A stretch of DNA of 34,384 nt from Spirochaetaceae bacterium. GTDB lineage: Bacteria > Spirochaetota > Spirochaetia > DSM-27196 > SLAA01. A program made the translations under genes and the position numbers. The number at the start of each line of letters is the position of its first letter. The stretch's first letter is position 1. The notes under the pieces are model-generated. The model was not told the origin of the DNA. It searched no databases and worked only from the letters and a program-made list of their open reading frames with translations. The stretch is taken from the NCBI GenBank assembly GCA_003556605.1, contig PWQX01000266.1:1-34384 (forward strand), given 5' to 3'. Shown here piece by piece: positions 1 through 34,384 of this stretch.

Positions 1-437
1 GGCGCACTGCCGGGCTCGGCTGCTGCACCCGGCACCGCGCGAGCCTCCTGTTGGGGGGGCGCGCCGGGGGCGGCCGTACCGTGGTCCGGGGCCGCATCGC
101 TGCTTTCAGCAGCCCCGCCGCTCTTCTTGGTCTCACCGCCGGAGCGTGCCGAGCCGGCTTCGGCTTGCGCTGCCTGAACCAGGTCGGCGATGTCCTCACC
201 TTCGGCCCCGATTATTCCGATCGCCTGCCCAACGGTCGCGGTCTCGCCTTCACCGCGAACGATCTTGAGCAACATGCCTTCCTGGGTCGCCTCATAATCC
301 ATACTGGCTTTGTCGGTTTCCACCTCGCACAGTACATCGCCTGCGGCTACGGTATCGCCTTCGCTCTTATTCCACGAAACAATCGTGCCCTCCTCCATCG
401 TCGGCGAGAGCGCGGTCATAAGTATCTTCTCAGCCAT
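1..437 (-). CDS. pdhC: pyruvate dehydrogenase E2 (dihydrolipoamide acetyltransferase), N-terminal part
   Basis: The E2 core of pyruvate dehydrogenase moves the acetyl group from E1 to CoA on a lipoyl arm in the cytoplasm. The gene runs off the left edge, leaving about 145 codons. Residues 1-80 are a biotinyl/lipoyl domain starting MAEKILMTALSPTMEEGT. The lipoylated lysine is K43 in the motif VETDKAS. From about residue 90 the chain is a flexible linker rich in Ala, Pro, Gly and Ser, as between lipoyl and subunit-binding domains of E2 proteins. The ATG at 437 is preceded by a GAGGAAGG ribosome-binding site and lies 9 bases after the pdhB stop, so it is the last visible gene of a PDH operon. 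The peripheral-subunit-binding and catalytic domains lie outside the window, so a branched-chain 2-oxoacid E2 is not excluded. Confidence 0.88.
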   Translation of the reverse strand, partial: MAEKILMTALSPTMEEGTIVSWNKSEGDTVAAGDVLCEVETDKASMDYEATQEGMLLKIVRGEGETATVGQAIGIIGAEGEDIADLVQAAQAEAGSARSGGETKKSGGAAESSDAAPDHGTAAPGAPPQQEARAVPGAAAEPGSA

Positions 438-446
438 AGTCCTTCC

Positions 447-1427
447 TCAATCCATATACGCCGCGCGCTTAACCGCGGCGACGATCTTGTCGCTTGAAGG
501 CTGCACCGCGAGCTCCATGGTATGGTTGTACGGCATTGGTACGTCCTCTGAGCTTACCAGCTCCACCGGCGCATCGAGATCGTCGAAGCAGTTCTTCGAG
601 ATCAACCACGCCACATGCGAGCCGACGCTGGCGACAGGCCACGCTTCATCGACAACGACAGCGCGATTGGTTTTGCGCACCGAGGCGTACATCGCAACCT
701 CGTCGAGTGGCCGCAGCGACCGCAAATCGAGCACTTCAACTGAAACACCTTCATTTTCGAGCTCCTGCGCCGCGCGCATGCAGTAATGCACCGGCTTGGA
801 AAACGAGATAAGCGTGGCGTCGGCACCTTCGCGCATCACGCGCGCCTTGCCGATCGGTACCAAGTACTCCTCCTCGGGAACCTCGCCGGTCAGGCCGTAA
901 GTCATCTCGCTTTCGAGCACCACAACCGGGTTGTCGTCGCGGATGGCGCTCTTCAGAAGCCCTTTGGCGTCATACGGATTGGAGAACGCCACCACCTTTA
1001 AACCCGGAATATGGGCGTAGAAGCTCTGCAGGGCCTGCGAGTGCTGCGAGGACAAATACTCAGCCGGACCGTTGGGGCCTCGAAATACGATCGGACATTT
1101 CAGCTGCCCCCCGGACATGTGACGCATTTTTGCAGCATTGTTTATCACCTGATCGATCGCGAGGAGCGAGAAATTGAAAGTCATCCACTCCACTACCGGA
1201 CGCAGGCCGGTCAATGCCGCGCCGACACCCACACCGGTAAAACCTAACTCGGCGATCGGGGTGTCCATCACCCGCGGAACACCATATTTGTCGAGCAAGC
1301 CGCGCGTGACTTTGTAGGCACCCTCGTACTCGCCGACCTCTTCTCCCATGATGAAAACGCGCTCGTCGCGCTCCATTTCTTCATCAAGAGCCTGGCGTAA
1401 CGCCTCTCGGATTGCAATTTCAGCCAT
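447..1427 (-). CDS. pdhB: pyruvate dehydrogenase E1 component, beta subunit
   Basis: Beta chain of the heterotetrameric E1 that decarboxylates pyruvate with thiamine diphosphate and passes the acetyl unit to the E2 lipoyl arm. It has 326 residues, the normal length. The N-terminus MAEIAIREALRQALDEEM, the block RVMDTPIAELGFTGVGVGAA, the GPNGPAEYLSSQHSQ loop and the C-terminal half (transketolase C-terminal domain with DLRSLRPLDE and VVVDEAW) are all characteristic of PdhB. The ATG follows a GAGGAG ribosome-binding site. pdhA ends 30 bases upstream and the E2 gene starts 9 bases downstream, so the three are co-transcribed on the minus strand. The E1 beta chain of acetoin or branched-chain dehydrogenases is the alternative, but a complete A-B-C order favours pyruvate. 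Confidence 0.93.
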   Translation of the reverse strand: MAEIAIREALRQALDEEMERDERVFIMGEEVGEYEGAYKVTRGLLDKYGVPRVMDTPIAELGFTGVGVGAALTGLRPVVEWMTFNFSLLAIDQVINNAAKMRHMSGGQLKCPIVFRGPNGPAEYLSSQHSQALQSFYAHIPGLKVVAFSNPYDAKGLLKSAIRDDNPVVVLESEMTYGLTGEVPEEEYLVPIGKARVMREGADATLISFSKPVHYCMRAAQELENEGVSVEVLDLRSLRPLDEVAMYASVRKTNRAVVVDEAWPVASVGSHVAWLISKNCFDDLDAPVELVSSEDVPMPYNHTMELAVQPSSDKIVAAVKRAAYMD

Positions 1428-1457
1428 GTGAGACAGACTCCTCTTTTTGGTTATGCA

Positions 1458-2450
1458 TTACGCAAGAACGTCTTCGTACATTGAGCTGACCGGCGGCTCT
1501 GAGCTCTCCTCGGCGAAATCAACCGCTTGCTGCGCGATCTTCTTCGCTTCTTCGTCCAAGGCCTGGAACTCTTCGTCCTCCAACAGGCCGGCATCGAGCA
1601 TTCGCGACTTCAGCACCAAGATAGGATCCTGCTGCTTGTACGACTCCAGCTCTTCCTTCGTCCGGTACTTCGCCGGGTCGCTCATGGAGTGTCCTTTGTA
1701 GCGGTACGTCTTGACATCCAGCAGCAGCGGGACGCGCTTCTCACGCACCGCGCCTGCTGCCTTGCTCAACGCCTCGTACACTTCCAGTACATCCATCCCG
1801 TTCACAACGCTCCCTTCCATATTGTACCCGGCAGCCTTAACATCGAAGTCCTCAACGGCCGAAACGCGCTTGACCGCAGTTCCCATACCGAAGTGGTTGT
1901 TCTCCACAATGTAGATCACCGGAAGCTTCCACACACTCGCGAGGTTCAAAGACTCGTGAAACGCACCCTGGTGAATAGCTCCGTCACCGAAAAAGCACAG
2001 AGTAACCCCGCCGTCGTTGCGGTACATCTGCGCGAATGCCACGCCGGTGGCAACCGGGATCTGCGCTCCCACAATGCCGTTACCGCCGAGCATGTGCTTC
2101 TCCGTGTCGAACATGTGCATCGAGCCACCCTTTCCGCGCGAGCAGCCGGTCTCTTTGCCGAAGAGCTCAGCCATGACGGAATTGGGGTCCATTCCGCACG
2201 CAATCGCATGACCATGATCGCGATACGCCGTGAGAACGTAATCCTTGCTCAAGTCCAATGCGGCGACGCTTCCCACCGCTACCGCTTCCTGACCGTTGTA
2301 TAGATGGCAGAATCCACCGATTTTCTTGAGCCCGTACATTTGGGCGGCCTTCTCTTCAAAACGCCGGATTATGAGCATCTCGCGCATGAGATGATCGAGA
2401 AACTCCTTGCTATAGCCTTTCAGTTCATTCTTCTCTGCAGTCTTCGCCAT
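1458..2450 (-). CDS. pdhA: pyruvate dehydrogenase E1 component, alpha subunit
   Basis: Alpha chain of E1, which with PdhB binds thiamine diphosphate and Mg2+ and carries out the irreversible decarboxylation of pyruvate. It has 330 residues, typical of alpha2beta2 E1 enzymes. The ThDP motif is visible as GDG at residues 155-157 and the paired Asn at 184-185 (VENNHFGMGT). Other family blocks are YRDHGHAIACG, GKGGSMHMF and the loop YRYKGHSMSDP near residue 250, which corresponds to the regulatory phosphorylation loop of mitochondrial enzymes. The ATG at 2450 follows a weak CAGGG. It is the second gene of the minus-strand operon, 12 bases after the flavin-binding split-barrel gene and 30 bases before pdhB. 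Confidence 0.94.
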   Translation of the reverse strand: MAKTAEKNELKGYSKEFLDHLMREMLIIRRFEEKAAQMYGLKKIGGFCHLYNGQEAVAVGSVAALDLSKDYVLTAYRDHGHAIACGMDPNSVMAELFGKETGCSRGKGGSMHMFDTEKHMLGGNGIVGAQIPVATGVAFAQMYRNDGGVTLCFFGDGAIHQGAFHESLNLASVWKLPVIYIVENNHFGMGTAVKRVSAVEDFDVKAAGYNMEGSVVNGMDVLEVYEALSKAAGAVREKRVPLLLDVKTYRYKGHSMSDPAKYRTKEELESYKQQDPILVLKSRMLDAGLLEDEEFQALDEEAKKIAQQAVDFAEESSEPPVSSMYEDVLA

Positions 2451-2462
2451 GGACCCTGACTC

Positions 2463-2909
2463 CTACTGTCTTAATCTGACGACTATCCGCTCGCCCTGCA
2501 GCGGCTTGAAGTACATGATCTCCTCGATAGCCGACTCAAGCACAACGAGGTTACTCTCGTCGGGGATGTTCTTCCAAAACACCGTCAGGCGCCCGCCGAT
2601 CGCTTCCTGCACATCCGCCTTAAGCGCCGGATTGTCGATCACACTGAGACCCCCGCGCAGATACATGATTTCATCCAAGGCTTTGGTCTGCAGCATCCAC
2701 TCTACGCGCGGATTCTCAGCGAGGTTTTGAACCCACGCGTAATCCGGGGAAGTCAATGCGTACAGAAACCCGTTGCGCCCACGGATTGTGGTGGGCGTCA
2801 TCCACCGTAATCGCGGGTGGTTTTCCGGACCCTCCACCGTGCCCAGCACCGCGGTCTTGGCGGTCTCGATGATACGTTCCATGACCGCCAACATTTCATG
2901 GGCTTTCAT
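2463..2909 (-). CDS. pyridoxamine 5'-phosphate oxidase-like (general stress protein 26 type) FMN-binding protein
   Basis: A 148-residue split-barrel protein of the pyridoxamine-phosphate-oxidase-like superfamily. Supporting features are the N-terminal helix, the strand TAVLGTVEGPENHPRLRWMTP, the block LTSPDYAWVQNLAENPRVEWML and the short C-terminal strand block. Such proteins usually bind FMN, F420 or haem, and the substrate cannot be read from sequence. The ATG is preceded by a strong AAAGGAG ribosome-binding site. Its stop lies only 12 bases before pdhA, so it appears to be the first gene of the pdh operon. A redox or flavin-related role near PDH is possible but is inference. It is too short and divergent to be a true PdxH. 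Confidence 0.75.
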   Translation of the reverse strand: MKAHEMLAVMERIIETAKTAVLGTVEGPENHPRLRWMTPTTIRGRNGFLYALTSPDYAWVQNLAENPRVEWMLQTKALDEIMYLRGGLSVIDNPALKADVQEAIGGRLTVFWKNIPDESNLVVLESAIEEIMYFKPLQGERIVVRLRQ

Positions 2910-2964
2910 GCGATTGCTCCTTTGTTACGCTTACAACTGGTTTGGGTTGCATCAATTGCCCCTT

Positions 2965-2993
2965 AATGTAACACTCGCATCTTGATTTTGGAA
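2965..2993 (-). promoter_or_regulatory. weak candidate promoter for the pdh operon
   Basis: On the minus strand TTCCAA (2993-2988) and TACATT (2970-2965) are separated by 17 bases upstream of the split-barrel gene. The -35 matches the consensus poorly. It would overlap the opposing nqr promoter. Confidence 0.25.
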
Positions 2994-3010
2994 GTCGGAA
3001 AACCTATGCT
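2982..3010 (+). promoter_or_regulatory. candidate sigma70-type promoter of the nqr operon
   Basis: TTGATT (2982-2987), a 17-base spacer and TATGCT (3005-3010) form a good sigma70-like promoter. It would give an mRNA leader of about 75 bases before nqrB. An alternative is TTGCCG (3026-3031), 18 bases and TATTTT (3050-3055), which would start much closer to the gene. Confidence 0.45.
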
Positions 3011-3042
3011 CCGGTCTTATTGATGTTGCCGTAAGATAAACA

Positions 3043-3063
3043 GCAGCCCTATTTTTAGGGTGC
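3043..3063 (+). other. stem-loop in the nqr leader
   Basis: CCCTA (3047-3051), a TTTT loop and TAGGG (3056-3060) form a perfect stem. GCA (3043-3045) and TGC (3061-3063) extend it around one bulged G. It lies about 20 bases before the nqrB ribosome-binding site. There is no following T-run, so it is more likely an mRNA-stability or translation-control hairpin than a terminator. Confidence 0.4.
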
Positions 3064-3092
3064 TTTAGCGATCTTTGGCGCGAGGAGGCGTT

Positions 3093-4022
3093 GTGTTCCA
3101 GAAACAGCTGGTAATGCGGAGGGTTCTGTACTCATTGGCCCCTCTGTTTTTGTTTGCAACGTACCAATACGGGTGGCGGGTCCCGCTACTAGTCGCCACC
3201 GTGTTCGTGTCCGGAATACTTACCGAGTACGTGGTAGAAAGAACCCGCAACAAAAAGGTGAGTGAGGCGGTCCTCGTCACCTGCGCGATCTTTGCGCTGG
3301 CCTTACCACCAACGGTACCGTTGTGGGTTGCAATTGTGGGCATCGTTTTCGCCGTGCTGCTCGGCAAAGGAGTGTACGGCGGCTTCGGGCGAAACATCTT
3401 CAACCCGGCGATCACCGGCCGAATGTTCATCTGGATATCGTTCCCTGCGATCATGATGACCAACTGGGTGAAGCCGAGCTTCTTCGGTACCGATGCGGTC
3501 AGCGGTGCAACACCGCTAGCGATGCTGCGCGACGGTGAGTCGCTGGAATTGGCCGACCTGTTCCTGGGTTTTCACGCGAGCTCGATGGGAGAGGGCTCGG
3601 TCCTCCTGATCCTTTTGGCGGCTGCATACCTGATCTGGACAAAGAGCGCGAACTGGCGCTTGATGGTATCCACTTTGGGAACTGCCGCTATCCTCACCAC
3701 CGTCTTCTACCGCACCGGTCTGGATACCGGCTACGCCCCGCAGTACGCTCTGATGTCCGGCAGCTTGATCTACGTCTCGGTTTTCATGGCGACGGATCCG
3801 GTTTCCGCGCCGAACAAGAAGCTATCGATGTGGCTGTACGGTTTCATCATCGGAGGCATGACCGTCCTGGTGCGGACCTTCGCCGGGTTTCCGGAGGGCA
3901 CCAGTTTCGGGCTCTTGCTCGGGAATACCTTCGCGTGTTTGCTTGACGAGATTGTAACCGGATTGGAAAAGCGCAAAAAAGCGAAGCCTGCGCAGGAACC
4001 TGCGGCTCAGCAAGCCGGGTGA
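3093..4022 (+). CDS. nqrB: Na+-translocating NADH:quinone oxidoreductase subunit B (short form)
   Basis: Integral membrane subunit of Na+-NQR carrying covalently bound FMN and helping to form the sodium channel and quinone site. The NQR2/RnfD-family core is clear: GGFGRNIFNPAITGRMF, which is NqrB-like rather than RnfD-like, and SGATPLA, whose Thr (about T140) should carry phosphoester-linked FMN. Multiple hydrophobic helices follow. I start at GTG 3093 because AGGAGG lies at 3083-3088. An in-frame TTG at 3075 lies upstream of that site. The product is about 309 residues, clearly shorter than the roughly 410 of Vibrio NqrB, mainly at the N-terminus. It is the first gene of nqrBCDEF, with no nqrA upstream in the window. 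An Rnf-type complex is the alternative, but the NqrF at the operon end argues for NQR. Confidence 0.87.
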   Translation: MFQKQLVMRRVLYSLAPLFLFATYQYGWRVPLLVATVFVSGILTEYVVERTRNKKVSEAVLVTCAIFALALPPTVPLWVAIVGIVFAVLLGKGVYGGFGRNIFNPAITGRMFIWISFPAIMMTNWVKPSFFGTDAVSGATPLAMLRDGESLELADLFLGFHASSMGEGSVLLILLAAAYLIWTKSANWRLMVSTLGTAAILTTVFYRTGLDTGYAPQYALMSGSLIYVSVFMATDPVSAPNKKLSMWLYGFIIGGMTVLVRTFAGFPEGTSFGLLLGNTFACLLDEIVTGLEKRKKAKPAQEPAAQQAG

Positions 4023-4032
4023 GGAGGGTACT

Positions 4033-4641
4033 GTGGATAAACAGAGTTTCGCGTATACCGTGATATTCACTGCCGTGGTCACGTTTGCGTTCGTGCTATT
4101 ATTGGCGATGGCCAACGAACTGACGATAGAGCAGATAGAGTTCAACCAGGAAGTACGCCTGCAACGGAGCGTGCTGCAGGCCATGGGGGTTGAGTTCCAA
4201 GATGATGAACAAGCAGCTGAGCTGTTCGAGCGCGTCGAGCAGATCGAGGTAAACGGTCTCGGTCTCTACAGCTATGAACGCGACGGCGAGCAACTTTATG
4301 CCAAGGAGTACGCCGGCAGCGGGGTCTGGGGAACTATCCGCGGGCACCTTGGCATTACTCCCGACGGTACGCGCACACTGGGTCTGACGGTCCTGGAGCA
4401 TGAGGAAACTCCCGGGTTAGGCGGGCGCATCGATGAAGGCTGGTTCCAGGAGCAGTTTCGCAACAAGCGGCTCGTAGACGGGCGCCTGGAGATGACCTCG
4501 CGCGACGGTACAGGCGACTTCGACGAAGACAGCGGTGAGATCGACGGCATTACCGGCGCTACCGGAACCAGCGACGCGATGGCACGCATCATCAACGACC
4601 ACTTACAGCAACTCACCCAAGCGTTAGGAGGAGCGGCATGA
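4033..4641 (+). CDS. nqrC: Na+-translocating NADH:quinone oxidoreductase subunit C
   Basis: Subunit with one N-terminal membrane anchor (about residues 8-27) and an extracytoplasmic FMN-binding domain that relays electrons in Na+-NQR. The covalent flavin motif is TGATGTS at residues 174-180, with T177 as the expected attachment residue. The block EHEETPGLGGRI is the other family hallmark. The protein has 202 residues against about 255 in Vibrio, closer to RnfG in size. Translation starts at GTG 4033 after GAGGAGGG, 10 bases beyond the nqrB stop. Its TGA overlaps the nqrD start as ATGA. A covalent flavin would need an ApbE-type flavin transferase, which is not encoded in this window. Confidence 0.87.
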   Translation: MDKQSFAYTVIFTAVVTFAFVLLLAMANELTIEQIEFNQEVRLQRSVLQAMGVEFQDDEQAAELFERVEQIEVNGLGLYSYERDGEQLYAKEYAGSGVWGTIRGHLGITPDGTRTLGLTVLEHEETPGLGGRIDEGWFQEQFRNKRLVDGRLEMTSRDGTGDFDEDSGEIDGITGATGTSDAMARIINDHLQQLTQALGGAA

Positions 4642-5252
4642 GCTCGGCAGCAGCCCCCGGCCCAATTCTAAGAGAGAACCTCTGGACCAATAACCCGATC
4701 TTCATGCAAGTGCTCGGTATATGTTCGGCTTTGGCCGTGACCAACTTACTGGTGAACACCGTTATCATGACGATCGCGGTCGTCGCGGTTATGGGCATGA
4801 CCAACCTCACGGTCGCGATAATGAAATCACTTATTCCGCGGAAAGTCCGTATGATGGTTCAAACCTTGATTATCGCCTCCTACGTGATCGTTGTAGACAT
4901 CATTCTGCGCGCCTACGTACCGGACATTAGCCGCGAGCTTGGCCCTTATGTCGGGCTGATTATCACGAACTGTATAATCATGGGCCGCGCAGAGGCCTTC
5001 GCGCAATCAAATCGACCGTTGATCTCGATGTGGGACGGCATGACCTCGGGCATGGGATACATGGGTGTGCTGCTCAGTATCGCTCTGATCCGCGAGCTAC
5101 TAGGTTTCGGCAGCTTGTTTGGATACCAAGTCATGCCCGCGGCGTTTGAACCCTGGATCATTATGGTAATGCCGCCGAGCGCGTTCTTCGTACTCGGAAT
5201 CATCATCTGGATCGGCAAAGCAATTATGGAACGAGAAGGAGCCCCCGCATGA
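4638..5252 (+). CDS. nqrD: Na+-translocating NADH:quinone oxidoreductase subunit D
   Basis: Six-helix membrane subunit of Na+-NQR, 204 residues, the normal length. Diagnostic blocks are NNPIFMQVLGICSALAVTN near the N-terminus and YVGLIITNCIIMGRAEAFA in the middle. The Cys residues in GICSAL and TNCIIMG correspond to the pair that, with the NqrE pair, holds an intramembrane iron centre in characterised enzymes. The ATG overlaps the nqrC stop by four bases (ATGA) with GGAGGAG upstream, and the gene ends in a second ATGA overlap with nqrE, so it is translationally coupled on both sides. The NQR assignment over RnfE rests on the operon context and overall similarity. Confidence 0.93.
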   Translation: MSSAAAPGPILRENLWTNNPIFMQVLGICSALAVTNLLVNTVIMTIAVVAVMGMTNLTVAIMKSLIPRKVRMMVQTLIIASYVIVVDIILRAYVPDISRELGPYVGLIITNCIIMGRAEAFAQSNRPLISMWDGMTSGMGYMGVLLSIALIRELLGFGSLFGYQVMPAAFEPWIIMVMPPSAFFVLGIIIWIGKAIMEREGAPA

Positions 5253-5845
5253 ACCCTCCGGATATTACGTTAGTCCCGCTGCTGTTCGCTTCAATATTTA
5301 CCAGCAACATCTTGTTGGCAAACTTTCTCGGCATGTGCTCGTTCATCTCGATCTCCAAAGACATGCAATCCTCCAATGGGCTCGGGATGGCGGTCACTTT
5401 GGTGTTGTTTCTGACCTCCGGGTTGAACTGGATCGTGTATCACATGGTTCTAGTTCCGCTGGGGCTTGTGTATCTGCGCTACATTATCTTCATCATCGTA
5501 ATAGCCTCTATGGTGCAGATCACCGAGATGGTCATAGACCGCGTCTCCCCGAAGTTGTACATAACCCTGGGGATCTTTCTTCCGCTGATTACCGTTAACT
5601 GTGCGATCCTCGGCGTCTCGTTATTCATGGAGATCCGTGAGTACAGCTTCACCCAGTCCCTGGTGTACGGATTAGGCTCCGGCTTGGGATGGTGGTTGGC
5701 GATCATGCTCCTGTCTGCGATTCGCAAGAAGGTAGAGAAAGGCCCGGTACCGGCAGCCCTCAAAGGCCCCGGCATTACGGTGATCACGATCGGGTTCATG
5801 GCAATGGCATTTATCGGCTTTGGTGGCATGTTGCCGGTTCAGTAG
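5249..5845 (+). CDS. nqrE: Na+-translocating NADH:quinone oxidoreductase subunit E
   Basis: Six-helix membrane subunit paired with NqrD by pseudo-symmetry in Na+-NQR. It has 198 residues, as expected. The N-terminal block LLFASIFTSNILLANFLGMCSF and the later TVNCAILGVSLFME are family hallmarks, and their Cys residues (LGMCSF, VNCAIL) are the expected iron ligands. The ATG at 5249 overlaps the nqrD stop by four bases and GAAGGAG lies upstream. The C-terminus continues into the short spacer before nqrF, which contains the nqrF ribosome-binding site. Confidence 0.93.
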   Translation: MNPPDITLVPLLFASIFTSNILLANFLGMCSFISISKDMQSSNGLGMAVTLVLFLTSGLNWIVYHMVLVPLGLVYLRYIIFIIVIASMVQITEMVIDRVSPKLYITLGIFLPLITVNCAILGVSLFMEIREYSFTQSLVYGLGSGLGWWLAIMLLSAIRKKVEKGPVPAALKGPGITVITIGFMAMAFIGFGGMLPVQ

Positions 5846-5873
5846 AAGTAAGGTCGAATCAAGGAGGAAGAGT

Positions 5874-6998
5874 TTGGAGCTTGCAACTGTGCTGGTTGCA
5901 CCGGTGGCTCTGTCGGCGATAAGCGCGGCGCTGGCGGTGCTGATATCGGTTACCGACAAAATCGTAAATAACTATGGCGAAGTGGCGATCGACATCAACA
6001 ACGGATCGCGCAGCCTCAAGGTTACCGGCGGAACCAATATGCTGGTGACGCTTGCCGAGAGCGCAATTTTCGTTCCGTCGGCTTGCGGAGGTCGCGGTAG
6101 CTGCGGCGAATGCAAGGTCAAGGTGAACTCCGACGTTGGTCCGCACCTGCCGACCGAGATCCCTTATCTCACGAATGAACAGCTTGAGGAGAACATACGC
6201 CTGTCCTGCCAAGTCAAGCTGAAGAGCGACGTTGATATCGAGATACCTGAATACCTGTTCAAGATCCAGCAGTATCAAGGCGTCGTTGAACGTATTCGTG
6301 ACGTCACACATGACATAAAAGAGGTTTATTTCAAACTCACCGACGGTGAGGTCGATTTCAAAGCCGGTCAGTACGGACAGATTGAAGTGCCGCCTTACGG
6401 CAAAGTCAAGGGACCTACCCAGCGAGCATACTCTATGTCATCGGTTCCCGGCGACTCCAATCATCTCGAGTTCCTGATCCGGCTGGTCCCGGGCGGCATC
6501 GTCACCACGTATGTGCACGAACACCTGCAAGAGGGGCACAAGATGAAGATCATCGCGCCGTTCGGAGATTTCTACGTTCGCGACACCGATGCCCAGATGA
6601 TCTGCGTTGCCGGTGGCTCGGGAATGGCTCCGTTCAAGTCGATCTTTTACGACTTCGTGGGAAACGGTATGATGGATAAGCGCGACATCTGGTACTTCTT
6701 CGGCGCGCGCACCAAGAAAGACTTGTTTTACTTAGACGAGCTGAACGAGCTTCAAGAGAAGTACGAGCGCTTCCACTTCATACCTGCGTTGTCTGAGCCT
6801 GAAGAATCCGACAAATGGGAAGGTGCTACCGGACTGATCACCGAGGTGCTCGACGGTTACTTGCGCGATACCATCCCGACCAGCATAGCGAAGGAAGGCT
6901 ACCTGTGCGGTAGCCCGGGCATGCTCGATGCCTGTATGGCGGTCATGCGAAGCCACGACATGGCCGAAGATAAGATCTACTTTGATAAGTTCGCATAG
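5874..6998 (+). CDS. nqrF: Na+-translocating NADH:quinone oxidoreductase subunit F (NADH-oxidising, 2Fe-2S and FAD)
   Basis: Entry subunit of Na+-NQR that oxidises NADH and passes electrons through FAD and a 2Fe-2S cluster. It has one N-terminal membrane helix, then a ferredoxin domain with the cluster motif SACGGRGSCGECKVKV plus the last Cys in LSCQVK. A ferredoxin-reductase-like domain follows, with RAYSMSS for FAD and GGSGMAPFKS and YLCGSPGMLDAC for NADH. I choose TTG 5874 because AAGGAGGAAG lies at 5861-5870; longer readings would run back into nqrE. This gives 374 residues, slightly shorter than the usual 407. The gap after nqrE is 28 bases. This NADH-dehydrogenase module separates NQR from Rnf. 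Confidence 0.92.
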   Translation: MELATVLVAPVALSAISAALAVLISVTDKIVNNYGEVAIDINNGSRSLKVTGGTNMLVTLAESAIFVPSACGGRGSCGECKVKVNSDVGPHLPTEIPYLTNEQLEENIRLSCQVKLKSDVDIEIPEYLFKIQQYQGVVERIRDVTHDIKEVYFKLTDGEVDFKAGQYGQIEVPPYGKVKGPTQRAYSMSSVPGDSNHLEFLIRLVPGGIVTTYVHEHLQEGHKMKIIAPFGDFYVRDTDAQMICVAGGSGMAPFKSIFYDFVGNGMMDKRDIWYFFGARTKKDLFYLDELNELQEKYERFHFIPALSEPEESDKWEGATGLITEVLDGYLRDTIPTSIAKEGYLCGSPGMLDACMAVMRSHDMAEDKIYFDKFA

Positions 6999-7010
6999 GG
7001 GTAGTGCAAG

Positions 7011-7466
7011 ATGTGGATGACACCGGAGTTCCGGAAAGCACAAGAGAATATGCAACCGGGAGTGATTACCGCCGACGGATTCCTCGGTGACGAGACGAGA
7101 CCGATCATTGAAATCATCTCCGCCGATGAGGAGCGCATGGCGCAGCTCGGAATAGAGTTCGAGGAAGCGGCCGCGCGTATGCGGCGGGTAATCGACGAGG
7201 GCCGCAAGGGACTCGGCGAACCGATTACCGTCGATGGAAAGTGGGTTGTGCGGGTCGACGAGGCGCGCGGATTTCTCGCGTCGCCGTTTGAGGACGGAAT
7301 ATTTCGCAAGGTGAACGCGGTCGTTTCAAGAAAGGAAGACCCCGAGCGGCAGCTCTTGGTTTCCGAACTCTCGCTTCACCTGTTCGAGAAGTACCACTTC
7401 TGTCAGGGCAAGGGCTCGCCGTTCCGGTTGGACCCCGACAGACTCAGACAGGTTCTCGATCTCTAG
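7011..7466 (+). CDS. uncharacterised protein downstream of nqrF
   Basis: I do not recognise this 151-residue protein. It is soluble, has no signal peptide or membrane segment, and is rich in charged residues. A helical stretch (about 42-70) precedes a strand-rich middle containing VDGKWVVRVDEARGF. The C-terminal block carries a single Cys in YHFCQGKGSPFRLD. It begins 12 bases after nqrF with no promoter between, so it is very probably the last gene of the nqr transcript and may serve assembly or regulation of the complex; that is inference. The start may be ATG 7011 or ATG 7017. Codon use looks like its neighbours, so it is a real gene. Confidence 0.75.
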   Translation: MWMTPEFRKAQENMQPGVITADGFLGDETRPIIEIISADEERMAQLGIEFEEAAARMRRVIDEGRKGLGEPITVDGKWVVRVDEARGFLASPFEDGIFRKVNAVVSRKEDPERQLLVSELSLHLFEKYHFCQGKGSPFRLDPDRLRQVLDL

Positions 7467-7478
7467 CACAGAATAGGC

Positions 7479-7484
7479 TATACT
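7479..7484 (+). promoter_or_regulatory. possible -10 box ahead of the aroK-aroC operon
   Basis: TATACT lies 13 bases after the preceding stop codon, but no convincing -35 hexamer stands 16-18 bases upstream. The stretch 7467-7733 otherwise holds only a small open frame and no terminator that I can see. Confidence 0.3.
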
Positions 7485-7630
7485 ACTATTGTGTCATTAG
7501 GCCCGTCAGCGCACCCGAGTTATGCTCAACCGTACGCATCGCGCTGAACAGGAGCAAGAGTAACAAGCAGGCTCTTCGCCGCGAACGTCCATCCGGCGCT
7601 ATTCACGAGAGTATGAACGAGGTGTTGATC

Positions 7631-7759
7631 ATGATCGATCCCCGCAACGAACAACCCGCTGCTCTGCGGTTAACCGGCATCGGTCTCCATCGCCTCGAAG
7701 GCTGCCACCGTTCGCTGCCGGTACCGCTGCGTTATGATCCGCCGCTCACGCAAACCTGA
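7631..7759 (+). CDS. possible 42-residue leader ORF overlapping aroK
   Basis: ATG 7631 is preceded by GAGG with good spacing and opens a frame of 42 codons ending TGA at 7757-7759, overlapping the aroK start by 26 bases. An in-frame ATG at 7613 would add six residues. The peptide (MIDPRNEQPAALRLTGIGLH and onward) has no recognisable domain. The arrangement would suit translational coupling to aroK, whose own ATG lacks a clear ribosome-binding site. It may also be chance. Confidence 0.3.
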   Translation: MIDPRNEQPAALRLTGIGLHRLEGCHRSLPVPLRYDPPLTQT

Positions 7760-8366
7760 GCATGCCGCCGCTCGGCGGCCGCCGGTTGAGTACGGTTCGG
7801 CTGATCAAGCCGGCTGTGCGCTCATCGGAATGAAACACTGCGGTAAGACGACCGTGGGGCGCAGGCTGGCGGAACTGAACGGCCTTGGGTTCCAAGATCT
7901 TGATCTGCTCCTGCAGGAGTGCTACGCGCATGCCCACCAGCTTCACCAAGCGCCGAGCGTGCGCGAAATCTACCGCAACCTCGGCAGAACCACATTTCAG
8001 GAATACGAACAACGGGCAGTGACCCGTCTCGAGCAGCTGCTGGATAGCGCTGGAAAGCCGCTCGTGGTGGCGTGCGGCGGAGGTTTAGGTGAGAATCCAA
8101 ATGCAATGGCCCGGCTTGTCTCGCGATGCGTTGTCGTCTATCTTGACGAAGATCCTGACGTGCTGTACACGCGTGTTGCGACCGGGGGGATACCGCCGTT
8201 TCTCGACGCGAACAACCCGCGCGCAGCTTTCAAGAGTCTTTGGCGTAAGCGCGACCCGCTGTATCGGCGCTACGCCGACCGCGTTGTCACACTACGCGGA
8301 CGCGGCCCGGATGATATCGTAGGAGAGGTGCAGGCAGTAATGCAGGAGTTGCTTGATGTCCGGTAG
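7734..8366 (+). CDS. aroK: shikimate kinase-like protein (divergent)
   Basis: Predicted to phosphorylate shikimate at O3 using ATP, step five of the chorismate pathway. Seen: a P-loop GMKHCGKTTVG near residues 32-42, the DLDLLLQE motif in the place of the shikimate-binding DxD, an ACGGG loop and a C-terminal block RKRDPLYRRYAD typical of the family. Odd points: where family members usually read GExxFRxxE this one reads GRTTFQEYE, so the substrate-binding Arg seems to be Gln, and the lid RPLL motif appears as PPFL. At 210 residues it is somewhat longer than usual because of a 25-residue N-terminal tail. Its last bases overlap aroC, which strongly supports the pathway. Another small-molecule kinase of the same fold is possible. 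Confidence 0.72.
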   Translation: MIRRSRKPEHAAARRPPVEYGSADQAGCALIGMKHCGKTTVGRRLAELNGLGFQDLDLLLQECYAHAHQLHQAPSVREIYRNLGRTTFQEYEQRAVTRLEQLLDSAGKPLVVACGGGLGENPNAMARLVSRCVVVYLDEDPDVLYTRVATGGIPPFLDANNPRAAFKSLWRKRDPLYRRYADRVVTLRGRGPDDIVGEVQAVMQELLDVR

Positions 8367-9411
8367 TAGCTTCGGCAAGGCGTTTCGGCTCACCACGTTC
8401 GGCGAATCCCACGGAGGAGCTGTCGGCGTAGTGCTCGACGGCGTTCGGCCCGGAGTGTCAATCAGCGAGGAAGACATCCAAGAGCAGCTAGACCGCCGGA
8501 AACCCGGGCAGTCGCGCGTCGGCACGCCGCGTTCGGAGCCCGACACCGTAAACCTGCTGTCAGGAGTATTTGAGGGGGCTACAACCGGTACCCCGATGCT
8601 GATGATACTGTACAACGCCGACGCCGACCCCTCTGCTTACGATGAGATCAAATCGATGTTTCGCCCGGGCCACGCCGATTACACGTACCTCAAGAAGTAT
8701 GGGCGCCGGGACTGGCGCGGTAGCGGACGCGCCTCCGGCCGCGAGACCGCCGGGCGGGTGGCGGCCGGCGCGGTAGCGCGCAAGATCCTGGCTGAACGCG
8801 GAGTGCAGGTGCTCGCCTACACCCTAGCAGCCGGTGGAATCGCGTGCCGCAGCTTTGATCCGGAGGAGATTGAGCGTAATCCAATGCGCGCATGCGACCG
8901 AGCGGCGGCCGAAGAAATGGTGTATTACGTGGAGCGGTTGAAGGAAGCTGGGGACAGCATGGGAGGTATCGTTGAGTGCCGCATCACCGGCACCATGGCC
9001 GGCCTCGGCGAGCCGGTTTTCGACAAGCTAGATGCGGAGCTGGCGCATGCGATACTCTCGATCGGCTCGGTCAAAGGGATTGAGTTCGGCGCCGGCTTCC
9101 GCGCTGCCGCAATGACCGGAAGCGAGCACAACGATCAAATGTCCACCGATGGGTTTCTCACGAACAACTCAGGGGGCATCATCGGAGGGATCAGTACAGG
9201 CGGAGAAATTGTGTTTCGTCTTCCGGTGAAGCCCACCTCGTCGATTGCACGGCCCCAACGCACCGTTGACATCGAGGGAGCCGAGCGCGTGATTCGCACC
9301 GAGGGCCGCCATGACACCTGCATCTGCCCGCGAATCGTTCCCGTGGTGGAAGCTATGACCTGCATTGTCGTCGAAGACCACTTCAAGCGTTATGCGGCGC
9401 TCATGGCTTAG
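8356..9411 (+). CDS. aroC: chorismate synthase
   Basis: Catalyses the last common step of aromatic biosynthesis, the trans-elimination of phosphate from EPSP to give chorismate, using reduced FMN without net redox change. It has 351 residues, the normal length. Family signatures are FGKAFRLTTFGESHG at the N-terminus, the GYSH-type region replaced by RPGHADYTY, the RGSGRASGRETAGRVAAGA block and the C-terminal SIARPQRTVD and GRHDTCICPR. The start is ATG 8356, with AGGAG eight bases upstream; the preceding TTG is less likely. It overlaps the end of the shikimate kinase gene by 11 bases, so the two are coupled. Confidence 0.95.
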   Translation: MSGSSFGKAFRLTTFGESHGGAVGVVLDGVRPGVSISEEDIQEQLDRRKPGQSRVGTPRSEPDTVNLLSGVFEGATTGTPMLMILYNADADPSAYDEIKSMFRPGHADYTYLKKYGRRDWRGSGRASGRETAGRVAAGAVARKILAERGVQVLAYTLAAGGIACRSFDPEEIERNPMRACDRAAAEEMVYYVERLKEAGDSMGGIVECRITGTMAGLGEPVFDKLDAELAHAILSIGSVKGIEFGAGFRAAAMTGSEHNDQMSTDGFLTNNSGGIIGGISTGGEIVFRLPVKPTSSIARPQRTVDIEGAERVIRTEGRHDTCICPRIVPVVEAMTCIVVEDHFKRYAALMA

Positions 9412-9414
9412 CCC

Positions 9415-9444
9415 TTGCCGTGAGGTGCGAAAGCGCGTTACCCT
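9415..9444 (+). promoter_or_regulatory. candidate promoter of the zinc-ribbon membrane protein gene (leaderless)
   Basis: TTGCCG (9415-9420), an 18-base spacer and TACCCT (9439-9444). The -10 ends only 9 bases before ATG 9454, which has no ribosome-binding site. Confidence 0.35.
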
Positions 9445-9453
9445 GTTGGTATC

Positions 9454-9819
9454 ATGGACCATTTGGTACAGTGGATTGCCGAGTATACCCCTTGGTTGCT
9501 GGTGGCGATTCTAACGCTCAACCTGAGCCAGCGGCGGCATCTGCACCACGGCGAAGGCAAGCGCTTTGCCACCCTGTATCTGAGCGCACTCGTTTTGGCG
9601 GTCTTTGCTGCGGCGCACGTTATAATACTATACCATTGGCCGGCGGTTCTGTTACTCGCTGCAACTGCCGCAATCCTCGCCGTAGGGGTGCTGTTCCGCG
9701 CGCAGGTCTTCCCCTTCGCCTTGTATTGCCGCAACTGCAAAGAGCGTCTGAGCTTACGCCGCGTGGTGTACTACGATTCGAATCGATGCGCGAGTTGTGA
9801 CGCCGAGCCCGAGCAGTGA
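9454..9819 (+). CDS. small membrane protein with C-terminal zinc-ribbon motif
   Basis: A 121-residue protein that I cannot name. Hydrophobic segments lie at about residues 10-25, 42-62 and 64-85, predicting two or three membrane helices. A C-terminal cytoplasmic tail carries two CxxC pairs (YCRNCKE and RCASCDA, about residues 91-116), which would form a zinc ribbon. It stands between aroC and a convergent membrane-protein gene whose stop is only 8 bases away. No Shine-Dalgarno precedes the ATG; a promoter-like -10 sits just upstream. The function is unknown, and codon use matches the neighbours. Confidence 0.7.
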   Translation: MDHLVQWIAEYTPWLLVAILTLNLSQRRHLHHGEGKRFATLYLSALVLAVFAAAHVIILYHWPAVLLLAATAAILAVGVLFRAQVFPFALYCRNCKERLSLRRVVYYDSNRCASCDAEPEQ

Positions 9820-9827
9820 TCGGTTGA

Positions 9828-10397
9828 TCAATTGCTGCGTCCGGAAGGCGGCCGGCGACGCCCACGCGAGTAGTATACCCACAACAACACAATGCCAAAG
9901 ATGATCAGAATACTCGGCCACCACATCCCCACGACTCGGCGAAAATCACGCTGGATAATATCAAGGCTGAACAGCAGAAATATGCCGGAGAGTACAATGA
10001 TTGCAACTGCCGGAATCTGCAGCGCGACGCGAGCCGACTCGACCTTGGTGCGTGCATAAACCGCAAGCGACACGCCGGCGATCGTCATAAACAATGGCCA
10101 GATTCGCGCTAGCTCAACGCTGGACATCACGGTATTGAGCAGAAGGGACACTATCCCGACCAGCGTCAGGATCATGCCGACAAAGACGTACCCCTCAGGA
10201 CCACCTTGCGCGAACGCCAGATACAACAGAATGGCCCCGATAACGAGCGGGACGATGGTCCAGAGCACTCGCACCTCGGGCATATACCCCACCGTGCGCG
10301 ACAGTAACACCACTCCCACTAATACGAAGGTGATTCCAAACACGAGAAGCTTGTGCGGAAATCGCTGAAACGGTGCCCCGTACGACGCTCGTGCCAA
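9828..10397 (-). CDS. multi-pass membrane protein, LiaF/DUF5668-like
   Basis: A 189-residue hydrophobic protein with about six membrane helices, in pairs separated by short loops: VFGITFVLVGVVLL, IVPLVIGAILLYLAF, GMILTLVGIVSLLL, IAGVSLAVYA, VAIIVLSGIFLLFSL and WWPSILIIFGIVLLW. The ending WWPSILIIFGIVLL resembles the membrane domains of LiaF-like or DUF5668 proteins. The start is taken as TTG 10397, two bases beyond the icd stop, with AAGG (from the last icd codons) seven bases upstream, so translation is coupled to icd. The C-terminus is Arg-rich (RGRRRPPSGR) and probably cytoplasmic. No function can be assigned. Confidence 0.65.
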   Translation of the reverse strand: MARASYGAPFQRFPHKLLVFGITFVLVGVVLLSRTVGYMPEVRVLWTIVPLVIGAILLYLAFAQGGPEGYVFVGMILTLVGIVSLLLNTVMSSVELARIWPLFMTIAGVSLAVYARTKVESARVALQIPAVAIIVLSGIFLLFSLDIIQRDFRRVVGMWWPSILIIFGIVLLWVYYSRGRRRPPSGRSN

Positions 10398-10399
10398 AA

Positions 10400-11611
10400 C
10401 TAGGCCTTCATGTGTTCGATGATCGTATCGGCAAACTCAGAGGTCGACACCTTGGTGGCACCATCCATTAACCGCGCAAAGTCGTAGGTTACCACCTTGT
10501 TCGCGATCGTCCCGGACATCCCGCGCGTAATACAATCGGCAGCCTCTTGCCAACCGAGATACTCGAGCATCATTCTTCCCGACAGTATCACCGAGCTCGG
10601 ATTCACGACGTTCTTTCCGGCATACTTCGGCGCGGTGCCGTGCGTGGCTTCAAAGATCGCGTACCCGTTCTCGTAGTTGATGTTGGCTCCCGGGGCAATC
10701 CCAATGCCACCCACTTGCGCTGCTAAAGCATCCGAGACGTAATCGCCGTTCAAGTTCATCGTCGCAATCACATCGTACTCCAGCGGACGAGTGAGAATCT
10801 GCTGTAAGAATGCGTCGGCGATCACATCCTTGATCAGCACTTTTCCCTCCGGAACATCACCGTCGATATCTTCCCACGTGACGATATGCTGCGGAAACTC
10901 GCGGCGCGCGAGTCCGTAACCCCAACTGCGGAACGCGCCCTCGGTAAACTTCATGATGTTACCTTTGTGAACCAAAGTAACACTCTTGCGTCCATGATCG
11001 AGCGCGTATTGAATGGCAGCGCGCACCAACCGCTCGGTGCCGGTTCGGCTGATAGGCTTGATCCCGATCCCGGAGTCCGGTCGAATATCGCGCCCGAATA
11101 TTTCGCTCAGGTAGGCGATGACACCACGCGTTTCCTCGGTCTCGGCTTCAAGCTCGAGCCCGGCGTACACATCCTCGGTGTTCTCGCGAAACACCACCAT
11201 GTTCACCGCCTCGGGGTGCTTGACCGGAGTGGGAATACCGCTGAAATATTCCACCGGGCGCTGGCACACATACAGATCCAGACGCTGACGGAGAGCAACG
11301 TTCAAGCTGCGAAAACCGCCGCCGACGGGCGTGGTCAGCGGCCCTTTGATCCCAACCAGGTGAGTGCGAAACGCCTCCTCGGTCGCGGCGGGAAGCCACT
11401 CACCGACCGTGTCATAAGCCTTCTGCCCCGCCAGCACCTCAACCCAGTCTATGTTGCGCGCGCCGTTATACGCGCGCTCAACTGCGGCATTGAACACCCG
11501 CACCGCGGCGCGCCATATATCCGGCCCGATTCCATCGCCTTCGATGTAAGGAATCGCCGGATCGGCGGGAACATGTAGGCCCGCTTCGTCTTTACTGACT
11601 AGTTGTCCCAC
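10400..11611 (-). CDS. icd: NADP-dependent isocitrate dehydrogenase
   Basis: Oxidatively decarboxylates isocitrate to 2-oxoglutarate with NADP+. It has 403 residues from GTG 11611, close to the family length. Seen: [12 protein letters not shown] near the N-terminus, the substrate loop [17 protein letters not shown] whose Ser corresponds to the phosphorylated Ser113 of the E. coli enzyme, [14 protein letters not shown], and [11 protein letters not shown], whose Lys-Tyr pair matches NADP specificity. I reject a longer reading to 11779 because AGGAGG lies exactly 8 bases before GTG 11611, and the extra residues do not look like Icd and would cover the divergent gene's start. No kinase/phosphatase gene is near. 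The downstream membrane protein is coupled to it. Confidence 0.94.
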
Positions 11612-11634
11612 GGCGTTGTCCTCCTGATCGACGC

Positions 11635-11663
11635 ATTCTACCAGATTGTGAATTACTTGCCAA
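11635..11663 (-). promoter_or_regulatory. icd promoter
   Basis: On the minus strand TTGGCA (11663-11658), 17 bases, then TAGAAT (11640-11635). Initiation would fall near 11628, just before the AGGAGG at 11625-11620 and GTG 11611. The -35 lies in the left half of the palindrome at 11658-11669. Confidence 0.65.
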
Positions 11664-11686
11664 TTGGCAGCCTCATGAGGTATACT
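11657..11686 (+). promoter_or_regulatory. promoter of the TPR gene (near-leaderless)
   Basis: TTGCCA (11657-11662), an 18-base spacer and TATACT (11681-11686). Initiation would fall near 11693, about four bases before ATG 11697. The -35 overlaps the icd -35 on the other strand by five bases. Confidence 0.65.
11658..11680. promoter_or_regulatory. paired palindromes between divergent promoters, candidate operators
   Basis: TGCCAATTGGCA (11658-11669) and CCTCATGAGG (11671-11680) are both perfect palindromes, one base apart. The first covers both -35 boxes and the second lies in the plus-strand spacer. A dimeric regulator bound here could switch both transcripts. No regulator gene is adjacent. 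Confidence 0.45.
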
Positions 11687-11696
11687 TTTTGGATAT

Positions 11697-12761
11697 ATGA
11701 GTTTTGATTGGAAGCTGGCCCTAAAGCTAACCGCATTCCTCGTCACGATCTTGGTCGCCACCGGCTTGACCGCTTTCAACAGCGGGAGCTCGTACTACGT
11801 GGTCGGGGACCGCGAGACGTCGACCGAGCTTGAGAAACTGTTCGAGGTTCTCAACACTGAAGAGCTGGACTCCCGTGATCGGAGTGTCGTAATCGAGCAA
11901 ATAGCCGCCAACCTGCATCGCGCCGGATACCCCGAGCGTATGAAGGTTTTCCTCACTGAGTATGTTGAAGCCCACAGGGGTGACCCGTACAACGGCTATT
12001 ACCTCTTTCTGGTTGCGCAACACTACGATTCCAACGCGGGAGCGCCGGTTGCGCGGCATTACTACGAACGGCTGGTGACTAATTACCCCGACCTCAAGGT
12101 TCGTAACAACTCAATTCATTTCCAGGCGCTGAGCCGGCTGGTAGACATAGCCGACGATGACAATGATCGCTTGGAGTATTACCATCAAATCACCGAGCGG
12201 TTCCCCCATAAGGTAGAACTCGGCAAGAAGTACTTCTATCTCGCCCGGAGCTATGAGAATCTGGGACGCTGGGATGAGGCGTTCGACGCGTATCGCGAGT
12301 TCTTGAGGCACCCGGGAACCAGCATCCCCGGTTACCCGGATGCGCGCCGTGATATCAAAACCCGGGTCGGTTTCTATGACTCCTCGCGCGACTGGACCCG
12401 TGAAAGCCTCGATGATCTTGTTACCGATATCAAGGTCGCTCTGAGTAGACAGAATCCTAGTCACCTCTTGCGCCATCGCGCCAAAGAGAACTTCTTTGCG
12501 ATGTCATGGGAGCAACAAGAGTCGGATTTCAACAGTCGCATTGAGTTTGATATCGGAACCTTCATGCAACGGCGACCGGTGCGCTACTCGCGCGACCTTG
12601 AGATCAGTTCAAATGCGCGGGAAGCGTATCTGCGAACTTGGAACTGGTCATACCGCATCAATACCTGGTATCTGTATTTTCGGCGTGTAGACTTCCCCGC
12701 TGATCCCGAGATTCACAACAACTGGGAGTGGGCAGGCGTATACTTCGGCGAACAGCTGTAA
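11697..12761 (+). CDS. membrane-anchored tetratricopeptide-repeat protein
   Basis: A 354-residue protein with an N-terminal hydrophobic segment (about residues 8-27, [20 protein letters not shown]), either an anchor or an uncleaved signal, followed by an alpha-helical domain. Repeats resembling TPR/Sel1 units appear at about 80-120 and 140-200, the clearest being [27 protein letters not shown]. The C-terminal 150 residues are polar with many aromatic residues ([16 protein letters not shown]). I do not recognise a specific family. It is probably extracytoplasmic and may scaffold envelope proteins. It is transcribed divergently from icd and is followed after 84 bases by another secreted-protein gene. 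The ATG has no ribosome-binding site but closely follows a good promoter. Confidence 0.75.
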
Positions 12762-12845
12762 GCACGAGCCCACTCGGTTCGCGTGAGCAAGCCCTGTAGC
12801 CAGGGGCCTCAAAGGTTCGGCGCGGCGCGCCGATAGTAGCAATAG

Positions 12846-13769
12846 ATGCGCAGGTGCATACGGCAGACGGCGATTACGAGCTTATTAATGATCTCGATAT
12901 GCACAATCCTCGGCGTCACGCCCGTGGCCGCGATTCGCAGCGGCCACGAGGCGAACATTCCGCCCGATCGGCATCACGCGAAGCTAAATTGGGAGCGTGG
13001 GCTGCTCACGGTGCGGCTTGAAGCGGAAATTCCCAACGACCTTGCAACGAACCCAAGTGCTACGCGACGCGTAAAACGCAGACTAGAGCGCCGCATAGAC
13101 GAGCCGTATCTCGATGCGGTCAATCGCCTGCAGCTCAACTCCGCCCAGAAGGTTGAGGCAGCGCTCAACCGAGATGCCGATCTGACTACTCGTATCCGCC
13201 GAACCGCAGACGCACTGGTGCAGCGGTACACCGGTCCGACTGCCGATCTCACGAGTGCCGCAGTAGAGTTCTCGCTGGATATCCACCCCACCCTGACGCG
13301 TACCTTCGCGGCGCACACTCATCCTCGTCCGGTTCCGCACGTTCGCGGCTGGCACCCATCGCGATCCTTCACCGGCGTGGTGATCTACGCTACCGACGCG
13401 TTGCCGGTCCACGGCGAAGACCGTAGCGAGACGCCGGTGCCGGCCCTGCTCCCGCGACTACATGACGACGAACGCTTTGAGACACTGTTCGAGCCCGGCA
13501 TGGTAGAGTCCCGCTACCTGGAACGCTGGGGACCGGTCGGATACACCCAACCCGGGCATGAGACGCGCTTTGTACAGCGCGTCGGTAACACCCCCTTACG
13601 CGTGCTTGCCTCCGGTGTATATGGAACTCAGCCGACCGATCTCATGGTGCCGCGTGAGCACGCGGTACGATTGCTGTCACGAGAAGAGAACCGCCGCCTA
13701 CTCGCCGAAGGCCGTGTTTTGATCGTACTGCACCCGGACAAGCTTATCGAGCCCGTGCTCGCCGAGTAA
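12846..13769 (+). CDS. uncharacterised secreted protein
   Basis: A 307-residue protein with a signal peptide: an Arg-rich N-terminus, a hydrophobic core TSLLMISICTILGVTPVAA and a likely cleavage after Ala29. The mature part has a charged helical section (about 70-130), a strand-rich section with SFTGVVIYATDALPVHGE, and a C-terminal block RVLIVLHPDKL. No lipobox is present and no known catalytic motif is visible. The overall design recalls LPP20-like or flagellar-associated periplasmic proteins, but I cannot confirm this. It lies between a membrane TPR protein and an SH3 lipoprotein on the same strand, suggesting an envelope gene group. No Shine-Dalgarno is evident before the ATG. Confidence 0.7.
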   Translation: MRRCIRQTAITSLLMISICTILGVTPVAAIRSGHEANIPPDRHHAKLNWERGLLTVRLEAEIPNDLATNPSATRRVKRRLERRIDEPYLDAVNRLQLNSAQKVEAALNRDADLTTRIRRTADALVQRYTGPTADLTSAAVEFSLDIHPTLTRTFAAHTHPRPVPHVRGWHPSRSFTGVVIYATDALPVHGEDRSETPVPALLPRLHDDERFETLFEPGMVESRYLERWGPVGYTQPGHETRFVQRVGNTPLRVLASGVYGTQPTDLMVPREHAVRLLSREENRRLLAEGRVLIVLHPDKLIEPVLAE

Positions 13770-13947
13770 TCTCGGCGCTTTCCCGGCCGCATCCCAGCCG
13801 GCTGAAAGGTACTATCAACAGGCGGTCCAACAGCCTCAGCGACCGACGCACCCCGGCCGCCATCCGCGCGCACCAACCGAACGAGTCTTTGGCACGAGTC
13901 TACGGCATGAGCCGTGCTGGCGAGTGCGCCCTAGTACCCAAGCGTAG

Positions 13948-13976
13948 TTGACCAACACTGCGCAGTCGTGTTCAAA
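13948..13976 (+). promoter_or_regulatory. weak candidate promoter of the SH3 lipoprotein gene
   Basis: TTGACC (13948-13953), 17 bases and TTCAAA (13971-13976) in an otherwise featureless 282-base gap (13770-14051). The -10 is weak. I see no gene or clear terminator in that gap. Confidence 0.3.
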
Positions 13977-14051
13977 TTCACTTAGCAGTCGAATCCGTCG
14001 GCCGGATGCTGCAGCATCACAAGCATCATAGCGAGTGCAGTAGAGCAGAGC

Positions 14052-15335
14052 ATGAAAGCATTACGCATAGCGTTCACACTCACGTTGATAGTGGGATTGC
14101 TCGTCATGGGCTGCGCCCGGCGGCCGCGCGAGCACGGAGTACTGTTGTGGTCCCCCGATGAGGAGCGGGCCTCCTCCGGTACTCTGCTTGCGGTGGTCGA
14201 CGAATCAGATATCAGCGACACCTATACCGTTGTGGGGCTTGACAACGAAGACAAGGCGGAACTGCCGCGCCGGCTGGTTCGCGTGTTCGACAGCGAGGAG
14301 CAAGCTGCGGCTTTCAAAGCCGAGTATCAGGATTTTGCCCGCCTTTACGGCCGTTCCGAACGGCGTGCGCTGCCGATTCGGGCCGAAATGTCGTCGCAGT
14401 CCCGCAGAGTCTATCGCCTTCGTGATCAACAGATCGTGAAGGTCATCCGGCGTAGTGAACAGAAGCACGAGATAAGTGATTACCACGATTATTGGTATGA
14501 GGTCATGACCGAGGACGGTGTCGACGGGTGGGTATTCGGGCGTTACCTCACGGTCTACGACTACGACGAAGGTCCGACGGATCCGGCCGACGTCGAGCGC
14601 GAGGAGCTGAACGCGTTTCTGCTGGAAACCTGGCGCCCTGAGTATTTTGAGCGCATGATCAGCGACGGACGCTACGACCTCGTGCGTTTTGATCCGCGTT
14701 ACGGGCTGTTTCCGGAACCCGAGAACAACAGAGTGCGTATCGTGCTGCCCGACCACACTGTCGAGTTCACATACGAAGACTGGTATCGCATACGCGCGTC
14801 GCTGTGGGGCGCTGAAGGGGAGCCGCTGGAGATCCACATACGAAGCGAGACCGAGGTGCAGGCATTGTACTCCCACAACGGCCGAGAGCACTCCGCCCGT
14901 TTCGTGCTGGTGGACGAGGATATACGCGAGCTCATCTCACAGGAAGAGGCCCGCCGATTTGAGCTGTACACGGAGTTCATTGAGGTTGGGCAGCGATTCC
15001 GCAGTGCCGCGTACGGCAACCTGGAGTTCCGCGAGAACCGGACCTTCGTTTGGCTCGGCTACAAACGATTAGTCCCGCGCATCGTGTCTTATACCGCCGG
15101 TACCACCGGAACCGTCCGGTTCGATCTATATCTCGCGCGGCACCTGCGCGATCAGTACGACGGGGCGCTGACACTTGAGTTTGCGGGTAGCGACGACACG
15201 ATGTACCTACTGTATCGTTACGTCTCCGGCGGGGTTCAGTTCATGTATGTCCCCGAGACGTTGGTGGATCGCAGCACCGTGCAGGATACGCCACGGGCAC
15301 CGATCATTATGTACTTCTCGCTGATCGAAGACTAG
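14052..15335 (+). CDS. lipoprotein with bacterial SH3-like domain
   Basis: A 427-residue predicted lipoprotein. The signal peptide ends in the lipobox LVMGC, so Cys21 would be lipidated. Residues about 90-165 form a bacterial SH3 (type 3) domain: LPIRAEMSSQSRRVYRLRDQ, then a long insertion before YWYEVMTEDGVDGWVFGRYL, the usual SH3 ending. SH3 domains of this kind often bind cell-wall peptides. The remaining 260 residues are strand-rich with no enzyme motif (examples: FRENRTFVWLGYKRLVP, GTVRFDLYLARHL), perhaps a small barrel. Similar SH3-bearing lipoproteins exist in spirochaetes, from memory. The ribosome-binding site is weak (GAGCAGAGC). The ABC-F gene follows after 37 bases. Confidence 0.75.
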   Translation: MKALRIAFTLTLIVGLLVMGCARRPREHGVLLWSPDEERASSGTLLAVVDESDISDTYTVVGLDNEDKAELPRRLVRVFDSEEQAAAFKAEYQDFARLYGRSERRALPIRAEMSSQSRRVYRLRDQQIVKVIRRSEQKHEISDYHDYWYEVMTEDGVDGWVFGRYLTVYDYDEGPTDPADVEREELNAFLLETWRPEYFERMISDGRYDLVRFDPRYGLFPEPENNRVRIVLPDHTVEFTYEDWYRIRASLWGAEGEPLEIHIRSETEVQALYSHNGREHSARFVLVDEDIRELISQEEARRFELYTEFIEVGQRFRSAAYGNLEFRENRTFVWLGYKRLVPRIVSYTAGTTGTVRFDLYLARHLRDQYDGALTLEFAGSDDTMYLLYRYVSGGVQFMYVPETLVDRSTVQDTPRAPIIMYFSLIED

Positions 15336-15372
15336 CGTAGAACTCCATAGCACGCAATAGACGGGCTTTCCA

Positions 15373-17337
15373 ATGACGATCGCGCAATTAACCGACGTAT
15401 CGCTGCAGTTCGGCGCACACACAGTGCTTGATACCGTATCCCTCACGATTACCGACCGAGATCGCCTCGCGCTTGCCGGGCACAACGGTAGCGGCAAATC
15501 TTGTCTGATGCGCATCGTCGCGGGAGAGATCACGCCCGATGGCGGGGTCGTCGCGCGCGCGCGGGGGCGCACTGTCGCGTATTTGCCGCAAACCGGCGTG
15601 GCGCCGCCGCAGTTAGAGCTTCGTGGCGCCGCAGAACGCGCTTTCGCGCATGCACACAGCATGCAGCAGCGCCGTGTAGAGCTGGAACAGCAGCTCGCTG
15701 AGCACGGCCCCCGCGACCCACACACTCAAGCGCTGCTCGACGAGTATCAGGAGCTCGGCGAAGCGCTTGAGCGCAGCGGATACGACACGCGCGAGGCGCT
15801 CATCGACCGTGTTCTGCGCGGACTCGGGTTTCAAGACTCGGATTTCGCTCGGCCCTGTTACGAGTTCTCCGGAGGATGGCAGATGCGTGTCGCGCTCGCG
15901 CGCATTCTGCTTGAAGCACCGGACCTGCTCCTGCTCGATGAGCCGACGAACTACCTTGACCTCGAGGCCCGTGACTGGCTCCTGCAGTTCATCCGCACCT
16001 ATCCCGGCGGCGTTGTGATCGTTTCGCACGATCGCTATTTCCTCGATCACTGCATCACCGCCGTCGCAGAGCTGTTTCTTGGGCGCGTGCGGCGCTACAC
16101 CGGCAACTATACCGCATATCGCGAGCAACGCCGCCGCGAGCTTGAGCAGCAACGCGAGGCATGGGAACGGCAGCAGCTTGAGATCGAACGGCTCCAGCGG
16201 TTTATCGCGCGTTTCCGCTACAACGCCTCAAAAGCGCAGCTCGTGCAGAGTCGCATCAAGCAACTCGAGAAGATCGAGCGCATCGAGCTGCCCGACAGTC
16301 TGAAACAGGTGTCGATACGCTTTCCGGCGCCGGAACGAAGCGCGCGTGTCGTGCTGCATGCCGAACGGATCGCCAAGCGCTACGGTGAGCTGCCGGTCTT
16401 CCAAGACCTTTCGCTCACGCTCGAGCGCGGCGAGAAGCTTGCGCTGGTGGGCCCGAACGGATCGGGGAAATCGAGTTTGCTGCGCATAATCGCCGGCAAA
16501 GACATGGGGTACGAGGGGGAGCTCACACACGGCAGCGGTGTGACGCGCGGGTATTTTTCGCAGGATGACATCGAACGCATTGACTCAACCGGCACGGTAA
16601 TCGAGGAGCTCGAAGCCGTTGCATCGTACGACCTGCAGCCGCGTCTGCGCGAGCTTCTGGGGGCGTTCCTGTTCAGCGGAGACGAGATCCATAAGCCGGT
16701 AGAGGTGCTGAGCGGCGGCGAACGCACCCGTGTCGCGCTCTTGAAGCTCGTGCTGTACCGTCATAACCTGCTTGTACTCGACGAGCCCACAAACCATCTC
16801 GACATGCATTCGCAGGAGATTCTGCAGTCTGCGCTCCGGGAGTATGCCGGGACGGTGGTGTTTGTATCGCACGACCGCGAGTTTCTCTCCGGTGTAGCTA
16901 CCAAAGTACTCGAGTTCGCACCCGTGAGCCCGCAGGAGCCGGTGCGAAGCACGCTATACCCCGGTGATTACGAGTACTACCTTTGGAAAACCGACGGCGG
17001 TACGCTAGGCCAACGTTCCCAGCCTTCGGCTGCAAATAGCGGCTTCGCGGCGGCTACCACAAATAACCGTGCGCGTCTTGAGCGCAAGGCACTCAAAGCC
17101 GAGCTGAGCCGAATAGAGCGAGAAGAGGCCGAAATCCTAGAGCTGGTGGAAGAACTGGAGCAGCGCCGGCAGCAGTTCCACCGGGAGCTCGCCGACCCCA
17201 ATGTGTACAGCAATGGCGCGCTGGTGAAGCCGTTGACCGAAGCGCTGGCGCAAGCCGAGCATCACCACGAACAGCAGATGGCGCGCTGGCAAGAGCTCGA
17301 CGCGCGGCTGTCTGAAATTCTAGCCGAGCTTGATTAG
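15373..17337 (+). CDS. ABC-F family ATPase (Uup/YheS-like)
   Basis: A soluble protein with two ATP-binding cassettes and no membrane domain, 654 residues. ABC-F proteins act on the ribosome, adjusting the P-site tRNA or protecting against antibiotics. Cassette 1: Walker A GHNGSGKS (36-43), signature SGGWQ (166-170), Walker B LLLLDE (185-190). Cassette 2: Walker A GPNGSGKS (360-367), signature SGGERTR (447-453), Walker B LLVLDE. Between them lies the charged P-site tRNA-interaction linker (about 240-310). From about 570 a C-terminal coiled coil rich in Glu and Arg ends the protein, as in Uup. It is more likely a housekeeping translation factor than a resistance gene. No ribosome-binding site is obvious before the ATG. 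Confidence 0.9.
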   Translation: MTIAQLTDVSLQFGAHTVLDTVSLTITDRDRLALAGHNGSGKSCLMRIVAGEITPDGGVVARARGRTVAYLPQTGVAPPQLELRGAAERAFAHAHSMQQRRVELEQQLAEHGPRDPHTQALLDEYQELGEALERSGYDTREALIDRVLRGLGFQDSDFARPCYEFSGGWQMRVALARILLEAPDLLLLDEPTNYLDLEARDWLLQFIRTYPGGVVIVSHDRYFLDHCITAVAELFLGRVRRYTGNYTAYREQRRRELEQQREAWERQQLEIERLQRFIARFRYNASKAQLVQSRIKQLEKIERIELPDSLKQVSIRFPAPERSARVVLHAERIAKRYGELPVFQDLSLTLERGEKLALVGPNGSGKSSLLRIIAGKDMGYEGELTHGSGVTRGYFSQDDIERIDSTGTVIEELEAVASYDLQPRLRELLGAFLFSGDEIHKPVEVLSGGERTRVALLKLVLYRHNLLVLDEPTNHLDMHSQEILQSALREYAGTVVFVSHDREFLSGVATKVLEFAPVSPQEPVRSTLYPGDYEYYLWKTDGGTLGQRSQPSAANSGFAAATTNNRARLERKALKAELSRIEREEAEILELVEELEQRRQQFHRELADPNVYSNGALVKPLTEALAQAEHHHEQQMARWQELDARLSEILAELD

Positions 17338-17352
17338 TTGAGTACGATCCCT

Positions 17353-17382
17353 TTGCCGCCGATCTAATCCGAGCACTATATT
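17353..17382 (+). promoter_or_regulatory. candidate promoter of xthA (leaderless)
   Basis: TTGCCG (17353-17358), 18 bases and TATATT (17377-17382). Initiation six to seven bases downstream would coincide with the GTG start at 17389. Confidence 0.5.
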
Positions 17383-17388
17383 AGGGAT

Positions 17389-18180
17389 GTGAAACGCCTG
17401 CTGTCTTGGAACGTCAACGGACTACGCGCAATCGAGCGTAAAGGGCTGGTCGATTGGATGCAGCGCGAGCAGCCGGATATTGTGTGTCTTCAGGAAACCA
17501 AAGCGCACCCCGATCAACTGAGCGAGGCGCTGCGCGAACCGGCAGGATACCATGCCTACTTCGCCACCGCTGAAAAGAAGGGCTACAGCGGCATCGCGGT
17601 GTACTCACGCGCCGAGCCGCTGAGCGTCCAGCAACTTGGGGTTGCCCGTTTCGACTCCGAAGGGCGAGTACTGATCCTCGAGTATCCGGAATTCTACTTC
17701 ATCGGCGCATACTTCCCCAACAGTCAAGACGGCGGTAGGCGTTTAGCGTATAAGCTTGAGTTCTGCGACACTCTGTTTAAGATCATGAATGAGCTCACCG
17801 GATCGGGCTGCAACGTGGTGCTCAGCGGTGACTATAACATTGCCCATCGTCCTATTGATCTCGCACATCCGGAGGAGAATGAGGGTAACGCCGGCTATCT
17901 GCCGGAAGAGCGCGAATGGATGGAACGTTTCATCGGCTCAGGTTACGTCGATACCTTTCGCGCCTTCACACCCGACCCCCATAACTATACCTGGTGGTCG
18001 TATCGCGCCGGCGCCCGCCGGCGGAACATCGGGTGGCGTATCGATTACCACTGCGTCAATGCAGCCTTGCTCGCGAGTGTAGAGCGATCGATCATTCGGC
18101 CGGAGGTGGCAGGTTCAGATCACTGCCCGATCGAGCTTGTGTTGGGCTTGCCGAGCGGGCGGGGCGGCTCTGATGACTGA
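17389..18180 (+). CDS. xthA: exodeoxyribonuclease III
   Basis: AP endonuclease and 3'-5' exonuclease of base-excision repair, 263 residues, the normal length. Motifs of the endonuclease/exonuclease/phosphatase fold are all present: SWNVNGLRA (Asn8), LQETK (Glu36, metal ligand), YFPNSQDGGRR, LSGDYNIAHRPIDLAHP (catalytic Asp and Asn), WRIDYH and GSDHCPI (catalytic His). The start is GTG 17389, immediately before KRLLSWNVN, as in homologues. A promoter-like -10 ends six bases upstream and there is no real ribosome-binding site. Its last eight bases overlap the LON-domain gene, so the two are co-transcribed. Confidence 0.95.
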   Translation: MKRLLSWNVNGLRAIERKGLVDWMQREQPDIVCLQETKAHPDQLSEALREPAGYHAYFATAEKKGYSGIAVYSRAEPLSVQQLGVARFDSEGRVLILEYPEFYFIGAYFPNSQDGGRRLAYKLEFCDTLFKIMNELTGSGCNVVLSGDYNIAHRPIDLAHPEENEGNAGYLPEEREWMERFIGSGYVDTFRAFTPDPHNYTWWSYRAGARRRNIGWRIDYHCVNAALLASVERSIIRPEVAGSDHCPIELVLGLPSGRGGSDD

Positions 18181-18811
18181 GATCATCCCGATCTTTCCAT
18201 TGAACGTTGTTCTTCTGCCGCGCATGCCGCTGCCGCTGCACATCTTTGAGGACAGGTACAAGCAAATGCTCGCAGACTGCGAGGCCGACGGAATCTCGTT
18301 TGGCGTGGTGCCGGTGTTGGGATCTCGTATGAGCGGCGCGGGCTGTATTGCCGAGATTGAACGGGTGATCCAGCGTTATGAAGACGGGCGTGCGGATATT
18401 TTGACTTTCGGAACCCAGCGTTTTATCGTTGCACGGGTGCATCGCGACAAAGAGTATCTTGAAGCCGAGGTGGAGTACTACCGCGATGCCGAGCCGGACG
18501 GCGATCCGGAGGCTGAGCGCCTCGCGGCGCACGCGCGCGAGCTCTTAGTTCAGTTTGCCGAGACGCAAGGCCAGAGCGTTGATGAAAAGGTGCTCGCGCG
18601 TATCGGACTCGAGGACTTATCGTTTTTGTTGAGCAGCACCGAGGTGTTCAATCACCGTGAGAAGCACGCGTTTTTGCAAATGCGCTCACCGACCGATAGG
18701 CTGCGCCGCGCGCTTCCGATTCTCGCGCACGGAATCCAAAAACGCAATTCCCGTCGAAATCTTAAACGCTTCCTCGGCAAAGCCGAGGACCTCGACAACT
18801 TATTCAACTAG
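18173..18811 (+). CDS. LON substrate-binding-domain protein
   Basis: A 212-residue protein consisting of the Lon N-terminal substrate-binding domain without ATPase or protease parts. The start MTEIIPIFPLNVVLLPRMPLPLHIFEDRY is a textbook PF02190 N-terminus, followed by GISFGVVPV and the strand-rich middle ending near residue 130. A helical C-terminal part follows, with an Arg/Lys-rich tail. Such stand-alone proteins are common, and their role (perhaps adaptor or chaperone-like) is unproven. I use ATG 18173 rather than an upstream start at 18137 because homologues begin at this methionine. It overlaps the xthA stop by eight bases. The last 15 codons contain a perfect 8-bp inverted repeat (18771-18789). 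Confidence 0.85.
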   Translation: MTEIIPIFPLNVVLLPRMPLPLHIFEDRYKQMLADCEADGISFGVVPVLGSRMSGAGCIAEIERVIQRYEDGRADILTFGTQRFIVARVHRDKEYLEAEVEYYRDAEPDGDPEAERLAAHARELLVQFAETQGQSVDEKVLARIGLEDLSFLLSSTEVFNHREKHAFLQMRSPTDRLRRALPILAHGIQKRNSRRNLKRFLGKAEDLDNLFN

Positions 18812-18885
18812 GCGGAGGTCCATCCAGGCACCGACGCAACCACGAACAGGGTAAACCGCGAACAGCCCCAACCGGACGGAGGCGC

Positions 18886-19293
18886 TTACTGGTCGTTCGG
18901 CTTGAACCCAAGCGACGTGGAGTTGATGCAGTAGCGCAGCCCGCTAGGCTCCGGCCCGTCCGAAAACACATGCCCTAAGTGCGCGTCACACCGGGAGCAT
19001 AACACCTCTGTCCGCACCATCCCGTGGCTGGTATCGGCGCGCTCCAGTACTGCCTCTTGCTCCAACGGCTGGTAGTAGCTCGGCCATCCCGTACCGGAGT
19101 CGTATTTGTGGTGCGAGCTGAACAGCGGCTGCCGGCAGCACACGCAATAGTACTCCCCGGCGGCATCATGGTGGTAGTACTCGCCGCTGAACGGGGGCTC
19201 GGTGCCGCCTTCACGGGCGACCCGAAAGGCTTCCTCAGAGAGCTCTCGCCTCCACTCTTCTTCTGATCGCTGTATCCTCTGATCGGCACTCAA
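18886..19293 (-). CDS. msrB: peptide methionine-(R)-sulfoxide reductase
   Basis: Reduces the R isomer of oxidised methionine in proteins. It has 135 residues from TTG 19293. Zinc ligands are two CxxC pairs, C50/C53 in CVCC and C99/C102 in CSRC. The resolving region SGTGWPSYY and the catalytic Cys122 in RYCINSTSL are intact. An upstream TTG at 19326 is less likely, since AGGAGG lies six bases before TTG 19293 and homologues begin near here. It faces the LON-domain gene tail to tail and is transcribed divergently from the coiled-coil gene. No msrA or fusion partner is visible. Confidence 0.92.
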   Translation of the reverse strand: MSADQRIQRSEEEWRRELSEEAFRVAREGGTEPPFSGEYYHHDAAGEYYCVCCRQPLFSSHHKYDSGTGWPSYYQPLEQEAVLERADTSHGMVRTEVLCSRCDAHLGHVFSDGPEPSGLRYCINSTSLGFKPNDQ

Positions 19294-19325
19294 GCAACAC
19301 CTCCTGAACGACTTATATTTCGACA

Positions 19326-19355
19326 AGCTTATTGCCCCTTAGCTAAGCACGTCAA
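19326..19355 (-). promoter_or_regulatory. msrB promoter
   Basis: Minus-strand TTGACG (19355-19350), 18 bases, TAAGCT (19331-19326). Initiation near 19319 leaves a leader of about 25 bases containing AGGAGG. Confidence 0.55.
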
Positions 19356-19387
19356 CGGTGAAATGACAACCACATGCAATCGGCCGC

Positions 19388-19416
19388 CTGACGCAGACGA
19401 ATCTATTGGGTATAAT
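19388..19416 (+). promoter_or_regulatory. promoter of the coiled-coil protein gene
   Basis: CTGACG (19388-19393), 17 bases and a consensus TATAAT (19411-19416). Initiation near 19423 gives a 44-base leader. Confidence 0.6.
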
Positions 19417-19438
19417 ATAAGGGAGTACGAAAGCCCGA

Positions 19439-19452
19439 AGTATTACAATACT
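19439..19452 (+). other. inverted repeat in the leader of the coiled-coil gene
   Basis: AGTATT and AATACT flank AC, forming a 6-bp dyad shortly after the predicted transcription start and before the ribosome-binding site AAGGAAAG. It may be an operator or a weak hairpin. Confidence 0.3.
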
Positions 19453-19466
19453 ACAAGGAAAGACAG

Positions 19467-20600
19467 ATGAGCAGCTACAAGAACACGATTCACGAACTGG
19501 AACACGCTAATGCTGAGGACCGCCGCAAAATCGGTGAGCGGCGCGTTGCCTGCGGTCAGCTGTTGTATGAACAGAGCCACGCCGCAGTGCTGGTTGAAGC
19601 TACCGCGCCTGTTCGGGAAGAACTCGAGGGACTCGGCGAACGGATTGAAAGCACCGAAGGCCGGATCGCCCGCATCGAAGAGATCACCGCCAGGAACGGA
19701 GAAATAAAAGACGAGATTGCGCGCGCACGCCGCGAGGTCTCGCGACTTGAAAACGAAGTGGTGCCGGTTTTCGAGCAAATCGGCGAACGTTCTTTTGAGC
19801 TGTATCGCAACAACGACTACCTCGAAAATGAGTACGCCGACGAGTTTCGCGACCTCGTTCGTCAACAGAGCGAGCTTGATGAGATAGAACGTGAGATCGA
19901 AGAGCAAAACGCGAGCGGTGAAGAGCTCCCGTTCCTGAAACGCCTGGTCTCCGGCGGTCGCGCCGCCCTGCTGCGCAAGCGGCGCAGCAGTAAGCTCGAA
20001 GCGTTCCCCAAACTCTATCGAAAAGCAGGCGCGGCGCTCTGCGAGACCGATTTTCTCTCGGCGATGAACGACACGCAGCTCAACCAAATCGCCGAGCCGT
20101 ATCTGGCAGCCCGGCGGCGCATCGAGCAGTTGGAAAACACCATCGCTGAGCTTGACGGTGAGCGCGAGCGGCTACGCGCCGAGCTTCACGAGATGGATGC
20201 CGAGCGGCGCCCGGCGCGAGTGATCGGCGAGCTGAAGGAACGCAAGAGCGAGCTGGAAGCTCGGCGCGATGAGTGCTTTGGACGCCTGACCGACTATCTT
20301 ATCGACTCTGCGTCCGATGTGTCACAACTGCCCGAGGAGGCACGTGATGCATTGGAAGAGATCGGTCGCCTGGAGGCTGAACAGGAGAATCGGCAGCAAC
20401 ATATCAACCGGCTGGAGGCGGCTATTGAAGCTGAGCAGGTCGCCTCCGAGATTGAGCGTTTGGAGAAGCGCGCCGGAACGCTTCGGGAAAGGTTGAAGGA
20501 GACTCAATCCGAGCTTGAAAACACCGATACCGCGATCGCCGAGGCAAAGCAACGGCGTGATCAGCTCCTCGCGTTACGCGGTTCGGAAGACGATCTGTAG
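19467..20600 (+). CDS. coiled-coil protein, function unknown
   Basis: A 377-residue soluble protein made largely of coiled coil: residues about 50-150 and 215-370 are heptad-like and very rich in Glu, Arg and Leu (for example RIEQLENTIAELDGERERLR). A less charged middle (about 155-210) is Arg/Lys-rich then hydrophobic, with LPFLKRLVSGGRAALLRKRR. There is no signal peptide, membrane segment or ATPase motif, so it is not an SMC or RecN. The ATG follows AAGGAAAG. It ends 7 bases before rarA and is probably co-transcribed, hinting at a role with DNA or replication forks, but this is only context. It could equally be cytoskeletal. Confidence 0.72.
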   Translation: MSSYKNTIHELEHANAEDRRKIGERRVACGQLLYEQSHAAVLVEATAPVREELEGLGERIESTEGRIARIEEITARNGEIKDEIARARREVSRLENEVVPVFEQIGERSFELYRNNDYLENEYADEFRDLVRQQSELDEIEREIEEQNASGEELPFLKRLVSGGRAALLRKRRSSKLEAFPKLYRKAGAALCETDFLSAMNDTQLNQIAEPYLAARRRIEQLENTIAELDGERERLRAELHEMDAERRPARVIGELKERKSELEARRDECFGRLTDYLIDSASDVSQLPEEARDALEEIGRLEAEQENRQQHINRLEAAIEAEQVASEIERLEKRAGTLRERLKETQSELENTDTAIAEAKQRRDQLLALRGSEDDL

Positions 20601-20607
20601 CAATTAC

Positions 20608-22848
20608 ATGCCTGACCGGACTCCGGAGCTGTTCGATGCGCCTTCACAGACAGAGCCGCTCGCCGCACGAATGCGGCCCCGAACACTCGATGAGCTTGTC
20701 GGGCAGGATCACATTCTTGGACCCGGGCGGCTTTTACGGCGGGCAATCGCAGCCGACCAGCTGTCTTCGCTGATTCTCTCCGGGCCGCCGGGCAGCGGCA
20801 AGACCACTATAGCACGGATCATCGCGAACACAACCAAGTCACGGTTTGCGGCGCTGAATGCGGTGCTCACCGGGGTAGAACAGCTCCGCAAGGAGATACA
20901 GGCAGCCGACACCGAGTGCCGTATGCACGGCCGCCGAACCATCCTGTTCGTGGACGAGGTGCACCGCTGGAACAAGGCACAGCAAGACGCGTTACTGCCG
21001 TGGGTGGAGAACGGCACGGTGATCCTGATCGGGGCCACCACCGAGAACCCGTTCTTCGAAGTGAACTCCGCGCTGGTATCCCGCAGTCGCGTCTTCCAGC
21101 TCACGAAACTAACTGAAGATGAGCTGCGGCGCGTTTGCCGGCAAGCGCTAAACGATAAAGAGCGCGGATACGGCGCCTATGATGTTCGCATCGACCGCGA
21201 CGCCATCGAACATCTGGTGGCGGTCGCCGCCGGTGATGCGCGCTCGCTTCTCAACGCAGTTCAGCTTGCGGTAGAGACCACACCGGAACGCTTCCCACCA
21301 TCCACCGGCGAGCACATCGATGTAACGTTGGCGATTGCCGAGGAGAGCATTCAACGCAAGGCGCTGCTCTACGATCGTGACGGCGACTACCACTACGACA
21401 GCATCAGCGCGTTCATCAAATCAGTGCGCGGGTCTGACCCCGATGCGGCGCTGTATTGGCTGGCGCGCATGATTCGCGCCGGTGAGGATCCAAAGTTTCT
21501 TTTCCGCAGAATGCTGATCAGCGCAAGCGAAGACGTGGGTCTCGCCGATCCGCACGCGCTGCCGCATACCGTAGCGGCAGCCGAGGCGTTTGACAGGGTC
21601 GGCATGCCCGAGGGCGCGTTTCACCTCAGTCAAGCAGCGTTGTATTTGGCTGCTGCCGAAAAATCGAACTCTGCGATGGGCTACTTTGACGCGGTGCACG
21701 CCGTTGAGCACGAGCAGTCGCACGAAGTGCCGCGGCATCTTCGCGACGGCAGCCGTGATCACGAAGCGCTCAAGCACGGGGAAGGCTACCTCTACCCGCA
21801 CGCGTATCGTGAACACTGGGTAGCACAGAACTATCTGCCTACAGCGCTGCATGGTCGGGTGTTTTATCGGCCGAGCGAACGTGGCTACGAGGGTAGTGTG
21901 CGCCGGACTCTCGAGCACCGGCGCGAAGCGCAGCTTGCCGCAGCGTTCGGCTCAGAGTTCGACGAGGTACTGACCTACTCGCCCCCCTCAGCGCGGCACG
22001 ACCACTGGCTGCGCCGTGCATCCGGCGAGCTCTCGCGTCGCATCGAGCAACGCCGCGCCGCCTTGTTCGAGGCGCTTGAGGTGCCGCGGCACTATCGTGT
22101 CCTGGTGCTCGGCGATGCGCCCTCGGCGGTGTTATGGGAAGCGGCCCGCGCGGCGCCGGAAGGGCTCGTTGCCGCGGTTATCTCGAACGATCAGGAGCGC
22201 CGCACCGCCGAAGCTTACGGCCGGCACTTCAGCGAGCTCGTACGCCCGCAGTTGTTCGCAGATCTGGCGCAGGCGCGGGAGGAGGCGGCGGCAGGTTTTG
22301 AGCTGGTAGTGGGTCTCAATGTGTTGCTGCGGCACCCCGCCAAGGCGCAGCTACGCGATGAGATCGGCCGATTGCTCGCCCCAGGTGCAGTAATCGCGTT
22401 GTTGGAGGACATCCCGGCGCAGTCCTCACGGCTTTCAGGCATCTTCAGACATCACGGATTAGAACTATCATTGGCCGACCGGCTCGCCGAGCTGGAGCAG
22501 GACCTGTACAGCGATGACGGCGACCCGCGCCTCGCAAATCGGCCTGATACTCTGCAGGCCTTGTTTCAAGAGGCGGGGTACACCTTGAACCGGTCGAACA
22601 TTATTCCTTTCGGCGAAAGCCGGTGCCTCACTCGCGAGCAGCTTGAACGCTGGTTCCCGGCACCTGCCTCGAACGCACCGCCGTCTCCGGCATCGTACGC
22701 CGGCCTCGCGCGAAGCCGGCTCTCGGCGAGCGAGTATGAAACGGTACGAAGTTTTGCGCTCAACCGGCTTGCGGAAACTGAAGTTGGGTGGTCTACCACA
22801 AGCCTCAGAATCGTGGCGGAGTACTCCGCGGCGCAGTTGCAGCCTTAG
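20608..22848 (+). CDS. rarA: RarA/MgsA-type AAA+ ATPase fused to a C-terminal methyltransferase-like domain
   Basis: RarA (MgsA, WHIP family) is a clamp-loader-like AAA+ ATPase acting at stalled replication forks. Residues 1-440 cover it: PRTLDELVGQDH near the N-terminus, Walker A GPPGSGKT (59-66), Walker B LFVDEVHR (113-120), sensor GATTENP (142-148), and the helical C-terminal region with ASEDVGLADP and YLPTALHGRVFY. About 300 further residues follow. Part (497-620) looks like a Rossmann methyltransferase fold: RVLVLGDAPSAVLWEAA, then VVGLNVLLRH and LAPGAVIALLEDIP. Motif I is degenerate (GDAPS rather than GxGxG). The same fusion type is known as RarA/unknown-domain proteins. I start at ATG 20608 (MPDRTPELFD), seven bases after the coiled-coil gene. 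The product has 746 residues. Confidence 0.9.
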   Translation: MPDRTPELFDAPSQTEPLAARMRPRTLDELVGQDHILGPGRLLRRAIAADQLSSLILSGPPGSGKTTIARIIANTTKSRFAALNAVLTGVEQLRKEIQAADTECRMHGRRTILFVDEVHRWNKAQQDALLPWVENGTVILIGATTENPFFEVNSALVSRSRVFQLTKLTEDELRRVCRQALNDKERGYGAYDVRIDRDAIEHLVAVAAGDARSLLNAVQLAVETTPERFPPSTGEHIDVTLAIAEESIQRKALLYDRDGDYHYDSISAFIKSVRGSDPDAALYWLARMIRAGEDPKFLFRRMLISASEDVGLADPHALPHTVAAAEAFDRVGMPEGAFHLSQAALYLAAAEKSNSAMGYFDAVHAVEHEQSHEVPRHLRDGSRDHEALKHGEGYLYPHAYREHWVAQNYLPTALHGRVFYRPSERGYEGSVRRTLEHRREAQLAAAFGSEFDEVLTYSPPSARHDHWLRRASGELSRRIEQRRAALFEALEVPRHYRVLVLGDAPSAVLWEAARAAPEGLVAAVISNDQERRTAEAYGRHFSELVRPQLFADLAQAREEAAAGFELVVGLNVLLRHPAKAQLRDEIGRLLAPGAVIALLEDIPAQSSRLSGIFRHHGLELSLADRLAELEQDLYSDDGDPRLANRPDTLQALFQEAGYTLNRSNIIPFGESRCLTREQLERWFPAPASNAPPSPASYAGLARSRLSASEYETVRSFALNRLAETEVGWSTTSLRIVAEYSAAQLQP

Positions 22849-22882
22849 GCCCCTTGCATTGCTGCGGGCCAAGCGATTATTC

Positions 22883-22911
22883 TTGACAAAAAGACGGAAA
22901 TCGGGCAGTCT
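22883..22911 (+). promoter_or_regulatory. promoter of the five-tRNA operon
   Basis: A perfect TTGACA (22883-22888) followed after 17 bases by CAGTCT (22906-22911). The -10 is poor. Initiation near 22918 would leave a 12-base leader before tRNA-His. Confidence 0.5.
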
Positions 22912-22930
22912 TGGGCTTCCGAAATACAAG

Positions 22931-23002
22931 GTGGATGTAGTTCAGGGGTAGAGCACCAGATTGTGGATCTGGCTGTCGCGGGTTCAAATCCCGTCATCCA
23001 CC
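22931..23002 (+). tRNA. tRNA-His (GTG)
   Basis: Acceptor arms GTGGATG / CATCCAC pair perfectly. The anticodon loop reads TTGTGGA and the T-arm GGGTTCAAATCCC. The genomic G at 22930 would be the extra G-1 opposite C73. CCA is not encoded. Confidence 0.95.
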
Positions 23003-23040
23003 CGCGATATTTGCGGTGCTGCTGCAGCGGTACCGAGCAT

Positions 23041-23114
<74 letters not shown>

Positions 23115-23169
23115 GAGACATAGTGCAGGCGGGAAGTGAGCTCCGAGTGCACCTCTTTCGGACTGCAAT

Positions 23170-23242
23170 GGGCCGTTAGCTCAGCTGGTAGAGCAGCGGA
23201 CTCTTAATCCGCGGGTCGCAGGTTCGATCCCTGCACGGCTCA
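23170..23242 (+). tRNA. tRNA-Lys (CTT)
   Basis: Acceptor GGGCCGT / ACGGCTC with one G-U pair, anticodon loop CTCTTAA with CTT at 23203-23205, T-arm GGTTCGATCC. CCA is not encoded. Confidence 0.95.
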
Positions 23243-23250
23243 ACCCCTTG

Positions 23251-23271
23251 ACCGAACCGTGGCGGTTCGGT
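23251..23271 (+). other. perfect hairpin between tRNA-Lys and tRNA-Leu
   Basis: ACCGAACCG (23251-23259) and CGGTTCGGT (23263-23271) form a perfect 9-bp stem with a TGG loop. It is probably an RNA-processing or spacer hairpin inside the tRNA precursor. No T-run follows. Confidence 0.5.
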
Positions 23272-23278
23272 AATATAG

Positions 23279-23360
23279 GCGAGAGTGGTGAAATTGGTAG
23301 ACACGCTAGATTTAGGATCTAGTGCCGTAAGGCGTAAGGGTTCAAGTCCCTTCTCTCGCA
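23279..23360 (+). tRNA. tRNA-Leu (TAG)
   Basis: Acceptor GCGAGAG / CTCTCGC, anticodon TAG at 23313-23315 in the loop TTTAGGA, the long class II variable arm (TGCCGTAAGGCGTA), discriminator A. CCA is not encoded. Confidence 0.95.
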
Positions 23361-23403
23361 GGCCTACGACCGGGAGCGTGTTAATCCGGAACCGATTACT
23401 CGC

Positions 23404-23475
23404 GCGGGAGTAGCTCAGTGGTAGAGCTCCACCTTGCCAAGGTGGATGTCGCGGGTTCAAATCCCGTCTCCCGCT
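23404..23475 (+). tRNA. tRNA-Gly (GCC)
   Basis: Acceptor GCGGGAG / CTCCCGC, anticodon loop TTGCCAA (GCC), T-arm GGGTTCAAATCCC, discriminator T as is usual for bacterial tRNA-Gly. Last of the five clustered tRNAs. Confidence 0.95.
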
Positions 23476-23485
23476 GTCTGCCTTT

Positions 23486-23520
23486 GGCGGCCCGGTTCTC
23501 CCGGGTCGCCTTTTTTTTTA
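23486..23520 (+). terminator. rho-independent terminator of the tRNA operon
   Basis: A 10-bp GC-rich stem (23486-23495 with 23501-23510, one G-U pair) and a 5-base loop are followed directly by nine T residues. This is the clearest terminator in the window. It ends 22 bases before tig. Confidence 0.92.
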
Positions 23521-23541
23521 CTCTGATCGGGAGCAGTACAC

Positions 23542-24894
23542 ATGGTCACAGACAAGCAAATCGAACGACTCGAGAATGCGGCCGTCCGCCTGACGGTAAC
23601 CATCGATAAAGACAGCGTCAAAGAGAAATATGACGACGTCGTCAAGCAGTACGCCAAGAGCGCGCAGGTGAAGGGGTTTCGTAAGGGCAAGGTCCCGGTG
23701 GAGATCATGGAGCGCAAATTCGGCGAGAGTTTGAAGTGGGAGGCAACCCATCAACTGCTCGACGAGAGCCTCAAACAGACCCTGGAGGAAATCGAGGAAA
23801 AGCCGCTTCCTTACTCCCAACCCGAGCTTGACGGCGAGATTGAGCTGAATACTGACGCAGATTTTAGCTACAGCGTCAAGTACGATGTATACCCCAAGAT
23901 AGAGCTCGGCGAGTACAGCGGCCTCGAAATCGAGGTAGACCGAATCGAGGTAGGCGATGAGGACCTGGAACGTGAGCTCAAGAGCATTCAAGAACAAAAC
24001 GCGGTCGTGCAGGAGAAAACCTCCGGTGCCGTCGAGAAAGACGACATCGTCACGATCGATTACTGGGAGCTGGATGAGAACGACGAGGTGGTTCCCAACA
24101 CCGAGCGCGAGGATTTTGTCTTCACCGTAGGAAGCGGCTACAACCTTTATAAGATCGACGATGACGTCGTTGGGATGGAAAGAGGTGCCGAAACGGTAAC
24201 CACCAAAGAGTTTCCGTCGGACTACGAGCACTCTGAGCTCGCCGGGCAGACCAAACGTATTGGGGTGCGGCTCAAGACGATCAAACAGCGCGAAATGCCT
24301 GAGATCGATGACGAGCTCGCGCAGGACGTAAGCGAGAAGTACGAGAGCCTCGAAGACCTGAAGCAGGACATCCGCCGGCGGCTCGAAAGCGCCGCCGAAA
24401 ACCGCATGCGCGATGAAAAGGTTCAGCAGCTGTTGGATAGGATTGTAGCGAACAGCGAGATTGAGGTTCCCGAGTCCATGCTGAGCGCTGAGCTCGACCA
24501 ATTCTGGCAGGATTTCGTTCAGAAGCTCCAGACCGCACCCGAACAGGTTGAGCAGATGCTCGCGGCGCAGGGCATGACCAAGGACGACTTCAAGCAGCGC
24601 TGGCGCGACGACGCGGTCAAGCGTCTCAGCCGTCGGCTGGTTGTGCAAAAGATGCTCGAAAGAGAAGCAATCGAGGTCAGCGACGAGGAGCTGGATGCCG
24701 ATATCAAAGCGCGGGCCGAAGCAAGCGCAATGGACATAGGCGAGACGCGCGAGTACATCAAAAAGAACAATATGACCGAGTACTTGCGCCACGAGGTTCG
24801 CGAGCGCAAGTTATACGATCAGTTGCTGGAGACGACAACCGTAAAACCAGGCAAGCAGGTGAAATTCCTGGACGCAATGCAGCGAAATGCGTAA
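23542..24894 (+). CDS. tig: trigger factor
   Basis: Ribosome-bound chaperone and peptidyl-prolyl isomerase that meets nascent chains at the exit tunnel. It has 450 residues, the normal length. The N-terminal ribosome-binding domain has the signature GFRKGKVP (45-52). A PPIase domain of the FKBP type follows at about 160-245 ([26 protein letters not shown]). The helical C-terminal chaperone domain ends with [11 protein letters not shown]. The ATG follows CGGGAG. It heads a tig-clpP-clpX cluster, a common arrangement that couples folding with degradation. Its promoter has to overlap the tRNA terminator or rely on read-through, since only 22 bases separate them. Confidence 0.95.
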
Positions 24895-24932
24895 ATTCGA
24901 GGCCAATTCAATTCACACAAAGGGCTTCCGCA

Positions 24933-25533
24933 ATGACTGAACAGAATAACACCATGGTACCAATCGTCGTCGAGCAGACCGGTGTCGGCGAGCGGTCGTA
25001 CGACATCTACTCGCGCCTGCTGAAAGATCGCATTGTATTCCTCGACGGCGAGATTCACGATATTACCGCGGACTTGGTGGTGGCCCAGCTTCTTTTCTTG
25101 GAATCTCAAGACCCTGAAAAGGATATCAACCTCTACATTAACTCCCCGGGAGGCTCCGTTACCGCCGGCCTTGCAATCTACGACACCATGCAGATCATCA
25201 AACCGGCGGTGCAGACGATCTGCCTGGGCCAGGCTGCGTCGATGGGCGCCATGCTCCTTGCCGGTGGCGCTGCCGGAAAACGGTATGCCTTGCCGTCCTC
25301 GCGCATTCTCATCCATCAACCGTGGGGTGGTGTTCGTGGACAAGCAACTGATATAGGAATTCAGGCGCGCGAAATGGTACGTTTGAAGAAGATGCTGATC
25401 CGGTATTTCGCACACCACACCGGCAAGCCCGTGGATCAGGTGGCTGCCGATATGGAGCGTGACTTCTTCATGTCTGCCGAAGAGAGCGTCGAATACGGAG
25501 TAGTCGACAGCGTGCTAACGAGGCCAAGCGGTA

Positions 25534-25553
<20 letters not shown>
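24933..25553 (+). CDS. clpP: ATP-dependent Clp protease proteolytic subunit
   Basis: Serine peptidase forming the 14-subunit barrel that degrades substrates fed by ClpX or ClpA/C. It has 206 residues, the normal length. The catalytic triad is Ser103 in GQAASMGA, His128 in [10 protein letters not shown] and Asp177 in MERDFFMSA, with the same spacing as the E. coli enzyme. The N-terminal [23 protein letters not shown] is typical. The ATG follows AAAGGG after a 38-base gap from tig. The last 20 bases overlap clpX, so the two subunits are coupled. Confidence 0.96.
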
Positions 25554-26780
<1,227 letters not shown>

Positions 26781-26781
<1 letters not shown>

Positions 26782-26794
26782 GCACGGCCGTGCT
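26781..26794. repeat. 14-bp perfect palindrome after clpX
   Basis: AGCACGG followed by CCGTGCT. It starts on the last base of the clpX stop codon and touches the next gene's -35 box. There is no T-run, so it may be an mRNA 3'-end hairpin or an operator. Confidence 0.45.
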
Positions 26795-26822
26795 TGCATT
26801 TCGAACGGCGAGTGCCTATACT
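26794..26822 (+). promoter_or_regulatory. sigma70-type promoter after clpX
   Basis: TTGCAT (26794-26799), 17 bases and TATACT (26817-26822). Initiation near 26829 leaves a leader of about 27 bases with AGGAGG before GTG 26856. Confidence 0.65.
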
Positions 26823-26855
26823 AGGACACGAGCGGAGTTTTCCAGGAGGATGATC

Positions 26856-27260
26856 GTGAGGAATCCGATAGCCGTCTTTGTCGGCGTATTGGTACTGGTA
26901 CTCGCCGTACACGCAGCCGCTGATGAGCCGCGCCCTTACGTACGAACCGTCCATTTGGAGCGTGTCTACACACACAGCAACGGGTACAAGGTGGTTTATC
27001 GTACCAGCCGACTTGAGACCGCCGAAACGTATATCCCGGCCCGGTGGTTTGGAAGAGCAAGCGGCACAGGGGAGATCATCTATACGAACCACAAGGCCGC
27101 TCCGTACATGCAGGTCTACTACGAGAGCGGGGAGTTCTCGCACGTGCGACTGTTTGTGCGCAGTAATACAACTCATCCATCGTGGGGCTTCCTGCCCAAC
27201 CGCCCCGAAGAGCTGGAACGCTTCATTGCAGTGGGCGATCAGCTCCAGGTCCGCTATTGA
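26856..27260 (+). CDS. small secreted protein, function unknown
   Basis: A 134-residue protein with an N-terminal signal peptide (MRNPIAVFVGVLVLVLAVHAAA, cleavage near the AAADE junction). The mature part of about 110 residues is strand-rich with many Tyr and charged residues (SNGYKVVYRTSRLET, PYMQVYYESGEFSHVRLFV) and ends in LQVRY. There are no cysteines, lipobox or enzyme motif. I choose GTG 26856 because AGGAGG lies at 26844-26849. ATG 26850 would abut that site. It has its own promoter in the clpX-nrnA gap. I do not recognise the family. Confidence 0.72.
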   Translation: MRNPIAVFVGVLVLVLAVHAAADEPRPYVRTVHLERVYTHSNGYKVVYRTSRLETAETYIPARWFGRASGTGEIIYTNHKAAPYMQVYYESGEFSHVRLFVRSNTTHPSWGFLPNRPEELERFIAVGDQLQVRY

Positions 27261-27370
27261 CGCGCGGCTCATAGAGTACGTGCAACAAATAGCTGCAGGG
27301 GCCTCTGTGCGGCGCATTGCAGCGCGTCTCAAGCCGGTGATTGGGGACACAGAGCCCTAAGTGCAAGCAG

Positions 27371-28396
27371 ATGTTGAACCATACCCAGGATGCAGAGGAC
27401 GTACTGCAGTTCCTGTCACAGTATCAGCGCTACTACATCCTCAGCCATATCGAACCCGACGGCGACTGTGTGGCCGCTTCACTCGCGTTAGCCTCGTTCC
27501 TCAAACGGCGCGGCAAACTGGTGACTCTGCTGAACGAGGGACCGTTTGATCGGCCGGAAATTCGGAATTATCAGCCACACTTTGAATCCACCGCGCCCGC
27601 TGCAACCGCACTTCAAGATTCCGACGCCGCCGCGGTAATCCTGGACTGCTCCGACTACGGCCGTCTCGGTGCGCTATCACAGATAGTTGGTCAGTTGCCG
27701 GTGGCGGTCATCGACCACCACTCAACCAACGAAACCAACGCGGCATGCACCCTGCTTGACTCGTCGGCTCCGTCAACCACGGTGCTCATTCAGCTGCTCA
27801 TTGAACACTCCGGCGAGCGCCTCACGCCCACTGAGGCCCGGCATGCGCTGTTCGGTCTGTGCACCGACACCGCGTATTTTCGCCACCTCGACCACGATAG
27901 CGGCGACGCGTTCCGGTTCGCGGCGCGGCTCGTTGACGCCGGCGCCAGCCCGCGCGAAACCCACGACGCTATGTTCGGGGGGCAATCACTCGCCTCGCGC
28001 TATCTGATCGCGCGCTGGCTTGAACGCGCGCGGCCGCTGTGCGAGGGCCGAGCGCTCATCACCTACCACACGCGCGAGGATGGTCGTGAGTTTGCTCCGG
28101 CTGAGTTCGACACTGCGACGCTGTACCAACTGTTACTCGGTGTGCATGGGTGCAGTGTGGTTGCATTCGTTCGAGAGGAAAGCGAAACAAGCTGTACCGG
28201 CAGCCTTCGCTCCATCACCGATCTGGACGTTGCGGCAATCGCGCGGATGTTCGGGGGTGGCGGGCACAAACGGGCAGCCGGTTTCTTCATTGAACGCTCG
28301 TACACCGAAGTTTATGCCCAGCTCACTACGGTGATCGAAGAGCGCCTCGCGGAGTTGCCCCCACCTGTGCCCAACGTCCATCCGGAAACACCTTAA
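27371..28396 (+). CDS. nrnA: DHH-family phosphoesterase (NrnA-like oligoribonuclease/pAp phosphatase)
   Basis: Predicted cytoplasmic metal-dependent phosphoesterase that degrades short RNA oligomers and/or 3'-phosphoadenosine 5'-phosphate. It has about 341 residues, matching NrnA. The DHH domain contains HIEPDGD (26-32), LDCSD (91-95), DHH (115-117) and GLCTDTAYF. The C-terminal DHHA1 domain ends with GGGGHKRAAGF, which binds the substrate. I use ATG 27371 (MLNHTQDAED). An upstream TTG at 27341 would add residues unlike homologues. No good ribosome-binding site is seen. RecJ is excluded by length. The choice between oligonuclease and pAp phosphatase roles cannot be made from sequence. Confidence 0.87.
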   Translation: MLNHTQDAEDVLQFLSQYQRYYILSHIEPDGDCVAASLALASFLKRRGKLVTLLNEGPFDRPEIRNYQPHFESTAPAATALQDSDAAAVILDCSDYGRLGALSQIVGQLPVAVIDHHSTNETNAACTLLDSSAPSTTVLIQLLIEHSGERLTPTEARHALFGLCTDTAYFRHLDHDSGDAFRFAARLVDAGASPRETHDAMFGGQSLASRYLIARWLERARPLCEGRALITYHTREDGREFAPAEFDTATLYQLLLGVHGCSVVAFVREESETSCTGSLRSITDLDVAAIARMFGGGGHKRAAGFFIERSYTEVYAQLTTVIEERLAELPPPVPNVHPETP

Positions 28397-28423
28397 CCGT
28401 ACACAACTGCGGCATCCACAGTT

Positions 28424-28451
28424 TTGCTTTAAATGTAAACGAAAGTAAATT
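28424..28451 (+). promoter_or_regulatory. candidate promoter of the sigma-like gene
   Basis: TTGCTT (28424-28429) and TAAATT (28446-28451), 16 bases apart, in a markedly AT-rich patch. Initiation near 28458 would give an 80-base leader. Confidence 0.45.
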
Positions 28452-28503
28452 CCCGCACCGCTACGCCTCGGTTTCTTGGCACATGGATTGCACTATGGCC
28501 TTC

Positions 28504-28517
28504 CCCGTCGAAACGGG
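28504..28517 (+). other. CGAA-tetraloop hairpin ahead of the sigma-like gene
   Basis: CCCGT and ACGGG enclose a CGAA loop, ending 10 bases before the ribosome-binding site AAGGAGG. It could influence translation. Confidence 0.4.
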
Positions 28518-28537
28518 ATCGTACAAGGAGGCAACCT

Positions 28538-29470
28538 ATGGACCAATTGACCGGCAGAGTCTTAGCGTATCAGCAGACCGGAAGCGGCGAACCGCAGCTT
28601 TTCGCCGAAATCATGAGACGTGTTTACGCGTATCCTGCTCGCTGTTTCGGCCTTCGAGAGGACGACTGCGGGGAGTTTCTCTTGTACTTCTACCCGCGCA
28701 TTGAGCTCACCCTGCAACGCTTCGAACACCGCGGGAAGCCGTTTGCTGCGTATCTATACGCAACGCTCAAGTATCAACTTCGTTCGTACGTCGCAGTACG
28801 AAACCGCGAAAGTATCCGCCGCGCGACCGCCGACTCGCCGGTTATCTGCAACACGGTGTTTGACGTTGCAACACTCGCTGAACGGCCGCCGGGCTACACA
28901 GCGCTCACCCCCCGTGCTCCGAGTCTGCAAGCCGAGATCGACGCGGTCGTTGCAGTACTGACTGCGGTTCCTCGCAGCCGTTCCGGGAGCGGAGCAAATG
29001 CGCGGCGCATCGTAATCCTCGCCATGAAGTGCTGCCTCAAGCTGAACGACGCCGACATCCGCGAGCTCGCGGGATTGACCGGCTATAACCACGACGAGCT
29101 CCAAAACCAATGGATCGCGCTGCGCGAACGCATGCAACTCCGCTTGTCGCGAATCGCAGTACTGCAAGAACGGCGCTCCGCCGCATTCTTTTCTATGCAA
29201 TACCTGCGTATGCGGCTGCGGAAAGCTTCAAACCCAAAGTCCGTCGACCGGCTAGAGAAGACCCTCGCAATTCACCGCAACCGCTACGAACGAGCGCAAA
29301 GGCGGCTGGAACAAGTGCCGCTGACCCCCTCGAATGGCGAAATAGCGACTGCTCTCGGCATTCCGAAAGGCTCGGTTGACTCAACCATGCATTACTTGCG
29401 GCGCGTGTTCGCGCACGAAACCCGCGCCGGCGGGGCCGAGGTTGCGACGGGCGCACGCGCGCGGGGGTGA
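28538..29470 (+). CDS. divergent sigma-factor-like regulatory protein (candidate)
   Basis: A 310-residue basic protein without signal peptide or membrane segment. Residues about 15-85 resemble a sigma70 region 2: FAEIMRRVYAYPARCFG, then EDDCGEFLLYFYPRIELTL, then FEHRGKPFAAYLYATLKYQLRSY, the order of helices expected there. Residues about 264-290 look like a region 4 helix-turn-helix: SNGEIATALGIPKGSVDSTMHYLRR. The middle (130-260) is helical and poorly recognised. It may direct RNA polymerase or be a regulator derived from a sigma factor; I am not sure. The ATG has a strong AAGGAGG and an AT-rich promoter patch upstream. No anti-sigma gene is adjacent. The downstream ITPase gene follows after 36 bases, probably from its own promoter. 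Confidence 0.6.
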   Translation: MDQLTGRVLAYQQTGSGEPQLFAEIMRRVYAYPARCFGLREDDCGEFLLYFYPRIELTLQRFEHRGKPFAAYLYATLKYQLRSYVAVRNRESIRRATADSPVICNTVFDVATLAERPPGYTALTPRAPSLQAEIDAVVAVLTAVPRSRSGSGANARRIVILAMKCCLKLNDADIRELAGLTGYNHDELQNQWIALRERMQLRLSRIAVLQERRSAAFFSMQYLRMRLRKASNPKSVDRLEKTLAIHRNRYERAQRRLEQVPLTPSNGEIATALGIPKGSVDSTMHYLRRVFAHETRAGGAEVATGARARG

Positions 29471-29499
29471 TTTACAGAATTGGTGCCAACGCGTATGAT
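29471..29499 (+). promoter_or_regulatory. candidate promoter of the ITPase gene (leaderless)
   Basis: TTTACA (29471-29476), 17 bases and TATGAT (29494-29499). Initiation seven bases beyond would fall at ATG 29507. Confidence 0.5.
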
Positions 29500-29506
29500 G
29501 GCGCGC

Positions 29507-30118
29507 ATGCGTTTGCTGCTTGCATCCGCGAACCACCACAAAAGACGCGAGCTGTCTGAGATCATGAGCCGCCACCGCTTGAGTACGCCCGACGATTACG
29601 AGGTGGTATTCGAGTACGAAGAGACTGCAGAAACATTCATGGGCAACGCGCTCGGGAAGGCACAAGCGCTGCATGGTCTCATTGAGCAACGACACGGTGA
29701 TCACAACCTCGTTGTAATCGCCGACGACTCGGGGATCTGCGTTGATGCGCTTGACGGCGGGCCGGGCGTCCGCTCGGCGCGCTTTGGAAGCGCGCCGGGG
29801 CAACCGGAGCTCGACGACGAAGGGCGTAATCAACTGCTGCTCGAGAAGCTAAGAGGGGTTGAAAACCGCAGCGCGCGTTATGTGTGTTGCATGGTCGCGT
29901 ATCTGGGTATAGACCGCTACTTCATGGTGCAGGAAACCTGGCATGGGGTGATCGCCGAGCGCGCCTCTGACGGCACCGGTGGTTTTGGATACGATCCGGT
30001 GTTCTACCTTCCCGACCTCGGTGTGACGGTAGCCGAAATCTCGGCCGAAGAAAAGCATCACCGCTCGCACCGGGGCACCGCCGCGCGCCGGCTTGCCGCT
30101 GTTCTCAATACCCTCTAG
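29507..30118 (+). CDS. rdgB: non-canonical purine NTP pyrophosphatase (ITPase, RdgB/HAM1)
   Basis: Hydrolyses ITP, dITP and XTP to keep deaminated purines out of DNA and RNA. It has 203 residues from ATG 29507. Family blocks: LLLASANHHKRREL at the N-terminus (replacing the common TxNxxK), ADDSGICVDALDGGPGVRSAR, the central FDPVF-type block GGFGYDPVFYLPD and the C-terminal HRGTAARRL. In-frame ATGs at 29495 and 29498 overlap the predicted -10 box. I choose 29507 because homologues start with the MRLLLAS strand and the transcript would start there. No Shine-Dalgarno precedes it. The pepF gene follows after 62 bases from its own promoter. Confidence 0.92.
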   Translation: MRLLLASANHHKRRELSEIMSRHRLSTPDDYEVVFEYEETAETFMGNALGKAQALHGLIEQRHGDHNLVVIADDSGICVDALDGGPGVRSARFGSAPGQPELDDEGRNQLLLEKLRGVENRSARYVCCMVAYLGIDRYFMVQETWHGVIAERASDGTGGFGYDPVFYLPDLGVTVAEISAEEKHHRSHRGTAARRLAAVLNTL

Positions 30119-30145
30119 CTCCGCTCGCCCGCTGCACAACCAACC

Positions 30146-30174
30146 TTGACTTCCACGGCCTGCACCGCTATCGT
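30146..30174 (+). promoter_or_regulatory. candidate promoter of pepF (leaderless)
   Basis: TTGACT (30146-30151), 17 bases and TATCGT (30169-30174). Initiation would fall on ATG 30181. Confidence 0.55.
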
Positions 30175-30180
30175 GCAGCA

Positions 30181-32013
30181 ATGAGCCGGAATACAACTCA
30201 TGTACCGAGTCGCGACGAAGTCCCAGCTGAGTCTCGTTGGGACCTGTCGAGCCTCTATGACAGCGATGCCGCTTGGAAAGAGGACCTCAAGCGCTATATA
30301 CAGCTAACGCCGGAAATAGACCGCTTCAAAGGGACGCTTGGCGAGTCGGCGCAGAAGCTTCGCGAGTGCCTGGAGTTCATGAACCGAATGAACATGCTCC
30401 AAGAACGACTGGGATACTACGCCCACCTGCGCCTGGCTGAAGATGTATCCGACAGCCGCAACCATGACCGGTTCTCGCGCTTCATGCAGGCCGCAACCGC
30501 AGCCGAAGCCCGCGCGAGCTACCAGACGCCGGAAATCCAGGCGATCCCGGATGAGCGGATGCAGGAGTTTCTCCGCGACCCGGGCCTTGCGGAGTTCGAG
30601 GTTGTGCTGCGTAAGATATTGCGTTACAAACCGCACGTGCTGTCCGAATCGGAGGAGCGACTGCTCGCTTTGCAGCAAGAACCCAATCAGACTGCGCAGA
30701 AGAGCTTCGGCGCACTTACCGATGCCGACATGGACTTCGGCGATGTTGACACCCCCGAAGGGCCCAAACCGCTCACCCACTCGTCGTTCGGCAGCTTCAT
30801 GGAACACCCCGACCGCGAGGTGCGCGACCGCGCCTACGAGCAGTTTTTCTCGGAGTTTGTCGCCCACAAGAACACGCTCGCCAATCTCTACGCCGGGAGT
30901 GTACAGCTGGATATTTATCAGGCGAAGGTGCGTAACTTCCTTTCGGCTCGCGCCGCCCGGCTCTTTCCCGACGATGTTCCGGAGTCGGTGTACGACAACC
31001 TCGTCGAAACTGTCGCCTCCGGCTTACCGGAGCTGCACCGCTATTACGATCTACGCCGCCGTGCTCTTGGGCTCAGCCGGCTCGAGCTCCACGACACAAG
31101 AGTTCCCCTCGTCCCCGAGCTCACCGTTCATCACACTTACGAACAGGCCGTTGATGTGGTGATCACGGCCTTGGCTCCATTGGGCGAGGAGTACTGCCGC
31201 GTCCTCAAAGAAGGTTTACTCGATGGTTGGGTTGACCGCTACGAAAACAAAGGAAAACGCTCGGGAGCCTTCTCGGCCGGTTCGTACGAGGGCTGGCCGT
31301 ACATTCTGATGAACTTCAGAGATGATCTGTTGCGTGACGTGTTCACCTTGGCACACGAGGCCGGCCACTCGATGCACTCGTGGTACTCCACCCGCAACAA
31401 CCCGTTTCAGCATTACGACTACACGATTTTCGAGGCCGAAGTCGCCTCAACATTCAACGAGCAGCTTCTTGCGAAGCACCTCATGGAGCAGTCCGAAGAT
31501 CCGAGCATGCAGGCGTACCTGGTAAACAAGCAGATAGACGACCTTGTAGGCACGCTCTTTCGTCAGACAATGTTTGCCGAGTATGAGCACATCACCCACA
31601 ACAGTGTGGAAAGCGGGCACCCCCTCACCGTCGACCTGCTTCGGGCCGAGTACCATAAGCTGCTCGAGAAGTATTTCGGCTCCGACGTTCACCTCCACGA
31701 GCTTGCTGATATCGAAGGCTTACGAATCCCGCACTTCTACCGCGCGTTCTACGTCTATAAGTACGCAACCGGCGTCTCCGCCGCAGTAACACTCGCTCGT
31801 CAGGTTGTACACGGGAATACTGTTGAGCGCGATCGCTACCTGAATTTCTTGAAGTCCGGCGGGTCGCGCTTCCCGATCGAGTCTCTGCAACTCGCCGGCG
31901 TCGACATGACCGAAAGAACCCCCGTCGAGGTTGCGATAGAGAAGTTCTCCTCATTAGTGAATCGATTGGAGACGCTCTTGCTCGAGCTCGGCCGAATCTC
32001 CAGCACCGACTAA
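30181..32013 (+). CDS. pepF: oligoendopeptidase F
   Basis: Cytoplasmic zinc metallopeptidase of family M3 that cuts oligopeptides. It has 610 residues, the normal length. The zinc site is HEAGH at 392-396 with Glu393 catalytic; the third ligand is Glu420 in FEAEVAST. N-terminal (SRWDLSSLYDSDAAWKED) and C-terminal (DLHELADIEGLRIPHFYRAFYVYKYATG-like) blocks are characteristic of PepF. The ATG coincides with the predicted transcription start of a TTGACT/TATCGT promoter and lacks a ribosome-binding site. It converges with the secreted-protein gene on the minus strand, 39 bases away. Confidence 0.94.
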   Translation: MSRNTTHVPSRDEVPAESRWDLSSLYDSDAAWKEDLKRYIQLTPEIDRFKGTLGESAQKLRECLEFMNRMNMLQERLGYYAHLRLAEDVSDSRNHDRFSRFMQAATAAEARASYQTPEIQAIPDERMQEFLRDPGLAEFEVVLRKILRYKPHVLSESEERLLALQQEPNQTAQKSFGALTDADMDFGDVDTPEGPKPLTHSSFGSFMEHPDREVRDRAYEQFFSEFVAHKNTLANLYAGSVQLDIYQAKVRNFLSARAARLFPDDVPESVYDNLVETVASGLPELHRYYDLRRRALGLSRLELHDTRVPLVPELTVHHTYEQAVDVVITALAPLGEEYCRVLKEGLLDGWVDRYENKGKRSGAFSAGSYEGWPYILMNFRDDLLRDVFTLAHEAGHSMHSWYSTRNNPFQHYDYTIFEAEVASTFNEQLLAKHLMEQSEDPSMQAYLVNKQIDDLVGTLFRQTMFAEYEHITHNSVESGHPLTVDLLRAEYHKLLEKYFGSDVHLHELADIEGLRIPHFYRAFYVYKYATGVSAAVTLARQVVHGNTVERDRYLNFLKSGGSRFPIESLQLAGVDMTERTPVEVAIEKFSSLVNRLETLLLELGRISSTD

Positions 32014-32015
32014 CC

Positions 32016-32045
32016 GCCCGCTGCGCTCATCGCCGCGGCGCGGGC
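32016..32045. terminator. possible bidirectional GC-rich hairpin between convergent genes
   Basis: GCCCGC (32016-32021) and GCGGGC (32040-32045) form the base of an imperfect stem between pepF and the convergent gene. No T-run is present, so intrinsic termination is uncertain. Confidence 0.3.
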
Positions 32046-32052
32046 TATGCAG

Positions 32053-33279
32053 TCAATCCAGCAATGCAACAAGCTCCAGCAACCGCTCTAACCGGCGTTC
32101 CAGTGAGGACCGCCGGGGCCCCTCCAGCGGGTCTGCCCAAACAGCGGCCACCAGATACCAATCGCCGCCGGCGTTACGCAGCAGATACCCGCGCTCGAGC
32201 CGGTTCTCTTCTCCTACCCCTTGCCCCCCCAGGGGTACCAGCAGATTATGGGGCGCCTCCGCTGAGCTCGGGAACACGCGCGCCGTGGACAGCAGCACCC
32301 CACGCGCCAGCTCGCCGGCGCTGCTATCAGCTTGAATCACGCTGTGATACTGCACACCGAGCTCTCCAAGGGTGGTATCTACTTCAACCAGCCCGCTGAT
32401 CTCCGGGTAATTGAGCGCCGCCAGCTCATCGGAAACCGCTTGTTGCGCCTGGTGGCCTGGGTCTGAGAAGGCAAGCACCGCGGCGGTGTAGACGGTAACC
32501 GGCGCGCCCGCCGGACCTCCGGCGAACAACGAACCCCCGTTTGGTATCGCATTATGCCCGGCGCGATTCGCCTTGCTACCGCCGTCCAGCTGCACTACCG
32601 TGTCCCACCGCAACTGCCCGGCCTCTACCGCCTCCAACAGCTGCGCGACTTGTGCGCGTGCCGGCAAGTACACCATGCCGGCAGGCTCGTCGGCTCGATG
32701 AGCCGCCGTCACCGCTTCGATCTCAGAGCTGCCGCCTTCTACCCCGAGTGACTGTACTAACAGGCGAAGCTCGCCCGGCAGGGCTTTCAGCTCCTCAACG
32801 ATCTTTCCAACCGCATTCTCCACCGTAATAGCGCCGCCGATCCAGGCAATCTCGATGCGCCTGTCATGATCTCTGCTCAAGTAGAGATCAACCGGCACGA
32901 GCACTCCATTTTCTAACAGATACTCCAGACGCGCTCCGTACTTGCTGGTTACGGCACGTTCGAAAACCTGTTGCACCGGTCCGTACCGGGTAATATAGCG
33001 CCGCAGAATCGCGTGGATCTCGTCGGCCGGCATGCCGCTGAGGATCCGCTCTGTGAACACATTCTCGTAGCCCTCCAGATCGGCTTCTTCCTGCTCGGCC
33101 AACGCTGCGAGCTCTAATGCACGTGCACGCGGCGAAGGCCGTTCGACCACGTCTTCCACCTCATTGCGCGGTTCAAACCATTTGCTCGGATCGAGCTCTC
33201 TCGCCAAGAGCCCGCTCGCACCGGTGATCGTCAAAGCAGCAACAGCCAAGAGCATTGTCCTCATTGCCCGCAGCATCAT
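32053..33279 (-). CDS. secreted serine-hydrolase-like protein, probably catalytically dead
   Basis: A 408-residue protein with a signal peptide (residues about 1-27: TMLLAVAALTITGASGLLA). The mature part resembles the two-domain Cpe/LpqF type of beta-lactamase-like hydrolases: an N-terminal NTF2-like section (about 75-180, NVFTERILSGMPADEI, RIEIAWIGG) and a C-terminal section with a helix LLEAVEAGQLRWDTVV. In aligned positions the SxxK nucleophile motif seems to read YLPA (204-207) and the SDN motif SDP (272-274), and no KTG is seen. It is therefore probably a binding protein rather than an enzyme; this alignment was made by eye. The ATG follows GGAGG. It lies 39 bases after mgsA on the same strand. 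Confidence 0.62.
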   Translation of the reverse strand: MMLRAMRTMLLAVAALTITGASGLLARELDPSKWFEPRNEVEDVVERPSPRARALELAALAEQEEADLEGYENVFTERILSGMPADEIHAILRRYITRYGPVQQVFERAVTSKYGARLEYLLENGVLVPVDLYLSRDHDRRIEIAWIGGAITVENAVGKIVEELKALPGELRLLVQSLGVEGGSSEIEAVTAAHRADEPAGMVYLPARAQVAQLLEAVEAGQLRWDTVVQLDGGSKANRAGHNAIPNGGSLFAGGPAGAPVTVYTAAVLAFSDPGHQAQQAVSDELAALNYPEISGLVEVDTTLGELGVQYHSVIQADSSAGELARGVLLSTARVFPSSAEAPHNLLVPLGGQGVGEENRLERGYLLRNAGGDWYLVAAVWADPLEGPRRSSLERRLERLLELVALLD

Positions 33280-33318
33280 GCAATTGCCTCCAAATCTGGT
33301 AACACCCGCCGAAAGCCG

Positions 33319-33804
33319 TTACCGAGTCATGACCGAGTGCAGATCCCGATCCAGGTAGGAGCTGTAATCGGTTAGCTCAGGCTGATAGTGCCGATCGAAT
33401 AGCGACGAAGAAATAATGAAATCGGCGGTCGATCGATTATTTGCAGTCGGTATGTTGTACAGCACCGCTATCCGCAGCAGCGCCTTTACGTCGACGTCAT
33501 GAGGTTGAGGTTGCATCGGATCCCATAGAAAGATCAAGAGATCGACCCGGCCTTCACTGATCAACGAGCCAAGCTGTTGGTCACCGCCCAAAGGTCCGGA
33601 CTTCAGCTTGATGATCTCAAGCGGCTGATTCTCACACTCGTCGTCGAGCTTCTTCTGCAGTGCCGCTTCCAGCATAAGTCCGGTTGTACCGGTACAGACT
33701 AGTCGGTGCGGGGTGAGCACCTTGTAGTTCCACTCGGCCCATTCCGTCAAGTCTTTCTTACGATTGTCGTGGGCCACCAGACCGATTGTTTTTCTTGCTG
33801 CCAT
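33319..33804 (-). CDS. mgsA: methylglyoxal synthase
   Basis: Converts dihydroxyacetone phosphate to methylglyoxal and phosphate, bypassing lower glycolysis when phosphate is short. It has 161 residues, the normal length. Catalytic and phosphate-binding blocks are clear: IGLVAHDNRK (His12), CTGTTG, SGPLGGDQQLG (catalytic Asp75) and LWDPMQPQPHDVDVKAL (His102), then YNIPTANNRSTADFII. The ATG follows AAGGA. It stands between an ABM-domain gene and the secreted hydrolase-like gene, all on the minus strand and probably one transcript. Its C-terminal tail is slightly longer than the E. coli enzyme. Confidence 0.95.
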   Translation of the reverse strand: MAARKTIGLVAHDNRKKDLTEWAEWNYKVLTPHRLVCTGTTGLMLEAALQKKLDDECENQPLEIIKLKSGPLGGDQQLGSLISEGRVDLLIFLWDPMQPQPHDVDVKALLRIAVLYNIPTANNRSTADFIISSSLFDRHYQPELTDYSSYLDRDLHSVMTR

Positions 33805-33837
33805 TGCATTTTGTCCTTCACAGGCGCCATCCGCCGA

Positions 33838-34158
33838 TTACAGAATGCGCTCCGGAGATACCGGCCGATACGCGATGCCTTCTCGAGGCTCCGCCATCAT
33901 TTCGGCAACTGTCTCCCGCCATTCCAAGTAGTGAGCGGTTTGCTTGTGCTCGGCCGGTGCGGCGTCATTGTGGTATATCTCAACGAGAATGAACCGATTG
34001 GGATCATCGTCGCGTTGAATCACGTCAAAACGAGCCACACCGGGCTCCTGCTCCCGAGACTTCCGGGCGTTCTTTTCGGTAGCAGCCAGGAACTGCTCGC
34101 GAAACCCCGGTTTGACGTTCACGTAAACCAGCATAATCCGCTGTCGCTCATCAGCCAT
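33838..34158 (-). CDS. antibiotic-biosynthesis-monooxygenase (ABM) domain protein
   Basis: A 106-residue ferredoxin-like alpha/beta protein of the ABM/YgiN/LsrG family. Typical blocks: the first strand IMLVYVNVKPGFREQFLAATEKNA, EPGVARFDVIQRDDDPNRFILVEIYHN and the helix HYLEWRETVAEMM. Family members act as cofactor-free quinol monooxygenases or process autoinducer-2; the substrate here is unknown. The start is ATG 34158, preceded by GGGAGGAG; a longer reading to 34197 is less likely. It is the first gene of the presumed operon with mgsA (33 bases apart). The link to methylglyoxal chemistry is speculative. Confidence 0.82.
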   Translation of the reverse strand: MADERQRIMLVYVNVKPGFREQFLAATEKNARKSREQEPGVARFDVIQRDDDPNRFILVEIYHNDAAPAEHKQTAHYLEWRETVAEMMAEPREGIAYRPVSPERIL

Positions 34159-34201
34159 GCACTCCTCCCAAAAATGAACGAATCTGCTGAAGCGCAATAT
34201 T

Positions 34202-34230
34202 AATGTACATAGGTGAGTCTACCGCACCAA
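34202..34230 (-). promoter_or_regulatory. promoter of the ABM-mgsA operon
   Basis: Minus-strand TTGGTG (34230-34225), 17 bases, TACATT (34207-34202). It is divergent from the tRNA-Leu promoter, with the -35 boxes 18 bases apart. Confidence 0.5.
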
Positions 34231-34248
34231 GCCCAATCTTAACACGTC

Positions 34249-34277
34249 TTGACAAGCCTTGGGTCGATTAGTACAAT
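34249..34277 (+). promoter_or_regulatory. promoter of tRNA-Leu (GAG)
   Basis: Perfect TTGACA (34249-34254), 17 bases and TACAAT (34272-34277): the strongest sigma70-type promoter in the window. Initiation falls near 34284, 17 bases before the tRNA. Confidence 0.8.
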
Positions 34278-34300
34278 GCCGCTCGTATTCCAACAGTGAT

Positions 34301-34384
34301 GCGGCGATGGTGAAATTGGTAGACACGCTAGCTTGAGGGGCTAGTGGGCGTTAGCCCGTGCTGGTTCAAGTCCAGTTCGCCGCA
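34301..34384 (+). tRNA. tRNA-Leu (GAG)
   Basis: Acceptor GCGGCGA / TCGCCGC, anticodon loop TTGAGGG (GAG), long class II variable arm, T-arm with GGTTCAAGTCC. The gene ends with discriminator A at the last base of the window, so any encoded CCA cannot be seen. Confidence 0.95.

Follow-up and report, generated by a model that had tools for sequence, protein, structure and literature searches.

A divergent, ECF-derived σ70-family protein of the Spirochaetota, whose gene carries a predicted σ54 promoter in class Spirochaetia

Sigma factors are proteins that direct RNA polymerase to the genes it transcribes. The window considered here, a stretch of 34,384 nucleotides from a Spirochaetaceae bacterium, contains an open reading frame of 310 codons that an initial annotation, made from the sequence by itself, had proposed as a divergent member of this group. 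The reading frame is real and conserved. The genes and features around and within it, all drawn from computational evidence, are the following.

27341-28396, forward strand: DHH/DHHA1 phosphoesterase gene, the upstream neighbor (Pfam PF01368/PF02272; 43 of 70 loci)
28434-28449, forward strand: conserved tandem element resembling an activator site, TGTAAACGAAAGTAAA (consensus TGTAAA-N4-TGTAAA), in phase with the promoter
28476-28492, forward strand: predicted σ54 -24/-12 promoter TTGGCACATGGATTGCA, an exact match to YTGGCAYN5TTGCW, 45 nt before the ATG
28503-28517, forward strand: CCCCGTCGAAACGGG, a short stem-loop close to where a σ54 transcript is expected to begin
28525-28531, forward strand: Shine-Dalgarno sequence AAGGAGG, upstream of the sigma gene
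28538-29470, forward strand: gene for the divergent, ECF-derived σ70-family sigma factor (310 aa, ATG start)
28538-28837, forward strand: sigma region 2, residues 1-100, four helices (hhalign E = 2.4e-6; AlphaFold)
28985-29137, forward strand: degenerate region-4-like domain in the middle, residues 150-200 (hhalign)
29090-29314, forward strand: predicted long helical hairpin, residues 185-229 and 233-259, linking the two region-4-like units (AlphaFold)
29315-29443, forward strand: C-terminal region-4-like helix-turn-helix (HTH), residues 260-302 (hhalign E = 4.3e-10 versus ECF region 4)
29480-30118, forward strand: Ham1/RdgB-type nucleoside triphosphatase gene, the downstream neighbor (Pfam PF01725; 49 of 70 loci)
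30181-32013, forward strand: M3 peptidase gene, oligopeptidase F-type (Pfam PF01432/PF08439; a neighbor in 36 of 70 loci)

The sigma gene is present once in the 3.88-Mb genome from which the window derives, and a single copy is usual in the family. The closest named records, at 62-64% identity, are from metagenome-assembled genomes of Spirochaetales/Spirochaetaceae. Searching with the single sequence, we found members of the family in 198 of the 297 genomes of class Spirochaetia; a profile built from the 70 class members closest to the window protein (alignment A1) gave matches in 145 of the 198 genomes of Spirochaetota. That phylum-wide profile search gave no match in family f27, a group of genomes of ~1-1.8 Mb that we take from their size to be Borrelia-like, or in a 1.1-Mb Treponema-like genome. 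Beyond the phylum, phage and plasmid records, which gave no match, and a pattern-limited genome scan were covered. One Bacteroidota candidate from that scan was rejected, being an M23-peptidase-like frame that contains the common words FEHRGKPF. The suggestion that the protein is perhaps phylum-specific fits these data, with most of the Spirochaetota matched. Start codons of the orthologues were picked by alignment. In a tree of 111 members, class Spirochaetia and the other classes fall on either side of a single branch (SH-aLRT 99%).

As a single sequence, the protein scores 27 bits against NCBIfam TIGR02937 (E = 2.9e-6), under the curated cut-off of 42.9 bits, and Pfam Sigma70_r3 matches its C-terminal HTH at E = 6e-6. 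Across the 70 family members, TIGR02937 matches 53, Sigma70_r4_2 (Pfam) 15, and the SigI model just 1. Comparison of profiles is more telling. With hhalign, and with typical ECF sigmas of spirochaetes (alignment A3) as the reference, region 2 gave E = 2.4e-6 for the class family and 2.5e-6 for the orthologues, and the C-terminal HTH matched ECF region 4 at E = 4.3e-10 in this class and 3.1e-12 in the others; reversed-profile controls gave E values of at least 0.09. The orthologues of other classes (A4) align with A1 over their full length (E = 4e-31) and with the ECF alignment at E = 1.1e-11. The alignment of A1 with RpoD-group sigmas alone was not significant. A search of PDB sequences returned only weak ECF region-4 matches, besides matches of VPS4 and the proteasome to the hairpin, which we put down to coiled-coil noise. 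By these profiles the gene product is a σ70-family protein of ECF ancestry, having both the region 2 homologous to σ2 and the region 4 HTH that are characteristic of the superfamily. The likeness of its two ends to sigma regions 2 and 4, which the initial annotation had noted, is real, weak for the single sequence and solid at the level of the family.

The region 2 consensus in the family reads VY-YP...EDDcgdFlLfFyPRI...RF-yqG-PFEaYL...LkWQlksyl, and in the AlphaFold model of the window protein (mean pLDDT 88) its helices span residues 3-14, 18-37, 41-61, and 69-98. Orthologues of other classes keep the consensus W-F-xx-VLRN, the canonical motif of ECF region 2.3/2.4. Class Spirochaetia mostly has Y at W72 and W at N79, the latter being the asparagine of the ECF "RN," and recognition of the -10 element could be altered as a result. 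The C-terminal HTH has the consensus PtnrdIAeVLGIPKGTVDSgLyYLKk, in which the GIPKGTVDS columns are 50-97% conserved in the class. Together with the σ2 core (EDDcgdFlLfFyPRI...PFEaYL), it is among the best-conserved stretches of the protein.

Between these two ends, the initial annotation had remarked on an unusual 180-residue middle. Unusual it is, and its content can now be described as a second, degenerate region-4-like domain followed by a long helical hairpin. In orthologues the domain matches ECF region 4 at E = 1.4e-6 and RpoD-group region 4 at 4.9e-7; in class Spirochaetia it has drifted, with E = 3.3e-4 against region 4. An assignment to region 3 was rejected, as the orthologue middle gave E = 0.014 against region 3 compared with 4.9e-7 against region 4; the Pfam r3 match falls on the C-terminal HTH, outside this domain. 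The model of the window protein has a three-helix domain here and a helical hairpin of 45+27 residues, predicted at a pLDDT of about 94-98. The same hairpin is predicted in the orthologue L172, and an orthologue model (pLDDT 88) has the same set of helices as the window protein. As modeled, the 180-residue middle is thus ordered and no mere filler. Profile matches and models together point to the layout σ2 - σ4-like - hairpin - σ4-like.

Structural searches differed in yield between the two models. For the window model, the best Foldseek match was SigB at a non-significant E = 0.54. For the orthologue model, the top PDB matches were nearly all sigma factors (σE first, with AlgU, SigW, and SigH), the best E being 3.7e-3 and none lying under 1e-3; that list also includes a few crosslinking-derived models of RNA polymerase, and SigI6 is among the weak matches. 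Region 2 of the orthologue superimposes on that of SigC over 86 columns at 2.0-2.2 Å (TMt 0.78-0.79). The profile-profile check against sigma regions gave significant matches, and neither a want of similarity to sigma regions nor a fold inconsistent with binding to core polymerase was found. The proposal of a divergent sigma factor is borne out by the ECF region 2 and 4 matches, by the orthologue Foldseek results, and by the anti-sigma-like partner found in sister classes.

The common gene order in class Spirochaetia is DHH phosphoesterase - sigma - rdgB-type - pepF, and the M3 peptidase gene is probably in the same operon as the sigma gene. Positions 26790-27260 encode a protein of 156 aa that matches no Pfam model and is kept near the DHH gene in ~22 class loci. 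In family f19 (L037, L044, L048, and L051), the sigma gene lies between an FtsK-like gene and flagellar genes that look like fliO/fliP. No anti-sigma gene adjoins the sigma gene in the window, as first noted, or in the class, its neighbors in the window being those for the DHH phosphoesterase upstream and the Ham1/RdgB-type protein downstream. What the window by itself could not reveal is that, in other classes, an anti-sigma-like gene is found alongside and that this class has a predicted σ54 promoter instead.

In other classes of Spirochaetota, the sigma orthologue is usually followed by a gene for a soluble, zinc-finger, anti-sigma-like protein, often overlapping or no more than 60 nt away. 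The encoded proteins are 160-290 aa long and lack any strongly hydrophobic segment of the transmembrane kind. The motif H-x2-4-C-x2-C occurs in 21 of 42 of these downstream proteins compared with 4 of 241 other ORFs in the same size range; Pfam zf-HC2 matches 12 of 39. Some outgroup families (L176, L178, L179, L196, L208, L225, and others) have an anti-sigma-like protein without the zinc motif; these proteins keep a C-terminal segment with an ending like G-x-Y-x-(I/V/L)-x-F. A profile of the anti-sigma-like protein found full-length matches in seven of eight outgroup genomes and in none of 21 Spirochaetia genomes, where there were only short, zinc-finger-sized matches. On this sequence evidence the anti-sigma-like gene is lost in class Spirochaetia, and the rdgB-type gene fills its slot in 49 of 70 loci.

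These observations bear on what the protein does. One reading is that a former sigma factor has become a regulator of another kind, docking on RNA polymerase or DNA via σ2 and the HTH without opening promoters, for example as a sigma antagonist or as an HTH activator bearing a coiled-coil arm. Within the class, the drift of the region 2 signature (W72 to Y and N79 to W), the degeneration of the middle domain (E = 3e-4, compared with 1e-6 in other classes), and the disappearance of the anti-sigma-like partner would all suit such a change. However, few stretches are as well kept as the whole σ2 core and the C-terminal HTH, and sister-class orthologues retain both the canonical W-F-xx-VLRN and the partner gene, so we regard this reading as improbable. 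A second possibility, which we hold to be doubtful but worth entertaining, is that the protein is an ECF sigma extended at its C terminus by a regulatory part, in the manner of ECF41, ECF42, and ECF238. The working σ4 would then be the middle domain, and the hairpin and HTH would be a fused sensor or inhibitor replacing the anti-sigma. Replacement of an anti-sigma by a fused extension has precedent (PMC8999054), and the orthologue middle domain does match the whole of region 4. Set against this, orthologues in which the anti-sigma-like gene persists already carry the extension, and the C-terminal HTH is both the better match to region 4 and the more conserved of the two in the class. A working sigma factor with its main σ4 function at the C terminus is the reading that we prefer.

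Upstream of the sigma gene, the -24/-12 element conforms exactly to the TGGCAY-N5-TTGCW near a start codon that typifies a σ54-dependent gene, and it is conserved. When the pattern YTGGCAYN5TTGCW was scored within 300 bp upstream of the sigma genes, it was exact in 31 of 69 class members and present with one mismatch or fewer in 48 of 69; the looser pattern occurred in 0.1% of shuffles, 0 of 70 reverse complements, and 0 of 58 outgroup genes. A further profile-drawn set that includes treponemes has the promoter in most cases. Family f19 and L050 have a sigma gene lacking it. In treponemes of genus g39, L123, L126, and L128 have lost the -24 GG (TTTGCACTCTTTTTGCT), and their close relative L124 keeps it (TTGGCACCCTTTTTGCT), in what is apparently a recent decay of the promoter. 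The gene for σ54 itself is present in 146 of 148 class genomes, including that of the window, which also encodes 11 strong σ54-activator genes. Judged by motif and conservation, the sigma gene carries a σ54 promoter in class Spirochaetia. The element could conceivably serve the downstream rdgB and pepF genes, next on the same strand in 49 and 36 of 70 loci, with the sigma gene a passenger of a housekeeping operon. This we consider very improbable: the promoter directly precedes the ATG of the sigma gene, and it stays with that gene in loci without a downstream rdgB (e.g. L045 and L042).

The tandem site lies upstream of the σ54 promoter. The pattern TGTAAAN5GTAAA has one exact match in the whole 3.88-Mb genome, which is this site, and with one mismatch or fewer the site is found in 36 of 69 class members compared with 0.23% of Markov-shuffled sequences. 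The gap to the promoter is mostly 25-27, 35-37, or 45-48 bp, in clusters ~10 bp apart, and families f1 and f42 each hold two of them. In a random-gap simulation taking one value per family and cluster, by which relatedness is partly removed, the observed phasing was never reached in 20,000 draws. Such spacing suggests that the site is helically phased with the promoter, as for an activator held to one face of the helix. The site was also considered as the -35 element of the sigma factor itself and rejected, as no conserved -10 lies at a fixed distance and the genome has only one exact site. In a sister genus (L008, L010, and L011), the tandem site recurs in inverted form (TTTACnTTnGTTTACA-like) further upstream of the sigma gene. 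A stem similar to that of the window but different in sequence is found at the same place in L005-L007.

Two other sigma genes of the same genome have comparable upstream elements. L077 (G000:C257, ORF 1324-2205) is an RpoD-like sigma gene of group 2. Its predicted σ54 promoter ends 22 nt before the ATG and is kept in all four genus members examined (L077, L103, L105, and L106), the sister genus having aGGCACN5TTGCA; by sequence it is a second σ54-to-sigma link. L076 (G000:C164, ORF 1351-2193), also of group 2, has TTGGCA[CT]N5TTGC ~38 nt upstream, a promoter type present in five of five genomes examined (L076, L092, L097, L098, and L099). With these, three σ70-family genes may depend on σ54 in this genome.

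We think it quite likely that the window gene encodes an alternative, ECF-derived sigma factor for which, in class Spirochaetia, a σ54-to-sigma cascade took the place of anti-sigma control. In such a scheme, binding to the clamp of core polymerase and to the -10 element would fall to σ2, and reading of a conserved -35-like element to the C-terminal HTH, which is strongly conserved. In most classes other than Spirochaetia, the soluble anti-sigma encoded just downstream would hold the orthologue, as synteny and the zinc-finger motif suggest, and release would set its activity. In class Spirochaetia, the anti-sigma gene would have been lost and the sigma gene would have come under σ54 control. 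Synthesis of the sigma factor would require σ54-RNA polymerase to initiate at the -24/-12 promoter with the help of an activator bound to the tandem TGTAAA site, and abundance, instead of sequestration, would set activity.

Known systems offer partial parallels. Like ECF (group 4) sigmas paired with soluble ZAS anti-sigmas, the family has σ2 and σ4-type domains, no region 3 between them, and, in sister classes, a zinc-finger anti-sigma-like gene alongside. Unlike them, it is not limited to σ2 and σ4 in about 200 aa but runs to ~300 aa (310 aa and four modules in the window) with an extra hairpin and a second HTH, and in class Spirochaetia it has a predicted σ54 promoter and no anti-sigma-like gene. 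On sequence grounds the family belongs by descent among the ECFs and lies outside their two-domain definition. ECF41, ECF42, ECF56, and ECF238 likewise join a C-terminal part to an ECF core, but theirs is SnoaL, TPR, or Cys-rich, extensions for which the 70 members gave no Pfam match, whereas here it is a hairpin and a region-4-type HTH. SigI of Clostridium and Bacillus also combines σ2 with an atypical C-terminal DNA-binding part; its partner gene and promoter differ, and the SigI model matches a single member in 70. In Leptospira interrogans, LIC_10225 (WP_001054050) is an unclassified ECF of 301 aa with its sigma region at residues 21-194 (PMC12655853), for which a transposon mutant exists (PMC5100919). 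By its published description it resembles the family in size and in a layout with a long C-terminal part, and it may be a named member. To call the protein undescribed may therefore be too strong, although neither the family nor its double region-4 layout nor its σ54 promoter is described in the literature searched.

The closest regulatory parallel is the RpoN-RpoS pathway of Borrelia burgdorferi (BosR/Rrp2), in which rpoS has a σ54 promoter with direct repeats nearby (PMC3037356). Both cases join an alternative sigma gene, a σ54 promoter, and a direct-repeat element, and to that extent the cascade proposed for class Spirochaetia would be analogous. They differ in that RpoS is an RpoD-like sigma and the Borrelia repeat is TAAATTAAAT as opposed to TGTAAA-N4-TGTAAA. 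A broader proposal, which we consider about evenly balanced, is that the family is a phylum-wide σ70 subgroup with two region-4-like HTHs and a hairpin, that an ancestor of the Spirochaetia swapped its anti-sigma for a phased-site σ54-to-sigma cascade, and that Borrelia RpoN-RpoS is one variant of a class-wide habit of placing alternative sigma genes under σ54.

Beyond Borrelia and Leptospira, little is known of the global regulators of spirochaetes, which are difficult organisms to study. The family adds a conserved candidate sigma factor of most of the Spirochaetota, one barely seen by curated models, and σ54 together with the tandem site would give it a candidate trigger. It may also represent a single sigma lineage in which post-translational control by an anti-sigma was exchanged, in the course of evolution, for transcriptional control by σ54.
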